Shown piece after piece: positions 1 through 64,000 of a stretch of DNA of 64,000 nucleotides; positions within the stretch are counted from its first letter, which is position 1; every line of letters begins with the position of its first letter. The notes below the pieces were generated by a model that saw only the letters and a list, made by a program, of their open reading frames with translations, searched no databases and was not told where the DNA came from. The DNA is from Motilibacter aurantiacus (GTDB taxonomy: Bacteria; Actinomycetota; Actinomycetes; Motilibacterales; Motilibacteraceae), in contig NZ_JAANNO010000003.1 of assembly GCF_011250645.1 (NCBI RefSeq), forward strand, positions 124,001 to 188,000, read 5' to 3'. Both the position numbers and the translations under genes were made by a program.

Positions 1-321
1 GCTCGGCTCGACGTAGCCGGGCCGCCCGGTCTTGGGCGTGAGCAGCCAGACGACACCGCCGTCACCGAGGTCGGTGAGGGCGTCGACCAGCGCGTCGACG
101 AGGTCGCCGTCGCCGTCCCGCCACCAGAGCAGCACCACGTCGACGACGTCGTCCGGCTCCCCCGACACGAGCTCGTTGCCCGAGAGGGCCACGATGCTCT
201 CGCGGAGCTCCTCGTCGCAGTCGTCGTCGTAGCCCAGCTCCTGGACCATCTGCCCAGGCTTGATGCCGAGCCGCGCACCAACTGCGCGCTGGCCTTCCGC
301 GGGCCCCGCGGTCGCGCTCAC
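1..321 (-). CDS. DUF3052 family protein (3' end cut by the window edge)
   Basis: 107 codons are visible from a GTG start (VSATAGPAEG); the frame runs off the left edge. The residues GIKPGQMVQELGYDDDCDEE and the later VDVVLLWWRDGDGD and VWLLTPK match the DUF3052 proteins that actinobacteria carry next to aceE. The family's biochemical role is unknown to me. It is acidic and looks cytoplasmic. It is transcribed away from the genes to its right, as is usual for DUF3052 beside aceE. The family assignment is firm; the function is not. Confidence 0.85.
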   Translation of the reverse strand, partial: MSATAGPAEGQRAVGARLGIKPGQMVQELGYDDDCDEELRESIVALSGNELVSGEPDDVVDVVLLWWRDGDGDLVDALVDALTDLGDGGVVWLLTPKTGRPGYVEPS

Positions 322-459
322 CCTGCTCCTCCCCGACGCGTCCCTAACCCCGTCGCTGCCGTGCGTGCATGCGCCGTTGCCGTAGTCAACGCCGTCGAGC
401 GGAGCGCGCGCAAGCTCAACGGGCGGTTACGTGCTCGGCGAGTCGGGCATCGGGCACCC

Positions 460-720
460 ATGCAGGCGGATGCACAGCGCGGGAGCGGGCGGGTCGTGCG
501 CTGGGACGCGCACTCCAGGACAGGGGCCGTCGTGATCGACTCACTGCCGGCCGAGGTGGAGTTCGACGCCGACGCGCTCGACGCGCCCGGGCGCAACGCG
601 GTCGAGCCGGGCGAGCTGGTCGAGGTCGTGTACGCCCTCGTCGGGCCGCGCGCGCAGAACGACGAGCGCGCCGTCGCCGGCGCCGCCTACCGCGCCAGCA
701 AGGTCACCCCCACCGACTGA
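460..720 (+). CDS. small protein, possibly cold-shock-domain-like
   Basis: An 86-residue protein. The ATG at 460 is chosen because the core starts just after it; the frame stays open upstream to 361. The stretch GRVVRWDAHSRTGAVV, followed by an acidic PAEVEFDADALD, resembles the first strands of a cold-shock (S1-like) beta barrel, but the RNP1 and RNP2 aromatic residues are not obvious. I infer a small nucleic-acid-binding or barrel protein. No clear Shine-Dalgarno site was found. It could also be simply a conserved hypothetical. Confidence 0.5.
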   Translation: MQADAQRGSGRVVRWDAHSRTGAVVIDSLPAEVEFDADALDAPGRNAVEPGELVEVVYALVGPRAQNDERAVAGAAYRASKVTPTD

Positions 721-755
721 GCCGGGCCGAGGCCTGCCCCCGCCGCGCGGGACGG

Positions 756-1169
756 TCACCCGGCCAGGAAGCTCAGCCGGACCTCGCGGCGCGGGTTGTC
801 GACGTTCGTGTCCACCAGCACCACCGACTGCCAGGTGCCGAGCGTCATGGACCCGCCGACCACCGGGACGGTCGCGTGCGGCGGGACGATCGCCGGGAGC
901 ACGTGGTCGCGGCCGTGGCCGGGCGTGCCGTGCCGGTGCCGCCACCGGTCGTCGGCGGGCAGCAGGTCGCGCAGCGCGGCGAGCAGGTCGTCGTCGCTGC
1001 CGGCCCCGGTCTCGATCACCGCGATCCCCGCGGTGGCGTGCGGGACCCACAGCGAGAGCAGGCCGTCGCCGCCTCCGCTGGCCTCGCGGACGAACACGGC
1101 ACACCGGTCGGTGATGTCGTACGCGGCCTCCCGGCCACCGGTCCGTACCTCGATCACCTGCGTCTTCAT
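756..1169 (-). CDS. YjbQ family protein (UPF0047)
   Basis: 137 residues, the normal length for YjbQ. The conserved segments are LWVPHATAGIAVIE near residue 45, the HRHGTPGHGRDHVLPAI block and the closing GTWQSVVLVDTN. Family members form small trimers, and some show weak thiamine-phosphate synthase activity; the true role is debated. The histidines of the PHATAGI and GHGRDH blocks, thought to form the active pocket, are present. It is divergent from aceE, with about 135 bases between the two starts. Confidence 0.88.
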   Translation of the reverse strand: MKTQVIEVRTGGREAAYDITDRCAVFVREASGGGDGLLSLWVPHATAGIAVIETGAGSDDDLLAALRDLLPADDRWRHRHGTPGHGRDHVLPAIVPPHATVPVVGGSMTLGTWQSVVLVDTNVDNPRREVRLSFLAG

Positions 1170-1303
1170 GAGCGCCTCCTTCCCCGGCTGCCGCCCAACG
1201 GGAACGTGTTCGGCCGGGTGCTGCGGGCCGCAGCGGCCCCGGCGTGCAGGGCATGACCGCCCCCCTGGTGACGAGCACCCCTCCGGGGAGGGACACTGGG
1301 GGG

Positions 1304-4048
1304 GTGGCGAACGATCAGAGTCCGGTGGGCGTACCCGTCCCCCCGGTGCAGACCGCCCCGGCGTCGTACCAGGACGCCGACTCGGCGGAGACCCAGGAGT
1401 GGCTCGAGTCCCTCGACGCGCTCGTCAAGAACGCAGGCCCCCGCCGGGCGCGCTACATCGTGCAGCAGCTGCTGCAGCACGCCGGCGATGCGGGTGTGCC
1501 GGTGCCCGGCGTGGTCCGCACGGACTACGTCAACACCATCGGCCCCGCCCAGGAGCCGGAGTTCCCCGGTGACGAGGCGCTCGAGGAGCGCATCGCCAAC
1601 ATCGACCGGTGGAACGCCGCCGTGCTGGTGTCGCGGGCGAACCGTCCGGGCGTGGGCGTCGGCGGGCACATCGCGTCGTTCGCCTCGTCGGCGACGCTCT
1701 ACGAGACCGGCTGGAACCACTTCTTCCGCGGCCCGGACGCGCCGGGCGGCGGCGACCAGATCTTCTGGCAGGGCCACGCCTCCCCCGGCATGTACGCCCG
1801 CGCCTTCCTCGAGGGCCGGCTGTCCGAGGACGACCTCGACAGCTTCCGCCAGGAGCTGACCGGGCCGGGGACGGGCCTGCCGTCGTACCCGCACCCGCGG
1901 CTGATGCCGGGCTTCTGGCAGTTCCCGACGGTGTCGATGGGCCTCGGCCCGATCGACTCGATCTACCAGGCGCGGTTCAACCGCTACCTGCAGAACCGCG
2001 GGATCAAGGACACCTCGAGCCAGCGCGTCTGGGCCTTCCTCGGCGACGGCGAGATGGACGAGGTCGAGTCGCTCGGCGCCCTCGGCGTCGCGGCCCGCGA
2101 GGGGCTGGACAACCTCACCTGGGTCGTCAACTGCAACCTGCAGCGCCTCGACGGCCCGGTCCGCGGCAACGGCAAGATCATCCAGGAGCTCGAGGGCTAC
2201 TTCCGCGGCGCCGGCTGGAACGTCGTCAAGGTCGTCTGGGGCCGCGAGTGGGACGAGCTGTTCGCCCGCGACACCGACGGCGTCCTCGCCGAGGCCATGG
2301 CCAACGTCGCCGACGGGCAGTGGCAGACCTACAGCGTCGAGTCCGGGGCGTACTTCCGCGAGCACTTCTTCGGCAGCGACCCCAAGCTCGCCGAGCTCGT
2401 CGAGGGCATGAGCGACGAGCAGCTCAAGGGGCTGCGCCGCGGCGGCCACGACCCGCGCAAGGTCTACGCGGCCTACAAGGCGGCGACCGAGCACAAGGGC
2501 GCGCCGTCGGTCGTCATCGTGCAGACGGTCAAGGGCTGGGGCCTGAAGAGCTTCGAGGCCCGCAACGCGACGCACCAGATGAAGAAGCTCACCAAGGTCG
2601 ACGTCAAGGAGTTCCGCGACCGGCTCGGGCTGCCGATCCCGGACGAGGCGCTCGCCGACCTGCCGCCGTACTACCACCCGGGCGAGGACTCCCCCGAGGT
2701 CCGCTACCTGCGCGAGAAGCGCAACGCGCTCGGCGGCTCGGTCCCGGAGCGGCGCGACCCGAACAAGGCGCTCGACCTGCCCGACGACAAGGTCTACGCC
2801 GAGCTCAAGGCCGGCTCGGGCAAGCAGCCGGTCGCCACGACGATGGCGACGGTCCGGCTCATCAAGGACCTGGTCAAGATCAAGGGCTTCGGCGAGCGGG
2901 TCGTGCCGATCATCCCGGACGAGGCGCGCACCTTCGGCCTCGACGCCCTCTTCCCGACGGCGAAGATCTACTCCCCGCACGGCCAGCGCTATGAGGCCGT
3001 CGACCGGGCGCTGCTGCTCTCCTACAAGGAGTCCGAGCAGGGCCAGCTGCTCAACGAGGGCATCACCGAGGCCGGCTCGATGGGCTCGATGATCGCGGCG
3101 GGAACGGCGTACTCCACGCACGGCGAGCCGATGATCCCGATGTACATCTTCTACTCGATGTTCGGGTTCCAGCGGACCGGCGACCAGATCTGGAAGTTCG
3201 GCGACCAGCTCGGCCGCGGGTTCCTGCTCGGCGCGACCGCGGGGCGCACCACGCTCAACGGAGAGGGCCTGCAGCACGAGGACGGCCACTCCCCGCTGCT
3301 CGCGTCGACCAACCCGGCCTGTGTCTACTACGACCCGGCGTGGGCGTTCGAGGTCGGGCACATCGTCAAGGACGGCCTGCGCCGGATGTACGGCCAGGAC
3401 GCGGAGAACGTCTTCTACTACCTGACGATCTACAACGAGCCCTACCTGCAGCCGGCCGAGCCCGAGGGCCTGGACGTCGACGGCCTGCTCAAGGGGCTCT
3501 ACCGCTACGCCCCGGCGCCGCAGGTGCACGACGGCGCACCCGGCGCGCAGATCCTGGCCAGTGGCGTCGCCATGCAGTGGGCGCTCGAGGCGCAGCAGCT
3601 GCTCGCCCAGGACTGGGGCGTGGCGGCCGACGTGTGGTCGGCGACGTCGTGGAACGAGCTGCGCCGCGAGGCGCTGTCGTGCGACGCGCACAACCTGCTC
3701 AACCCCGACGGGGAGCAGCAGGTCCCGTACATCACGCGGACCCTGGCCGGCACCCCCGGCCCGGTCATCGCGGTGTCGGACTACATGCGCACGGTCCAGG
3801 ACCAGGTCCGCCCGTGGGTCCAGCACGACTTCGTCTCGCTGGGCACGGACGGCTTCGGCCTCTCCGACACCCGCGGCGCGCTGCGCCGGCACTTCAAGGT
3901 CGACGCGGCCTCGATCGTGGTGGCGACCCTGATGCAGCTCGCGCGCCAGGGCGGGGTCAAGCCCGAGGCTCCGCGCGAGGCCGTCGAGAAGTACCAGCTC
4001 GGGGACATCCGGGCTGCGGGGGCGGGCAACACGCTCGGGGAGTCCTGA
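1304..4048 (+). CDS. aceE: pyruvate dehydrogenase E1 component, homodimeric type
   Basis: This is the thiamine-diphosphate decarboxylase that converts pyruvate to acetyl groups on the E2 lipoyl arm. The GTG at 1304 (VANDQSPVG) is preferred over an upstream ATG at 1244 because the purine-rich GGGGAGGGAC lies about ten bases before it. That gives 914 residues, the usual AceE size. The ThDP motif GDGEMDE pairs with NCN about 30 residues later (near residues 250-280), and the lid segments [10 protein letters not shown] and [11 protein letters not shown] are present. It is a stand-alone gene here; E2 and E3 are not in the window. A strong hairpin follows it at 4093. Confidence 0.97.
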
Positions 4049-4092
4049 CCCGGGCGGTGCTCTGAACCAGGGGGCTCGCCCCCATCGATGCT

Positions 4093-4135
4093 GGGGCTTG
4101 GCGCACGATCCGCCGTCGGCGGTGCGCCAAGCCCC
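4093..4135 (+). terminator. intrinsic-type terminator after aceE
   Basis: The two arms GGGGCTTGGCGCAC and GTGCGCCAAGCCCC form a perfect 14-pair stem. The 15-base centre is itself partly self-complementary. No T-run follows, which is common in high-GC actinobacteria. It lies 45 bases after the aceE stop. Confidence 0.75.
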
Positions 4136-4256
4136 ACCGTCGTCTCCGGCCGGGACCGTGCTCAGCATCGGGCGGCCCCGAGCGGCAGGGTTTCCGCGCC
4201 ACACGTTGGGCACGGGACGGGCATCGTCCACCGCCGTCACTGGAGGCACCTCGTCC

Positions 4257-5216
4257 ATGAGCCCGCGCATCGGCTACTTCCTGTCCTGCGAGGAGTACTC
4301 GCCCAGCCAGCTGATCGAGCAGGCCAAGCTCGCCGAGCGGGCCGGCTTCGAGGCGCTCTGGATCTCGGACCACTTCCACCCCTGGAACGACGCGCAGGGC
4401 AACAGCGCGTACGTCTGGGGCATGATCGGCGCCATCTCCCAGGCCTGCTCGCTGCCCATCACGACGGCCGTGACCTGCCCGATCCTGCGCCAGCACCCGG
4501 CGATCGTCGCGCAGGCCGCGGCGACGGCGAAGGTCCTGACCAACGGGCGGTTCACCCTCGGCATCGGGACCGGGGAGGCGCTCAACGAGCACGTGCTCGG
4601 GCAGCGCTGGCCCAACACCGACGTCCGGCTCTCCATGCTCGGGGAGGCCGTCGACGTGATGCGCCAGCTGTGGACCGGGGAGTCCGTGACCCACCACGGC
4701 GACCACTACACGGTCGAGGACGCGCGCATCTACACGCTGCCCGACGAGCCGGTGAAGGTGTACGTCTCGGCCTTCGGGCCCAAGGCCCTCGAGGTCGCGG
4801 CCCGGATCGGCGACGGCCTGTGCTCGACCATGCCGGAGGCGGACGTGGTCTCCTCGTTCAAGGAGAAGGCCGGGCCCGGCAAGCCGGCGCAGGTCGGGTA
4901 CAAGGTGAGCTACTCGACCGACCCCGAGAGGGCGCTCGACTACGCGCACGAGCTCTGGTTCAACGAGGGCATCCCCGGTGAGGCCGCGCAGGTGCTCTCC
5001 TCCCCCAAGCACTTCGAGCAGCTGGCCCCGCTGGTCACCCGCGACGCCGTCGCCGGGTCGACGGTCCACGAGGCGGACGTCGACAAGCACGTGGCCGAGT
5101 TCGCCAAGTACGCCGACGCCGGATACGACGAGGTCTTCATCGCGGACATGGGCCCGGAGTACGAGGGCTTCTTCCGCTTCTACGAGAAGGACGTGCTGCC
5201 GCGGATCCGCGGGTGA
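4257..5216 (+). CDS. LLM-class F420-dependent oxidoreductase (glucose-6-phosphate dehydrogenase-like group)
   Basis: 319 residues of the luciferase-like (beta/alpha)8 barrel family. ATG 4257 is chosen because GGAGG lies ten bases upstream. The order IGYFLSCEEYSP, WISDHFHPWN, ITTAVTCP, GIGTGEALNEHVLG is typical of the F420 branch that includes Fgd-type enzymes, where the WISDHFHPW region lines the F420 pocket. The substrate cannot be read from the sequence. It sits alone between aceE and a small receiver-like gene. Its presence implies that the organism makes coenzyme F420. Confidence 0.88.
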   Translation: MSPRIGYFLSCEEYSPSQLIEQAKLAERAGFEALWISDHFHPWNDAQGNSAYVWGMIGAISQACSLPITTAVTCPILRQHPAIVAQAAATAKVLTNGRFTLGIGTGEALNEHVLGQRWPNTDVRLSMLGEAVDVMRQLWTGESVTHHGDHYTVEDARIYTLPDEPVKVYVSAFGPKALEVAARIGDGLCSTMPEADVVSSFKEKAGPGKPAQVGYKVSYSTDPERALDYAHELWFNEGIPGEAAQVLSSPKHFEQLAPLVTRDAVAGSTVHEADVDKHVAEFAKYADAGYDEVFIADMGPEYEGFFRFYEKDVLPRIRG

Positions 5217-5250
5217 CCCGCCGGCGAGGGGCGACGGCGCCGGAGGGCGC

Positions 5251-5664
5251 ATGCTCTCGCTCGTGATCGCCGGGTCGGGGACGTCGCTCGCGGGCCTGCT
5301 GGACGGGGACCCGACACTGCTGGTCCTCGAGGTCACCGACGACGCCGCGCAGGCGGCTCGGCTGGCCGGGCTGCACCGGCCCGACGTCGTCCTGCTCGAC
5401 CTCGGCACGGACGGCGCCGGCGGCGAGACCGTTCGCGCGGTGCTCTCGGCCACCTCCGACACCAAGGTCCTCTGCATCGCCCGGCAGGCCACGCCGGCGG
5501 TGATCGCCGAGCTGCTCGCAGCCGGGGCCACGGGGCTGCTCGACCCGGCGGACCCGCCGCCGGACCCCGGCACGGTCGTACGAGCGGTCGCCGACGGGCA
5601 CGTCGTCCTCGCCTCGCCCGCCGCCGGCGCGGCGTGGCGCGAGCTGCTGCCGCCCTCGGGCTGA
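5251..5664 (+). CDS. stand-alone receiver-like protein
   Basis: 137 residues with the outline of a response-regulator receiver domain: VVLLDLGTD at the phosphoacceptor strand (about residues 48-56), a KVLCIARQATPAVIAELLAAGA segment matching the signalling face, and no output domain. The acidic pocket after strand 1 is missing, since the N-terminus reads MLSLVIAGSG instead of carrying paired aspartates. The Lys of strand 5 is also not evident. It is probably a degenerate or pseudo-receiver. It starts 34 bases after the F420 oxidoreductase and may be co-transcribed with it. Confidence 0.7.
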   Translation: MLSLVIAGSGTSLAGLLDGDPTLLVLEVTDDAAQAARLAGLHRPDVVLLDLGTDGAGGETVRAVLSATSDTKVLCIARQATPAVIAELLAAGATGLLDPADPPPDPGTVVRAVADGHVVLASPAAGAAWRELLPPSG

Positions 5665-5682
5665 CTCTCGCGCCGCCCGACG

Positions 5683-7245
5683 TCACCCCGCCGCGCGCTC
5701 GAGCAACCGCTCGACCACGGCGGCCGGCCCGGGTCGGTGGAAGAGGTAGCCCTGTGCGGCGTCGCAGCCGAGCTCCTGCAGCAGCCGCCGCTGCGCCGTC
5801 GTCTCCACGCCCTCCGCGACGACGGCCAGTCCGAGAGCCCTGGCGAGAGCGACCATGCCCGCCGTCAAGGCGGTATCGGTCCGGTCGGCGCCCAGCCCCG
5901 CGACGTACGTCCGATCGATCTTCAGCGTGTCCACCGGAAGTGCCCGCAGCCGCGGGATGTCGCTGTGCCCGGTGCCGAAGTCGTCGAGGGCGAGCCCGCA
6001 GCCGAGCCGCGTCAGGTCGCCCAGCTCCTGCAGGACCGGCTCCGTCGCCTCGAGGGCCTGCCGCTCGGTCACCTCGAGCCCGAGCTTGTGGGCAGGCAGA
6101 CCGGTCGCGCGCAGCGTCTCGGCCACGCAGGCGGCCAGCTGGTGCCGTCCGAGCTGTCGCGCCGACACGTTCACCCACACCCGCGGCGTGCGCTCACCGG
6201 CCCGCCGGTACCAGCCTGCCGCCTCGGTGCACGCCGCCCGCAACACCCACGAGCCGAGCGGGACGATGAGCTCACGCTCCTCGGCCACGTCGATGAAGTG
6301 GGTGGTGGTGAGCGGCCCGTGCACCGGATGCCGCCAGCGCAGCAAAGCCTCGACGGCATGCAGCGAGCCGTCCCGGAGCGCGACGGACGGTTGGTACGCC
6401 ACGCTGAGCTGCCCCGTCGCCCGCAGCGCGACACCCAGCTCGGCTGCCAGCCTGCCTCGCCCGGGCGCGGAGCTCGGCGCGCGCTCGTGGCAGCACGTGT
6501 GCGGCGGCGGCCCTGCGCACTGCTCGGCGTCCTCAGGCGCCGGCGCGTACGTGGCGAGCGGCGGCCGCTCGGCCGTCCGGTCCGCGGGCCGCCGGCCAGG
6601 AGCTGCGAGCGCCTGTCCCGGCGCCTCCCGGGCCGGAGACGGCGCAGCCGGCCGGGCCGGCGCGAGCACCTCCCCCACCTGGCGCGCGACGCCGTCGAGC
6701 AGCTGCCAGGCCGTCGGGCCGTCGGCGAACCCGCCGCGGACGTGTTCCACGCACACAGCGCCCGTGACGGCGCCGTCCTCGCCCCGGGTCGGGATGCCGA
6801 TGCTCCGGCCCCTGTCGGCCGCTCCGCGACGCAGCGCGCGCTCCGCGAGCGGACCGGGGACCGCGAGCGAGCGCCCGCTCGCGACCACGAGGTCACCCAG
6901 GGCGGCCGCGGAGAGCGTCGGCGGCCCGCCCCAGGCCGCGACGAGGCCGGACGCCGACGAGCCCCGCAGCCAGATCGAGGCGCGCGGCGCCCCGAGCAGC
7001 CGCGCCGCGAGCATGGCGAGCGACTCGAGGCGGGGCGGCTCGAGAGGGGGCGGCTCGACGCGGGGCGCGACCCGTCCTGCCCCCGCCGCGCTCGTGCCGG
7101 GCACGCGGCGGATGTCGAGCTCGTGCACGGCCCCCCCCGTGTATCCGTCTCGGGTGTGAAGGCGCTCTACCCAGAAGTCTTCTAGTAGAACATCGGGATG
7201 CTCCTGCACCACGGCCACGCTCGTGCCCGCTCCCCTCCCGTTCAC
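5683..7245 (-). CDS. GAF-like plus EAL domain c-di-GMP phosphodiesterase
   Basis: 520 residues. An N-terminal region of about 70-200 looks GAF-like (AARLLGAPRASIWLRG, then AVCVEHVRGG). A low-complexity linker follows, and an EAL domain covers roughly residues 265-510. The catalytic signature looks intact: HAVEALLRWRHP, VNVSARQL, LEVTER, LALDDFGTGHSD, LKIDRTYV, VVAEGVET and AQGYLF. It should therefore hydrolyse c-di-GMP to pGpG in the cytoplasm, gated by the GAF-like sensor. No GGDEF domain is seen. The GTG at 7245 is tentative; another GTG at 7218 follows a GGGAGGGGAG stretch. Confidence 0.9.
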   Translation of the reverse strand: MNGRGAGTSVAVVQEHPDVLLEDFWVERLHTRDGYTGGAVHELDIRRVPGTSAAGAGRVAPRVEPPPLEPPRLESLAMLAARLLGAPRASIWLRGSSASGLVAAWGGPPTLSAAALGDLVVASGRSLAVPGPLAERALRRGAADRGRSIGIPTRGEDGAVTGAVCVEHVRGGFADGPTAWQLLDGVARQVGEVLAPARPAAPSPAREAPGQALAAPGRRPADRTAERPPLATYAPAPEDAEQCAGPPPHTCCHERAPSSAPGRGRLAAELGVALRATGQLSVAYQPSVALRDGSLHAVEALLRWRHPVHGPLTTTHFIDVAEERELIVPLGSWVLRAACTEAAGWYRRAGERTPRVWVNVSARQLGRHQLAACVAETLRATGLPAHKLGLEVTERQALEATEPVLQELGDLTRLGCGLALDDFGTGHSDIPRLRALPVDTLKIDRTYVAGLGADRTDTALTAGMVALARALGLAVVAEGVETTAQRRLLQELGCDAAQGYLFHRPGPAAVVERLLERAAG

Positions 7246-7258
7246 CCGGCCGGGGGAC

Positions 7259-8101
7259 GTGGCGAGGACTCCGGCGGGGCGGTCTCACCGGTGGCTGAAC
7301 GGGGACCTACGTCAGATAAGCTTCGACACATCGGCCGGCGTCCCACGCGTCGGGCTGTGCGGCTGGACGGTGGCGATGTCGTCCTACGCGGCCCGGTTTC
7401 CCGTGCTCGAGGTCCAGCACACGTTCTACGAGCCGCCCGACGACGCTCTGCTCCGCCGCTGGCGCGCGTCGGTGCCGGACGGCTTCGAGTTCACCGTCAA
7501 GGCATGGCAGGTCATCACCCACGAGTCCTCGAGCCCGACCTACCGCCGGCTCAAGCAGCCGCTCCCGCCCGAGCAGCGCGGCCAGGTGGGCTCGTTCCGC
7601 TCGACGCCCGCGGTGCTCGAGGGATGGGCGCGCACCGTGCACTGCGCAGGCCTGCTCGACGCGACCGCCGTCCTCCTGCAATGCCCGAAGAGCTTCCGAC
7701 CCACTGCCGAGAACGTCGACCGCATGCGTTCCTTCCTCGGCGCGGTGGACCGCCCGCCGGGCGTCCGGCTGCTGTGGGAGCCGCGCGGCGACTGGCCGGC
7801 CGACCTCGTCCGCACGCTCTGCCGGGAGCTGGCGCTCGCCCATGTCGCCGACCCGATGCAGGCCGAGACGGTGACGCCCGAGCAGACCTACTACCGGCTC
7901 CACGGCACGTCGGGGATGCGGCACGTGCACAGTGACGAGGAGCTGCAGCGTCTTCGCGGCCTCGTCGCAGAGCGGTCGGCGCCGTACGTGATGTTCAACA
8001 ACCTGCCACGGGCCCGCGACGCCGAGCGCTTCCTCGCGCTCCTGGCAGCTGCAGGGCAGCCCGCGGCCGCGGCTGGTCGATCAGCCCCGGCCGCGCGCTG
8101 A
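7259..8101 (+). CDS. DUF72 domain-containing protein
   Basis: The frame is open from 7223; the GTG at 7259 is preferred because CCGGGGGAC precedes it and it avoids overlapping the divergent EAL gene. This gives 280 residues. The RVGLCGWTV opening, the VQHTFYEPP strand, EFTVKAWQVITHE, LLWEPRGDWP and YYRLHGTSG are all standard DUF72 (YecE-like) blocks of a TIM-barrel fold. The biochemical role is unknown. The divergent start with the EAL gene leaves almost no intergenic promoter space, so the promoters must overlap coding sequence. Confidence 0.85.
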   Translation: MARTPAGRSHRWLNGDLRQISFDTSAGVPRVGLCGWTVAMSSYAARFPVLEVQHTFYEPPDDALLRRWRASVPDGFEFTVKAWQVITHESSSPTYRRLKQPLPPEQRGQVGSFRSTPAVLEGWARTVHCAGLLDATAVLLQCPKSFRPTAENVDRMRSFLGAVDRPPGVRLLWEPRGDWPADLVRTLCRELALAHVADPMQAETVTPEQTYYRLHGTSGMRHVHSDEELQRLRGLVAERSAPYVMFNNLPRARDAERFLALLAAAGQPAAAAGRSAPAAR

Positions 8102-8107
8102 CCTGCG

Positions 8108-8875
8108 CTACTCCGCGGCCGGCGCGGGAGGCTCCGCCGGCACGGCGGCGGGCGCCGACGTCGAGGGCGCAGCGCTGGGCGTGGGGGCGAGGGTCGGCGT
8201 CGCCTCCGGCGTCGCGCTCGACGAGGGGATGACGGCCGGCGACGAGCTGGCGTCGGGCGCATGGCTCGCGGAGGGGGTCGCCTCCGGGGTCGGGGCGCCG
8301 CTCGGCGAGGAACCGGGCGTCGCCTCGTCCGAGGCCTGCGGGGACGGCGAGGACGCCGGGGCGGTCGGCTCGTCGTCTGTTGAGCCAGAGCCCTCCCCGA
8401 CCAGGCGGGTCACGCTGGTCCCGCCCGAGCTGCCGTCGCCGAACAGCGACGAGAGCGGCCGGCCGGCGATCGCCTCGAAGCTCGTCACCACGACCATGGC
8501 GACGAGGAAGACGGCCAGCGCGGCGCCCGCGATCGAGAGCCAGGCCCGCCGGGAGAGGCCGCGCTCCGAAGCGCCCTCGGGAGGGGTGCCCCCCGCCGGC
8601 GCGACGGGCATCGCCTGCGTCGGTGCCGTTCCCTCGTCCGGGCCCATGGCGGGCCGGCGCAGGGTCTGCGCCAGCCGCTCCTGCCCGCGCCGCAGCGAGA
8701 GCCCGTAGATCGCCGACCCGGTCGTCGCCACCACGCTCATCACGGCCGCGCCGATCACCGTTCCGGCCACTCCCAGGAAGGAGCTCGCGACCGAGGCGGA
8801 GACCGCCGCCAGCGCTCCCGCCGCCACTTGCGTGACGGTGAGCCCCAGCTTGTCCTTCTCGTCCGCGCCTGCCAC
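8108..8875 (-). CDS. membrane-associated protein with Ser/Pro-rich extracellular tail
   Basis: 255 residues. The N-terminal half has a Gly/Ala-rich hydrophobic stretch (about residues 15-60, LTVTQVAAGALAAVSASVAS), then a clear transmembrane helix near 110-135 (WLSIAGAALAVFLVAMVVV). The remainder is a low-complexity Ser/Thr/Pro/Ala tail, probably outside the cell. The opening resembles small actinobacterial membrane proteins of unknown role. GTG at 8875 follows GAGGAGGGTT. I do not recognise a function. It runs convergent with the DUF72 gene, only six bases away. Confidence 0.7.
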   Translation of the reverse strand: MAGADEKDKLGLTVTQVAAGALAAVSASVASSFLGVAGTVIGAAVMSVVATTGSAIYGLSLRRGQERLAQTLRRPAMGPDEGTAPTQAMPVAPAGGTPPEGASERGLSRRAWLSIAGAALAVFLVAMVVVTSFEAIAGRPLSSLFGDGSSGGTSVTRLVGEGSGSTDDEPTAPASSPSPQASDEATPGSSPSGAPTPEATPSASHAPDASSSPAVIPSSSATPEATPTLAPTPSAAPSTSAPAAVPAEPPAPAAE

Positions 8876-8978
8876 AGGTTGCCGAACCCTCCTCGCTCGA
8901 TGGGGTGCCGGGCGGCACCGGTCGTCAATGGGCTACCCGGCCTTCCCCGGCAGCAACGGCCGAGGCGAGTGGGAAGTG

Positions 8979-10214
8979 TCATCCACGCGTAGCGCGTGCG
9001 AGCTTGCGCAGGTCCACCGACTCGTCGGCCAGCGTCGCCGGCTCGACCGCCGCCGCGGCGTCCACCAGCCGCCGCGAGGCCCGCGCCTCGGGGCCGCGAT
9101 CGACCGAGACGGCCGCGGCCAGGCGTCCGGCCTCGAGGAAGAAGACGGCGAAGGAGCCGGACGCCGGGTCGCCGCGCAGCACGGGCGCCGCCTCCGGCGG
9201 TACCAAGCCCGCCACCTCGACGTGCACGCCGTAGCGGTCGGTCCAGAACCACGGCTGCACCGGCGCCGGCGCCGGCGTGCCCAGCAGGGCCGCCGCAGCG
9301 GCCTCACCGGTGCGCACGGCCGCCTCCCAGTGCTCCCGCCGCGCGAGCGGGCCCCTGGAGCCGCGCGGGCGGGCCACATCGCCCACGGCCAAGATCTCCG
9401 GAATCGAGCTTCGCATGTCCGGCCCGACGAGCACCCCCGCCCCGACGTCCGCCCCCGCCGCGGACGCCAGCCCGTCGTCCGGGACGATGCCGATGCCGGC
9501 CAGCACGACATCGGCCTCGACCTCCTCGGCCACGGGGTTCGCCGAGAGCCGTGCGTGCACCGCCGCGCCGCGCCGCTCCAGCGCGGTGACACCCGCCTCG
9601 AGGACGCGCACCCCCGCAGCCGGGTGCTGCGCGTGCAGGTGCGCCGCGACGACCGCGCCGACCGCGCCGGCGAGCGGGAGCGGGTCGGGGTCGGCGACCG
9701 TCACCTCGCAGCCCAGCGACATCGCGCTCGAGGCCACCTCCGCGCCGATGAGCCCCCCGCCGACGACGAGCAGCCGCGCCCCCGGCGCGAGGGCCGCGCG
9801 CAGCTCCTCCGCGTCGTCCCGCGTCCGCAGCACCCGGGCCAGCTCGCCGCCGGGCACGGGCAGCGGCCGGGGCACGCCGCCGGTCGCGAGGACCACGGCG
9901 TCGGCCCGGACCACCCTCCCGTCCCCGGTCTCGACGGCCCCCTCCCCCGCCCGCAGGGCGACCGCGCGCGTGCCGAGCCGCACGTCGACGCGGTTGTCGG
10001 CGTACCACTGCTCCGGCCGCAGCTCGACGCCCGCTGGGCTCAAGGCGCCCGTGAGCACTTCCTTGCTCAGTGGCGGCCGATCGTAGGGAAGGTGCGGCTC
10101 CGCAGCAAGCAGCACCAGCTCTTCAGCGAATCCGAATGCACGAAGCGCAGAACAGGTGCTCAGGCCGGCGAGCCCTCCACCGACGACCACCACCGACCGG
10201 AGCGAGGACTGCAT
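8979..10214 (-). CDS. NAD(P)/FAD-dependent ferredoxin reductase-like oxidoreductase
   Basis: 411 residues with two dinucleotide-binding folds: VVVVGGGLAGLSTC at the N-terminus for FAD and LLVVGGGLIGAEVAS near residue 150 for NAD(P)H. The second FAD contact, VLAGIGIVPDDGL, precedes a C-terminal reductase domain containing QPWFWTDRYGVHVEVAG. This is the layout of rubredoxin/ferredoxin reductases that feed cytochrome P450s or dioxygenases. No partner ferredoxin or oxygenase is adjacent, so the electron acceptor is unknown. The ATG at 10214 lies just after GGGGAGACTAGGG. Confidence 0.9.
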   Translation of the reverse strand: MQSSLRSVVVVGGGLAGLSTCSALRAFGFAEELVLLAAEPHLPYDRPPLSKEVLTGALSPAGVELRPEQWYADNRVDVRLGTRAVALRAGEGAVETGDGRVVRADAVVLATGGVPRPLPVPGGELARVLRTRDDAEELRAALAPGARLLVVGGGLIGAEVASSAMSLGCEVTVADPDPLPLAGAVGAVVAAHLHAQHPAAGVRVLEAGVTALERRGAAVHARLSANPVAEEVEADVVLAGIGIVPDDGLASAAGADVGAGVLVGPDMRSSIPEILAVGDVARPRGSRGPLARREHWEAAVRTGEAAAAALLGTPAPAPVQPWFWTDRYGVHVEVAGLVPPEAAPVLRGDPASGSFAVFFLEAGRLAAAVSVDRGPEARASRRLVDAAAAVEPATLADESVDLRKLARATRG

Positions 10215-10235
10215 GGCCCTAGTCTCCCCGACGCC

Positions 10236-10940
10236 TCAGCGCGGCATCGCCGACATCTCCCAGGCCAGGACCTCGGCCGCGCCGGTGGCGCAGAGCGTCC
10301 CGTCCTCGACCTCCCTCAGACGCGCCGCGTCCCCGGCGGAGAGCTTGCCCACGCCCTCGACCTGCACGTCCCCCCGGGCGACGAACAGGTGCAGGTACGG
10401 CGCGGCGGGCAGCGGCACGCGGCCGCCCGCCGGGAGCCGGGCGACGTGCAGCGCCGCGGCCGGCTGTGCGAGCGGGACGCCCTGCCCCGTCCCCGACGCG
10501 ACCGTGACCCAGCCCCCGCCGCCGAGGGCGTCCCCCACGTCCCGTTGGGAGTACTCGGGCTCCGTGCCGTGCTCGGCGGGCCGCAGCCACATCTGCAGGA
10601 AGCGCACCGGCTCCGCGGCCGGCGCCCGCTCGGTGTGCTCCACCCCGCGCCCGGCCCCCATCCGCTGGACCTGCCCGGGGCGTACGGCGCCCGAGTGCCC
10701 GGCCGAGTCCGAGTGCAGCAGCGTGCCGGACAGCACCCACGTGACGACCTCGACGTCGCGGTGCGCGTGGGTGTCGAAGCCGGTCCCCGGGGCGAGCGAG
10801 ACCTCGTTGACGGCGAGCAGCAGCCCGAAGGAGATGTTGGCCGGGTCGTAGTGGTGCTCGAAGGAGAACGACGAGCGCATGTCGAGCCAGTCGGTGCGGG
10901 TCGCGAAGCGGTCGGCCGACCGACGGACGTCGACGATCAC
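10236..10940 (-). CDS. pirin family protein
   Basis: 234 residues of the bicupin pirin fold. The metal-binding block GTGFDTHAHRDVEVVTWVLSG is conserved and is followed by HSGAVRPGQVQRMGAGRG and FLQMWLRP. Bacterial pirins are cytoplasmic proteins of varied role, some with quercetinase activity; others interact with metabolic enzymes. The GTG at 10940 overlaps the stop of the upstream gene (GTGA, 10937-10940), so translation is probably coupled to it. Confidence 0.88.
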   Translation of the reverse strand: MIVDVRRSADRFATRTDWLDMRSSFSFEHHYDPANISFGLLLAVNEVSLAPGTGFDTHAHRDVEVVTWVLSGTLLHSDSAGHSGAVRPGQVQRMGAGRGVEHTERAPAAEPVRFLQMWLRPAEHGTEPEYSQRDVGDALGGGGWVTVASGTGQGVPLAQPAAALHVARLPAGGRVPLPAAPYLHLFVARGDVQVEGVGKLSAGDAARLREVEDGTLCATGAAEVLAWEMSAMPR

Positions 10941-11323
10941 GCGCCGAGCCGTTCCAGCAGCGCCAGGGCGTACGCGTCGTCGGCCCACAGCGCCTCGAAG
11001 GCGGCAGCGCCGCACACCACCCGGAAGCCGTCACCGGTGCGCTCGAGCCGGTCGAACGCGTCGCCGAGCCGCTCGCGCAGCTGCTCCTCCGTCGGCAGCC
11101 AGAGGGCGTCGTCGGCCGACACACTGTCCAGCGCCCACTCGACCGTGCCGTTGAACCCGATGACGGGACCGCTGGGGAAGTGGTGCACGTCCGCGACCAT
11201 GTCGCTGAGCACGAACACGTCGTCGGTCATCTCCGGGCCGAGCAGCACGAAGCGGTCACCGCTCGCCGGCTCCCACGTCAGGCCGGCATCGCGCAGCCGG
11301 CGGGCGAGGCCGAGGGAGAGCAC
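10937..11323 (-). CDS. conserved hypothetical protein
   Basis: 128 residues: an amphipathic start (LSLGLARRLRDAGLTWEP), then GDRFVLLGPEMTDDVFVLSDM, WLPTEEQLRERLG and a helical C-terminus. No signal peptide or membrane segment is visible, so it is presumably cytoplasmic. I have seen similar actinobacterial proteins but do not know a function. The GTG start has only a CACGCT box seven bases upstream, which would fit a leaderless mRNA. It overlaps the pirin start by four bases, so the two form one transcription unit. Confidence 0.7.
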   Translation of the reverse strand: MLSLGLARRLRDAGLTWEPASGDRFVLLGPEMTDDVFVLSDMVADVHHFPSGPVIGFNGTVEWALDSVSADDALWLPTEEQLRERLGDAFDRLERTGDGFRVVCGAAAFEALWADDAYALALLERLGA

Positions 11324-11347
11324 CCGTCCAGCGTGCCAGCGGCGCCC

Positions 11348-12409
11348 TCAGCCCGCACGGCCGGCCCACTCGAGCAGCCGCTCCACCGGCCAGGTGTTCA
11401 CCACGGTCTCGGCCGGCACGCCGCAGGCCGCCGCGCGCTCGCACCCGTAGGGCTGCCAGTCCAGCTGCCCGGGCGCGTGCGCGTCGGTGTCGATCGACAC
11501 GTAGCAGCCGGCCTCGACCGCCAGCCGGAGCAGCCGCTTCGGCGGGTCGAGCCGCTCGGGCCGGCAGTTCACCTCCACGGCCACCCCGTTCTGCGCGCAC
11601 GCCGCGAACACCGCTGCCGCGTCGAACTCGGACTCCGGGCGCAGCCGGCCGCCCCGCCCTCCCGTGGTCACGTTGCGCCCGGTGCAGTGGCCGAGCACGT
11701 CGGTGTGCGGGTTGCTCACCGCGGCCAGCATGCGCTCGGTCATCACGTCCCTCGGTGAGCGCAGCTTCGAGTGCACCGAGGCCACGACCACGTCGAGCCG
11801 GGCCAGCAGCTCGTCCTCCTGGTCCAGCGTCCCGTCCTCGTTGATGTCCACCTCGATACCGGTCAGCAGCCGGAAGGGCGCGAGCTCGGCGTTGAGCTCG
11901 GCGACGACGTCCAGCTGGCGGCGCAGCCGCTCCGGCGAGAGCCCGTTGGCGACGGTGAGCCGGGGCGAGTGGTCGGTCAGCGCGGCGTACTCGTGGCCGA
12001 GCTCGCGCATGGCCAGCGCCATCTCCCGGATCGGCGAGCCGCCGTCGCTCCAGTCACTGTGGGTGTGCAGGTCCCCTCGCAGGGCCGCGCGCAGCTCCGC
12101 GCCGCCCTCCGCGACCGGCCGGCCGCCGGTCGCCTCCAGTCGGCGCAGGTACACCGGCACCTCGCCGACCAACGCCTCGGCGACCACGGTCGCGGTCACC
12201 TTGCCCAGCCCCTTGAGCTCGGTCAGCGACGACGCCTTCGCCCGCCGCTCCAGCTCCCCGCGGGGCAGCCCCTCCACGACCGCCGCCGCTGCGCGGAACG
12301 CCCGGACACGGTACGTGGGCTCCAGCGCCCGCTCGAGCAGGAACGCGATGCGGCGCAGGGCGTCCACCGGCTCGATCGGACCGTCGCTGCCCGCCGTCTG
12401 CTCTGCCAC
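11348..12409 (-). CDS. PHP-domain phosphoesterase with N-terminal helix-hairpin-helix region
   Basis: 353 residues. The first ~100 (AFLLERALEPTYRVRAFRAA, then LTELKGLGKVTATVVAEAL) resemble the polymerase X/HhH DNA-binding module. From about 110 a PHP domain follows: GDLHTHSDWSDGG, ALTDHSPRL, GIEVDIN, VASVHS, DVLGHCTGR and a final IDTDAHAPG, which together carry the His/Asp/Glu metal ligands. It looks like the C-terminal half of bacterial PolX without the polymerase palm. I infer a DNA 3' end or phosphomonoester hydrolase. It is divergent from fasR. Confidence 0.85.
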   Translation of the reverse strand: MAEQTAGSDGPIEPVDALRRIAFLLERALEPTYRVRAFRAAAAVVEGLPRGELERRAKASSLTELKGLGKVTATVVAEALVGEVPVYLRRLEATGGRPVAEGGAELRAALRGDLHTHSDWSDGGSPIREMALAMRELGHEYAALTDHSPRLTVANGLSPERLRRQLDVVAELNAELAPFRLLTGIEVDINEDGTLDQEDELLARLDVVVASVHSKLRSPRDVMTERMLAAVSNPHTDVLGHCTGRNVTTGGRGGRLRPESEFDAAAVFAACAQNGVAVEVNCRPERLDPPKRLLRLAVEAGCYVSIDTDAHAPGQLDWQPYGCERAAACGVPAETVVNTWPVERLLEWAGRAG

Positions 12410-12486
12410 GGGCCGACGCTATCGCCGCGGCGCCTGCTTGTCGGCACGCCACAAGCGCAGAGGCCGGCGCGGCAGGCCGCGGGACG

Positions 12487-12492
12487 TACAGT
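12487..12492 (+). promoter_or_regulatory. -10-like box of a probable leaderless fasR transcript
   Basis: TACAGT ends six bases before the GTG start of the fasR-like gene, and no Shine-Dalgarno site lies between them. This spacing puts the transcription start at the first codon. No good -35 box was seen. Confidence 0.5.
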
Positions 12493-12498
12493 GCCCGC

Positions 12499-13716
12499 GT
12501 GCCAGGCGCCCCGGTCCCACCTCCGGCGGAGACGGCGGCACGGCTGGAGCGGCAGATCGGCGCCCTCGCCACGGCGGCCGTCGCCCGGATGGAGACGCTG
12601 CCCTGGTACGGCGCCATGGCCGCGGAGGACCGGTCCTGGGTGAACCTGGTGGCACAGGCCGGCATCGCCGCCTTCGTCGAGTGGTTCCGCAACCCGCGCA
12701 CGGACCGTGCCATCAGCGTGGACGTGTTCGGGACCGCTCCGCGCGAGCTGGCTCGCGCCGTGACGCTGCAGCAGACCGTCGAGCTCGTCCGCGTGACGAT
12801 CGCCGTCGTCGAGGAGGGCATCGAGCAGCTGGGCAGCCCGGCGGACCGGGCGCTGCTGCGCGAGGCCGTCCTGCAGTACTCGCGCGAGGTCGCGTTCGCC
12901 GCTGCCCAGGTGTACGCGCAGGCCGCCGAGGCGCGCGGCGCGTGGGACGCCAGGCTGGAGGCGCTCGTCGTCGACGCGCTGCTGCGGGCCGAGGCGGACG
13001 AGGCCGTGCGCTCCCGGGCGGCAGCGCTGGGCTGGCGGGCCACCGACGCGGCGCTCGCCGTCGTGGGCACCACACCGGCCGGCGAGCCGGAGGCCGTCGT
13101 CGACGAGGTCCACCGGGCCGCGCGGGCAGCGGGCGCGGACGCGCTCGCCGCCGTGCAGGGCGAGCGGCTCGTGGTGATCCTGGGGGCGACCGCGGACGTC
13201 CTCGACGACCCGCGCGACCAGGTGGGCGCGGGCGGCCTGACGCTCGTCCGCCGGCTCTCGGCGTGCTTCGGCCCCGGGCCGGTGGTCGTCGGCCCGGTGG
13301 TGGCCGACCTGCTCGGTGCCGGCGGCTCCGCCCGGTCCGCGCTCGCCGGGCTGCAGGCGGCCCCGGCATGGCCGGGAGCCCCCCGCCCCGTGCTGGCCGG
13401 GGAGCTGCTGCCCGAGCGGGCGCTCACCGGCGACGCGGAGGCCCGCCGCACGCTGGTGGAGGGGACGTACGCGGCGCTGGCGGCCGCCGGCCCGGCGCTC
13501 GCCGACACGCTGTCGGCCTACCTGGAGCACGCGGGCTCGCTGGAGGGCGCGGCCCGGATGCTCTTCGTCCACCCCAACACCGTGCGCTACCGCCTTCGGC
13601 GCGTCGCCGAGCTGACCGGCTACGCCCCTGCCGAGCCGCGGGACGCCTTCGCGCTGCGCCTCGCGCTCGCCCTGGGCCGGCTCGCGGCGACCGAGGGGCA
13701 GCCGCCCGCAGGATGA
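12499..13716 (+). CDS. fasR: PucR/CdaR-type transcriptional regulator, FasR-like, of fatty acid synthesis
   Basis: 405 residues. The N-terminal half, with PWYGAMAAEDRSWVNLVAQAG and VEWFRNPRTD, matches the FasR proteins found directly upstream of fabD in Streptomyces. The C-terminal PucR helix-turn-helix is at about 335-395 (LEGAARMLFVHPNTVRYRLR, VAELTG, then a DAFALRLALALGR helix). In Streptomyces FasR activates the fabD-fabH-acpP-fabF operon. Its position 112 bases before fabD and the inverted repeat at 13743 fit that role. The start is GTG and apparently leaderless. Confidence 0.85.
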   Translation: MPGAPVPPPAETAARLERQIGALATAAVARMETLPWYGAMAAEDRSWVNLVAQAGIAAFVEWFRNPRTDRAISVDVFGTAPRELARAVTLQQTVELVRVTIAVVEEGIEQLGSPADRALLREAVLQYSREVAFAAAQVYAQAAEARGAWDARLEALVVDALLRAEADEAVRSRAAALGWRATDAALAVVGTTPAGEPEAVVDEVHRAARAAGADALAAVQGERLVVILGATADVLDDPRDQVGAGGLTLVRRLSACFGPGPVVVGPVVADLLGAGGSARSALAGLQAAPAWPGAPRPVLAGELLPERALTGDAEARRTLVEGTYAALAAAGPALADTLSAYLEHAGSLEGAARMLFVHPNTVRYRLRRVAELTGYAPAEPRDAFALRLALALGRLAATEGQPPAG

Positions 13717-13742
13717 GGGCGGCCCGCGCACATGCCCGGTCG

Positions 13743-13760
13743 TTTGTAGGGAACCTACGA
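13743..13760 (+). promoter_or_regulatory. inverted repeat before fabD, candidate FasR operator
   Basis: The arms GTAGG and CCTAC (13746-13750 and 13754-13758) are separated by GAA and flanked by TTT and GA, giving a near-symmetric site about 70 bases upstream of fabD. The position is right for an activator. Assignment to FasR is inference. Confidence 0.55.
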
Positions 13761-13828
13761 TCCGGGACGCCAGGATTCGTCCGCGTCGTTACCGGCTGTT
13801 CAACCGCCGGACAGGAAGGGTAGGCAGG

Positions 13829-14808
13829 GTGCTCGTCGTCGTCGCTCCCGGTCAGGGGGCCCAATCCCCCGGCTTCCTCACCCCGTGGCTGGCCCTTCCC
13901 GGCTTCGCCGCGCGCCTGGCCGCGCTCTCGCACGCGCTGCAGGCTCGTCCCGATGCGGCGGCCGGCGCCCTCGGCCTCGCCCACTACGGCACGGAGGCCG
14001 ACGCCGACACGATCCGGGACACGGCGGTGGCCCAGCCGCTGCTCGTGGCCGCGGGCGTCGCCGCGCTCGCCGAGCTCGTGGGCTCCGACGACCCGGCCGG
14101 TGCCGGGGCGTACGACGTGGTCGCCGGGCACTCGGTCGGCGAGCTGACCGCGGCGTACGCCGCCGGGGTGCTGACCGGCGAGCAGGCCATGACCCTGGTG
14201 GGCGCCCGTGGGGACGCGATGGCGGCCGCCGCGGCAACCACCCGAACCGGGATGACCGCGGTCCTCGGCGGCGACCGCGACGAGGTGCTCGCCGCTGTCG
14301 CGGCCGCCGGGCTCACCCCGGCCAACGACAACGGCAGCGGCCAGCTGGTCGTCGGGGGCACCCTCGACCAGCTCGCCGCCTTCGCCGCGGCCCCGCCGGC
14401 GCGAACGCGGCTCGTCCCGCTGCAGGTCGCCGGCGCGTTCCACACCGAGCACATGCGCCCCGCCGTGGACGCGCTCGCCGCGGTGGCCGCCGGGCTGGAG
14501 CCCGCCGACCCGCGGGTGCCGTTGCTGTCGAACCGGGACGGCGAGCAGGTCGGCTCCGGGCGCGAGGCCCTCGACCGGATCGTGGCCCAGGTCGCCAACC
14601 CGGTCCGCTGGGACCTGTGCACCGAGGCGTTGCAGAAGCTCGGCGTCACCGCCCTCATCGAGCTGCCGCCGGCCGGGACGCTCGCCGGGCTGGCCAAGCG
14701 CGGCCTCAAGGGCATCGAGATCCTCGCCCTGAAGACCCCGGACGACCTGGACGCCGCGCGCGCCCTCGTGCGCGAGCACGGCACCGGCGGGGACACGGAG
14801 GGCCGGCG

Positions 14809-14812
<4 letters not shown>
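13829..14812 (+). CDS. fabD: malonyl-CoA:ACP transacylase
   Basis: 327 residues. It transfers malonyl from CoA to acyl carrier protein in type II fatty acid synthesis. The oxyanion motif APGQGAQSPGF at the start, the nucleophile Ser in AGHSVGE (residue 102) and the GAFHTEHMRPA block with the catalytic His are all present. The GTG start follows GGAAGGG. It is the first gene of the fab operon, and its stop overlaps the fabH start (GTGA). Confidence 0.96.
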
Positions 14813-15879
<1,067 letters not shown>

Positions 15880-15930
15880 GCCGTCCCGTCGCACCCGCGG
15901 CGGGCCCGTACCGAACATCTAGGAGAGCGC

Positions 15931-16176
15931 ATGGCACTCAGCGAGCAGGAAGTCCTCGCGGGCCTCGCCGAGCTGATCCACGACGAGACCGGCCTCCCGC
16001 AGGACCAGGTCTCCCTGGACAAGTCCTTCACCGACGACCTCGACATCGACTCGCTGTCGATGATGACCGTCGTGGTGAACGCAGAAGAGCGCTTCGGCGT
16101 CAAGATCCCGGACGACTCGGTCAAGGACCTCAAGACCGTGCGCGACGCCGTGGACTTCATCGTCAAGCAGGGCTGA
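15931..16176 (+). CDS. acpP: acyl carrier protein
   Basis: 81 residues and acidic. The phosphopantetheine attachment Ser is in DDLDIDSLSMM (Ser 41). A Shine-Dalgarno AGGAGAG lies seven bases before the ATG. It sits between fabH and fabF as in Streptomyces and carries the growing chain for all the FAS II enzymes. Confidence 0.97.
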   Translation: MALSEQEVLAGLAELIHDETGLPQDQVSLDKSFTDDLDIDSLSMMTVVVNAEERFGVKIPDDSVKDLKTVRDAVDFIVKQG

Positions 16177-16194
16177 AGGAGCCTTCGGCAACCC

Positions 16195-17451
16195 ATGAGC
16201 GAAACGACCTCCGTCGTCGTCACCGGGCTCGGTGCGACGACCCCTCTGGGCAGTGACGTCCCGTCCACCTGGTCCGCCGTGCTCGCCGGCAAGTCCGGCG
16301 CGCGTGTCCTTCCGTACGAGTGGGTGGAGCGCTTCGACCTCCCGGTCAAGATCGGCGCCCCGCTGGCCGTCGAGCCGGCGGACGTCCTGACCCGCCAGGA
16401 GGTCAAGCGCAACGACCGCTCCAGCCAGATGTCGCTCATCGCGGCGCGGGAGGCGTGGAACGACGCCTCCCGCGACGCGCCGCTCGAGGTGGAGGGCACG
16501 CGGCTCGGGGCGGTCATCGCCTCGGGCATCGGCGGCGTCACCACGCTGCTCGACGCGTACGACATCCTGCTGGAGAAGGGCCCGCGGCGGATCCTTCCGC
16601 TCACGGTCCCGATGCTGATGCCCAACGGCCCGTCCGCCTCGATCGGCCTGGAGTTCGGCGCCCGCGCCGGTGTCCACACGACGGTCAGCGCGTGCGCGTC
16701 GGGCTCGGAGGCGATCGGCTACGGCGTCGAGATGATCCGGTCCGGCCGGGCCGACGTGGTCATCGCAGGCGGCACCGAGGCGGCCATCCACCCGCTGCCG
16801 ATCGCCGGCTTCGCGGCGATGCGGGCCATGTCGACCCGCAACGACGAGCCGGAGCGGGCCTCGCGCCCCTACGACAAGGGCCGCGACGGCTTCGTCCTCG
16901 GTGAGGGCGCCGGCGTCGTCGTGCTCGAGTCGGCCGAGCACGCCCGCGCGCGCGGCGCCGCGGTCTACGCGGAGGTCGCGGGGGTGGGCGTCACGTCCGA
17001 CGGCTACCACATCACGGCCCCCGAGCCGGAGGGCGAGGGCGTCATCCGCGCCATCAAGGCCGCGCTCGACGAGGCCGGGCTGGCACCGGAGGACATCGTC
17101 CACCTCAACGCGCACGCCACCTCGACCCCGGTCGGCGACATCGCCGAGGTCAACGGCGTACGCCGGGCGCTCGGCCCGGCCGCGGACCGGGTCGCGGTCT
17201 CGGCGACCAAGTCGATGACCGGGCACACGCTCGGCGCGGCCGGCGCGATCGAGTCGATCTTCACGATCCTGGCGTTGCGCGACCGGCAGGCACCGCCGAC
17301 GGTCAACCTCGACGACCCGGACGACGACATCGTCCTCGACGTCGTGAAGGGCTCGCCGCGCGCATTGCCGGCCGAGGGGCAGCTCGCCGCGATGAACAAC
17401 TCGTTCGGCTTCGGCGGGCACAACGTGGTGCTCATCCTGCGCACCGTCTGA
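16195..17451 (+). CDS. fabF: beta-ketoacyl-ACP synthase II
   Basis: 418 residues with the thiolase fold. It carries out chain elongation by decarboxylative condensation of malonyl-ACP. The active site Cys is in TVSACASGSEAIG (residue 167), with His in NAHATSTPVGD and in TKSMTGHTLGAAG. It is the last gene of the fasR-associated operon, starting 18 bases after acpP. A long palindrome follows at 17470. Confidence 0.96.
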   Translation: MSETTSVVVTGLGATTPLGSDVPSTWSAVLAGKSGARVLPYEWVERFDLPVKIGAPLAVEPADVLTRQEVKRNDRSSQMSLIAAREAWNDASRDAPLEVEGTRLGAVIASGIGGVTTLLDAYDILLEKGPRRILPLTVPMLMPNGPSASIGLEFGARAGVHTTVSACASGSEAIGYGVEMIRSGRADVVIAGGTEAAIHPLPIAGFAAMRAMSTRNDEPERASRPYDKGRDGFVLGEGAGVVVLESAEHARARGAAVYAEVAGVGVTSDGYHITAPEPEGEGVIRAIKAALDEAGLAPEDIVHLNAHATSTPVGDIAEVNGVRRALGPAADRVAVSATKSMTGHTLGAAGAIESIFTILALRDRQAPPTVNLDDPDDDIVLDVVKGSPRALPAEGQLAAMNNSFGFGGHNVVLILRTV

Positions 17452-17469
17452 CCCTTCACTCCCCCCACC

Positions 17470-17557
17470 TCAGCGGTGATCATGCACGACCGTGTCAGTT
17501 GTCCACAGGGCGATCAGCCTGGGGGCGACTGACCGGGTCGTGCATGATCACCGCTGA
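17470..17557. repeat. 88-base imperfect palindrome with DnaA-box-like loop
   Basis: Perfect 22-base outer arms (17470-17491 and 17536-17557) contain TGATCATGCA. After a two-base mismatch a second arm pair, GTCAGT and ACTGAC (17494-17499, 17528-17533), continues the stem, followed by weaker pairing further in. The left inner strand carries TTGTCCACA at 17499-17507, identical to the preferred actinobacterial DnaA box. It lies 18 bases after the fabF stop and 22 before the DUF3145 stop, so it may act as a two-way terminator or be a member of a repeat family. Confidence 0.85.
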
Positions 17558-17579
17558 CGTGTCGCGGGGAGAGCGCGCG

Positions 17580-18107
17580 TCAGACCACCTGGTGCAGCCA
17601 GCGCACGGGCGCGCCCTCGCCCGCCCGGCGGAAGGCCTCGAGCTCGGCGTCCCAGGACGTGCCGAGCAGGCGGGCGATCGCGTCCGGGAGCGGCACGCCT
17701 CCGGTGGACGCCTCGGCGACAGCGGTGCGAAGCCGCTCCTCGGGCACGAGGATGTCGCCGTGCACGCTCATGACGGCGCTGAACAGGCCCAGTGACGGGG
17801 TGAAGGCGTAGCGCTCCCCCTCGGCGCCCGGGCTCGGCTCCTCGGTGACCTCGAAGCGGAGCAGCCGGCAGTCGCGCAGCGCGGACGTGAGGCGCGCGCC
17901 GGTGCCCGGCGTCCCCTGCCAGGACAGCTCGGCCCGCAGGACGTTGGGTGCGGCGGGCTGCGCGGTCCACTCCAGCGGGACACGCGTGCCCAGCACTGCG
18001 GCCAAAGCCCACTCGACGTGGGGGCACAGCGCCGGCGGTGCAGAGTGCACCAGGACGACTCCGCGTGTGGCGGCGGACGTCCGTGGACGGGTCGAGCCGA
18101 CGCTCAC
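17580..18107 (-). CDS. DUF3145 family protein
   Basis: 175 residues from a GTG with GGGAGG five bases upstream. The blocks VHSAPPALCPHVEWALAAVL, LRFEVTEEPSPGAEGERYAF, VHGDILVPEERLR and the exact ending GEGAPVRWLHQVV are the signature of DUF3145, an actinobacterial family without known function. Its genes commonly lie next to the fab operon, as here, convergent with fabF. It is presumably cytoplasmic. Confidence 0.92.
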   Translation of the reverse strand: MSVGSTRPRTSAATRGVVLVHSAPPALCPHVEWALAAVLGTRVPLEWTAQPAAPNVLRAELSWQGTPGTGARLTSALRDCRLLRFEVTEEPSPGAEGERYAFTPSLGLFSAVMSVHGDILVPEERLRTAVAEASTGGVPLPDAIARLLGTSWDAELEAFRRAGEGAPVRWLHQVV

Positions 18108-18369
18108 GATGCCTCCCGGGTCGATCGAGGTACGCCTTCCCCTGCGGCCTCGGTCGAGCGGTCCGGCGGCGTGCGCCTGCTGCCCCTCCACTGCACATTG
18201 TGCCCGCTGCGGCCCGCGATCACCAGCCCCGGAACGCAGCCCGTCCCGCAACCGGTCGCCTAGCCCGTCGCCGCGGCTCCGGGCTCCCGGTGAAGACCAC
18301 GACGCGGAGCTGCAGTCGGCGGCCGGACCTGCCGACAGGTCGGGCAGAAGCGCCACGACGGGAGACGAC

Positions 18370-18819
18370 GTGCACCAGGTAGCGAGCCGGGGCTGGGCCG
18401 AGGAAGGCCCGGCCGCGGAGCCGATGGCCGAGGTCATCCGGCCTGCAGCGATCCTGCCCCAGGGCGCGGCCCGCGGCGTGCTCGTGGAGATCGCCCGGCG
18501 TACGACGTCCCGGGGTGGGGTCTGGGGCTGCGAGCCCACCCTGTGGTCGCGCTTCGACCGCCCCTGGGCCAGCCCCACGGACCCGGGGGACGCGCGGCTC
18601 GTCGGCAGCCTGCAGGTCGCGCACGGCACCCCGAGCCGCTTCGAGACGACGGTCTACCGGGTGTGCGTGACCCTGCACGGGACCGAGCTCGGGTGGAGCG
18701 TCCACTCTCTGTGCGACGAGACGCTCGGCTTCGGCGGCACGGACCTGGCCAGCTGCCCGCGGGCAGCCCTGGTCGCCGTGCGCCGGACACCCGAAGGCGA
18801 GCCGGCGCCGGCGACCTGA
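18370..18819 (+). CDS. conserved actinobacterial hypothetical protein
   Basis: 149 residues. The GTG at 18370 is chosen because GGGAG lies about five bases before it; the open frame extends further upstream but without a family match. Notable segments are AEVIRPAAILPQGAARGVLV, RGGVWGCEPTLWSRFDRPW, TTVYRVCVTLHGTELGWSV and DETLGFGGTDLASCPRA. I have a sense of close relatives elsewhere in actinobacteria but know no function. No membrane segment is seen. It is divergent from DUF3145 with 262 bases between, and convergent with the LPxTG gene. Confidence 0.7.
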   Translation: MHQVASRGWAEEGPAAEPMAEVIRPAAILPQGAARGVLVEIARRTTSRGGVWGCEPTLWSRFDRPWASPTDPGDARLVGSLQVAHGTPSRFETTVYRVCVTLHGTELGWSVHSLCDETLGFGGTDLASCPRAALVAVRRTPEGEPAPAT

Positions 18820-18831
18820 CGGCCGGCCCGG

Positions 18832-19341
18832 CTACGGAGCGGCCGGGGGCTCCCCCGCGCCGGCCGAGCCGGCTGCGGGGCGGTTGGCACGGGTGGCGGC
18901 CACGCGAAGGGCCACGCCCGTGGCCACGGCCCCGAGGCCGATCACACCGGCGGGCATCACGGACGCTCCGGTGCGCGGCAGCGTCTCCGGCAGCGCCTCA
19001 GACGGCGTCGTCGAGCTCGCGATGGGGCTCGCGGAGTCGCTGGGCACGATCTCCGTCGGCTCCGCCTCGGGCGTCGGCGTCGCCGTGTCCGACGGCAGCG
19101 TCTCCGGCGGCGTCGAGGCCGTCGGCGCGGGCGCGTCCGGCGGCGTGGACTGCGGCGGCGTGGCCGACGGCGGCTGCGACGGCGTGGTCGGGCTCGCGGC
19201 CGCCGCGGACGATGCGTCGAGCACGGTCACGGAGAAGGCCGGTACGACCCACGCACCCACGCCGAGGACCGTGCCCGCCGACATCAGGCGGCGACGGGAC
19301 AACGTCATCGGCTCGTCTCGCTCAGGGCCTTGCTGGGTCAT
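18832..19341 (-). CDS. Tat-exported surface protein with LPxTG-type sorting signal
   Basis: 169 residues. The N-terminus TLSRRRLMSAGTVLGVGAW has a twin-arginine motif followed by a hydrophobic core and an Ala-rich cleavage region. A Pro/Thr/Ser low-complexity stalk runs from about 55 to 125. The C-terminus has LPRTG, a hydrophobic segment (VMPAGVIGLGAVATGVAL) and basic residues (RVAATRANR), the layout of a sortase substrate. No folded domain is present, so it may be a stalk or spacer. ATG 19341 follows GAGGAGGGGC. No sortase gene is nearby. Confidence 0.8.
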   Translation of the reverse strand: MTQQGPERDEPMTLSRRRLMSAGTVLGVGAWVVPAFSVTVLDASSAAAASPTTPSQPPSATPPQSTPPDAPAPTASTPPETLPSDTATPTPEAEPTEIVPSDSASPIASSTTPSEALPETLPRTGASVMPAGVIGLGAVATGVALRVAATRANRPAAGSAGAGEPPAAP

Positions 19342-19499
19342 GCGCCCCTCCTCGGTCTTGAGTGGCGCAGTATTCCACCTACCTGGACAGATGGCTATCA
19401 AGCGTCTCCATCCCGGCGCGCCACGCGTGCTGGCCTACCGAGGAGCTGCGCGCAAGGCACCCGCGACGATCATCTCGGACGGCTACGAGGCGCTACCCC

Positions 19500-20453
19500 T
19501 CATGGCAGGCGTGCAAACCATCGCAGGGATGCGGCGGCCGCGGCGAGAGCCATCAACAGGCCCGCCCCGACGAACCACGCGGCCACCTCCCGCCGCTCGG
19601 TGCGGTAGCCGACCGAGCCGCTGATGTTGCGGTAGACCTCCGTGAGCTGGTCCTCGGACTGGGCGGTGTAGCCCCGCCCGCCCGTCGCCTGCGCCAGCTC
19701 TGCGAGCGACTCACGGTCGACCGGGACCGGCACCGGGCGCCCCTCCACGAGGACCATGCCGTCGTCGGTGCCATAGGCGATGGTCGAGACGGGCACCGCG
19801 GCCTCTCGCGCCGCAGCGGCGGCCTCCTCGAGGCTGCGCCCGACGGTGTTCGAGCCGTCGGAGAGCAGCACCACCCGCGCGGGTGGACGGGCGCCACCCG
19901 TGCCCGCCCGCGAGTTCGTCGCCGCGATGCTGTTGAGGGAGGTGAAGACCGCCTCGCCGATCGCCGTGCTCGGGCCGAGCTGCAGGGCGTCGACCCCCGC
20001 CCGCACCGCGTCGTGGTCCTGGGTCGGCGAGACCACGACGTTGGCCGCCCCGCTGAAGGCGACGAGGCCGACGTCGAAGGAGTCCGGCAGCTCGGCCACG
20101 AAGGAGGAGGCCGCCCGTTTGGCGGCGACGAAGCGATCGGGCTCGACGTCCTCGGCCTGCATCGAGAGCGAGACGTCCACCGCCACGAGGATCGTCGCCC
20201 GCTCGCGCGGGACGCGGACGTCGGCCTCGGGCCGGGCGAACCCGACCACGAGCAGGACGAGCATCAGCACGAACGCCGCGGCCGGGACGTGCCGCCGCCA
20301 GCCGGGCCGCCGGGGGGCGACCCGGTCGAGCAGGTCCAGGTTGGTGAAGCGGACGGCATACTCGGTCCGCCGCCGCTGCATCGCGACGTACGCCGCGGCC
20401 AGCGCGGCCACACCGAGCAGGAGGAGCAGCCGCTCCGGGGCGAGGAAGCTCAC
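19500..20453 (-). CDS. VWA-domain membrane protein (BatA-like)
   Basis: 317 residues. Two N-terminal membrane helices (LLLLLGVAALAAAYVAM and AAFVLMLVLLVVGFA) precede a von Willebrand A domain at about 80-285. Its MIDAS motif is intact: DVSLSMQ, then a Thr region (PSTAIGEAV) and LLSDGSN. A last helix lies near 290-310 (AWFVGAGLLMALAAAAASL). The GTG overlaps the DUF58 stop (GTGA). With MoxR and DUF58 it forms the usual MoxR-type chaperone operon, thought to insert or activate protein complexes at the membrane. Confidence 0.9.
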   Translation of the reverse strand: MSFLAPERLLLLLGVAALAAAYVAMQRRRTEYAVRFTNLDLLDRVAPRRPGWRRHVPAAAFVLMLVLLVVGFARPEADVRVPRERATILVAVDVSLSMQAEDVEPDRFVAAKRAASSFVAELPDSFDVGLVAFSGAANVVVSPTQDHDAVRAGVDALQLGPSTAIGEAVFTSLNSIAATNSRAGTGGARPPARVVLLSDGSNTVGRSLEEAAAAAREAAVPVSTIAYGTDDGMVLVEGRPVPVPVDRESLAELAQATGGRGYTAQSEDQLTEVYRNISGSVGYRTERREVAAWFVGAGLLMALAAAAASLRWFARLP

Positions 20454-21481
20454 GCGCCGCTCCCCACGAGGGTCGGGTGGGCGGCACCCTCGCCGGCCCG
20501 GGCCGGGCGCGAGTACGCCGCCCCCCGCCGGGTGGCGAGGGCGAAGCGGGCCACGTCGGCGACCCAGTCGCCGTCGGTGCGCAGCCGCAGGTGCCGCGCG
20601 CCGGCGCGGCCGAGGGCGGTAGCCGTGTCCGCCCGCTGCTGGGCGGCGGCGGCGGCGTAGCGCTCGCGCAGCCGGCGGCTGCCGGTCCACACCTCGCGGC
20701 GGCGCCCGGTCTCGGGGTCGACGAGGGTCAGCAGACCCACGTCGGGCAGCTCGAGCTCGCGCGGGTCGAGCACCTCGACCGCCACCACGTCGTGGCGCAC
20801 CGCGAGCCGGCGCACAGCCCGCTCCCACTCGGCCACGTCGGGGTCGAGGAAGTCGCTGACCAGCACGATCAGGCCGCGGCGGCGGGCCTGCGCGGAGGCG
20901 CCGGCTGCCAGCTCGGCGAGGGACGTACGCGCGCCCGGCCGCGCCTCGCCGCGCGGCAGCGCGGCGAGCCGGGTGAGCAGCGCGAGCAGCGCCTCGCGTC
21001 CGGAACGGGCCGGCCACCGCAGCTCCGCCCCGGCGGACCGCGCGTAGGCGCCGAGCCGGTTGCCGCCGCGCTGGGTGAGAAAGCCGAAGGCGGCCACCGC
21101 GCCCACCGCGACGTCGCGCTTCTCGCGGGCGGCCGTGCCGAAGTCCATGCTCGCGCTGGCGTCCAGCGCGACGGTGGTGACGAGCTCGTGGTCGGCGAGC
21201 AGGTCCCGGACGTGCGGGACCGCCGTGCGGGCGGTGACGGCCCAGTCCATGCGGCGCACGTCGTCCTCACCGGCGCGGTACTCGCGCGACTCGGCCGGCT
21301 CGCTGCCGACGCCGGGCAGCAGCCCGAGGTGCTCACCGTGCAGCAGCCCCTCGAGCCGCCGGGTGATCGTCAGCTCCAGCCGGCGCAGCGCCTGCGCCTT
21401 GGACAGGTCGCGCCCGAGCTCCGCGGGCAGCGGGGCGGGCCCGGCGGGCCCGGCCGCGGGCGCGGCGCCGGGTCGGGTCAC
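20450..21481 (-). CDS. DUF58 domain-containing protein
   Basis: 343 residues. The DUF58 core is REYRAGEDDVRRMDWAVTAR (about residue 60), followed by a VWA-like fold with a degenerate MIDAS (VALDASASMDFG) and LIVLVSDFLDPD. No membrane segment is evident, so it is probably cytoplasmic or peripheral. It overlaps its neighbours on both sides by GTGA junctions. This marks a tightly coupled moxR-DUF58-VWA operon in which the three products probably work as one unit. Confidence 0.92.
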   Translation of the reverse strand: MTRPGAAPAAGPAGPAPLPAELGRDLSKAQALRRLELTITRRLEGLLHGEHLGLLPGVGSEPAESREYRAGEDDVRRMDWAVTARTAVPHVRDLLADHELVTTVALDASASMDFGTAAREKRDVAVGAVAAFGFLTQRGGNRLGAYARSAGAELRWPARSGREALLALLTRLAALPRGEARPGARTSLAELAAGASAQARRRGLIVLVSDFLDPDVAEWERAVRRLAVRHDVVAVEVLDPRELELPDVGLLTLVDPETGRRREVWTGSRRLRERYAAAAAQQRADTATALGRAGARHLRLRTDGDWVADVARFALATRRGAAYSRPARAGEGAAHPTLVGSGA

Positions 21482-22557
21482 GCCGACTCCAGCCGCACGG
21501 TCGGCTCGTCCCCGTCCTGCGAGCCGGAGCCCGTCACGTCCTGCGCCGGCGGCGCGGGGGGCTGGGGCGCCGGCGGGGTCGGCGGCTGCTGGGGAGCGAC
21601 GCGCGGCGGCGGGACGGTCGCGAGCACCCGCTGCACGACGTACCCCGCCTCGATGCCGTCGGCGAGCGCGTCGAAGGACAGGACGAGCCGGTGCGGCAGC
21701 ACGTCGGCGGCGACGTCGGCGACGTCCGTGGGCAGGACGTACGTGCGCCCGCGCAGCAGCGCGAGCGCGCGGCCGGCGGCGACGAGGCCGAGGCTGGCCC
21801 GCGGAGACGCGCCGTAGGCCAGTGCCCCGGACAGCTCGCCGAGGCCGTACGACGCCGGCTCCCGGGTGGCCAGCACGAGGCGCACGGCGTACTCGGCGAC
21901 CGCGTTGTGCACGAAGACCCGGTCGGCCTCGGCCTGCAGCGCGAGCAGCGACTCGGGCGAGAGGATCTGCGAGGCCTCGGGAGCGTCCACGCTCATGCGC
22001 TGGACGATCGCGAGCTCCTCCCCCGCGGTCGGGTACGGCACCAGGATCTTCATCAGGAAGCGGTCCCGCTGGGCCTCGGGCAGCTGGTAGACGCCCTCGC
22101 TCTCGATCGGGTTCTGCGTCGCGAGGACGAGGAACGGGTCCGGCACCCGGTAGCTGCGCCCCCCGAGGCTGACCTGCCGCTCGGCCATGACCTCGAGCAG
22201 GGCCGACTGCACCTTGGCCGGGGCGCGGTTGATCTCGTCGGCCAGGACGAAGTTCGCGAAGACGGGGCCCAGCTCGACGTCGAAGGTCTCGGTGGACGGG
22301 CGGTAGATCCGTGTCCCCACCACGTCGCTCGGGACCAGGTCCGGGGTGAACTGGACGCGGGAGAAGCTGCCCCCGACGACCCGCGCCAGCGTCGAGACCG
22401 CGAGCGTCTTCGCCACGCCGGGGACGCCCTCGAGCAAGCAGTGCCCCCGCGCGAGCAGCGCGACGAGCATCCGCTCGACCATCCGGTCCTGCCCGACGAT
22501 CACGCGCTTGACCTCGAAGAGAGCGCGCTCGAGCGTCTCCGGGTGGGACTGCGCCAT
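21478..22557 (-). CDS. MoxR family AAA+ ATPase
   Basis: 359 residues. The Walker A GVPGVAKT is near residue 45, the Walker B FVLADEINRAPAK near 110, and sensor 1 is ATQNPIESEG. The family works as a chaperone-like ATPase with DUF58 and VWA partners, often in envelope stress or enzyme maturation. The last 40 residues are a Pro/Gln-rich tail (PPRVAPQQPPTPPAPQPP), unusual for MoxR and perhaps a flexible docking arm. The ATG at 22557 has an AAAGGGGC stretch upstream. It is divergent from a two-component system. Confidence 0.93.
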   Translation of the reverse strand: MAQSHPETLERALFEVKRVIVGQDRMVERMLVALLARGHCLLEGVPGVAKTLAVSTLARVVGGSFSRVQFTPDLVPSDVVGTRIYRPSTETFDVELGPVFANFVLADEINRAPAKVQSALLEVMAERQVSLGGRSYRVPDPFLVLATQNPIESEGVYQLPEAQRDRFLMKILVPYPTAGEELAIVQRMSVDAPEASQILSPESLLALQAEADRVFVHNAVAEYAVRLVLATREPASYGLGELSGALAYGASPRASLGLVAAGRALALLRGRTYVLPTDVADVAADVLPHRLVLSFDALADGIEAGYVVQRVLATVPPPRVAPQQPPTPPAPQPPAPPAQDVTGSGSQDGDEPTVRLESA

Positions 22558-22581
22558 CGCGCGGTGCCCCTTTCGCTGGCG

Positions 22582-22609
22582 GTTCGGCACTGGCTCGAAC
22601 ACTGGTTCG
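22582..22609. promoter_or_regulatory. alternating GTTCG/CGAAC motif upstream of moxR
   Basis: GTTCG (22582), CGAAC (22596) and GTTCG (22605) alternate with CACTGG repeated between them, giving two overlapping inverted repeats 25-52 bases before the moxR start. This is operator-like; the regulator is unknown, but the divergent response regulator is a candidate. Confidence 0.35.
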
Positions 22610-22831
22610 GCTTCCGGGCTGGACGGCGTCGTCGCCGCCCGTGGCCTCGGCCCGGCAGGGCGCCCGGCGACGCCCACCGGCCCACACCGGTCTACCCGAT
22701 GCCCCCGACAGCAGACGCCGGGAGGCCGAAAGCAAGCCGAAGGCCGCGACCGCGCAACGCGCTCCGCGAGCCGCCGGTTCCCGGCCTCCGGTACGCCGCG
22801 CGAACCGTCCGCGGGCACTGCGACGGCCACG

Positions 22832-22837
22832 TACGGT
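22832..22837 (+). promoter_or_regulatory. -10-like box of a probable leaderless response-regulator transcript
   Basis: TACGGT ends six bases before the ATG at 22844 and no Shine-Dalgarno site is present, so the mRNA probably starts at the ATG. No convincing -35 box is seen. Confidence 0.45.
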
Positions 22838-22843
22838 CGTCGC

Positions 22844-23590
22844 ATGCGACTGCTGGTGGTGGAGGACGAGGAGGACCTGGCCGACGCCCTCCGGTTCGGG
22901 CTGACGCGGGCCGGGTTCGCGGTCGACGTCGCCCTCACCGGCGCTCAGGCCGAGGAGCGGCTGGGGGTCAACGCGTACGACGTCGTCGTGCTCGACCTCA
23001 ACCTGCCCGACACCGACGGGGTCGACCTGCTGCGCCGACTGCGCTCGGGCGCCTTCGACGGCCCGAGCGGCAGTGACACCCGGGTGCTGCTGCTGACCGC
23101 CCGGTCCTCCCTCGACCACCGGGTGCGCGGCCTCGACGCCGGGGCCGACGACTACCTGGTCAAGCCCTTCGCGTTCGAGGAGCTGCAGGCCCGGCTGCGG
23201 GCCCTGCTGCGCCGCGAGGTGGCCGGCGGCGACGCCGTGCTGCGCTCGGGCCCGGTGGAGCTGGACACCGCCCGCCGGCTCGCCTTCCGCGACGGCCGCG
23301 AGCTCAAGCTCACGAACAAGGAGCTCGGCGTCCTGGAGTACCTCCTGCGCCGTCCCGGCCACGTCGTCAGCAGCGAGGACCTGCTCGAGCACGTGTGGGA
23401 CGAGAACGCGGACCCGTTCACCCAGACCGTCCGGGTCACGGTCGGCACGCTGCGCCGCAAGCTGTCGTTGGACGACGAGGAGCAACTGCTGGAGACCCTC
23501 GTCGGGCAGGGCTACCGGCTCCGCACCCCGAGCACGGCCTCCGACGGCGTCTCGGGTGGCACTTCTGACGGCACGGCACGCAAGGGCTGA
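22844..23590 (+). CDS. OmpR-family response regulator
   Basis: 248 residues. Receiver domain 1-120: acidic pair in VVEDEED, phosphoacceptor Asp 51 in VVLDLNLPDTDG, LLLTARSS and the DYLVKPFAFEEL Lys. Winged helix about 130-230: LTNKELGVLEYLLRRPGHVV, TVRVTVGTLRRKL and GQGYRL. It binds DNA as a phosphorylated dimer. A 13-residue Gly/Ser/Thr tail follows. The kinase gene starts two bases after its stop. Targets are unknown, though the divergent moxR operon is an obvious candidate. Confidence 0.93.
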   Translation: MRLLVVEDEEDLADALRFGLTRAGFAVDVALTGAQAEERLGVNAYDVVVLDLNLPDTDGVDLLRRLRSGAFDGPSGSDTRVLLLTARSSLDHRVRGLDAGADDYLVKPFAFEELQARLRALLRREVAGGDAVLRSGPVELDTARRLAFRDGRELKLTNKELGVLEYLLRRPGHVVSSEDLLEHVWDENADPFTQTVRVTVGTLRRKLSLDDEEQLLETLVGQGYRLRTPSTASDGVSGGTSDGTARKG

Positions 23591-23592
23591 CG

Positions 23593-24843
23593 GTGAGTGA
23601 TCTCTGGGGCGGCCTCTCGCGCCACGCCCCGATGTGGGCGCGGACGATCCGCTTCCGGCTGACGGTGACGTACTCGGCCCTGCTGTTCGGGCTGGCGACC
23701 CTCGTCGTGCTGGTGATCTACCTCGCCGTCCGACACCAGGTGCAGTCGGCGAGCGTCCCCGAGCCGATCAAGCTCAAGGGCTTCTACCTCACCGACTCCG
23801 AGGGGCGCTCGCTGCCGCTGAACAGCGTCTCGCTGACCAGCCAGCGGGCCATCCGGCAGAGCGTGAACGAGCAGACACTGGAGACGCTGCGCGAGTACTC
23901 GCTGTGGGCGATCGCCCTCCTGCTCGTCGTCAGCCTGGTCATCGGCTGGTGGCTGTCGGGCCGCCTGCTGGCCCCGGTTGCCCGGATCACCCAGACCGCG
24001 CGCGAGATCACGGCCACGGACATCTCGCGCCGGATCCGGCTCGAGGGCCCCGACGACGAGCTGCGCCGGCTGGCGGACACGATCGACGCGATGCTGGACC
24101 GGCTCGACGCGGCCTTCACGGCCCAGCGCCAGATCGTCGACGACGCCTCCCACGAGCTGCGCAACCCGCTCGCGATCATCCGGGCCAACGTGGACGCGGT
24201 GCTCTCGCGCTCGGACACCGAGGAGGAGGACCGCACCCGCGCGGTCGCCGTGGTCAGCCGCGCGACCGACCGGATGGCCCGGCTGGTCGACGACCTGCTG
24301 GCCACCGCACGCCGGGCGGGGCCCGCCTTCGTCGAGTCCGACGTGGACCTCGCCGCGGTGGGGCGCGAGGCCCTGGACGAGCAGGAGCTGGTCGCCCGCG
24401 AGGCGGGGGTCCATCTGCGCTCCGGGCTCGTCGACGGCGTCAAGGTGGTCGGCGACCGCGACGCGCTGCGCCGGGCGCTGGGCAACCTGCTGAGCAACGC
24501 GGTCCGCTTCAGCCCGCCCGGCGGCGACGTCCTGCTCGCCGGGGGCCGGCTCGGCGACTGGGCCTGGCTGGCGGTCCGGGACCAGGGGCCGGGCATCGGC
24601 TCGGACGACCAGGGGCGGGTCTTCGACCGCTTCTCCCGCATCGTCGGCCGCCGCGCGCGGCACGACGGGCATGCGGGGCTGGGGCTGGCCATCGTCCGCC
24701 AGATCGTCGAGAGCCACCGCGGCCGCGTCGCGCTGCAGTCCGAGCCGGGCAAGGGCAGCACGTTCATCCTCTGGATCCCGGTCCGCGACGCGAGCTCGGA
24801 CGGGCTGCCGGTCCCGGTGGACGTGGACCCGATCCCGCACTGA
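23593..24843 (+). CDS. sensor histidine kinase
   Basis: 416 residues. Membrane helix 1 is at about 28-46 (ALLFGLATLVVLVIYLAV), a short extracytoplasmic loop of about 55 residues follows, and helix 2 is at 105-120. Then come HAMP (about 120-175), a dimerisation/phosphoacceptor domain with His 187 in DDASHELRNPLAII, and the HATPase with N-box NLLSNAVRFS, G1 DQGPGIG, F-box RVFDRFSR and G2 GLGLAIV. It is a complete kinase. The small sensor loop suggests it senses the membrane or envelope. GTG start, co-transcribed with the response regulator. Confidence 0.93.
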   Translation: MSDLWGGLSRHAPMWARTIRFRLTVTYSALLFGLATLVVLVIYLAVRHQVQSASVPEPIKLKGFYLTDSEGRSLPLNSVSLTSQRAIRQSVNEQTLETLREYSLWAIALLLVVSLVIGWWLSGRLLAPVARITQTAREITATDISRRIRLEGPDDELRRLADTIDAMLDRLDAAFTAQRQIVDDASHELRNPLAIIRANVDAVLSRSDTEEEDRTRAVAVVSRATDRMARLVDDLLATARRAGPAFVESDVDLAAVGREALDEQELVAREAGVHLRSGLVDGVKVVGDRDALRRALGNLLSNAVRFSPPGGDVLLAGGRLGDWAWLAVRDQGPGIGSDDQGRVFDRFSRIVGRRARHDGHAGLGLAIVRQIVESHRGRVALQSEPGKGSTFILWIPVRDASSDGLPVPVDVDPIPH

Positions 24844-24900
24844 CGCGGCCGCCGGAGCGCGAGCGCTTCACCGCGTACGCCGCGGGGTAGCGTGCCGCCG

Positions 24901-25998
24901 ATGGCACTCCGCTTCGGCGTGGTCGGCACCGGCCACTGGGCTCGCACGACCCATGGCGCGACGTTGGCCCGCCTCGCCCGGGAGGGGCGGGCCGAGCTCG
25001 CCGGCGTGTGGGGCCGTGACCCCGCCCGCACCGCTGCCGCCGCCTCCGCAGTGGGCACCACCGCGTACCCGAGCTTCGACGCGCTGCTGGACGACGTCGA
25101 CGCGGTGACGTTCGCGGTGCCCCCGACCGCGCAGGCGCTGCTGGCGGAGCGGGCCGCGGCGGCGGGTAGGCACCTGCTCCTCGAGAAGCCCGTCGCGACC
25201 GACGCGGACGCGGCGCGCCGGCTGGAGGCCGCGGTCACCGCGGCCGGGGTCGCCTCCGCCGTCTTCTTCACCCGTCGCTACGACCCGGCGACCGCCGCGT
25301 GGGTGGCGGCGGCGCGGGCGACCGGCGGCTGGACGGGCGGGCACGGCGAGTGGTCGGCGCGGATCGAGGGCGGGCCGTACGCCGACTCCGCGTGGCGCAA
25401 GGAGCTCGGCGCGCTGTGGGACGTCGGCCCGCACGCCCTGGGGCTGATGCTCCCGCTGCTCGGCGAGGTGGCCGCCGTTACCGCGGTCCCCGGGCCCGGG
25501 GACACGACGCACCTGGTGCTGCGGCACCGGTCCGGGGCGAGCAGCAGCGCGACGCTCAGCATGACCGTCCCGGTGCCCGCCAAGGCGCAGACGCTTGTCG
25601 CCTACGGCGATAATGGCCGAACTGCCATTCCGGATGTCCGTTTCGATACTCCGGAATGCTTCGCGAACGCGGTGTCCGCACTGGTCCGCGCAGCAGCGGG
25701 GTCCGAGGTCGAGATCCCAGATGTTCACTTCGGCCGTCATGTGGTCGAGGTGCTGGCGGCGGCCGACCTGAGCCGCCGTTCCGATCGAACCGTGGAGGTG
25801 CAGATGCACGCCGAAGGCCAGGCTGGTGACGGTCGTCTCGAGGAGGTCGAGCGCCGGCTCGCGGAGATGGACGCGAGGTACGGCATCACCCCCGACGTGC
25901 AGACGGCCATCGTGCCGGAGGAGGTCGCCGACGAGCGCCGCGTGCTGGTCGAGGAGCGCCGCAGGCTGCGCGGGGAGACCGTGCCCGGCCAGGCGTAG
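24901..25998 (+). CDS. Gfo/Idh/MocA family oxidoreductase with C-terminal coiled extension
   Basis: 365 residues. The Rossmann domain starts at the N-terminus (FGVVGTGHWA), the conserved EKPVATD near residue 100 carries the catalytic Lys, and the C-terminal beta domain runs to about 300. The last ~60 residues (from MHAEGQAG) are a charged, probably coiled-coil tail (RLEEVERRLAEMDARYG) not usual in this family. Bases 25600-25700 have noticeably more A/T than the surroundings. ATG 24901 is chosen because TAGCGT seven bases upstream suggests a leaderless mRNA. The substrate, probably a sugar or polyol, is unknown. Confidence 0.85.
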   Translation: MALRFGVVGTGHWARTTHGATLARLAREGRAELAGVWGRDPARTAAAASAVGTTAYPSFDALLDDVDAVTFAVPPTAQALLAERAAAAGRHLLLEKPVATDADAARRLEAAVTAAGVASAVFFTRRYDPATAAWVAAARATGGWTGGHGEWSARIEGGPYADSAWRKELGALWDVGPHALGLMLPLLGEVAAVTAVPGPGDTTHLVLRHRSGASSSATLSMTVPVPAKAQTLVAYGDNGRTAIPDVRFDTPECFANAVSALVRAAAGSEVEIPDVHFGRHVVEVLAAADLSRRSDRTVEVQMHAEGQAGDGRLEEVERRLAEMDARYGITPDVQTAIVPEEVADERRVLVEERRRLRGETVPGQA

Positions 25999-26004
25999 CC
26001 CGCC

Positions 26005-26032
26005 GGCCGCCGGCCCGAACGGGCCGGCGGCC
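26005..26032 (+). terminator. hairpin terminator after the Gfo/Idh/MocA gene
   Basis: GGCCGCCGGCCC and its exact complement form a 12-pair stem with a GAAC loop, seven bases after the stop codon. There is no T-run. Confidence 0.8.
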
Positions 26033-26187
26033 ATTCGACCAGGCGTGTGAAGCGACGCACACGGCCTTAGGGCCCGGGACCACGACGCCGACACAGAACG
26101 AGAACAGGCGCGCAGCGGGAGCGAGCAATTCCCCGCGACGAACGCGCCGCCCTCGAATCCGTTGTCGTCTGAAGGGTCCTACTCCTG

Positions 26188-27564
26188 ATGCGCAAGAGCA
26201 TCGCCCTGCTGGGTCTGTCCGCCGCTCTCGCTCCCGCCACGCTGGCGGCGACGCTGCTGGCGCCGACGATCGCCCAGGCCGCGACGACCAGTCTCCTCGT
26301 GGTCGACGGCCGGCCGCTGGACAAGGCGACGGTCGCGCCGGCGAGCGTCGTGTCCGTGGCCGCCGACGGCGCCACCAGCGTCCGCTGGTCGGTCGACGGT
26401 GGCGACTACGTGACCGATGCCGTGGCCCCGTTCGCGCTGCCGCTCAACCTGCAGGCCGGCGAGCACCGCGTCCGGGCCCGGGTCACCGTGGGCGGCGACG
26501 AGACCCGCCTCGACGCCAAGTTCGAGGTGGCCTCCGCCACCGCCGCGCCGAGCACGCCGGCCCCGAGCGCACCCGCACCGACTCCCCCGAGCGCCCCCGC
26601 GCCAGCGCCCGCCACGCCCGCCGCTCCCGCGCCCGCCGTCACGCTGCCGGCGGTCCCCGCCGGCGCCCGGGTGGTCAAGGTCGCCACGGCCGACGCCCTC
26701 GTCGCCGCCCTCGCCGCTGCCCGTCCCGGCGACGTCATCGAGCTGGCCGACGGCACGTACCAGGCCAAGAGCCAGCTCGAGGCGTCCGCCAACGGCACCC
26801 GGACCGCCCCCATCACGCTCCGTGGCAGCCGTAAGGCCGTCCTCACCACGGGCACCGCGTCGAACAAGGGGTACGGGCTGCACATCACGGGCGATTTCTG
26901 GAAGGTCGAGGGCCTCAAGGTCGACACCGCCAAGAAGGGCATCATCCTCGACAACTCCGTGGGCACGGTGCTCTACGGCGTCGAGGTGTCCAACATCGGC
27001 CAGGAGGCCGTCCACTTCCGTGACAACTCCTCCGACGGCGCGATCTACAACAGCGACGTCCATGACACCGGTCTCAAGTCGCCTGCGTTCGGCGAGGGCA
27101 TCTACGTCGGCTCCGCCGTGAGCAACTGGGGGACGTACTCCGGCGGCCAGGCGGACCGCTCGGACCGCGTGATCGTCGAGGGCAACCGCGTCTGGAACAC
27201 GACGGCCGAGGGCATCGACGCCAAGGAGGGCACGACCGGCGGCGTCATCCGCAACAACCGCTTCGACAACGCCGGCTACTCCGGGGAGAACTCGGCCGAC
27301 TCGTGGGTGGACGTCAAGGGCAACGGGTGGCTCGTGGAGGGCAACACCGGTCGCGGCACGCTGCTCGACGCCTTCCAGACCCACGTCGTGGCCAGCGGTT
27401 GGGGCCAGGGCAACACCTTCACCCGCAACGTCGTGGAGGGCGGCGTACCCGGCGTGGTCGTGGGGATCTACCCCAAGCCCAGCACGCACGGCAACATCGT
27501 CCGCTGCGACAACGTCCCCGCCTCCGCAGCGCAGCCCGTCAGCAACATCGGCTGCGCCGGCTGA
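26188..27564 (+). CDS. secreted right-handed beta-helix protein
   Basis: 458 residues. There is a Sec signal peptide (cleavage near residue 31, IAQA-ATT), an Ig-like domain at about 35-110 (VRWSVDGGDYVTD), a Pro/Ala-rich linker at 115-155, then a parallel beta-helix to the end. The helix begins with GDVIELADGTY and contains GYGLHITGDFWKVEGLKV, NRVWNTTAEGIDAKEG and a run of N-rich turns. This architecture fits polysaccharide lyases or adhesins of the chondroitinase-B/PL6-like group, but I cannot assign a substrate. Hairpins on both sides show it is transcribed alone. Confidence 0.85.
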   Translation: MRKSIALLGLSAALAPATLAATLLAPTIAQAATTSLLVVDGRPLDKATVAPASVVSVAADGATSVRWSVDGGDYVTDAVAPFALPLNLQAGEHRVRARVTVGGDETRLDAKFEVASATAAPSTPAPSAPAPTPPSAPAPAPATPAAPAPAVTLPAVPAGARVVKVATADALVAALAAARPGDVIELADGTYQAKSQLEASANGTRTAPITLRGSRKAVLTTGTASNKGYGLHITGDFWKVEGLKVDTAKKGIILDNSVGTVLYGVEVSNIGQEAVHFRDNSSDGAIYNSDVHDTGLKSPAFGEGIYVGSAVSNWGTYSGGQADRSDRVIVEGNRVWNTTAEGIDAKEGTTGGVIRNNRFDNAGYSGENSADSWVDVKGNGWLVEGNTGRGTLLDAFQTHVVASGWGQGNTFTRNVVEGGVPGVVVGIYPKPSTHGNIVRCDNVPASAAQPVSNIGCAG

Positions 27565-27593
27565 GCCTGCGCCGGCCGCGGCATCGACCGTCC

Positions 27594-27629
27594 CGGGCCG
27601 GGCGCCTCCTCGCGGAGGGGCCCGGCCCG
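27594..27629 (+). terminator. hairpin terminator after the beta-helix gene
   Basis: A 16-pair GC stem with a single mismatch and a TCGC loop, 30 bases downstream of the stop. Confidence 0.75.
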
Positions 27630-27767
27630 TCGGCGTACGACTCTCGGTGCCTGCTGGGTGGCAGTAGAAGACGCAGAGTGCCTCAACGAATACGACTGGT
27701 TCCTGCGGGGAAGGTCGCACGCGTCGAGACGAGGCGCTCCGCGCCGACGGCTGGAAGGCGGGGGGCG

Positions 27768-28451
27768 ATGGACGTGACGACAGGAGAGGCTCCGGCCGGC
27801 CCGGAGGCGCCGGCCCGGCCCTCGGTGAGCGTGCCCGACGCCGATGTGCCCGACGCCGATGTGCCCGAGCCCGGCGCCCCGATGACGCTGCTCCCGACCG
27901 GCCGGGCGGACCTGCTCACCGGACGCGTCGTCGCCTGGACGCCGGAGCTGGACACCGTCGGGGTCGAGGCGGTGGCCGACCTCAGCCCGCACCCGGTCGA
28001 GTCCGTCTGCGGGGAGAAGGTCTGGGCCAGCGTGCGCACCGCCGGGACCAACAGCCTGCTCGCCCTCAGCGCCGAGGCCCGCCCGAGCGGCCATCCCCAC
28101 CACGTACGCCTGGCCGGGCGGGTGCTCGCTCGGGAGCCGCGGCGGGACGCCGTCCGGGCGCCGGCCCAGCTGCACGTGACGCTCAGCGGGCGCGGGTCCT
28201 TTCCCGAGTGTGCGGGCCACACCCTGGACGTTTCGCGGTCCGGCTGCCGGGTGGTGCTCGACCTCACCGACCAGCTGCGCGCGGGGCAGTCGGTGAGCGC
28301 GGCCATCACCGTGCACGGAGCGGAGTTCACGATCTCGTCCCGGGTCGAGCGGGTCGAGCCCTCGGGGCGCGTCGTGGCCCTGCGCTTCCTGGACCTGCCG
28401 ATCGAGCTCGCCGACGTCCTGGACCGGCTGGCCTTCGAGTCGCTCGGCTGA
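27768..28451 (+). CDS. PilZ domain c-di-GMP-binding protein
   Basis: 227 residues. A YcgR-like N-terminal barrel (about 40-120) is followed by PilZ (about 120-225) with the ligand motif REPRRDAVRAP (RxxxR) and LDVSRSGCRV (D/NxSxxG). Both c-di-GMP contacts are therefore kept. The N-terminus carries two copies of a 15-base repeat giving VPDADVPDADVPE. No membrane segment is present, so it is a soluble effector. Together with the EAL gene at 5.7 kb it points to c-di-GMP control. ATG 27768 follows GGAAGGCGGGGG. Confidence 0.85.
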   Translation: MDVTTGEAPAGPEAPARPSVSVPDADVPDADVPEPGAPMTLLPTGRADLLTGRVVAWTPELDTVGVEAVADLSPHPVESVCGEKVWASVRTAGTNSLLALSAEARPSGHPHHVRLAGRVLAREPRRDAVRAPAQLHVTLSGRGSFPECAGHTLDVSRSGCRVVLDLTDQLRAGQSVSAAITVHGAEFTISSRVERVEPSGRVVALRFLDLPIELADVLDRLAFESLG

Positions 28452-28461
28452 GCCCGGGAAC

Positions 28462-28494
28462 GGCCTCGCCCGGCGCGCGACCGGGCGAGGCCGG
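28462..28494. terminator. bidirectional hairpin between the PilZ and VOC genes
   Basis: CGGCCTCGCCCGG and its exact complement make a 13-pair stem around a seven-base loop. The two genes converge here, so it can serve both. Confidence 0.8.
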
Positions 28495-28566
28495 GGCCGT
28501 CCCGGCGCGATCGGCGACGGCCCACAGGACAGAGCGGCAAGCGCGGCTGCACGTACAACGTCTTCC

Positions 28567-28950
28567 TCAGCGCAGGTCGCGGCGGAGCGGATGGTCGGCC
28601 GGCACCTCGACGAGCACGATCTGCACGCCGTCCGGGTCCGCCACCCACATCTCGACCAGGCCCCAGGGCTCCAGCCGGGGCGCACGGAGCACCTCCACCC
28701 CCGCGGCCACGAGCCGCTCGTGCTCGCCGTGGACGTCGCGCACCTGCAGCCACACGCTCATCCCGGCGGGCGGCTGCGTGCCCCTGCCGGACACCTCGAG
28801 CAGCGACTGGCCCGCGAAGTAGACGACGCCGGGATCGTCGGGGGGCCCGAACTCGCGGGAGACGGCGAGCCCGAGCACGTCGCCGTAGAAGGCCCGGGTG
28901 CGCGCGGGGTCGGTGGGGCGGAGCAGGATCCGGCTGCTGAGCACGTCCAT
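28567..28950 (-). CDS. VOC (glyoxalase/bleomycin-resistance) family protein
   Basis: 127 residues with the two beta-alpha-beta-beta-beta repeats of the VOC fold: ILLRPTDPARTRAFYGDVLG at the start and VEMWVADPDGVQIVLVEV near the end. The Glu/His metal ligands are only partly evident, so the reaction is uncertain (dioxygenase, isomerase or binding protein). It is a single gene, convergent with the PilZ gene. Confidence 0.85.
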   Translation of the reverse strand: MDVLSSRILLRPTDPARTRAFYGDVLGLAVSREFGPPDDPGVVYFAGQSLLEVSGRGTQPPAGMSVWLQVRDVHGEHERLVAAGVEVLRAPRLEPWGLVEMWVADPDGVQIVLVEVPADHPLRRDLR

Positions 28951-28994
28951 GCCGCCATCGTCGCGCGCCCTGCGCGCTGTCCGTGGCGCGGCGG

Positions 28995-29246
28995 CTAGCG
29001 CGCCGCGTTCCCCACGAGCACGTCGCCGCGGGCGGAGCGGTCGAGCGCACGCAGCTGGTCCGCGCGCGCGAGCGCCTCCTCCGCGAGCTCGAACGCGACC
29101 GCGGCAGCGGCGGCGTAGCGCTCGGACATGTCACCGACCGTCGTGGCAGCCATCTGCCGCAGCGCCTCCCCCTGTCGCTCGAGCCGCGTGGCTTCGAGCT
29201 CGACAACGTCGGCACGGCGAGCACAGGCCTCGTCTCTGGACCCCAT
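28995..29246 (-). CDS. small helical hypothetical protein
   Basis: 83 residues, almost all predicted helix: RRADVVELEATRLERQGEAL, then YAAAAAVAFELAEEALARAD. There is no signal or membrane segment. I know no function. The ATG lies 65 bases downstream of the inverted repeat at 29311. Confidence 0.55.
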   Translation of the reverse strand: MGSRDEACARRADVVELEATRLERQGEALRQMAATTVGDMSERYAAAAAVAFELAEEALARADQLRALDRSARGDVLVGNAAR

Positions 29247-29310
29247 GCGCGGGACCGTACCCCGTACGCAGCGTGCTCAGACCAACACGAAGGGGTGATT
29301 GAGGGAACTT

Positions 29311-29335
29311 TGCCGACACGCGACGAATGTCGGCA
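29311..29335. repeat. inverted repeat between two minus-strand small genes
   Basis: TGCCGACA and TGTCGGCA are separated by nine bases, with short A/T flanks. It lies between the 121-residue gene (upstream) and the 83-residue gene (downstream), so it could be a terminator for the first or an operator for the second. Confidence 0.55.
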
Positions 29336-29377
29336 TTGGTGGAGCGAAACCCTCCTGCAGCCGGAACGGCCTTCGGC

Positions 29378-29743
29378 TCAGTGCTCCAGCAGCCGGAACT
29401 CCCCCGGCGGCACCTCGACGTCCTCGATCTGCCCGGGCATCAGGTACTTGGGCGGCGCCCAGCTGACCCGTACGCGGTCGTGCCGCACCTCGACCAGCCA
29501 GCAGGCCTCCCACTCGGTCCCCGGCCGGCGCACCTCCCACTGCTCCGCGAGCGCGGCGAGGCCGTGCGCCCGCACGTACGCCTCGGCTTCCCCGCGCGAG
29601 GGCAGCGCGCCCGCCAGGGCGCCGCCGAACACCGCCCGCGGCCGCCAGCCGCCGTCGACGGGCTCGACGCGCCCGAGGAGCTCACCGTCCTCGGGGCGGA
29701 CGACGCCATGGGCGTGCTGAGTGAGCGGCCGATCCGTGGACAT
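29378..29743 (-). CDS. conserved hypothetical protein
   Basis: 121 residues: RPEDGELLGRVEPVDGGWRP, PSRGEAEAYVRAHGLAAL, WEACWLVEVRHDRVRVSWAP and PGEFRLLEH. It looks like a small beta-rich cytoplasmic protein. I do not recognise a function. It is divergent from the Spo0M gene with 158 bases between. Confidence 0.65.
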   Translation of the reverse strand: MSTDRPLTQHAHGVVRPEDGELLGRVEPVDGGWRPRAVFGGALAGALPSRGEAEAYVRAHGLAALAEQWEVRRPGTEWEACWLVEVRHDRVRVSWAPPKYLMPGQIEDVEVPPGEFRLLEH

Positions 29744-29901
29744 GGCTCCACCGTAGGAAGCCGGGCCGCTGAGCAGCTACTGCAATTCGCGCAGCGTGCA
29801 TCCCTGAACTGTCTCGACCCCATGTATCAGCGGCGCCACGCCCGTCTCCGTAGCCTGGCCGGGCCTGCCCGTCGCAACCCGCTCGCCCCCAAGGAGACGT
29901 C

Positions 29902-30681
29902 ATGGCTTTCCGCAAGTTCCTCGCCCGGCTCGGCGCCGGCTCCGCGTCCGTCGAGACGACCCTGGAGTTCGCGACCGGTACGCCTGGAGGCGCGCTGCCC
30001 GGGCGGGTCGAGGTCGTCGGCGGAGAGGTCGAGCAGCAGGTCGAGCGGGTCGTCGTCGCGCTCGAGGCCCTCGTCGAGGTGGAGTCCGGCGACTCCGAGT
30101 GGAAGGAGACGATCGCGTTCGGCGAGACGCAGGTCTCCGGCGGCATGACGGTGGCCCCCGGCCAGCGCCTCACGCTGTCCTTCTCGCTGCCCGTCCCGTG
30201 GGAGGCGCCGCTCACCTCCATCGGTGGCTGGCGGCTGCACGGCATGAAGGTCGGGGTGCGCACGCGCCTGTCGATCGCCGGTGCCGTGGACCCGGGTGAC
30301 ACCGACCCCATCGACGTCGTCCCGACCCCCGCCCAGGCCACGGTCCTGGAGGCCCTGGCCTCACTCGGCTTCCGCTTCAAGAGCGCTGACGTGGAGAAGG
30401 GCCGGATCCCCGGCTCCACGATGCCGTTCTACCAGGAACTGGAGTTCGCGCCCGCTCCGCAGTACGCCGGCCGGATCAACGAGCTGGAGGTCACCTTCCT
30501 CACGAGCGCGACAGGGCTGGACGTCGTCCTCGAGGCCGACCGTCGCGGCGGGCTTATCAGCTCCGGCTCGGACTCGGTGAGCCGGGTTCGGCTCGGGCAC
30601 GGGGACCTCGACACCCGGTCGGTCGCGCAGGTGCTGGACGGAGCCGTGCAGCAGCTCGGCGCGCGTCGCGGCTGGTTCTGA
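29902..30681 (+). CDS. Spo0M-like (SpoOM) protein
   Basis: 259 residues of the arrestin-like Spo0M fold. It begins FRKFLARLGAGSASVETTL, then PGRVEVVGGEVEQQVERVVV, with FSLPVPWEAPLT in the middle. The C-terminal half starts near DVVPTPAQATVLEALASLG. In Bacillus this protein modulates sporulation; in actinobacteria it is widespread with an unclear, probably cytoskeletal or stress-linked role. ATG follows AAGGAGACGTC. It is a single gene with a palindrome after it. Confidence 0.9.
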   Translation: MAFRKFLARLGAGSASVETTLEFATGTPGGALPGRVEVVGGEVEQQVERVVVALEALVEVESGDSEWKETIAFGETQVSGGMTVAPGQRLTLSFSLPVPWEAPLTSIGGWRLHGMKVGVRTRLSIAGAVDPGDTDPIDVVPTPAQATVLEALASLGFRFKSADVEKGRIPGSTMPFYQELEFAPAPQYAGRINELEVTFLTSATGLDVVLEADRRGGLISSGSDSVSRVRLGHGDLDTRSVAQVLDGAVQQLGARRGWF

Positions 30682-30706
30682 GCCGAGCGCGCGGCCGCTG
30701 CCGCCT

Positions 30707-30722
30707 CGGGGAGCGCTCCCCG
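30707..30722 (+). terminator. palindrome and G-run after spo0M
   Basis: CGGGGAGCGCTCCCCG is a perfect 16-base palindrome 25 bases past the stop, followed by a run of nine G (30722-30730). It is a probable terminator of the spo0M transcript. Confidence 0.5.
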
Positions 30723-30814
30723 GGGGGGGGCCGCGGCTCGTGAGCTTGGCGGGCGGGTCGGGCTGCACCGCACGATGCCGGGATGGCAGAGTCGGGCTGC
30801 GGCGCACGCCGCCG

Positions 30815-30888
30815 GGGGCGGTAGCTCAGCCGGTCAGAGCAGGGGACTCATAATCCCTGGGTCGTGGGTTCGAGCCCCACCCGCCCCA
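30815..30888 (+). tRNA. tRNA-Met (anticodon CAT, elongator type)
   Basis: 74 bases form a full cloverleaf: acceptor GGGGCGG/CCGCCCC, D stem GCTC/GAGC, anticodon loop CTCATAA, T arm GTGGG-TTCGAGC-CCCAC and discriminator A. CCA is not encoded. CAT could also be tRNA-Ile2 with a modified C34, but the overall form (ACTCATAATCCC) is that of the elongator methionine tRNA. Confidence 0.9.
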
Positions 30889-30986
30889 CCCATGGCTCGG
30901 CCGGGCCCTTCCGCCACAAGGTGTCGACCGCGTTACTTCTGCGCCGAACTCCTGCACGATCGGCGCGCAGCGGCCGACGATGAAGC

Positions 30987-31307
30987 ATGGCCAAGGACCC
31001 GTACGCAGACGCCCCGGTGGTCGCGACGATCGCGGCCCGCCTCGCCGAGGACCGGCGGATGACGCTGGACGAGCACGACCGGCTGATGGTCGAGATGTTC
31101 GCGCAGGCACAGCGGGCCCTGGAGCCGCTGGCCTTCCACGCCTTCGTGGCCTGCTCCTACGCCGTCCGCCGGGGCCTGGCCACCGACGAGGAGCTCGACG
31201 CGCTCGGGGGCGACCCGTACGTCGTGCTCTTCGAGCTCGAGCGGCGGGGCGTCCTGCAGCAGCTCGCCGACACGCTGGCGCAGATCCCCCGCCCGCGCCG
31301 GGGCTGA
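30987..31307 (+). CDS. small hypothetical protein
   Basis: 106 residues, mainly helical: KDPYADAPVVATIAARLAED, DEHDRLMVEMFAQAQRALEP, FVACSYAVRRGLATDEELDA, then PRPRRG at the end. No signal peptide or transmembrane helix. No function known to me. It lies 98 bases after the tRNA. Confidence 0.6.
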   Translation: MAKDPYADAPVVATIAARLAEDRRMTLDEHDRLMVEMFAQAQRALEPLAFHAFVACSYAVRRGLATDEELDALGGDPYVVLFELERRGVLQQLADTLAQIPRPRRG

Positions 31308-31328
31308 CCGCGCGCGGCGAGCTGCAGG

Positions 31329-31820
31329 TCAGGAGAGCGGCAGCCGGCGCGCCACGACCACGGCGGTGCCGGCGCCGTCCTCGCCGAGCTCGCCGGCCCA
31401 CTCCCGTACGAGTGCGTCGGGGTCGATGCAGTCGCCCAGGACCAGCGGGAACCGCGCGACCGACTCGAGCGGGAGTGCCTCGAGGAACGACGCGGAGAAG
31501 GCTGCGATGACGCCGCCGGGCTCGAGCACGTCCTCGGCCGCGGACGTGCCGCCGATCACCGGGAGGGGCGCGACCAGGCCCTGGCGGACGACGAGGGCCG
31601 ACGGCGCGGCGCTGCAGGAGATGTCGATCCGGCCGTCCCCCCACAGCCGCAGGACCACCTTGGACCCGGCGGGCTGACCGTCGTGCAGGATGACCTGCAC
31701 CCGGTCCGCGGCGCACGTGCTGACCACGCGGCCACCGCCGCTGGAGCCCGCGCCGACCTGCCAGCCGAGCGCCGGTGGCGCGACGGCCACCAGGCCGGGC
31801 CGCACCCCGAGCGTGGTCAC
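31329..31820 (-). CDS. hypothetical protein coupled to a STAS gene
   Basis: 163 residues: VTTLGVRPGLVAVAPPALGW, KVVLRLWGDGRIDISCSAA, APLPVIGGTSAAEDVLEPGG, FSASFLEALPLESVARF and a C-terminal VREWAGELGEDGAGTAVVVA. It has no recognisable PP2C, kinase or membrane signature. The GTG overlaps the STAS stop (GTGA), so it is translationally coupled and probably acts with the STAS protein, perhaps as a regulator of partner switching. That role is inference. Confidence 0.65.
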   Translation of the reverse strand: MTTLGVRPGLVAVAPPALGWQVGAGSSGGGRVVSTCAADRVQVILHDGQPAGSKVVLRLWGDGRIDISCSAAPSALVVRQGLVAPLPVIGGTSAAEDVLEPGGVIAAFSASFLEALPLESVARFPLVLGDCIDPDALVREWAGELGEDGAGTAVVVARRLPLS

Positions 31821-32164
31821 CGCCGCCACCCGCCCTGCCGGTCCCGCACGTGGAACACCCGCCAGAGCCCGGTGCGGTATAGCAGCTCGACGACGCCGGG
31901 CTCGCAGCCGACCAGCTCGACGCGGCCGCCGCGCACGCGGCACAGCCGGTGCACGCCGAGCAGGCTCGACACGACGTCGGAGGAGAGGGTGGGAACGTCC
32001 CGCACGTCGACGACGACCGTCCGTGCACCGGAGAGCACCGCGTCGCGCAGCTCCCAGCGCAGCTGGCTCAGCCCGTCCGCCGGGTCGAGCTCGGAGAGGA
32101 CGACGGTCACGGTGTCGTTCGCGGACGAGGTCGTCGGGCGCTCGGTCTGGACGGTGTCGATCAC
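31817..32164 (-). CDS. STAS-domain anti-sigma-factor-antagonist-like protein
   Basis: 115 residues from GTG 32164 with AGGAG six bases upstream. The STAS core is VTVVLSELDPADGLSQLRWE, ARTVVVDVRDVPTLSSDVVS (phosphorylatable Ser region) and RVRGGRVELVGCEPGV. Such proteins bind an anti-sigma kinase when unphosphorylated. No kinase or sigma gene is adjacent; the one at 47.9 kb is a group-2 type. It is divergent from the response regulator. Confidence 0.85.
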   Translation of the reverse strand: MIDTVQTERPTTSSANDTVTVVLSELDPADGLSQLRWELRDAVLSGARTVVVDVRDVPTLSSDVVSSLLGVHRLCRVRGGRVELVGCEPGVVELLYRTGLWRVFHVRDRQGGWRR

Positions 32165-32296
32165 GTCGTGCTCCTTGCTACGTTCCCGCGACGCCACCTC
32201 TACGCCCGGCCGGCGCCACGGTCTGGTGCGGTTGCTGCCCACAGCCTGCGTCGGCTTCCTTGCGGTAGATAGGCCAGCCATGTTGCGGTCGTATGA

Positions 32297-32333
32297 CTAG
32301 TCCCGACGGGCGGGCGTAACACAAGGGGACTAG
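32297..32333. promoter_or_regulatory. inverted repeat in the divergent STAS/response-regulator region
   Basis: CTAGTCCC and GGGACTAG are separated by 21 bases, 25 to 61 bases before the response regulator start. This is a possible operator or autoregulatory site. Confidence 0.4.
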
Positions 32334-32357
32334 CCCGAGGCGTGCGAGCATGGCCCC

Positions 32358-33071
32358 GTGGGCGAGCGCATCCTGGTCGTGGAGGACGATGACCGCATCC
32401 GGGCGATGCTCCGGCTCGCGCTCGAGGACGAGGGCTACGAGGTCGACGAGGCCCCGAGCGGCGAGGCGGGCGTCGAGGCGATGCGGGCGGTCGCCGCCGA
32501 CTTCATGATCGTCGACGTGATGCTCGGCGGCATGGACGGCTACGAGTGCATCCGTCAGGTACGCCGGTTCAGCGCCGTCCCGATCGTGGTCGTCAGCGCG
32601 CGCTCGGACACTCACGACGTGGTCGCGGGGCTGGAGGCAGGCGCCGACGACTACGTGACCAAGCCGTTCCAGATCAAGGAGATCACCGCCCGGCTGCGCG
32701 CCCTGCGCCGCCGGGTCAAGCGCGGCGCCGAGCCCGTCGAGGAGCTGGGCAGCGACGAGGTCGTCCTGGACAGCGGACCGGAGGGTGACCTGGTCCTCTC
32801 GGTCGCTAGCGGCACGGTCCGGCGCGGCAGCGAGGAGATCCACCTGACGCTCACCGAGTTCCGCCTGCTCTGCGAGCTGGCGGCCGAGCGCGGGCGCATC
32901 CTCAGCCGCACCGCGCTGCTGGACAAGGTGTGGGACCACGGCTTCCACGGCGACGAGCGCATCGTGGACGTCCACGTCCGCCGGCTGCGCACGAAGATCG
33001 AGCCCGACCCCAGCGAGCCGCGCGTCGTCGTGACGGTCCGGGGGCTCGGGTACCGCCTCGACCGCCGGTGA
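32358..33071 (+). CDS. OmpR-family response regulator, CseB-like
   Basis: 237 residues. Receiver: VVEDDDR, Asp 53 in MIVDVMLGGMDGYE, VVVSARSD and GADDYVTKPFQIKE. Winged helix from about 155: LTLTEFRLLCELAAERGRIL and DERIVDVHVRRLRTKI. The receiver closely follows Streptomyces CseB (VSARxDxxDVVAGLEAGADDYV). CseB activates the envelope-stress sigma factor sigE; no sigE is in this window. GTG start. Its stop overlaps the kinase start (GTGA). Confidence 0.9.
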   Translation: MGERILVVEDDDRIRAMLRLALEDEGYEVDEAPSGEAGVEAMRAVAADFMIVDVMLGGMDGYECIRQVRRFSAVPIVVVSARSDTHDVVAGLEAGADDYVTKPFQIKEITARLRALRRRVKRGAEPVEELGSDEVVLDSGPEGDLVLSVASGTVRRGSEEIHLTLTEFRLLCELAAERGRILSRTALLDKVWDHGFHGDERIVDVHVRRLRTKIEPDPSEPRVVVTVRGLGYRLDRR

Positions 33072-34465
33072 GAGGCCTCTGGCACGCCCTCCTGCGGGGC
33101 AGCCTGCGGCGACGGGTCGCCCTCGCGTTCACGCTCGGCGGGCTGGCGGTCTGTGCGCTGTTCGCCCTGCTGTCGTACTCGGTGACCCGCAGCTACCTGC
33201 TCGAGCAACGAGAGCGGACCGTGCTCCGCCAGGCGTACCTCGACGCGAGCCTGCTCCGGGCGCAGCTCAGCGCCTCCGGCACCAGCCCGGCCGACGCCCT
33301 CGCGGCCCTCGCCCCGCAGCGCACGGGAGCGGTGCTCGTCGCGCAGGGCGGGGAGTGGTTCTCCTCGTCGCTGGAGATCGGGTCGGACGTCGTGCCCGCG
33401 ACCCTGCAGCGGGCGGCCGGCGAGGGTACGCCGGCGCTGATGCGCGCCGACGTGCTCGGCACCCCGTCGCTGCTCGTCGCGATCCCCGTGCCCGCCGTCG
33501 AGGCCGTCGTCTACGAGGTGTCGCCGCTCGCGGAGCTGCAGACGACGCTGCGCACCCTCGCCGTCGTCCTGGGGGCGGGGGCGGCCGCCGCGACACTGCT
33601 GGCCGCGGTGCTCGGGCTGCGCGCGAGCCGCGCGGTGCTGCGCCCGCTCGACCCGATGGCGGGCACCGCCGCGGCGATCGCGAGCGGTGAGCTGTCCCGG
33701 CGCCTGCCCCGTACCGACGACCCGGACCTCGCCACCATCGTGGGTAGCTTCAACAGCATGGTCGACGCGCTGCAGCAGCGGATCGAGCGCGACACCCGGT
33801 TCGCCGCGGACGTGAGCCACGAGCTGCGCTCGCCGCTGACCACGCTCGTGGGCAGCGTCGACGTGCTCGGGACCTACCGCGACCAGCTCCCCGCGCGCTC
33901 GGTGCGCGCGCTCGACCTCGTGACCGCCGAGCTCGACCGGCTGCGTCGCCTGCTCGAGGACCTCATCGAGCTGTCCCGCGCGGACCCCGAGGCCGTGCGC
34001 AAGGCCGCCCGGCCGCTCGACCTGCACGAGCTCGCCGCCGCCGCGCTCACCGACACCGGGCATACTGCCGCACTCCTTCACCCGGACGCGGGCCCGCACG
34101 TGGTCGAGGGCGACCCCCGCGCGCTGCGCGGCGTCGTGACGAACCTGCTGCACAACGCCGAGCACCACGGCGGCGGAGTGGCCGCCGTCCTGCTCGAGAA
34201 GACGTACGACCGCGTCGTGCTGACCGTCGACGACGACGGCCCGGGCGTCCCGGTCCCCGATCGAGAGCGGGTCTTCGAGCGCTTCGCCACCCTCGGTGGG
34301 GCCCGCGGCTCCGCGTCCAGCACCGGCCTGGGGCTCGCGCTCGTGCGCGAGACGGTCGAGGCCCACGGCGGGGCCGTGTGGTGCGCCGGCCGGCCCGAGG
34401 GCGGCGCCCGCTTCGTCGTCTCCCTGCCGGCCGCCGGCGCCGTATGCACCGAGGCGGCGCCGTGA
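33068..34465 (+). CDS. sensor histidine kinase, CseC-like
   Basis: 465 residues. Helix 1 is at about 18-40 (ALAFTLGGLAVCALFALL), an extracytoplasmic sensor of about 115 residues follows, and helix 2 is at 163-185 (LAVVLGAGAAAATLLAAVLG). Then come HAMP, His 251 in ADVSHELRSPLTTLVGSV, N-box TNLLHNAEHHGGG, G1 DDGPGVP, FERFATLG and G2 STGLGLALV. It is a complete kinase. The gene overlaps both neighbours by GTGA, so the three form one operon. Confidence 0.9.
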   Translation: MRGLWHALLRGSLRRRVALAFTLGGLAVCALFALLSYSVTRSYLLEQRERTVLRQAYLDASLLRAQLSASGTSPADALAALAPQRTGAVLVAQGGEWFSSSLEIGSDVVPATLQRAAGEGTPALMRADVLGTPSLLVAIPVPAVEAVVYEVSPLAELQTTLRTLAVVLGAGAAAATLLAAVLGLRASRAVLRPLDPMAGTAAAIASGELSRRLPRTDDPDLATIVGSFNSMVDALQQRIERDTRFAADVSHELRSPLTTLVGSVDVLGTYRDQLPARSVRALDLVTAELDRLRRLLEDLIELSRADPEAVRKAARPLDLHELAAAALTDTGHTAALLHPDAGPHVVEGDPRALRGVVTNLLHNAEHHGGGVAAVLLEKTYDRVVLTVDDDGPGVPVPDRERVFERFATLGGARGSASSTGLGLALVRETVEAHGGAVWCAGRPEGGARFVVSLPAAGAVCTEAAP

Positions 34466-35070
34466 ACCGCCGCACGGTGCTGAAGCTCCTCGCCGCCGGC
34501 CTGGTCCCGCCCGGGCTGTCCGGGTGCACGCTGAGCTCGGGTGGCGGGCTGGAGCGCATCCCCGCCGAGGAGGTGCCCTACGGCCTGCTCGAGGCCACGC
34601 CGTCCACGTCGGACGGCGAGCGGGCCGCCAGTGCCGCTCCCGGCCGCCCGCGGGTCTTCTTCCTCAACGACGAGACGCTCGTGGGGGTGCCCCTCGTCCC
34701 CGCGGACCGCGACACCCGCGCGGTCCTCGAGCAGGTCATCGGCTCCCTGCAGACGGGGCCGGACGAGGCGGCCCAGGCCCGCGGCCTGACGACCGCGCTG
34801 CCGCCGTCGCTCACCCTCACGGTCCTCGACGTCATCGAGGGCGTCGCGACGATCGACATCGGCGGCGAGTCCAACGGCGTGTCCACCCAGCAGAACACCT
34901 TCGCCGTCGGGCAGGTGGTGCTGACGGCTACCTCGGTCTCCGGCGTCTCCGGCGTGATGCTCGCCCGCAACGGCGACCCGATCCAGGCCCCCGTGGAGGA
35001 CGGGGCGCTGACCTGGCGGCCGCTCGTCGCGTCGGACTTCGCGGCCCTCCGGCGACCTCGGGTTCCCTGA
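34462..35070 (+). CDS. GerMN-domain lipoprotein, CseA/LpqB-like
   Basis: 202 residues. The N-terminus NRRTVLKLLAAGLVPPGLSGC has a twin-arginine-like pair and a lipobox ending at Cys 22. The body (about 60-190) is a single GerMN fold with PRVFFLNDETLVGVPLVPAD, VLEQVIGSLQTGPDE and VATIDIGGE. In Streptomyces the lipoprotein CseA dampens the CseBC response. Here it is last instead of first in the operon. It is presumably anchored on the outer face of the membrane and signals to the kinase. Confidence 0.88.
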   Translation: MNRRTVLKLLAAGLVPPGLSGCTLSSGGGLERIPAEEVPYGLLEATPSTSDGERAASAAPGRPRVFFLNDETLVGVPLVPADRDTRAVLEQVIGSLQTGPDEAAQARGLTTALPPSLTLTVLDVIEGVATIDIGGESNGVSTQQNTFAVGQVVLTATSVSGVSGVMLARNGDPIQAPVEDGALTWRPLVASDFAALRRPRVP

Positions 35071-35078
35071 AGGCCGAG

Positions 35079-36374
35079 TCAGGACTTCGGTATCGCCACT
35101 CCCGGTCGCTCGGAGGACAGGCCCGGGAAGACCGAGCCGGCCGGCACCCCGCACCTCTTCTCCAGGACCTCGGCGAGGATCGCACGGTAGTCGGTGGTCC
35201 CCACCAGGTCGCCGTCGATCAGGTCCGCGGGCGCGAGGCCAGGCCACCGCCCGTGGACCTTGCCGCCCACCACGCCGCCGCCGAGCATGAGCACGCAGTT
35301 GCCGTGGCCGTGGTCACTGCCTCCGGAGCCGTTCTCCCCCACCCGCCGTCCGAACTCGCTCAGCGTGACCAGGGTGACCCGGCCGAGCAGCTCGCCGAGG
35401 TCGGCCGCGAACGCTGCCAGGGCCGAGCCCAGCTCCTTGAGGTGGCGTGCCATCCACCCGGAGTCGACGGTCCCCTGGCCCACGTGCATGTCCCAGTCGC
35501 CGTAGTCGACCGCCACGGCGCGGAGCCCGACGTCGGCCTTGACCAGGCGGGCGACGTCCTGCAGTGCCGTCGCCAACGAGTTGCCGGTCGGGTACGTGAC
35601 GCCGGCAGCCGGCGTGTAGCCGGTGTCCTGCAGCGTCGACAGGGTCTCGAGCACGCCGAGCGCGTTCTGGGCCGGCGCGCGGACGAGCTCCGGGGCCTCG
35701 GCGTGCAGCGCCTGAAGCACCGAACGCCACTTCGCACGTTCGGTCGGGGTCCCGGCGGCGTTCACCCGAAAGGCGTTCACCGACTGCATCGTGAGCTCCG
35801 GGCTCGGCCCCATGAACGCCGTGCCCGCCAGCGGGTTGCCGACCTTGGTGGCGGCGAACGGCGTCGTGCCGGACGACGACCCGATGGTCCGGTCGATCCA
35901 GCCGCTGCGCAGGGACGAGCCGGGGGCGGCCCGCTCCATCTCGTCCATCGCCTCGAAGTGGCTGCGTGTGGGAGCCGCCTGGCCCACGGCGTGCACCGCT
36001 CCGAACGTGCCGGCCTGCCAGTACGGCAGCAGGTCCGACAGCGACGGGTGCAGCCCGAACATCGGGTCGAGCTGCACGGCCCGCGCAGCGGGGATCGCGA
36101 TCGTGGGGCGGGCGAGGGCGTACGCGGGGTCCCCGACCGGGACCACGGCCTGCAGCCCGTCCAGTCCGCCGCGCAGGCTGACCACGACCAGCACGTCGCC
36201 GGTGTAGCCCGGCTCGGCGAAGGCGACGCGGGCGCTCGTCAGCTCCCCGAGGGCGGTCCAGCCACCGGTCGCCGCGGTGAGCGCGAGCGCGGCGGCGCCG
36301 GTGAGGAAGCCGCGGCGCCCGACGCAGGAGCAGGGCTCGGCGGACGGAACGGCGGTCGTCGTGGTCATCGTCAT
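35079..36374 (-). CDS. Tat-exported DUF1501 family protein
   Basis: 431 residues. A twin-arginine signal (GRRGFLTGAAALALTAATGG, about 14-40) is preceded by Cys residues (EPCSCV). The mature part has LVVVSLRGGLDGLQAVVPVG, HAVGQAAPTRSHFEAMDEME, VDYGDWDMHVGQG, TLSEFGRRVGENGSGGSDHG and DLVGTTDYRAILAEVL, all classic DUF1501 blocks of an alkaline-phosphatase-like fold with metal-binding Asp/His. The ATG shares one base with the DUF1800 stop (TGATG), so the two are co-translated. The function is unknown. Confidence 0.9.
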   Translation of the reverse strand: MTMTTTTAVPSAEPCSCVGRRGFLTGAAALALTAATGGWTALGELTSARVAFAEPGYTGDVLVVVSLRGGLDGLQAVVPVGDPAYALARPTIAIPAARAVQLDPMFGLHPSLSDLLPYWQAGTFGAVHAVGQAAPTRSHFEAMDEMERAAPGSSLRSGWIDRTIGSSSGTTPFAATKVGNPLAGTAFMGPSPELTMQSVNAFRVNAAGTPTERAKWRSVLQALHAEAPELVRAPAQNALGVLETLSTLQDTGYTPAAGVTYPTGNSLATALQDVARLVKADVGLRAVAVDYGDWDMHVGQGTVDSGWMARHLKELGSALAAFAADLGELLGRVTLVTLSEFGRRVGENGSGGSDHGHGNCVLMLGGGVVGGKVHGRWPGLAPADLIDGDLVGTTDYRAILAEVLEKRCGVPAGSVFPGLSSERPGVAIPKS

Positions 36375-37894
36375 CACCGCAGGAAGAAGTCGGGGGTGTC
36401 GAGGAGCATGGCCACGAGCGTCTGGAGCTTCGACGTCGCGGCGGTCGAGGTCGCGGTGAGCTTGGTCGACGGCGTCACGCCGAGGTAGGCGCAGAGCGCG
36501 TCGCGCTTCGCGGCGCTGCGCCGCTGCAGCAGCCGGTCGCAGAGCGCGTCGACCAGCTCCCCGTGGGTCGCGGGCAGCGGCGTGGGGAGCCAGGACGCCC
36601 GCGCCGGGTGGGCGAGCGTCCTGCCCTGGCTCGCGGTCGCCAGGGAGTAGTGCAGGTTCCAGCGGGCCACGGTGGACGACGAGGAGGACCAGGCGCCCGC
36701 CACCTGCGGGTAGCCGTTCGGCGCCGCCCAGCCCTGCGGCGGCTGACCGACGTTGTTGGCGGCGCTCACGAGGTACTTCACCCCGTCGACCCCGGTCGGC
36801 TCCGGCCCGATGCCGAGGATGCGCACGCTCGCCACGACGTCCTCGAAGGGCAGCCGGGCCTTCTGCCCGGGGCTGGCGACGAACCACGTGGTCAGGAACA
36901 GCGCGCGCAGCACCGGAGCGATCCGGGTGTCGTTCTGCAGGTACACCTGAGCCAGCCACTCGACCAGGGGCGGGGGCGGGGCGTCGGTGACGAAGCGCTC
37001 GACGAGCTTGTGCGCGATGCGTCGCGCCGTCGCCGGGTGCCGGGCGAGGTAGCCCAGGTACTCGACCGCCGCCGCCTCACCGCCCGCTGCGGTCGCGTTG
37101 GGATGGCCGAAGCCCATGACCGTGATCGGGCCCACGTGGTGGCGCGACGGCACGAAGGCGTACGTCCAGTCGGTTCCCGTGACCGTGAAGCCGGTCAGCA
37201 GCAGCGCGGCCTGCTTGACGTCCTGCTCGGTGTAGCCGGCCTCCACCCCTACCGTGTGCAGCTCGAGCGACTCGCGTGCGTAGTTCTCGTTCGGCTTGTT
37301 CTTCGTGCTGTTGGCGTTGTCGAGGTAGCGCAGCATCGCGGGGTGCTTCGCGGACGCGACGAGCATGTCGGCGAAACGGCCCAGGGCGTGCGCCCTGATG
37401 ACGTCGCGGTCGTAGAGGTGCCGGACGTCCCACACCTCGCTGCTGGGGTTGGGGACGTTGAGGTGGTTGGCCCAGAAGTCGACCATCAACTCCAGCAGCT
37501 GCCGGCGCGACCAGGCTGCGCGGGCGACGGTCGCCTCCCGCAGGGCGTACATGACCGCCCAGTTGCCGTTGGGGTAGGCGGCGCGCACCTCGGCCGCGGT
37601 CGACGAGAGCATCGGCCAGCGGGTGAGCAGCTCGTCCGCGACGGGGTCGTCGAGCGAAGCCGGGTTCAGCTGTGCGTCGAGCCACGCCGTCATGCCCATC
37701 GCCCGCGCTTCGTCGAGCGCGGCGGGCGTGGGGCCGTACGTGGCGCGCTTGAGCAGGTGCAGGTTGACGTCGACGGGCGCGATCTCGGCCGCCGATGCGG
37801 CCATTGACAGTGCGGCGGGAACGGCCGCCACGGTGCCGGCGGCCAGCGCGCCGCGGAGCAAGGCCCGACGTCCCAGAGCTTGTGGGGCGGTCAT
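36374..37894 (-). CDS. Tat-exported DUF1800 family protein
   Basis: 506 residues. The signal GRRALLRGALAAGTVAAVPA is a twin-arginine leader. The mature protein contains LHLLKRATYGPTPAALDEAR, WSRRQLLELMVDFWANHLNV, LYDRDVIRAHALGRFADML, NENYARESLELHTVG and LTGFTVTG, the standard DUF1800 sequence. DUF1800 and DUF1501 genes almost always occur together, suggesting a secreted two-protein complex of unknown reaction. It is followed directly by DUF1501. Confidence 0.92.
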   Translation of the reverse strand: MTAPQALGRRALLRGALAAGTVAAVPAALSMAASAAEIAPVDVNLHLLKRATYGPTPAALDEARAMGMTAWLDAQLNPASLDDPVADELLTRWPMLSSTAAEVRAAYPNGNWAVMYALREATVARAAWSRRQLLELMVDFWANHLNVPNPSSEVWDVRHLYDRDVIRAHALGRFADMLVASAKHPAMLRYLDNANSTKNKPNENYARESLELHTVGVEAGYTEQDVKQAALLLTGFTVTGTDWTYAFVPSRHHVGPITVMGFGHPNATAAGGEAAAVEYLGYLARHPATARRIAHKLVERFVTDAPPPPLVEWLAQVYLQNDTRIAPVLRALFLTTWFVASPGQKARLPFEDVVASVRILGIGPEPTGVDGVKYLVSAANNVGQPPQGWAAPNGYPQVAGAWSSSSSTVARWNLHYSLATASQGRTLAHPARASWLPTPLPATHGELVDALCDRLLQRRSAAKRDALCAYLGVTPSTKLTATSTAATSKLQTLVAMLLDTPDFFLR

Positions 37895-38228
37895 CGCAGA
37901 CGCCTTCCGCCGAGGTCGTGACGGGGAGAATGTGCAGCAGGCGACACAACCCGACAATGGCGATAAGTGACTATGCGACCGGCAAGAGCGACTCATTGCT
38001 TTTCCTACCCACCTTGCCCTGTCGCCGTACGTCACGACAGCTCATCGCTGCGTCACCGGGCGGTCGTGTCGCCCGTGTGGCAACCTTGCGGAGCGCCCCG
38101 GCGGCGCCGCCTCGGCTCGGTTCAGCAGCAGCCTCGAGGCGTACCCCCCTCCCGGCAGGCAACCTCGCGTCGGCACGTCGCCGGCGCTGCTCGCCGTCCG
38201 GTACGCCCACGCAGGCCTCGGAGGCCAG
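37895..38228. other. 334-base intergenic region upstream of the DUF1800 operon
   Basis: No gene recognised. It must hold the promoter of the minus-strand DUF1800 operon and of the plus-strand small gene at 38229. The motif GGCAACCTYGCG occurs twice (near 38079 and 38157). A 24-codon minus-strand frame beginning MSCRDVRRQG is present but has no support. I see no known riboswitch. Confidence 0.4.
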
Positions 38229-38474
38229 ATGACGACCCACGGGCAGCGCGAGCGGCTGCAGCTCGCCAAGGACCGGGCCACCCGCGCCCGGGGCTTCACG
38301 GAGGACGCGCGCGCCCGGCTGGACGCCAGCCGCGAGCGGCTGGCCCGCTCGTCCAGCGACGGCGCCCCCCGCGTGACCGCGGTGGACGCCTTCCTCGACC
38401 AGCAGGCGATCGACCTCGAGGTGAGCATCTCGGCCGCACGGCTGCGAGCCCACGAGCGACGCCGGCCACGCTGA
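38229..38474 (+). CDS. small basic helical protein
   Basis: 81 residues, Arg-rich: RERLQLAKDRATRARGFTED, RLDASRERLARSSSDG, VDAFLDQQAIDLEVSISAAR and a basic end HERRRPR. ATG follows GGAGG about five bases upstream. Possibly nucleic-acid-binding; the function is unknown. Confidence 0.6.
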   Translation: MTTHGQRERLQLAKDRATRARGFTEDARARLDASRERLARSSSDGAPRVTAVDAFLDQQAIDLEVSISAARLRAHERRRPR

Positions 38475-38562
38475 CCGGCCACGCTGACCGACGGCGGTGA
38501 CCTGACCGGCCGGTCGCGCGGCGCGCGCGCCGCGGACGGGGGCGCGCGGGACAATGGGCGGC

Positions 38563-38739
38563 ATGGACTGGTTCAACATCGGCATCGGCCTCGTCATCGC
38601 CGTCCTGGGCGCCACGCAGGTGGCCGGGATGTGGCAGGACAGGGTCGAGGAGTCCAAGCGCGCGACCTCGCGGCGGATCGGCGTGGCCGGCGTGGTGGTG
38701 GGGCTGGTGTTCGTGGTGCTGGGGATCACCGCGGGCTGA
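38563..38739 (+). CDS. small two-helix membrane protein
   Basis: 58 residues. Helix 1 is FNIGIGLVIAVLGATQVAG and helix 2 is IGVAGVVVGLVFVVLGITA, with a charged loop (WQDRVEESKRATSRR). ATG 38563 is preferred over 38554 because GACAAT ends seven bases before it, which suggests a leaderless mRNA. The function is unknown. Confidence 0.6.
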   Translation: MDWFNIGIGLVIAVLGATQVAGMWQDRVEESKRATSRRIGVAGVVVGLVFVVLGITAG

Positions 38740-38846
38740 CCGTGCCGTGGGCGGGCCTGGCGCGCCCCGGCGGGCGGCCGATGAGCAGACGCAGAAGCCC
38801 CGGCGAGGTCGCACAGGGCCGAGGGCCGCAGCCCGCAGAGAAGAGG

Positions 38847-38919
38847 CTCCCGCAATTGGACTCGAACCAATAACCTGCCGGTTAACAGCCGGCTGCTCTG
38901 CCAATTGAGCTATGCGGGA
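38847..38919 (-). tRNA. tRNA-Asn (anticodon GTT)
   Basis: 73 bases: acceptor TCCCGCA/TGCGGGA, anticodon loop CTGTTAA, T arm ATTGG-TTCGAGT-CCAAT and discriminator G. CCA is not encoded. A GCGCCGGC-CGAG-GCCGGCGC hairpin lies just upstream (38923-38942). Confidence 0.95.
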
Positions 38920-39121
38920 AGAGCGCCGGCCGAGGCCGGCGCATCGGGCATCAGAGTAGCGCATCGCCCGGCGCCACCGACCGCTGGGCGGGGACGGGCC
39001 GGGTGAGCCCCCGGGCCAGCCGAGCCCGGCCCGCCTGGGCGGAGCCGGGCCGAGGTGTCGGGCCGCCTCGTGCCGGGAAGGGCTGAGGGGCAACCACCAA
39101 CCGTGCAAGGAGGCGGGCGCG

Positions 39122-39538
39122 ATGCGCAAGCTCACGTTCCTCGCCGGCTTCGCCGCCGGCTACGTCGCGGGGGCGCAGGCCGGCCGCGAGCGCTACGAGC
39201 AGATCAAGCAACTGGCCCTGCGGACCGCGAACGACCCGCGGGTCCAGGACGCCGCCGGCAAGGTCCAGCACCAGGCCTCCGACCTGGCCGGCACGGCCAA
39301 GGAGCAGGCCGCGAGCATGGCGGGCAGCGCCAAGGAGAAGGTGCAGGACAAGATCGAGGAGCACCGCTCCGGCTCCGCCGGTGACGCCGCGTCGTCGGCC
39401 TCCTTGCCCACGTCGGGGTCGTCGGACTCCTACGGCACGACCGCCGAGGACAGCGTCTACGTGGTCGACATCAACGACCGCGCCGGGGTGGCCACCGGGG
39501 ACGGGTCCACCGGCAGCAACGACCGCATGGGGCTCTGA
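39122..39538 (+). CDS. YtxH-like membrane-associated protein
   Basis: 138 residues. A short N-terminal hydrophobic Gly-rich segment (LTFLAGFAAGYVAGAQAGRE) of the YtxH type is followed by a long amphipathic helix (QDAAGKVQHQASDLAGTAKE) and an unstructured Ser/Asp-rich tail. It is probably a membrane-attached stress protein. AAGGAGGC precedes the ATG. It is first in a run of same-strand genes with DUF5709 and topoisomerase IB. Confidence 0.8.
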   Translation: MRKLTFLAGFAAGYVAGAQAGRERYEQIKQLALRTANDPRVQDAAGKVQHQASDLAGTAKEQAASMAGSAKEKVQDKIEEHRSGSAGDAASSASLPTSGSSDSYGTTAEDSVYVVDINDRAGVATGDGSTGSNDRMGL

Positions 39539-39602
39539 CACCCGCCCCGCAGACGCGCGCCCGCCGCGAGCGGGCGTACGAGAGACGAAAGGACCTGCAC
39601 CA

Positions 39603-40028
39603 GTGACGGTTCCCAATCCCGAGAACCCCGGCCTCGACCCGGCCTTCCCGGACATCGTCGACGACGCCGCCCCCGAGCGCGCTCGCTACGTCGACCCGCA
39701 GGAGCCGGCGCTGCCCGGGGACAGCTACCTCGGTGCACGCGCCAAGGGAACCACCGTCGAGGAGCAGATCGAGGGCGAGTCCCTCGACGAGAAGATCGCC
39801 CGCGAGGTGCCCGACACCCTGGCCGACCCCTCGCTCGTGCTCGACCGTCCGGGCGCCGTCGACGAGCTCAGCGACGACGCCGACGCCGAGCAGCCCGCCG
39901 GACGGCTCGTGGAGCCCGACGAGGGCGCGCACGGCGACGACGAGGCCGACCTCATCGCCACCAGCTACCTGACCGGCGAGACGGACGTGTCGCCCGAGGA
40001 GCAGGCCATGCACATCCGCCAGGCCTGA
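39603..40028 (+). CDS. DUF5709 family protein
   Basis: 141 residues and very acidic. GTG 39603 is chosen from the match at VPNPENPGLDP. The blocks VEEQIEGESLDEKIAREVPD, GRLVEPDEGAHGDDEADLIA and the end SPEEQAMHIRQA are typical of DUF5709, an actinobacterial family of unknown function, probably intrinsically disordered. Confidence 0.85.
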   Translation: MTVPNPENPGLDPAFPDIVDDAAPERARYVDPQEPALPGDSYLGARAKGTTVEEQIEGESLDEKIAREVPDTLADPSLVLDRPGAVDELSDDADAEQPAGRLVEPDEGAHGDDEADLIATSYLTGETDVSPEEQAMHIRQA

Positions 40029-40059
40029 CCCGAGACCCAGCGAACGACAGGAGACGAGC

Positions 40060-41199
40060 GTGCCGAGGCTGCGGCGTGCCGAGTGCTCGCGCCCCGGCAT
40101 CACCCGGCGCCGCTACGGCAAGGGCTGGTCCTACTTCTGGCCGGACGGCCGCAAGGTGACCGAGCCCGATGTCAAGGAGCGCCTCGACGCGCTCGTCCTC
40201 CCGCCGGCCTGGAAGGACGTCTGGATCTGCCCGTGGCCCAACGGGCACATCCAGGCGCTCGGCACCGACGACGCCGGCCGGCGGCAGTACCGCTACCACG
40301 ACCAGTGGCGCATCCAGCGTGACCGCGAGAAGCACGAGCGGGTCCTGGCGTTCGCCGAGCGGCTGCCCTCCGCCAGGGAGCAGGTCCAGGCCCATCTGTC
40401 CGGCACGGGGATGAGGCACGACCGGGTGCTGGCCTGCGCGTTCCGCCTGCTCGACCTCGGCTTCTTCCGCATCGGCAGCGAGGAGTACGCCGAGGAGAAC
40501 CAGACCTACGGGCTGGCCACGCTGCTGCGCGAGCACGCGACGATCGAGGGTCGCCAGGTCACGTTCGAGTACCTCGCCAAGGGCTCCAAGGAGCGCGTCC
40601 AGTCCATCGTCGACGAGGACGTGCTCTCGGTCGTCAAGGAGCTGCTCGAGCGCGACGACCCGAACCCGGAGCTGCTCGCCTACCGGGGCGAGGACGGCGA
40701 GTGGGTCGACGTGAAGTCCGCCGACATCAACGAGTACGTCAAGCAGGTCGCCGGTGACGACGTGTCCGCCAAGGACTTCCGCACCTGGCACGCCACCGTG
40801 CTGATGTCGGTCGCCCTGGCGGTGTCCTCCTACGTCGCCGAGAGTGCCTCCGCGCGCAAGCGGGCCGTCGCCCGCGGCGTCAAGGAGGTCAGCACCTACC
40901 TGGGCAACACGCCGGCAGTCTGCCGCAAGTCCTACATCGACCCGCGCGTCATCGACCTGTTCGAGGACGGGGTCACCATCGCGCCCGCGCTCGAACGGCT
41001 CGGCGCGGACGCCAGCTTCGGGGAGCCGGCGACGCACGGGGAGATCGAGGCGGCGGTGCTCAAGCTGCTCGGCTCCCCGGCCGCTGCCGCGGAGCGGCGC
41101 CTGGCCAGGTCGAGCGCGCGCTCGGCGAAGGGCGCCAAGGGCAAGGGGACGGGCAAGCCGGCGGGCAAGGGCCGCCAGCGGCTGCGCTCGGCGGCCTGA
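40060..41199 (+). CDS. DNA topoisomerase IB (poxvirus/bacterial type)
   Basis: 379 residues. It relaxes supercoils through a 3'-phosphotyrosine nick. The N-terminal clamp domain (PGITRRRYGKGWSYFWPDG, WPNGHIQALGTDDAGRRQY) is followed by the catalytic domain with DRVLACAFRLLDLGFFRIGS, FEYLAKGSKER, KDFRTWHATV and the nucleophile Tyr in VCRKSYIDPRV. The end is a Lys-rich tail (SARSAKGAKGKGTGKPAG) likely to bind DNA. GTG start with AGGAGACG upstream. Chromosomal copies are common in actinobacteria. Confidence 0.95.
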   Translation: MPRLRRAECSRPGITRRRYGKGWSYFWPDGRKVTEPDVKERLDALVLPPAWKDVWICPWPNGHIQALGTDDAGRRQYRYHDQWRIQRDREKHERVLAFAERLPSAREQVQAHLSGTGMRHDRVLACAFRLLDLGFFRIGSEEYAEENQTYGLATLLREHATIEGRQVTFEYLAKGSKERVQSIVDEDVLSVVKELLERDDPNPELLAYRGEDGEWVDVKSADINEYVKQVAGDDVSAKDFRTWHATVLMSVALAVSSYVAESASARKRAVARGVKEVSTYLGNTPAVCRKSYIDPRVIDLFEDGVTIAPALERLGADASFGEPATHGEIEAAVLKLLGSPAAAAERRLARSSARSAKGAKGKGTGKPAGKGRQRLRSAA

Positions 41200-41226
41200 C
41201 GCACCTCCGCGCCCCCGCCAGGCCCC

Positions 41227-41715
41227 TCAGAGCCCCAGCGACGCCCGCAGCTGCGCGATCGCAGCGTCGACCCGCGAGCGCACGTCGGGGTCGCCCAGGT
41301 CGACGCCGGGCTCGGGCCGCACCTGCCAGGCCGGGGCCGCGTCCGGCACCCGGCGCACGGCGACGAGGACGCCTCGTTCCCCCGCTACCGCCACGCGCCG
41401 GCTGACGAGGATCGAGGACTGCACCCGCTCCCGGACCGCCTCGGGCACCCGTCCGGGGTCGGGCAGAGCGAGGACGTGGCGCGCGCCCGCAACCGCCGTC
41501 ACCGTGAGCGTGCAGGTGTCGCCGGCGTACGCGGCCTCCAGCACCAGGTGCCAGGGCAGGCGCTCGGCTCCGGGCAGCAGCAGCGCCCGATCGGTGACCC
41601 CGACCGGCTCGCCCGCGGCGGTGAGCGCGGAGGTGAGCAGCCGCTCGCCCGGCTCCAGCAACGCCGAAGCGGCGCCGTCCCCGAAGGGCCCGCGCCGCTT
41701 GTCGAGAAGACCCAC
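41227..41715 (-). CDS. conserved actinobacterial hypothetical protein
   Basis: 162 residues: LLEPGERLLTSALTAAGEPV, GVTDRALLLPGAERLPWHLV, RVQSSILVSRRVAVAGERGV and WQVRPEPGVDLGDPDVRSRV. The first half looks like a PH-like or barrel fold that is common in actinobacteria. No membrane segment. The function is unknown. It follows the giant ThuA gene on the same strand, with two hairpins between them. Confidence 0.65.
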   Translation of the reverse strand: MGLLDKRRGPFGDGAASALLEPGERLLTSALTAAGEPVGVTDRALLLPGAERLPWHLVLEAAYAGDTCTLTVTAVAGARHVLALPDPGRVPEAVRERVQSSILVSRRVAVAGERGVLVAVRRVPDAAPAWQVRPEPGVDLGDPDVRSRVDAAIAQLRASLGL

Positions 41716-41784
41716 CCGCGCAGCCTACGGGGCCGGGCCGGCGGGCACGTCGGGCTGGTTGTGCTGCAGCGAGGGCGGAAGGGC

Positions 41785-41820
41785 CCGGCGCCGAGGCGGA
41801 GCGCCCGGCCTCGGCGCCGG
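41785..41820 (-). terminator. second hairpin after the giant ThuA gene
   Basis: CCGGCGCCGAGGC and its exact complement form a 13-pair stem with a ten-base loop, between the ThuA gene stop and the next minus-strand gene. Confidence 0.7.
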
Positions 41821-41866
41821 TCGTGGGGCCGGCCTGCACCCGGGTCCCCCACGTCGAGGCCCCGGG

Positions 41867-41902
41867 CTCCGGCCCGCCGACCGTACGGTCGGCGAGCCGG
41901 AG
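41867..41902 (-). terminator. first hairpin after the giant ThuA gene
   Basis: Outer arms CTCCGGC/GCCGGAG enclose the perfect palindrome CGCCGACCGTACGGTCGGCG with one mismatch between. It lies 32 bases past the stop. Confidence 0.75.
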
Positions 41903-41933
41903 GGCCCGGAGGAGCCGCTGCCGACGGGATCCG

Positions 41934-44900
41934 CTAGCGGGCGGACTCCGCCGCCTCGGCGGCCGCGAGGCCGTCGAGGAGGAACTGGGCGTCCCGCATC
42001 AGCAGGTTGCGCACGATCGTGTCCTGCGCGTCGCCCTTGATCTGGTTCTTGGCCTTGGAGATGAACTGCTCGAGGAAGGCGATCGCCTTGGCCTCCGAGC
42101 CGACCTCGGCCTGCTGAGCCGCCCGGGTGAGCCGGTCGGTCAGGTTGGTGTAGGCGCTCGCGCTCAGCTGCCCCGCGGCGCGGTAGCCGTCCATGAGCGC
42201 CTGGATGTCGGCGAACGACGTGGTCACGGTGAACGTCGTCGTCGAGGTGGTGACGTTGCCCGCCACGTCGGTCGAGGTGACGACCAGCGTGTGCGTGCCC
42301 AGCGAGAGCTGGCGCAGCGTCAGGGCCGTGCCCGAGGTGAAGGGCTGCCCGTCCAGCGTCGCGCTGGTGGAGGCGATCCCGGAGGCCGGGTCCGCCGCCG
42401 TGAACGTGACCGTGCGGTTGGCGCCGGAGTCACCGTACGAGGCACCGGCGGCGACGCCGGAGACGGTGACGGCCGGGCCGGTCGCGTCGACCTTGAACGT
42501 CACGGTCCTGTCGGCCTCGACGTTGCCGGCCTTGTCGACCGAGCGGTAGACGAGCGTGTGGTTGCCGTCCGCGGAGACCGCGACCGGAGCCGTGTACGCC
42601 GTCCAGGTGGCCGCACCGTCGAGCTTGTACTCGGTGCGGTCGATCCCGCTGCCGCCCGCGTTGTCCGTGCCCGCAAGGGTCACGGTCACCGCGGACTTGT
42701 ACCAGTCGGCGCTGCCGTTCGGCGAAGCCGGGTTCAGCGAAGCCGTGGTCGTCGGCGCGACCGAGTCGGCCGGCGTGGCGCCCAGGACCCGGAAGTAGTC
42801 GAACTTCGCCGGGGCGTTGAGCGTGGACGCCGCGCCCAGGGTGTAGAGCCCGACCCGGCCCGCGGCCGCGACGGGGGCGTTCGTGACCGTCGCGAAGTCG
42901 GTCCAGGTGGTGCCGTTGGCCGAGTAGGAGCCGGTGAAGACGTTGCCGGCCTTCTTCAGCCGCAGGTGCCAGACGCCCTGCGTGAGGTTCGACGCAGACG
43001 GCTGGGGGTTCTGCACGACGTCGCCGACCTCGCTGCGGATCTCCAGGCCGCGGGCGACCGGGTTCGCCGCAGTGTTGGTCGTCAGGTAGTCCAGCTTCAC
43101 GTAGTTGTCGTCGTCGACGTACGCGATGAGGCCCGCCTGCTGGTACTGCTGGGTGAACGCGCTGGCGTCGACCTTGGTCTCGACGGTCCAGTCACCGGCC
43201 GGCTGGGGCTGCAGGACGAAGTTCTTCGGCCCCGTGTCGTTGGTGCCGTAGATGTCGCCCGTGGTGGTGTCGAGCTCGAGGTTGCCCCCGGTCACGCGCA
43301 TCCGGGCCGGGTCGGGACGGACGACGCCCCAGCGGCAGCCGTCGAGCGAGGTGCCCTCGAACTCGTCGTTCGGCCCGGTGGCGGTCGCCTTGTCGTCCGG
43401 GGTGATGGAGAACCAGTCGAACGAGGCGTCGATCGGGGCCTGCGGCCGGCCGCTGCCCTGCAGGGCGATGAGGCCGATCTTCGGGTTGGTGATGCCGGCG
43501 AGCGACTTCGTCTGCGGCATCGCGGTGAACGTCGTGCCGTCCGAGCTGTAGGACGCGTTCAGCGTCGTCCCGTTGCTCGTGAAGCGGACGTACACGGTGT
43601 CGGGGTACGCCGCCCCGAGGTTGGCGGTGTTGGACTCGCCCACCTCGTTCGGGGTGCCGTTCTCCTCACGGATGAACTGGAAGACCCGCTGCGCGGCATC
43701 GGCAGCGCCCGTGCTCCGCGCCTGGAGGACCATCTTGGCGTAGTTGTCGTCGTTGCCGTAGATCATCAGGCCCGCCTGGGTGTAGGCCTGCCGTGCCGGC
43801 AGCGTCAGCTTCGCGGTCGCGGTGAAGGCGCCGCTCGGCAGGTCCTGCAGGACGATGTTCGGCGTGTCCGTGTTGCCCGTGCTGTAGATGTCGGTGTTCG
43901 ACGTCTTGAGGACCAGGCTGCCGTTCTGGACGCGCAGGTCCTGGTTCTCGCGGACGACCGTCGTCCATCGCGTGCGGTCGAGCGTGGAGCCGAGGAAGTC
44001 GTCCGAGCGGCCGGTGAAGCACTGCGTGCTCGGAGCGTTGACGACGACGTTGACGGTCACCGTGGTGGCCGCACCGCGCGAGTCGGTGACGGTGACACGG
44101 GCCGTGTAGTTGCCCGGCGTGGTGTAGGTGTGCGACGGGTTGGCCGTGGTGGCCGTGCCGCCGTCACCGAAGGTCCACGCGTAGGTGAGCGGCGAGTCGC
44201 CGTCCGGGTCCGAGGCGGTCGTCGAGAAGTTGACCGTCAGCGGGGACGTGCCGGTCGCCGGGGTGCCGGCCGCCGTGACGACCGGGCGCTGGTTGTCCGT
44301 GACGCCGCGGCCGATGAACTCGACCCAGTTGACGTTGTACTGGCCCGACGTCGAGACGAAGTAGAGCGTCGTCGACGCGCGGGTCACGTCCTGCGGGAGC
44401 GTGACCTCGTAGTTGGCCCAGCTCTGCCAGCCACCGGCCGGGACCGTGAGAGTGCCGATGGTGGTTCCGGTCGGGCTACCGACGCGGATCGCCATCGTGC
44501 CGCCCGGCTCGGACGCACCACGAACTCGGATTCCGGTGACGTTCTGCAGGCTCACCGGGTTGAAGGCGAACCAGTCGTCCTTCTCGATGAAGCCGATGTT
44601 CTGGCCGCCGCCGGTGTCGGACGTCGTCTCGGTCTGGACGCCGGCGTCCCCACCGCTGGTCGAGCCCGCGACGCGGCCGGTGGAGGAGAAGTACTCGGCC
44701 TCCTTGTGCTTCGGCTGCAGGACGATGACCTGCTGCGAGGTGAGCGGGCCCGCGGCGCCGTTGCCCTTGTCGGTGTAGGTGGCGGTCAGGACGCCGAAGA
44801 TGTTGGCGCCGATGTGCCCCTCGTCACCGGGGATGGCGACGCTGCCCTCGCAGCCGCGGAACTGGCCGTAGCCGTGGGCGTGCTCGTCGTGGCCCAGCGC

Positions 44901-47384
44901 CGGCTGGACGACGACGTTCTGGCAGTCGATCGTCCCGTCCTCGGGGTCGGTGACCGTGACCTTGTACTTCACGGTGTCGCCGAACTCGAACACGCCGCCG
45001 TTCGGCGGGACCTCGACCGTGATGGTCGGGGCCGAGTTGCCCGCGGTGATCTGCTGCGTGGCGACGGCCGTCTGGCCGTCCTCGTCGGTGACCGTCAGGC
45101 GGGCCGTGAAGGTGCCGGCGGTCGTGTAGTTGTAGCTCGCGGTGGCCGTGGTGGCGTCGGTCGTGCCGTCGCCGTTGAAGTCCCACGCGTACGTGACGGG
45201 GGTGCCGTCCGGGTCGCGCGAGCCGGCGGCGTCGAAGGCCACGCTCAGCGGGAGCGCACCGGAGGTCTTGTCCACGGTGATCCGGGCGATCGGCGCGCGG
45301 TTGCCGGAGACGTAGTCGATGCGGTAGATCCCGGAGTCGGCGTTGTTGCCGCCGAAGCCCGAGCCCCAGTCGATGACGTAGAGGGCGCCGTCCGGGCCCC
45401 ACTCGATGGCGTGTGTCCGCTTCCACGTGATCTGCGGAAGGATCCGGTTGATGTCCGTGGGAACGCCAGGGGTGTTGTTGGCGAACTGGAAGGAGTACAG
45501 CCGGCCCTGGTTCCACTCGCCGAAGATGGCCTTGCCGTCCCAGTAGGCCGGCCACTTGCGGTCGGATGCCAGGTTGGCGTCGTAGACGTAGGAGCCACCG
45601 GCCATGGGGGCGCCGCCGCCGCCGATCTCCGGGAAGAGCGGGTTGGTGCCGTAGCCGTACCAGACCGTCGCCGGGATCGCCGGAGGCAGCTTGGTCAGGC
45701 CGGTGTTGTTCGGCGAGTCGTTGGTCGGGCCGCCGGCGCAGTCGAACTTCGCCCCGGACGTGCTCGTCGCGAAGTTGTAGTCGTTGTACGCGGCGTTGTC
45801 GCTGACGCAGTAGGGCCAGCCGTAGTTGCCCGGCTGCGTCAGGGCGTTCCACTCGACGCGGCCGTCGGGGCCGCGGTTCGGGTTGGCCGCACCGGCGTCG
45901 GGGCCGTACTCGGCCACCATCACCGTGTCGCTGCGCGGGTCGAGATTGATCTTGAACGGGTTGCGGAAGCCCATCGCGTAGATCTCAGGACGGGTCTTGT
46001 CCGTCCCCGGCGCGAAGAGGTTGCCCTGCGGGATCGTGTAGGTGCCGTCGGCCTCCGGGTGGATGCGGAGCACCTTGCCGCGCAGGTCGTTCGTGTTGCC
46101 CGACGAGCGCTGCGCGTCCCAGGAGGAGCGGCCCGCCCGCTCGTCGATCGGGGCGAACCCGTCCGACGCGAACGGGTTCGTGTTGTCGCCGGTCGAGATG
46201 TAGAGGTTGCCCTTGGTGTCGAACTTCATGTCGCCACCGACGTGGCAGCACTCCGCCCGCTGGACCGGGACCTCGAGGACGACCTTCTCGCTGGCGAGGT
46301 CGAGGGTGTTGCCGTTCAGCGTGAAGCGCGAGACGCGGTCACGGTTGTTGGAGTCGTTCGGCGAGTAGTACAGGTAGAGGTGACCGCTCGTCGCGAAGTC
46401 CGGCGCCAGCTCGACGCCGATGAGGCCGAACTCCTGCACCGTGGTGACGTTGACGCGCCCGACGGTCGTGGTCCCGCCGTTCGCGCCGATCACCTGGACG
46501 CGGCCGTCGCGCTCGGTGTAGAACGTCCGCCCGTCCGGCGCGACGTCGAAGTCCATGGGGTTCTGGGTGTTCTCGTCCAGAGCCACCTTGTCGAAGCTGC
46601 CGCTCTGCGAGGCGGCGCAGTCGGCGTCGAGGACGCCGGCGGCGGTCTGGATGCCACCGAGGAGGAGCTTGAGGAAGGCCGGCTCGGCGTAGGACTCCTG
46701 CGTGTGGCCCTGGCCGGTGTACCAGGCGCGGCCGCCGTCGTAGTCCTGGCACCAGGTGATCGGGTGGTCCGACCCCATGTTGCCGCCGGAGTAGCTGCGC
46801 TCGTCGTAGGACTGCAGCACGTGGACGGTGTCGCGCGGGTTGGTCCGGTAGTTGTAGAGCTCGTCGAACCGCGTGGCCGACGCCGGCAGGTGCGCCGTGG
46901 ACGGGTGGGCCCGGTCCTCGGTCTTCACCGTGACGTTCTGGTTCTGCGGGTGCGAGTCGAAGTACGCGCCGACGAGCTTGCCGTACCACGGCCAGCTGTA
47001 CTCGGTGTCGGAGGCCGAGTGGAGGCCCGCGTAGCCGCCGCCGTTGCGGATGTAGCGCTCGAACGCGGCCTGCTGCGCGTCGTCGAGCACGTCACCGGTG
47101 GTGGAGTTCCAGATGACGACGTCGTACTGCGCGAGGTTCGCGTCGGTGAACTTCGACGCGTCCTCGGTGGAGTCGACGGTGAAGTCGTTCTCCTGACCGA
47201 GCTTCTGGATCGCGGCCAGGGCGGCCGGGATCGCGTCGTGACGGAAGCCTGCGGTCTTGCTGAACACGAGAGCCTTGAAAGGCTCAGCCTCTGCGGCTTG
47301 TGCCGGGGCCAGGACGCCGACTGTCGGCAGTCCGAGGGCTGCGGCAACCGTCAACGCCAGAAGGCGTCGGATCGGTCGTACCAC
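41934..47384 (-). CDS. giant secreted ThuA / glucose-sorbosone dehydrogenase multidomain protein
   Basis: 1816 residues. Signal peptide 1-30 (cleavage APAQAA); ThuA-like domain about 35-245 (FRHDAIPAALAAI, GGGYAGLHSASDT); a PQQ-type glucose/sorbosone dehydrogenase six-bladed propeller about 260-680 (LIGVELAPDF, HVGGDMKFD, GFRNPFKINLD, GNYGWPYC); PKD about 690-775; an Ig-like stretch; CBM6-like about 895-1015 (KHKEAEYFSST); a second PKD; two related DUF1349/concanavalin-like repeats about 1115-1500; two Ig-like repeats; and a C-terminal FIMAH domain about 1735-1810. It is probably an extracellular sugar oxidase or glycan-binding enzyme. GTG follows GAGGAGAAC. Confidence 0.92.
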   Translation of the reverse strand: MVRPIRRLLALTVAAALGLPTVGVLAPAQAAEAEPFKALVFSKTAGFRHDAIPAALAAIQKLGQENDFTVDSTEDASKFTDANLAQYDVVIWNSTTGDVLDDAQQAAFERYIRNGGGYAGLHSASDTEYSWPWYGKLVGAYFDSHPQNQNVTVKTEDRAHPSTAHLPASATRFDELYNYRTNPRDTVHVLQSYDERSYSGGNMGSDHPITWCQDYDGGRAWYTGQGHTQESYAEPAFLKLLLGGIQTAAGVLDADCAASQSGSFDKVALDENTQNPMDFDVAPDGRTFYTERDGRVQVIGANGGTTTVGRVNVTTVQEFGLIGVELAPDFATSGHLYLYYSPNDSNNRDRVSRFTLNGNTLDLASEKVVLEVPVQRAECCHVGGDMKFDTKGNLYISTGDNTNPFASDGFAPIDERAGRSSWDAQRSSGNTNDLRGKVLRIHPEADGTYTIPQGNLFAPGTDKTRPEIYAMGFRNPFKINLDPRSDTVMVAEYGPDAGAANPNRGPDGRVEWNALTQPGNYGWPYCVSDNAAYNDYNFATSTSGAKFDCAGGPTNDSPNNTGLTKLPPAIPATVWYGYGTNPLFPEIGGGGAPMAGGSYVYDANLASDRKWPAYWDGKAIFGEWNQGRLYSFQFANNTPGVPTDINRILPQITWKRTHAIEWGPDGALYVIDWGSGFGGNNADSGIYRIDYVSGNRAPIARITVDKTSGALPLSVAFDAAGSRDPDGTPVTYAWDFNGDGTTDATTATASYNYTTAGTFTARLTVTDEDGQTAVATQQITAGNSAPTITVEVPPNGGVFEFGDTVKYKVTVTDPEDGTIDCQNVVVQPALGHDEHAHGYGQFRGCEGSVAIPGDEGHIGANIFGVLTATYTDKGNGAAGPLTSQQVIVLQPKHKEAEYFSSTGRVAGSTSGGDAGVQTETTSDTGGGQNIGFIEKDDWFAFNPVSLQNVTGIRVRGASEPGGTMAIRVGSPTGTTIGTLTVPAGGWQSWANYEVTLPQDVTRASTTLYFVSTSGQYNVNWVEFIGRGVTDNQRPVVTAAGTPATGTSPLTVNFSTTASDPDGDSPLTYAWTFGDGGTATTANPSHTYTTPGNYTARVTVTDSRGAATTVTVNVVVNAPSTQCFTGRSDDFLGSTLDRTRWTTVVRENQDLRVQNGSLVLKTSNTDIYSTGNTDTPNIVLQDLPSGAFTATAKLTLPARQAYTQAGLMIYGNDDNYAKMVLQARSTGAADAAQRVFQFIREENGTPNEVGESNTANLGAAYPDTVYVRFTSNGTTLNASYSSDGTTFTAMPQTKSLAGITNPKIGLIALQGSGRPQAPIDASFDWFSITPDDKATATGPNDEFEGTSLDGCRWGVVRPDPARMRVTGGNLELDTTTGDIYGTNDTGPKNFVLQPQPAGDWTVETKVDASAFTQQYQQAGLIAYVDDDNYVKLDYLTTNTAANPVARGLEIRSEVGDVVQNPQPSASNLTQGVWHLRLKKAGNVFTGSYSANGTTWTDFATVTNAPVAAAGRVGLYTLGAASTLNAPAKFDYFRVLGATPADSVAPTTTASLNPASPNGSADWYKSAVTVTLAGTDNAGGSGIDRTEYKLDGAATWTAYTAPVAVSADGNHTLVYRSVDKAGNVEADRTVTFKVDATGPAVTVSGVAAGASYGDSGANRTVTFTAADPASGIASTSATLDGQPFTSGTALTLRQLSLGTHTLVVTSTDVAGNVTTSTTTFTVTTSFADIQALMDGYRAAGQLSASAYTNLTDRLTRAAQQAEVGSEAKAIAFLEQFISKAKNQIKGDAQDTIVRNLLMRDAQFLLDGLAAAEAAESAR

Positions 47385-47920
47385 GATGTTCTCCTCAACG
47401 CTGGGGAAAGCTCGGTGGCGCTCTTTGGGGGACGACAGCGGACATCGCTGTCACTACGGTCGGGCCCGGTGCAGACGGGCGAAGCGGACAGGAGGACGGC
47501 GACCGCGGACAATCCGTTGTCCGGAGGCCGCCGAGCTTCAGGACGTGCGGCGGGCGCGTCGTTCGCCGAGGGGCGCGCGGACGGCCACGACGTGCGTGGC
47601 GTGCGGCGATGACACAGGAACCCCCCAGCAACGGAACACGTGCGAGCACTGCAGTTCTTGACGTGGCGGCGCCGTCGCGAAAGCCATTGCGCGGGCGCTG
47701 CAACAAACTAGGGTCGTTGCCGCCCGCGGTCAACGCTCCCAAGGTCACTTTCTGGCGTCGAAACGGGGAAACCCTTCCGGCCGACGAAAGTCGTTGCCTC
47801 GATGCACTTCTGGGTGTCCCACACCGACCGCCGCCGCGGAACAGATGGGGTGCGCGGGGACGGGCGGCGCGTCCCCCGGCACCCTTTCCGAAGGACGCTT
47901 CCCGAGGGAGGCACACGTCC
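47385..47920. other. 536-base region: long leader of the ThuA gene and sigma gene 3' flank
   Basis: No gene recognised; a 173-codon minus-strand frame here has no family features. It holds the promoter at 47705-47733 and an inferred leader of about 310 bases. In the leader are two inverted repeats: GACAGCG/CGCTGTC (47434-47452) and CGGACAA/TTGTCCG (47506-47523). No known riboswitch class was recognised. Confidence 0.5.
47705..47733 (-). promoter_or_regulatory. housekeeping-type promoter for the giant ThuA gene
   Basis: On the minus strand TTGACC (47733-47728) and TAGTTT (47710-47705) are spaced by 17 bases, a good match to the principal-sigma consensus. The predicted start near 47698 leaves a leader of about 310 bases. 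Confidence 0.6.
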
Positions 47921-49111
47921 TCACAGATAGTCGCGCAACTGCTGGGCGAACGTGGGCTGGCGGAGCTTCGCCAGGGTCTTGGCCTCGATCTGGCGCACCC
48001 GCTCCCGCGTCACACCGAAGCGCTGCCCGACCTCCTCCAGGGTGTGCACCTCCCCGTCGTCGAGGCCGTAGCGCAGCCGGACGACCTGCCGCTCGCGCTC
48101 GCCCAGGCAGGCGAGGACCGCGTCCAGGTGGTCGTGCAGCAGCGAGGAGCAGACCGAGTCGACCGGGGTCACCGCCTCGACGTCCTCGATGAGGTCGCCG
48201 AGCTCGGAGCCGCCGTCCTCCCCCACCGCGAGGTGGAGGGAGACCGGCTCGACCGCGAACCGCAGCGCCTCGACGACGCGGACGACGGGCAGCTGGGCGC
48301 GCTCGGCCACCTCCTCGGGGGACGGCTCTCGGCCCAGCTCCTGCAGGAGCGAGCGCTGGCTGCGCAGCACCCGGTTGATGCTCTCGGCCATGTGGACCGG
48401 GACCCGGATGGTCCGGCCCTGGTCGGCGAGCGCACGGCTCACCGCCTGGCGGATCCACCAGCTGGCGTACGTGGAGAACTTGTAGCCGCGCGTGTAGTCG
48501 AACTTCTCCACCGCCCGGATCAGCCCCAGGTTGCCCTCCTGGACGAGGTCGAGCAGCGGCAGGCCACGCCCGGCGTAGCGCTTCGCGACCGACACGACCA
48601 GGCGGAGGTTGGCCGCGACCAGATGCTCCTTGGCCCGTCGCCCCTCCCCCGCCAGGAGCGCGAGGTCCTGGCGGAGCCCGGGGTCGTGCTCCCCCGTCTC
48701 GAGCCGCTCGGCAGCGAACAGGCCGGCCTCGACGGCGCGCGCCAGCGACACCTCCTGCTCGGCCGTGAGGAGCGGGACGCGGCCGATCTCGCGCAGATAG
48801 ACACGGACGAGGTCCGCCCCCACCCCCGGCGCGTCCTCGTCGAGCGCCGGGGCGGCGTCCTCGAGCTCCTCGAGAGCGCTCGGCGCCGGCTCGGTGCTGA
48901 GCGCCTCGGCGGGAGGCTCCGCCGTCTCGAGGTCGAGGCCGGAGCCGGTGGCGGGCAGCGCGTCGGAGGTGTCCGGCGCAGCGCCCGAGGGCACGTCGTC
49001 GGCCGCCCGGCGCGGGGCGACGAGGTCCGGGACGACCTCCAGCACGGGAGCATTGGGCCTAGCTGAACGGAACGTGCCGGCCCCCCGGGCATCGTCCCGC
49101 CGCACTGTCAT
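47921..49111 (-). CDS. RNA polymerase sigma factor, sigma-70 group 1/2
   Basis: 396 residues from ATG 49111; a GTG at 49156 is an alternative. An acidic N-terminal stretch of about 95 residues precedes region 1.2 ([20 protein letters not shown]), region 2 ([39 protein letters not shown]), region 3 and region 4 ([36 protein letters not shown]). This is an HrdB/SigB-type factor. It is beside dnaG, as with rpoD in many bacteria, but the short region 1.1 leaves open whether it is the principal factor. Confidence 0.9.
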
Positions 49112-49201
49112 GGGCACGGGCTCAGTGTGCTCCAGCTCACGGCCTTCAGCAGCCACTTCACCGCATTGCCAGCGGTCGGCACGCCCGTTCGAGGGCGCAG
49201 G

Positions 49202-51055
49202 TCACCCGGCGCCGAGAGCCCGGTCACGGACGGTGCGGCGCTGGTTGTCGAGGGCCATCAACTCCCGCTGCACCACGCCGAGCTCGTCCGCCTCGGCCAC
49301 GGGGTCGAGCCGCTGCAGCCGCCCGAGCAGCTCGGAGTGGCGGCGGGCGAGGGCCGCCTCCTCGACGCTCGCGAGGATCCCCACCGCGTAGCGCTTCTCG
49401 GTGCCAGGAGGCGTCGGCAGCGGCTCCACGGCCAGCGTCACCACGTCGGCGCGCACCTCCTCGTCGGCGGCCGCCTCGCGCACGGCCCCGACCCAGGCGG
49501 GCCCGGGGACGGCGTCGGCCACTCGTCCGGCCGCCGCGGTGATGGCCCGGGCGACGGCGACGTGACGCGGCTCGGTGAACGCCGACTCCGGCAGCACGTC
49601 GAAGGTCGCCCCGACGACGTCCGGCATCTGCAGCGCCGCCTTGAGCGCTTCCCGCTCCGCGACGAGGAAGGCCCGGCTCGGCCGCGGGCCGGGCGCGGCC
49701 TCGCGCGCTGCGGCCCGTCGGGCGTCCGAGACGCTGCCTCGAGCCTGCGCGACCAGCTCGTTCGGGTCTTGCAGGGAGGTGAGCACGGCGAGCCGGCGCG
49801 CGTACTCCTGGCGCAGGGAGGTGTCCCGGATGCGCTGCACGATGGACATGCCGGACCGGCGGGCGGCGGTACGGCCCTCGGCCGTGTCCATGTCGTAGCG
49901 GCCGACCGCCGACCGCAGCGCGAACTCGAAGAGCGGCACCCGGCTCGAGACGAGCTCGCGCACCGCCTCCGGCCCGCGTTCCAGCCGCAGGTCGCACGGG
50001 TCCAGCCCGGTCGGCTCGACGGCCACGTAGGTCTGGGTCACGAACCGCTCGTCGCCCTCGAACGCCTTCAGCGCGGCCTTGCGCCCCGCCTCGTCCCCGT
50101 CGAAGGTGAACACCACCTCGCCGCGGAACTCGTTCTCGTCCATGAGGTAGCGGCGCAGGGCGCGCGCGTGGGCGTCGCCGAACGCGGTGCCGCACGTCGC
50201 GACGGCGGTGCCCACTCCGGACAGGTGGCAGGCCATCACGTCCGTGTAGCCCTCGACCACGACCGCCTGCAGGCTCTTCGCGATCTCCCTCCGGGCCAGG
50301 TCGATGCCGTAGAGCACCTGCGACTTCTTGTAGATGGGGGTCTCGGTCGTGTTGAGGTACTTGGCCTGGATGCGGTCGTCCTCGTGCAGCCGGCGCGCGC
50401 CGAACCCGATCACCGCCCCGGCCGAGTCCCGGATCGGCCAGATCAGGCGGCCCCGGAAGCGGTCGTACGGGCCCCGGCCGCTGCGTCCCACGAGGCCGCC
50501 CTCGACGAGGTCGTCCTCGCGGAAGCCCCTGCCGCGCAGGTGGCGGAGGAGCGCCTCCCCGCCCGCCGGGGCGTACCCGACCCCGAAGTGCTCGGCGGCG
50601 GCGCGGTCGAACCCGCGCTCGGCCAGGAACCGCCGCCCGACGATCGCCTCCGGACCGGCCAGCTGCTCGACGTAGAACTCGGCGGCGGCGCGGTGGGCCT
50701 CGAGCAGGCGGGTCCGCTGCCCGGCCACCTGCGCGTCGGGACCGCTGCCGTCCTCGTAGCGCAGCTCGATGCCCGCGCGGGGCGCGAGCCGCTCGACCGC
50801 CTCGGCGAACGACAGCTGCTCCAACTGGCGCAGGAAGTCGATCGCGTCGCCGCCGGCGTTGCAGCCGAAGCAGTGATAGGTCCCGATGCTGGGCCGGACG
50901 TTGAACGACGGGGTCTTCTCGTCGTGGAAGGGGCAGAGCCCCTTGAGCGCGTCCGCCCCCGCGCGGCGCAGGGTCACGTGCTCGCCGACGACGTCGGCGA
51001 TGTTCACGCGCTCCTTGACGAGGGCGACGTCCTCGTCCCGGATCCGTCCCGCCAC
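49202..51055 (-). CDS. dnaG: DNA primase
   Basis: 617 residues, normal length. The zinc-binding domain has [11 protein letters not shown] and [10 protein letters not shown]. The RNA polymerase core has [31 protein letters not shown] and the metal-binding [11 protein letters not shown]. The C-terminal helicase-interaction domain runs from about 450. It makes RNA primers at the replication fork. It is transcribed towards the sigma factor gene, which follows after 90 bases. Confidence 0.96.
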
Positions 51056-51119
51056 CAGCGGAGTGTACGTAGCCGGCGCCAGGGGTGGCGCCGCCGTCCT
51101 CAGCCCGGCCGGTGGGGCT

Positions 51120-51659
51120 CTAGCCGACCGCCGCCTGGCGCGGGGCCGGCTCCTCCTCCAGCTGGTACGCAGGCTGCGGAGCCGGGCTCCCGGCGAGGAC
51201 GCGCAGCGGCGGCAGGTAGTGCGCCGCCCGTCCGGCCCCGCCGTCCTCGATCACCCAGCTGGCGCCCTTCGGCGTGGTGGTGGGCTCCTTCGGCAGCAGG
51301 ACCGACTTGTGCCGCCGCCACCGGCGCAGCAGCGCCGACAGGGTCTCCCCGTGGGTGCAGCAGACGGCACCCTGGACCGCGGGACGCGCGAGGAACTCGT
51401 CGAGCACCTCGGGGCTCACGTCGCGGGCGAGCTCCTCGCGCTCCTCGACCATGAGCCCGAGCCGCTCCGCGAGCGGGCCGAGGGACTGGCGACAACGGCG
51501 CGCCGGGCTAGTGAGCAGGCGCGTCACGGGGAACCCGCCGAGGACCTGCTCGAGCCCGATGGCCTGCTCGAGCCCCTGCTCGCTGAGCGGCCGCTCCAGG
51601 TCGCTGAACGGCCAGAGCCGCTTGTCGCCGGCGTGCGCGTGACGGACGAGGATCAGCAC
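51120..51659 (-). CDS. SixA-type histidine phosphatase
   Basis: 179 residues from a GTG with GGAGGAG three bases upstream. The phosphohistidine motif LILVRHAHAGDK, the block SDLERPLSEQGLEQAIGLEQ, LTSPARRCRQSL and CCTHGETLSALL identify the RHG/SixA family, in which both catalytic His are present. The substrate may be a phosphohistidine protein or a small phosphate ester. The C-terminal tail (PQPAYQLEEEPAPRQAAVG) is unstructured. It sits between dgt and dnaG on the same strand. Confidence 0.85.
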   Translation of the reverse strand: MLILVRHAHAGDKRLWPFSDLERPLSEQGLEQAIGLEQVLGGFPVTRLLTSPARRCRQSLGPLAERLGLMVEEREELARDVSPEVLDEFLARPAVQGAVCCTHGETLSALLRRWRRHKSVLLPKEPTTTPKGASWVIEDGGAGRAAHYLPPLRVLAGSPAPQPAYQLEEEPAPRQAAVG

Positions 51660-51821
51660 GTGCTCCTCCTGACGACGGAGTGCCGCCCGGACGACGAGCA
51701 CCGCTGCGACATCGTGAAGCAACCGTTGCACCGTGCAGTGTTCATGTGCTTGCCACGTTAGCGGTCGATCAGGCCGGGCGCACAATGCCGTCGCATCAGG
51801 GCGCCCGCCGTGATCTTCGCC

Positions 51822-53069
51822 TCACCGGCCGACGGTGAGGGCGGCGTGCAGCGCCACCGCGGACGAGTCGGTCAGGGAGGCGACGGCGTCGACGACGGCC
51901 CGCAGCCGGGCCGCCCCGCCGGCGGCCGCCTCCCAGTCCTCGCGGTACGGCTGCGGCAGCGCCGCGGGCGCCCCCTCGCCCAGCAGGCCCACCAGGTCGG
52001 CCACGACCTGGCGCTGGCGGGCCAGCTGCGCGAGCCTGCCCTCGCCCTGCATGACGTAGCACCAGGCCATGGCCTTGAGCACCGCGACCTCGTGACGGGC
52101 GGGCGCGGGCACGACGAGATCGGTCGAGTAGCGGCTCAGCGGCCCCGTCCCGGCGACGGCGCGGGTCGCGTCCTCGGCGGCGGCGCTGAAGCGGCCCACG
52201 AGGCGACTGGTGAGCCGCTTGAGGCCGGCGAGCGCCCGGCGCCCCCCGTCGTGGCTCACCGGCCACTCGGGCAGCGCCAGGAGCCGGGCCAGGGCGGCGC
52301 GCAGCTCCTCCTCGTCGCTGCCCCGGGCGTACACCTCCCGGGCGGTCGTGACGACGACTCCGGTGGCCTCCTCCGACCGCAGCGCGCGCAGGTCGATGAG
52401 GCCCGCCTGGACCCCGTCCTCGACGTCGTGGACGGAGTACGCGACGTCGTCGGCCCAGTCCATGACCTGTGCCTCCAGGCAGGGCCGACCGTCCGGCGAG
52501 CCCGCGCGCAGCCAGTCGAAGACCGCCAGGTCCTCCGCGTAGACCCCGTACTTGCCGGGCCGGCCGTGCGCGACGGCGTCCGCACGCGCCCAGGGGTACT
52601 TCGTGGTGGCGTCCAGGCTGGCGCGGGTCAGGTTGAGCCCGACGCTCCGGCCACGCGCATCGAAGGCCTTGGCCTCCAGCCGCGTCAGCAGCCGCAGCGT
52701 CTGGGCGTTGCCCTCGAAGCCGCCGATCCCCGCCGCCTCGACGTCCAGGGCCTGCTCACCGTTGTGGCCGAACGGCGGATGCCCGAGGTCGTGGGCCAGG
52801 CAGGCGGTCTCCACCACGTCCGGGGCGCAGCCCAGGGCCCGGCCGAGCTCCCGCCCGACCTGCGCGACCTCCAGCGAGTGGGTCAGCCGGTTGCGCACGA
52901 AGTCGTCGGTCCACGGCAGCACGACCTGCGTCTTCGCCCCCAGCCGGCGCAGCCCGCTGGCGTGCGTCACCCGCGCGCGGTCCCGCTCGAAGGGCGAGCG
53001 CCCCGGCCGGGTCGCCGGCTCGGCCGCCCAACGCTCCCGGGCGGCCTCGTCGTAGCCCTCCGCCCCCAC
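51822..53069 (-). CDS. dgt: deoxyguanosinetriphosphate triphosphohydrolase-like HD protein
   Basis: 415 residues. The HD metal site reads NRLTHSLEVAQ, then ACLAHDLGHPPFGHNGE, with a late VMDWADDVAYSVHDVEDG. It is a dNTP triphosphohydrolase of the SAMHD1-like group, cutting dGTP to deoxyguanosine and triphosphate. The GTG shares one base with the YdcF stop (TAG), so it is co-translated with it. It lies with dnaG and dusB as in other actinobacteria. Confidence 0.92.
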   Translation of the reverse strand: MGAEGYDEAARERWAAEPATRPGRSPFERDRARVTHASGLRRLGAKTQVVLPWTDDFVRNRLTHSLEVAQVGRELGRALGCAPDVVETACLAHDLGHPPFGHNGEQALDVEAAGIGGFEGNAQTLRLLTRLEAKAFDARGRSVGLNLTRASLDATTKYPWARADAVAHGRPGKYGVYAEDLAVFDWLRAGSPDGRPCLEAQVMDWADDVAYSVHDVEDGVQAGLIDLRALRSEEATGVVVTTAREVYARGSDEEELRAALARLLALPEWPVSHDGGRRALAGLKRLTSRLVGRFSAAAEDATRAVAGTGPLSRYSTDLVVPAPARHEVAVLKAMAWCYVMQGEGRLAQLARQRQVVADLVGLLGEGAPAALPQPYREDWEAAAGGAARLRAVVDAVASLTDSSAVALHAALTVGR

Positions 53070-53683
53070 TAGCCCCCCTTGCCGAGCACCCGGCTCGCGC
53101 GCTCGCCGAGCAGGGAGTAGGCGGCGTACGCGAGCGTCTCCCGCGCGATGTAGCGCGCCGAGCGCGGGGTGCCGGTCGACGGCCCGGAGCGCGTCGGCGA
53201 GGTGACCGCGTCGAGGCCGAGGTCGCGGGCCATCGTCCGGCTGCGCAGCTCGTGCCACGGGTCCGTCACGAGGACGACCGAGCGCCACCCCTTGTCGCGC
53301 AGCTGCGCGCTCACCGCCTCCAGGCTCTCGAAGGTGTCGCTGCCGACCGGCACCGCGATCACGTCCTCGGCCGGGACGCCGTGCTCCACGAGCCACTCCT
53401 TGCCGGCGCGCGCCTCGGTCGAGCGGTCACCGGGCCGGCCGCCGCCCACGGTCACCACCCGCGGCGCGGCGCGCTCGGCGTAGAGCGCCATGGCCTGCTC
53501 GAGCCGCGCCTGCAGCACCGGCGCCGGCTTGCCGTTGCGCTGGCTGGCCCCGAGCACGACGATCGCGTCGGACGGGCCGCGGTCGTCGATGCCCGCGACC
53601 TGGACGACCCGGATCGCCGTCACGACGAGGTAGGCCGCGCCGGCCGCGAGGGCGAGCACGACGACGCGTCGCAGCAGGCGCAT
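53069..53683 (-). CDS. YdcF-like (DUF218) membrane-anchored protein
   Basis: 204 residues. One N-terminal helix (VVVLALAAGAAYLVVTAI) and then the DUF218 fold: SDAIVVLGASQRNGKPAPVL, VVTVGGGRPGDR, FESLEAVSAQLRDKGWRSVV and LVTDPWHELRSRTMARDLGL. The active site face is probably extracytoplasmic. The family is linked to envelope biogenesis and vancomycin-sensitivity-type traits; the exact reaction is unknown. GGAGGAGGG precedes the ATG. Confidence 0.88.
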   Translation of the reverse strand: MRLLRRVVVLALAAGAAYLVVTAIRVVQVAGIDDRGPSDAIVVLGASQRNGKPAPVLQARLEQAMALYAERAAPRVVTVGGGRPGDRSTEARAGKEWLVEHGVPAEDVIAVPVGSDTFESLEAVSAQLRDKGWRSVVLVTDPWHELRSRTMARDLGLDAVTSPTRSGPSTGTPRSARYIARETLAYAAYSLLGERASRVLGKGG

Positions 53684-53742
53684 GCGTCGGTCCCTCCTCC
53701 GTTCGGTGCCGGCGCAGAACGTACCCCGCAGCGGGGACAGGC

Positions 53743-54909
53743 TCAGCCCCCGGAGACCGCCAGCTCCTCGCCGGCCTCCAGCGCGACGCATGCGGTACCG
53801 GCGTCGTCGAGCCACCCCTCCGGCAGCACGAGCCGCTTCTGCGGGCTCGTCCGGCCCCGCGGACGACCGAGCTCTGCTTCAGGGAACGGCTGATCGGCGT
53901 CGAGCTGAGCGAGGAGGCCGTCGAGCTCGCGCAGGCTGGACACGAGGCCGAGCTGCTGGCGCAGCGTCGAGCCGACGGCGAAGCCCTTGAAGCTCCAGGC
54001 CATGAACTTGCGCAGCTCGCGGAGGCCGCGCTCCTCCCCCGCCCATGCCGTGAGCAGCTCGGCGTGGCGGCGGACCATCCGGGCCACGTCCTCGAGCCGG
54101 GGCAGGCTGGTGTGCGGCCGCCCGTCGAACGCCGCCGCGAGGTCGGCGAAGAGCCAGGGGCGCCCGAGGCATCCGCGGCCCACGACCACGCCGTCGCACC
54201 CGGTCTGCTCGACCATCCGGACCGCGTCCGAGGCCTCCCAGATGTCCCCGTTGCCCAGGACGGGGATGTCGACGGCCTCCTTGAGCGTCGCGATCGCGGG
54301 CCAGTCGGCAGTGCCCGAGTATCCCTGAATCGCAGTTCGGGCGTGCAGGGCGATGGCCGCACACCCCTCGTCCTGCGCGATGCGCCCGGCGTCGAGGTAG
54401 GTCAGCAGGTGGTCGTCGAGGCCCTTGCGGGTCTTCAGGGTCACCGGCGCCCCCTGCGCGCCCTTGACCGCGGCCCGGAGGACCTCGCGCAGCAGCCCGC
54501 GTTTCCACGGCAGCGCGGCGCCGCCGCCCTTCTTGGTGATCTTCGGGACGGGGCAGCCGAAGTTCAGGTCGACGTGGTCCACCCCGTGCTCGTCGACCAG
54601 GATGCGCACCGCCTCACCGACGTAGTACGGGTCCACGCCGTACAACTGCACGCTGCGCGGCACCTCGTCCGGCCCCGGCGTCAGCAGGTGCAGCGTCTCG
54701 CGGTCCCCCTCGACCAGCCCGCGGCTCGTGATCATCTCGCTGACGAACAGCCCCCGCCCGCCGGCCGCCTCCCGGCACAGCTGGCGGTACGGCGCGTTCG
54801 TGATACCGGCCATCGGCGCCAGCACCACCGGCAGCCCGACCTCCAGGCGCCCCAGCCGCAGCGGCGGGGCGACCGGGCGCGTCGGCGCCTCCGCGGCGTA
54901 CGTGGTCAT
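53743..54909 (-). CDS. dusB: tRNA-dihydrouridine synthase
   Basis: 388 residues: FMN TIM-barrel with LAPMAGITNAPYRQLCRE, SVQLYGVDPYYVGEAVR, VDLNFGCPVPKITKKGGGAA (catalytic Cys), ALHARTAIQGYSGTADWPAI, IPVLGNGDIWEA and VVVGRGCLGRPW. It reduces uridine in the tRNA D loop. The ATG at 54909 starts the family match after a five-residue lead. The next gene on the strand, ydcF, starts 60 bases after its stop. Confidence 0.95.
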   Translation of the reverse strand: MTTYAAEAPTRPVAPPLRLGRLEVGLPVVLAPMAGITNAPYRQLCREAAGGRGLFVSEMITSRGLVEGDRETLHLLTPGPDEVPRSVQLYGVDPYYVGEAVRILVDEHGVDHVDLNFGCPVPKITKKGGGAALPWKRGLLREVLRAAVKGAQGAPVTLKTRKGLDDHLLTYLDAGRIAQDEGCAAIALHARTAIQGYSGTADWPAIATLKEAVDIPVLGNGDIWEASDAVRMVEQTGCDGVVVGRGCLGRPWLFADLAAAFDGRPHTSLPRLEDVARMVRRHAELLTAWAGEERGLRELRKFMAWSFKGFAVGSTLRQQLGLVSSLRELDGLLAQLDADQPFPEAELGRPRGRTSPQKRLVLPEGWLDDAGTACVALEAGEELAVSGG

Positions 54910-55247
54910 GGGTCCAGTGTGCCAAGTGCCACGGCGGCGTGCCGGCGGGCGCTTCCCCGCCCGCACCCGCCCTCCCGTCCCCCTCGCCTTGACCGCGCCC
55001 GCGCCTGTTCGCGTGAATGCGGCATTGTGCCGATGGGTTCGCGTCGATGCGACATTCAGCCCACGTCGCGTGGTCTCGGTGCCGCGTTCATCGGCTCTCG
55101 TGTCAGGTCTGGAACGCTCCGCTCGCCCGCGAACTCCCGACGGCCGCGCCGCCGGTCGGTCGTCCACAGCTTCACCGCCCGAGCGTCGTCGTCCACATTC
55201 CGACGCGACGGTCCGGTCGCAAGCACGTCTCCAGCCAGGGTTGGGCC
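54910..55247. other. 338-base intergenic region with AATGCNGCATT repeats
   Basis: The dusB promoter must lie here on the minus strand. Two tandem copies of the unit TTCGCGTGAATGCGGCATTG (55009-55061, the second with four to five changes) are the left members of a repeat group also found at 56083-56161. No gene is seen before the pseudogene ATG. Confidence 0.6.
55009..55061 (+). repeat. two tandem AATGCNGCATT repeat units (left flank)
   Basis: Unit 1 at 55009-55032 and unit 2 at 55039-55061 share the pattern TTCGCGT-N2-ATGCGNCATT. The core AATGC-G-GCATT is itself palindromic. Unit 2 is nearly identical to the plus-strand unit at 56138-56161. Confidence 0.75.
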
Positions 55248-56075
55248 ATGCCCCGACGCAGTGCCCTGCTTGACCACGCGGCCCTGGACCAGTTGATCGC
55301 ACGCGACGAGTCGGTCCTGCTCACTGTCCGAGCTGAAGGAGATCGGCGTGCCGCTCTCGAGCGTGAACTACAGGTGCCGGGCCGGAGGCCCGTGGCAGCG
55401 GGGCCTGCCCGGCATCGTGCTCGCCCACAACGGGCGCCCCACCCGTCGGCAGCATCTGGTCGGACCTGGCGCCTGCCCCCACCCGTCCTCACCGGGACGC
55501 TTCCACTCGCGCCTGTAGCGCGCGCTGTCATCGACGAGGCACGTCGCTCCAGAAGCCTCGACGACGTGCGAGCTCTCGTCGCCGAGAGCGTGCAGCGGCT
55601 CCGGTGCGAGCCTCGCGACCTCGTCGTCGAGCTGGCGGCGGCACAGCGCCGCGGGTCACGGCTGGCCCGGATGGCCCTCGACGAGCTGCTCGCCGGAGTG
55701 CGTTCGGCCGCCGAGGCCGACGCACGGGCTGCGCTGCGTGCCGCCGGCGTGCGGGCCCCGGAGTGGAACGTTCCGCTCTACGACGCGGACGGTGAGTTCC
55801 TCGGCATCGTGGACGGCTGGTACGACGACGTCGCGGTCGCGCTCGAGATCGACTCGATGGAGTTCCACTTCACGGCTGAGGCCCACAAGCGCACCCAGCG
55901 CCGACAAGCGGGACTGGCCGCGGCGAGGGTGCTCGTGGTGCCCGTCGCGCCGGGTGACGTACGCCGACGCCCGGGCTCGTTCTCCCGGCTGGTGCAGGGA
56001 GCGCTGGAGCAGGCGGCCGGCCGGCCACGACCCGACATCCGGCGCTCGCCTCAGGCCGTCGCGCCGCAGGTGTGA
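55248..56075 (+). pseudogene. degenerate AbiEi-like / restriction-endonuclease-like fold protein
   Basis: The uninterrupted frame has 275 codons, but bases about 55323-55480 give sense only in the +1 frame, where they read ELKEIGVPLSSVNYRC and GIVLAHNGRPTRRQ, the N-terminal winged-helix pattern of actinobacterial AbiEi-like proteins. The original frame resumes at LTGTLPLAPVARAVIDEARR and continues through EWNVPLYDADGEFLGIVDGW and VALEIDSMEFHF, a Vsr/DUF559-like nuclease fold. The middle of the protein is missing by my estimate (roughly 70-90 codons). It is a decayed gene with one frameshift near 55323 and a deletion near 55460-55490. Confidence 0.65.
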
Positions 56076-56082
56076 CTCATGT

Positions 56083-56161
56083 CGATGCCGCATTCACGCG
56101 ACCCACGAACGGCAGAATGCCGCATCCACGCAAGAGGTTCGCGAGAATGCGGCATTCAGCC
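56083..56161. repeat. three AATGCNGCATT repeat units (right flank)
   Basis: Two inverted units (56083-56109 and 56110-56133) and one direct unit (56138-56161) match those at 55009-55061. The outermost direct unit differs from left unit 2 at about four of 24 bases. They end 22 bases before the glyS stop codon. Confidence 0.75.
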
Positions 56162-56182
56162 GAACGGGCGGGGCGGCCGGCG

Positions 56183-57568
56183 TCAGCAGCCCAGCAGCCG
56201 ACCGCCGAGCCACGACTCGACCTGCGACAGCGACACGCGCTCCTGGGTCATCGTGTCGCGGTCGCGGACCGTCACGGCGTCGTCCTCGAGGGTGTCGAAG
56301 TCCACCGTGACGCAGAACGGCGTGCCGATCTCGTCCTGGCGGCGGTAGCGGCGGCCGATGGCACCGGCATCGTCGAACTCGACGTTCCAGTGCTTGCGCA
56401 GGGTCGCGGCGAGGTCGCGCGCCTTCGGGGAGAGCGCGGCGTTGCGCGAGAGCGGCAGCACGGCGACCTTGACCGGCGAGAGGCGCGGGTCGAGGCGGAG
56501 GACCGTGCGCTTCTCCATCGCGCCCTTCGCGTTGGGCGCCTCGTCCTCGGCGTACGCGTCGAGCAGGAAGGCGAGCGTGGCACGGGTGAGGCCGGCGGCC
56601 GGCTCGATGACGTACGGCACCCAACGCTCGCCCTTGTCGGCGTCGAAGTACGACAGGTCCGTGCCCGAGTGCTCGGCGTGCGTCTTGAGGTCGAAGTCGG
56701 TGCGGTTCGCGATTCCCTCGAGCTCGGCGAACTCGGTGCCGCCGAAGCGGAACTTGTACTCGATGTCGACGGTGCGCTTCGAGTAGTGGGAGAGCTTCTC
56801 CTTGGGGTGCTCGTAGAACCGCATGTTCGACTCGGTGAGGCCGAGGCCGAGGTACCAGTTCCACCGCTGCTCGAGCCAGTACTCGTGCCACTGCTCGTCG
56901 GTGCCGGGCTCGACGAAGAACTCCATCTCCATCTGCTCGAACTCGCGCGTGCGGAAGATGAAGTTGCCCGGCGTGATCTCGTTGCGGAACGACTTGCCGG
57001 TCTGCGCGATGCCGAAGGGCGGCTTGCGGCGCGCGGACTGCATGACGTTCATGAAGTTGACGAAGATGCCCTGCGCGGTCTCGGGCCGCAGGTAGTGCAG
57101 GCCCTCCTCGTCCTCCACCGGGCCGAGGTACGTCTTGAGCAGGCCGTTGAACATGCGGGGCTCGGTGAAGGAGCCCTTCGTGCCGCAGTTGGGGCAGTTG
57201 ACGTCGGCGAGGCCCTTCTCCGGCAGCTTGCCGTGCTTGGCCTCGTACGCCTCCTCCAGTTGGTCGGACCGGAACCGCTTGTGGCAGGCCTGGCACTCGG
57301 TCAGCGGGTCGACGAACGCCTCGACGTGGCCGGAGGCCACCCAGACGTCGCGGGCGAGGATGACGGAGGAGTCGATGCCGACGATGTCCTCGCGCTGCTG
57401 GACCATCGTGCGCCACCACTGGCGGCGGACGTTCTCCTTGAGCTCGACGCCGAGCGGCCCGTAGTCCCAGGCCGACCGGGTGCCCCCGTAGATCTCGCTG
57501 CTGGGGTAGACGAAACCCCGGCGCTTGGCGAGGCTGACGATGGTGTCGATCTTGGCGTCGGTGGCCAC
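56183..57568 (-). CDS. glyS: glycyl-tRNA synthetase, alpha2 type
   Basis: 461 residues. A class II synthetase charging tRNA-Gly. The N-terminal [14 protein letters not shown] and [19 protein letters not shown], a Cys pair region CQACHKRF and CPNCGTKG that may bind zinc, the motif 2 area [20 protein letters not shown], and the anticodon-binding C-terminus ([11 protein letters not shown]) are complete. GTG start; the symmetric GGAGATATCTCC directly before it contains the Shine-Dalgarno. Confidence 0.96.
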
Positions 57569-57614
57569 GGAGATATCTCCATCCGGCTGGCGGTCGGCGG
57601 GCAGGCGGCACAGG

Positions 57615-58055
57615 CTACCGCCCGGCGGGGCCCTCCCCGAACGTGCCGTGGCCGCGCCCGGGCGGCAGGTCGACAGGGACCTCGGGGGCGCTCGCCGACC
57701 CGACACCGACGCTACCGGCGTCGGCTGCGAGGCGGGTGCGGGCCTCGACCTTCCCCGTGCCGTCCACCGTCAGGAGCGGCTCGTACGCCGTCGGCTCGTC
57801 GATCGCGGTGGACAGCACCGGGACCGCCTGCACCTTCACGTCGTACGCCGACAGCGCCCGCCGGTAGGCCCCCACCGAGTCCCACTCGGTCGTCAGCACC
57901 CACAGCCCCGCGTCGTCCGTCGCCCGCCCGAGGGTGGCGCGGCGGAACCCGGCGCACGCGGCCAGCGCGGCCACGGCACTGCGGGCGGTGGCGAGGAAGG
58001 CCGCCCCCTCGTCGACGGGTACGCGGTGGCGCGTCACGGCAAGCACGTCGCGCAT
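57615..58055 (-). CDS. antibiotic biosynthesis monooxygenase (ABM)-like protein
   Basis: 146 residues. A ferredoxin-like ABM fold at about 1-90: [60 protein letters not shown]. The last 50 residues are a non-conserved tail. Family members include quinone-forming and heme-degrading monooxygenases, but the substrate is unknown. It lies 46 bases upstream of glyS on the same strand. Confidence 0.75.
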
Positions 58056-58116
58056 CGTCGCGCATCGCGGGCGAGCCGTGCCCGGTGCCCGGCCCGGATG
58101 CGGCACGATGCAGCCG

Positions 58117-58530
58117 ATGCCGAAGAGACGCCCACCCCAGCGCCGGCCGGCCGCGCCCGGTCGCCCGGCCGCCACGCGCAGCAGGCCCACCGCGAGGCCC
58201 CGGCCCGACGCCGGTCGTGGGCCGAGCACGCCCCCGCCCGTGCAGGGCACCCCGCTGCGCCGGGCCGTCAGCGCGCGCAGCGCCGGGCCGCTCGCCGCGC
58301 TGGGCCGCCTGCCGCGCCTGGCGGTGCCCGCCGTCCTCGGCGTGCTCCTCCTCGTCGGGCTGGCGGCCCCGCCGCTGCTGGGGATCCTGTGCCTGGCCCT
58401 GGTCCTGCTCTTCGTCGGCTGGCTGGCCTACCTGTCCTGGCCGCTGGCGACCGCGGGCGGGCGAGCCGGCCGCTGCGCCATGGTCGTGCTGCTGGCGGGC
58501 GCGATCGCCCTGCGCGTAGCCGAGCTGTGA
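58117..58530 (+). CDS. small membrane protein, DUF6703-like
   Basis: 137 residues. A basic Pro/Arg-rich N-terminus (PKRRPPQRRPAAPGRPAATR) is followed by three hydrophobic stretches, about 70-85, 87-105 and 120-136 (RLAVPAVLGVLLLVGLAAPP, ILCLALVLLFVGWLAYLS, CAMVVLLAGAIALRVAEL). It matches my memory of the DUF6703 family beside zur genes. A CACGAT box seven bases before suggests a leaderless start. The function is unknown. Confidence 0.65.
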   Translation: MPKRRPPQRRPAAPGRPAATRSRPTARPRPDAGRGPSTPPPVQGTPLRRAVSARSAGPLAALGRLPRLAVPAVLGVLLLVGLAAPPLLGILCLALVLLFVGWLAYLSWPLATAGGRAGRCAMVVLLAGAIALRVAEL

Positions 58531-58586
58531 CCGGAATGCCGCAGCCGTCGGGCATGCTGAACGTGCGCGCAACGGAAGGACGGACA

Positions 58587-58997
58587 GTGAACGAGAGCTC
58601 GACGGGCGCACCCCGCCGCAGTACCCGCCAGCGCAGCGCGGTCTCCGCCGTCCTCGACGAGACGGACGAGTTCCGCAGCGCGCAGGACCTGCATGCCCTG
58701 CTCCGTGAGCGTGGCGAGGCGGTCGGGCTGACCACCGTCTACCGGACGCTGCAGGGGCTGGCCGAGGCCGGCGAGGTGGACGTGCTGCGTCGCGACGACG
58801 GCGAGGCGGTCTACCGGCGCTGCAGCACCGGTCACCACCACCACCTGGTCTGCCGCTCGTGCGGGCGCACGGTCGAGGTGGCCGGCCCGTCGGTCGAGCG
58901 GTGGGCCGACTCGATCGCGGCCAAGAACGGCTTCGTCGACATCGCGCACACGGTGGAGATCTTCGGCACCTGCCCCGCCTGCGCCGCGAAGGCCTGA
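58587..58997 (+). CDS. zur: Fur-family zinc uptake regulator
   Basis: 136 residues from GTG 58587 with GGAAGGACGG upstream. The winged helix is TRQRSAVSAVLDETDEFRSA to GEAVGLTTVYRTLQGLAEAG. The dimerisation/metal region has GHHHHLVCRSCGRTVEV and CPACAAKA, four Cys for structural zinc plus His ligands. Position between glyS and uppS is that of zur in Streptomyces. It should repress zinc uptake genes when zinc is bound. No zinc transporter genes are seen between glyS and zur. Confidence 0.88.
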   Translation: MNESSTGAPRRSTRQRSAVSAVLDETDEFRSAQDLHALLRERGEAVGLTTVYRTLQGLAEAGEVDVLRRDDGEAVYRRCSTGHHHHLVCRSCGRTVEVAGPSVERWADSIAAKNGFVDIAHTVEIFGTCPACAAKA

Positions 58998-59158
58998 CTC
59001 GCGCTCACCCGCCCTGCGCCGCGAAGGGCTGACCGCACTCACCCGGCCTGCGCCGGCGACGGCCTGACCCGCACTCAGGCCGGCATGCCCGGCCAAGGGC
59101 AGACCGGCACACTCAGGCGGCGAGCCCCGCGAAGGCCCGCCCCGCGCTCAGGCGCTGG
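58981..59158. repeat. degenerate tandem repeat over the zur 3' end
   Basis: Five related units of 34-37 bases start at 58981, 59016, 59050, 59087 and about 59124. Each has the pattern GCGCCGCGAAGG-CTGAC-CGC-CTCA. The first unit contains the last zur codons and stop; the last reaches into the end of the YibE/F gene. Confidence 0.7.
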
Positions 59159-60398
59159 CCCCGCTCGCGCGGCTGGGGCGCCCCGCCGTGAGGCGTACGA
59201 CCAGCACGCCGAGAGCGGTGGTCAGCGGCACGGCGAGCACCAGCCCGATGGCACCGACGAGGGACCGCACGATCTCGGCCGCGACGTCCCCGCTGACGAC
59301 GACCTGACTGAGCGGCGCGGTCGACAGCTCGATGAGCAGCAGCACCGGGAGCGCCGCGCCGGCGTACGCGAAGACGATGGTGTAGACGGTCGAGGCGATG
59401 TGGTCGCGCCCGATGCGCATCGCCGAGCCGAACAGCCGCCGGCTCGAGAGGCCCGGCTGCAGCTCGTGCAGCTCCCACACGGCCGACGCCTGGGTGATCG
59501 TCACGTCGTTCAGCACCCCGAGCCCGGCCAGCACGACCCCGCACACGAGCAGCCCGGACAGGTCGATCTGGCCGGCGAGCGAGACCAGCGAGGCGTCCTC
59601 GGACCCGACGCCGGACAGGTGCGCCGCCGCTCCCGCCCACGTCGCCAGCAGCGCGGTCAGCGCCACCCCGAACAGGGTCCCGAGCAGCGCCGTCGTCGTG
59701 CGGACCGAGATCCCGTGCGCGAGGTAGAGCACCACCAGCAGGATCGCCGAGCTGCCCACGACGCCGACCAGCAACGGGTCGCGCCCGACGAGCAACGCCG
59801 GAAGCATGAACTCGAGGACCGCAAAGCCCGTCACCACCAGCCCGGCCAGGGCGGCGAGCCCGCGCAGCCGTGCGACGAGGACGACCAGCAGGGCGAACGA
59901 GACCGCGAGCAGCGCCAGCGGCAGGTCCCGCACGAAGTCGAGGAAGAGCCAGGACTCCGGCGCGTCGCCGGCCGCGGGAACGTGGGCGAGGCGTACGCGG
60001 TCCCCGGGCGAGACCCCGGACTGCACGACGTCGGGGGCGAGGTCGACCTCCACCCCGTCCCGTCCGGGCAGCGCCACCATCGCGTAGGCGCAGGTGACCC
60101 GGGGTGGCTCGGTGCCGGACTCGGCGTTGCTGGTGCAGTCGTAGGGCTGGACGGAGGCCACGGTGCCGTCCACGAGCTGCAGCCCATCGGCCCGCCCCAG
60201 CGCCTCCGGCGCCGTCGGCCGCTCCCCGCGCGGCCACAGCAGCACGAGGCCGACGACGGTCGCGAGCGTCGCCAGCACGACGGCGGCCGCGAGGACGGCC
60301 CGGACGAGCCAAGCCTGCCCCGGGTCGGCCGGCTCACGCCGGCGACGGCCCCCGGCCCGGGCATGGGTGTGCCCGTGACCCGTGTGGTGCGACGTCAC
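59148..60398 (-). CDS. YibE/F family membrane protein
   Basis: 416 residues with an unusually His-rich N-terminus (TSHHTGHGHTHARAGGRRRR), one membrane helix, an extracytoplasmic domain of about 100 residues (APDVVQSGVSPGDRVRLAHV) and six or seven further helices. SALLDLSGLL-like (QIDLSGLLVCGVVLAGLG) and NDVTITQASAVWEL are YibE/F hallmarks. The function is unknown; the His-rich start suggests metal contact. GTG start. Confidence 0.85.
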   Translation of the reverse strand: MTSHHTGHGHTHARAGGRRRREPADPGQAWLVRAVLAAAVVLATLATVVGLVLLWPRGERPTAPEALGRADGLQLVDGTVASVQPYDCTSNAESGTEPPRVTCAYAMVALPGRDGVEVDLAPDVVQSGVSPGDRVRLAHVPAAGDAPESWLFLDFVRDLPLALLAVSFALLVVLVARLRGLAALAGLVVTGFAVLEFMLPALLVGRDPLLVGVVGSSAILLVVLYLAHGISVRTTTALLGTLFGVALTALLATWAGAAAHLSGVGSEDASLVSLAGQIDLSGLLVCGVVLAGLGVLNDVTITQASAVWELHELQPGLSSRRLFGSAMRIGRDHIASTVYTIVFAYAGAALPVLLLIELSTAPLSQVVVSGDVAAEIVRSLVGAIGLVLAVPLTTALGVLVVRLTAGRPSRASGASA

Positions 60399-60437
60399 GT
60401 CGCGGCCCGGGCGCGAGCCGCCACGTCGGGCGCGCGG

Positions 60438-61322
60438 TCAGGCAGGGGCACCGTCGGGCACGGGCTCGTCGGGCACGCTCTTCGCGGGCAGGCGCGCACC
60501 GGGACCGGCGTCGGGCAGCACGTTCGGCTGGGCTCCGCCGTAGCGGCGGTCACGCCGGGCGTACTCCTCGATCGCCTGCCACAGGTGACGCCGGTCGAAG
60601 TCCGGCCACAGCGTGTCGAGGAAGACCATCTCGGCGTACGCCGACTGCCAGAGCAGGAAGTTCGACGTCCGCTGCTCGCCGCTGGAGCGCACGAACAGGT
60701 CGACGTCGGGCATCTCGGGGTCGTAGAGATAGCGCGCGAAGAGCTTCTCGTCCACCTTGCGCGGGTCGAGCCGGCCGGCCGCCACGTCCTCGGCAAGCGC
60801 GCGCGCGGCGTCCCCGATCTCGGCGCGACCGCCGTAGTTGACGCACATGGTGAGCGTCAGGAGGTCGTTGTCCCGGGTCTGCTCCTGCGCGACCTCGAGC
60901 TCGGAGATGACGCTCTTCCAGAGCCGCGGCCGGCGGCCCGCCCAGCGGACGCGCACGCCCATGGCGTCCATCTCGTCGCGGCGCGCGCGCAGCACGTCGC
61001 GGCTGTAGCTCATGAGGAACTTGACCTCGTCGGGCGAGCGCCGCCAGTTCTCCGTGGAGAACGCGTAGGCGGAGATGTTCTTCACGCCGATCTCGATCGC
61101 GCCGCAGACGACGTCGAAGAGGCTGGCCTCGCCCACCTCGTGGCCCTTGGTACGCGGCAGGCCACGCTGCTTGGCCCACCGGCCGTTGCCGTCCATGACC
61201 ACCGCGACGTGCGCGGGCACCAGCTCGGCCGGGATGCTCGGCGGCCGAGCGCCCGACGGGTGCGGCGGCGGGGGCTCGGGGACGCGTCGGGCCGCCGCGC
61301 GCCGGGACGCCCGCGGGCTCAC
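60438..61322 (-). CDS. uppS: isoprenyl (undecaprenyl/decaprenyl) diphosphate synthase, cis type
   Basis: 294 residues. It extends farnesyl or similar diphosphate to the long cis-prenyl lipid carrier for cell-wall synthesis. The signature [63 protein letters not shown] and [20 protein letters not shown] are complete. About 35 basic N-terminal and 30 C-terminal residues are extra. The GTG overlaps the recO stop by four bases, the usual recO-uppS coupling. Confidence 0.93.
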
Positions 61323-62059
61323 ACCCGCTCCACGAGCCGCAGCGAGCGCAGCCCGCGCTCCAGATGCCAGTTGAGGTACGCCGCCACCAGTCCGTGCCCT
61401 TCGCGTCGGGCGCGGCCGTCACTGCCGTCCGCGCTCGCCCAGTCCCCCGTGAGCAGCGCGCCGAGCAGCGCGAGGGTCGCCGGGGCCGGCGCCGCCGAGC
61501 CCGCGGGCCGGCAGTCCGGGCACACGGAGCCGCCGGCCGCCACCGCGAAGGCCCCGTGCGGGCCCGCGAGCCCGCACCCGGTGCACGCGTCGAAGCTGGG
61601 CGCGTAGCCCGCCACGGCGAGCGACCGGACCAGGAAGGCGTCGAGGATCAGCCCCGGGTCGTGCTCGCCGGACGCGAGCGAGCGCAGCGCACCGAGCAGC
61701 AGGAGGTACTGCTGCACCGCCGGCTCGCGCTCGGCGTCGGTCAGCCGCTCGACGGCCTCGAGCATCGCGGTCCCGGCGGTGTAGCGCGCGTAGTCGCTGC
61801 CGAGCACCGCGGCGTACGGGGTGAGCGTCTCGACCTGCGTGACGATGTCGAGCGAGCGGCCGGTGTGCAGCTGCAGGTCGACGTGCATGAAGGGCTCGAG
61901 CCGGGCGCCGAACTTCGACGACGTCCGGCGCACGCCCTTGGCGACCGCCCGGATGCGCCCCGTCTCACGGGTCAGGATCGTGACGATCCTGTCGGCCTCG
62001 CCGAGCTTCTGGGTGCGCAGCACGACACCCTCGTCCCGGTAGAGGCCCACACGCACCAT
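61319..62059 (-). CDS. recO: DNA repair protein RecO
   Basis: 246 residues. An OB-fold N-terminus ([40 protein letters not shown]) and a helical domain with a zinc ribbon (CTGCGLAG, then CPDCRP). It loads RecA at single-strand gaps together with RecR. ATG 62059 starts the family match, with a GTG one codon later as the alternative. Co-transcribed with uppS. Confidence 0.94.
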
Positions 62060-62157
62060 GCTGCCACGCGACCGACGCGGCCCGGACGTCGCCGTGCCGA
62101 CGGCCGCTCGCAAGATCCGCCCGCCCCAGCCCCGCTCGCCGGCCCGCAGACGTGCGA

Positions 62158-62200
62158 GAAGGCGCCCCTCTCCCGGTGGAGCCGGCAGCGGGGCGCCTTC
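62158..62200 (-). terminator. terminator between leuA and recO
   Basis: GAAGGCGCCCC and GGGGCGCCTTC form an 11-pair stem with a 21-base loop, about 75-120 bases past the leuA stop on the minus strand. Confidence 0.7.
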
Positions 62201-62222
62201 CTCGGATCGGGGCAGGCCCGCC

Positions 62223-64000
<1,778 letters not shown>

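Follow-up and report, generated by a model that had tools for sequence, protein, structure and literature searches.

A decayed AbiEi-like gene between two-palindrome elements in Motilibacter aurantiacus and an apparent counterpart of REPIN/RAYT systems built on another enzyme

The dusB-glyS locus and its repeat element

The stretch of the Motilibacter aurantiacus genome (G000) analyzed here, 64,000 nucleotides in length and referred to as the window, contains a decayed gene that is flanked on the left (about 55004-55068) and on the right (about 56082-56169) by two-palindrome elements and lies between dusB and glyS (Table 1). The preliminary description of this DNA had a decayed AbiEi-like gene between repeat clusters, and comparison with the intact gene of the congener Motilibacter deserti E257 (G001; an open copy of 318 residues) bears this out: the reading frame of the remnant shifts near 55315, and ~130 nt are missing internally near 55495. 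A Pfam search of the remnant produced no match. The sole DUF559 match in the genome is located at C1:222459-222650 (L013), and its 3.2-kb locus contains no such palindromes.

Table 1. Features of the dusB-glyS locus in window coordinates
Feature	Position	Strand	Details	Evidence
dusB	53743..54909	-	conserved neighbour	gene call
Left two-palindrome element	55004..55068	-	half-palindromes 55016-55026 and 55046-55056	model R1 match C3:179004-179068, E 3e-15
Decayed pseudogene, AbiEi-type winged helix plus putative Vsr/EDxHD-type nuclease	55248..56075	+		78% identity to the congener's open homologue
Extra half-palindrome	56082..56132	+	half-palindrome 56084-56094; overlaps right element	partial R1 match C3:180082-180132
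Right two-palindrome element	56104..56169	-	half-palindromes 56116-56126 and 56146-56156	model R1 match C3:180104-180169, E 1e-15
glyS	56183..57568	-	conserved neighbour, tail to tail here	gene call

With at most one mismatch allowed, AATGCNGCATT has four matches in the window, all of them at the AbiEi-like locus, for an expectation of 0.22. A fifth unit, GATGCGACATT at 55046-55056, is a copy of AATGCNGCATT with two mismatches. The clusters previously reported, two units on the left (55016 and 55046) and three on the right (56084, 56116 and 56146), are thus confirmed and far above chance. The single unit of ~24 bases had to be abandoned in favour of a working element with two palindromes at a distance of 30 nt (a 41-nt core plus arms). 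The units at 55016 and 55046 form one such element and those at 56116 and 56146 form another, in identical orientation.

An alignment of 32 copies from the two Motilibacter species gives a 41-nt core in which two 11-nt palindromes, RATGNNNCATY, are placed 30 nt apart around a conserved CGAACCTATCG, and the better copies also carry TTGGCAG/CTGCCAA arms. The half-sites are themselves palindromic and have invariant positions, and the arms covary little beyond composition. A conserved structured RNA was considered and rejected because the Rfam search gave no convincing match at the elements and no consensus hairpin or structure emerged from RNAalifold for the Motilibacter set.

In M. aurantiacus the element occurs at about 20 places. 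The Motilibacter copies are intergenic and mostly lie between convergent genes, as judged from our own codon-usage gene calls, which are approximate. The paired pattern was found 15 times in M. aurantiacus, against one match of the reversed control, and 21 times against two in M. deserti; it is absent from G002-G004. A sequence model matched 31 times in M. aurantiacus (about 20 places, as both strands often match) and 64 times in M. deserti. Elsewhere it matched five times in G003, twice in G009 and 44 times in G031, where the palindromes differ and a centre like CCAATAGG/CCTATTGG recurs; members of the family other than the two Motilibacter species have between zero and five weaker matches. 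A tandem array of degenerate units with a period of ~31 nt and at least eight palindromes is found between convergent genes at C3:330370-330700 of M. aurantiacus (L006, L068).

The encoded protein and the age of its gene

The structure predicted from the family alignment has a mean pLDDT of 91. Its N-terminal and middle parts match the AbiEi antitoxin (PDB 6y8q) and Rv2827c (1zel), whereas the predicted C-terminal domain matches the catalytic domain of the homing endonuclease I-Bth0305I (3r3p) and the DUF559-like 3hrl. AbiE has been described (PMC3985639), I-Bth0305I is an EDxHD homing endonuclease (PMC3943268) and MTES_1575 is a Vsr-type nuclease domain (PMC3710099). Pfam AbiEi_1 or AbiEi_4 scored above the cut-off in two of the six proteins of intact relatives, and the PADLOC AbiEi models matched all four proteins tested. 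The nuclease assignment is putative, as the matches to the Vsr-type models MTES_1575 and DUF559 of Pfam fall below the cut-off in intact relatives and the assignment leans on structure prediction. The putative active site is conserved in the 86 aligned rows, with E206 present in 78, D239 in 79, E250 in 72 and H257 in 71.

The protein resembles the AbiEi antitoxins of type IV toxin-antitoxin systems in its N-terminal and middle domains, but differs from them in the additional predicted C-terminal nuclease domain and in its conserved neighbours, which are dusB and glyS. With I-Bth0305I, 3hrl and MTES_1575 it shares the predicted C-terminal fold and a conserved E...D...H pattern (PMC3943268, PMC3710099). 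However, it is found outside introns and phages, is joined to an AbiEi winged helix and is linked to chromosomal repeats.

Among 82 surveyed family loci, 14 have glyS, 12 have dusB and nine have both. The nine genomes with the dusB-gene-glyS order belong to several families, and homologues near glyS, on one stretch, are present in G001, G002, G003, G004 and G009. Relatives that lack AATGCNGCATT units have the gene at this position as well. Hence, the order is ancestral and the unit is no recent arrival between core genes, and we rejected the insertion between dusB and glyS that had been proposed in the preliminary description. The gene appears to be inherited mainly vertically, here beside glyS. 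Phage or plasmid carriage was likewise rejected, with one plasmid record and no phage record of close relatives. Of the small mobile unit envisaged at first, what stands is that the gene and the repeats belong together and that the elements look mobile; the recent arrival of the gene does not. An intact AbiEi-like gene with flanking units was indeed found in the genus, in M. deserti, whose elements can be seen by eye on either side of the gene. This sharing of the layout by the congener speaks in part against the preliminary description, which a layout fixed in all relatives would refute.

Bracketing and dispersal across the class

The family was widened by a profile, which matched 183 of the 297 genomes of the class at E <= 1e-20. 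Bracketing was assessed for 72 family genes by a strict local score between the upstream and the downstream flank with a threshold of >=17. A compact match at this threshold was present in 41 of the 72 genes. The corresponding rates were 0.26% for cross-locus pairs and 0.23% for intervals of the same geometry. Because of the kinship among the surveyed genes, the 41 do not represent as many independent events. Judging by the maxima of 37 and 26, the two controls still contain some pairs that are related or of low complexity. An earlier statistic with lenient gaps, in which 17 of 135 same-geometry intervals exceeded its 99% null, was replaced because this background was too high, and the bracketing claim rests on the strict score.

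Fourteen of the 15 closest family members reach a score of >=16. The elements of the fifteenth, M. deserti, lie partly outside the test windows. When read by eye, nearly all close relatives have inverted repeats in both flanks that are specific to the genome. Unrelated genera show the same bracketing, as do the distant relatives L035, L036 and L037. About 40% of the surveyed family genes, including most loci of one family of large genomes (f19), are without it; L029-L031, L172, L178, L181, L183 and L184, mostly from f19, encode a similar protein and have no bracketing. Such unbracketed members are perhaps domesticated, or belong to a lineage that lost the elements. The two paralogues of G108 (L145 and L158) are each bracketed by a different element, as is the case with paralogous RAYTs.

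The glyS-linked homologues of G001, G003, G004, G002, G009 and G018 have different elements, the upstream and downstream copies of which match each other. The differing element sequences show that the arrangement is kept while the letters of the element change. The association between gene and repeat is strong. The preliminary description had tied the repeats to AbiEi-like genes; copies do occur in the genome away from the gene, which again speaks in part against that description, but the link is real because other genomes do the same with a different palindrome.

To follow the elements beyond the bracketed genes, a single query made up of 16 genome-specific bracket elements was run against the 16 genomes from which they came. 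Every genome contained matches, between 4 and 76 with both strands counted, and among the matches listed each joined an element to the genome of its origin. Where matches are weaker, as in G004 and G028, the count comes from the tally alone. The element sequences are mostly unrelated between genomes, and near-identical copies (up to 97%) are found at many loci of one genome. The dispersed copies lack the gene and are mostly intergenic in the four genomes in which their context was examined (G016, G003, M. aurantiacus and M. deserti). In the complete genome G016 the copies are intergenic, and 15 of 25 rows are convergent and one is divergent, a count in which tandem fragments are included and the bracketed locus appears two times. 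The mean hairpin energy of the bracket elements is -24.8 kcal/mol, compared with -15.2 kcal/mol for shuffles. The hairpin tips of many otherwise unrelated bracket elements contain CTA/TAG (CCAATAGG, GTCGCTATAGCGAC, GGCTAGATCGCC, GCTAAGAGC), which might be a cleavage or recognition motif.

Both Motilibacter species share six element places, namely five dispersed loci and the dusB-glyS locus, and turnover is therefore slow. At four M. deserti loci the orthologous M. aurantiacus site is without the element. Two of these loci (L080 and L086) have an ordinary terminator-like hairpin in both species, with or without the element, and hence the element comes in addition to this hairpin. G004, the congener of G003, has an empty site at one locus, so that orthologous empty sites were found in two genera. 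The M. aurantiacus orthologue of L081 (L250, C3:324866-324968), which lacks the AATGCNGCATT element, holds a different hairpin, GAAGGGCACCCTCTC...GAGAAGGTGCCCTCC, possibly of another repeat family. Contigs of M. deserti break at elements (the ends of C155 and C124, L079, L083), and the L070 orthologue is split exactly there.

A REPIN/RAYT-like arrangement with a different enzyme

The arrangement resembles REPIN/RAYT systems (REPtrons, with PF01797 REP-associated tyrosine transposases) in that two palindromic elements flank the gene, extragenic two-palindrome copies of the same element are dispersed within the genome, and the element sequence is specific to the gene copy while the gene is largely vertical (PMC2817692, PMC3116915, PMC3733652). 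It differs in its enzyme, an AbiEi winged helix with a putative Vsr/EDxHD-type nuclease and no HUH/Y1 domain, and in its elements, in which neither a GTAG nor a CGTC head was seen; by eye, no GTAG head is shared in the 32 aligned Motilibacter copies or in the listed bracket elements. The system works like REPIN/RAYT and is not a member of it. To us it looks like an undescribed counterpart, and the window probably holds a dying copy of such a system built on another enzyme.

Y1_Tnp (PF01797) matched none of 19 of these genomes and five of 14 control genomes. A RAYT was rejected as the mover for this reason, and for the same reason the AbiEi-nuclease is proposed as the spreader. We infer that this protein recognizes and spreads its own element. 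The winged helix would bind the palindromes, the nuclease would cut at or near the hairpin tip of the element, and copies of the element would then reach new places through repair or rejoining, in the manner of a homing endonuclease or a RAYT. The decayed gene and the remaining elements in the window are as expected for a population that has lost its helper. The mean identity of element copies is 0.687 in M. aurantiacus and 0.705 in M. deserti (best pair 0.829 and 0.927, respectively), a small difference on which no weight is placed since the copies were chosen by their similarity to the pattern.

According to the strongest rival, the AbiEi-like protein recognizes the palindromes as operator or structural sites and nothing moves. 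AbiEi antitoxins are DNA-binding autoregulators, and the bracketing copies would then serve autoregulation, the dispersed copies would be regulon or chromosome-structuring sites, and the site would change with the protein in each lineage. The palindromic half-sites with invariant positions typical of protein binding and the weak hairpin covariation fit this explanation. We nevertheless consider it rather unlikely: copies are also found 0-50 nt downstream of the gene, and most of the dispersed ones are placed between convergent genes, a position in which a promoter would not be expected. In addition, the residues of the putative nuclease show conservation, and near-identical copies together with empty orthologous sites require copying or insertion.

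The intergenic, mostly convergent position and the hairpin potential would also suit terminators, or else generic REP/BIME-like repeats that owe their spread to gene conversion or to some unknown agent; in either case they would be close to a nuclease gene only incidentally. We give little credence to this explanation, as L080 and L086 have their ordinary terminator-like hairpins beside the elements and bracketing in the family is ~200 times the control rate, including an upstream copy away from any shared 3' end. A reading of each bracketed gene as a small insertion sequence of the ordinary kind, with the protein as its transposase, the repeats as its terminal inverted repeats and the dispersed copies as MITEs, is very improbable. 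The matching and often inverted upstream and downstream copies and the dispersed copies without the gene agree with such a structure, but nine genomes keep the gene in place between dusB and glyS, plasmids and phages have almost none of its close relatives, and either end alone already amounts to a full two-palindrome element.

In the wider form of the proposal, which we judge evenly balanced, chromosomal AbiEi-Vsr nucleases across the class would spread or maintain their own hairpin repeats in each genome by cut-and-repair, unrelated to HUH transposition. A mostly open-access search of the literature on AbiEi/DUF559 linked to repeats returned nothing relevant, and prior art is possible. So far, the only type of dedicated enzyme to which dispersed palindromic repeats have been tied is that of the Y1/HUH RAYT transposases. 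In the present case the same genomic signature accompanies a putative nuclease from an unrelated superfamily; it extends over a bacterial class, and the palindrome is a new one in almost every genus. If the proposal is true, REPIN-like elements would have arisen a second time independently, and the dispersed palindromes of actinobacteria without RAYTs would be explained. If the nuclease does mobilize the repeats, the family would provide a naturally occurring set of winged helices paired in specificity with their palindromes, and the mechanism would be directly testable. The findings also suggest a function for many proteins whose current annotation is hypothetical protein or AbiEi antitoxin.
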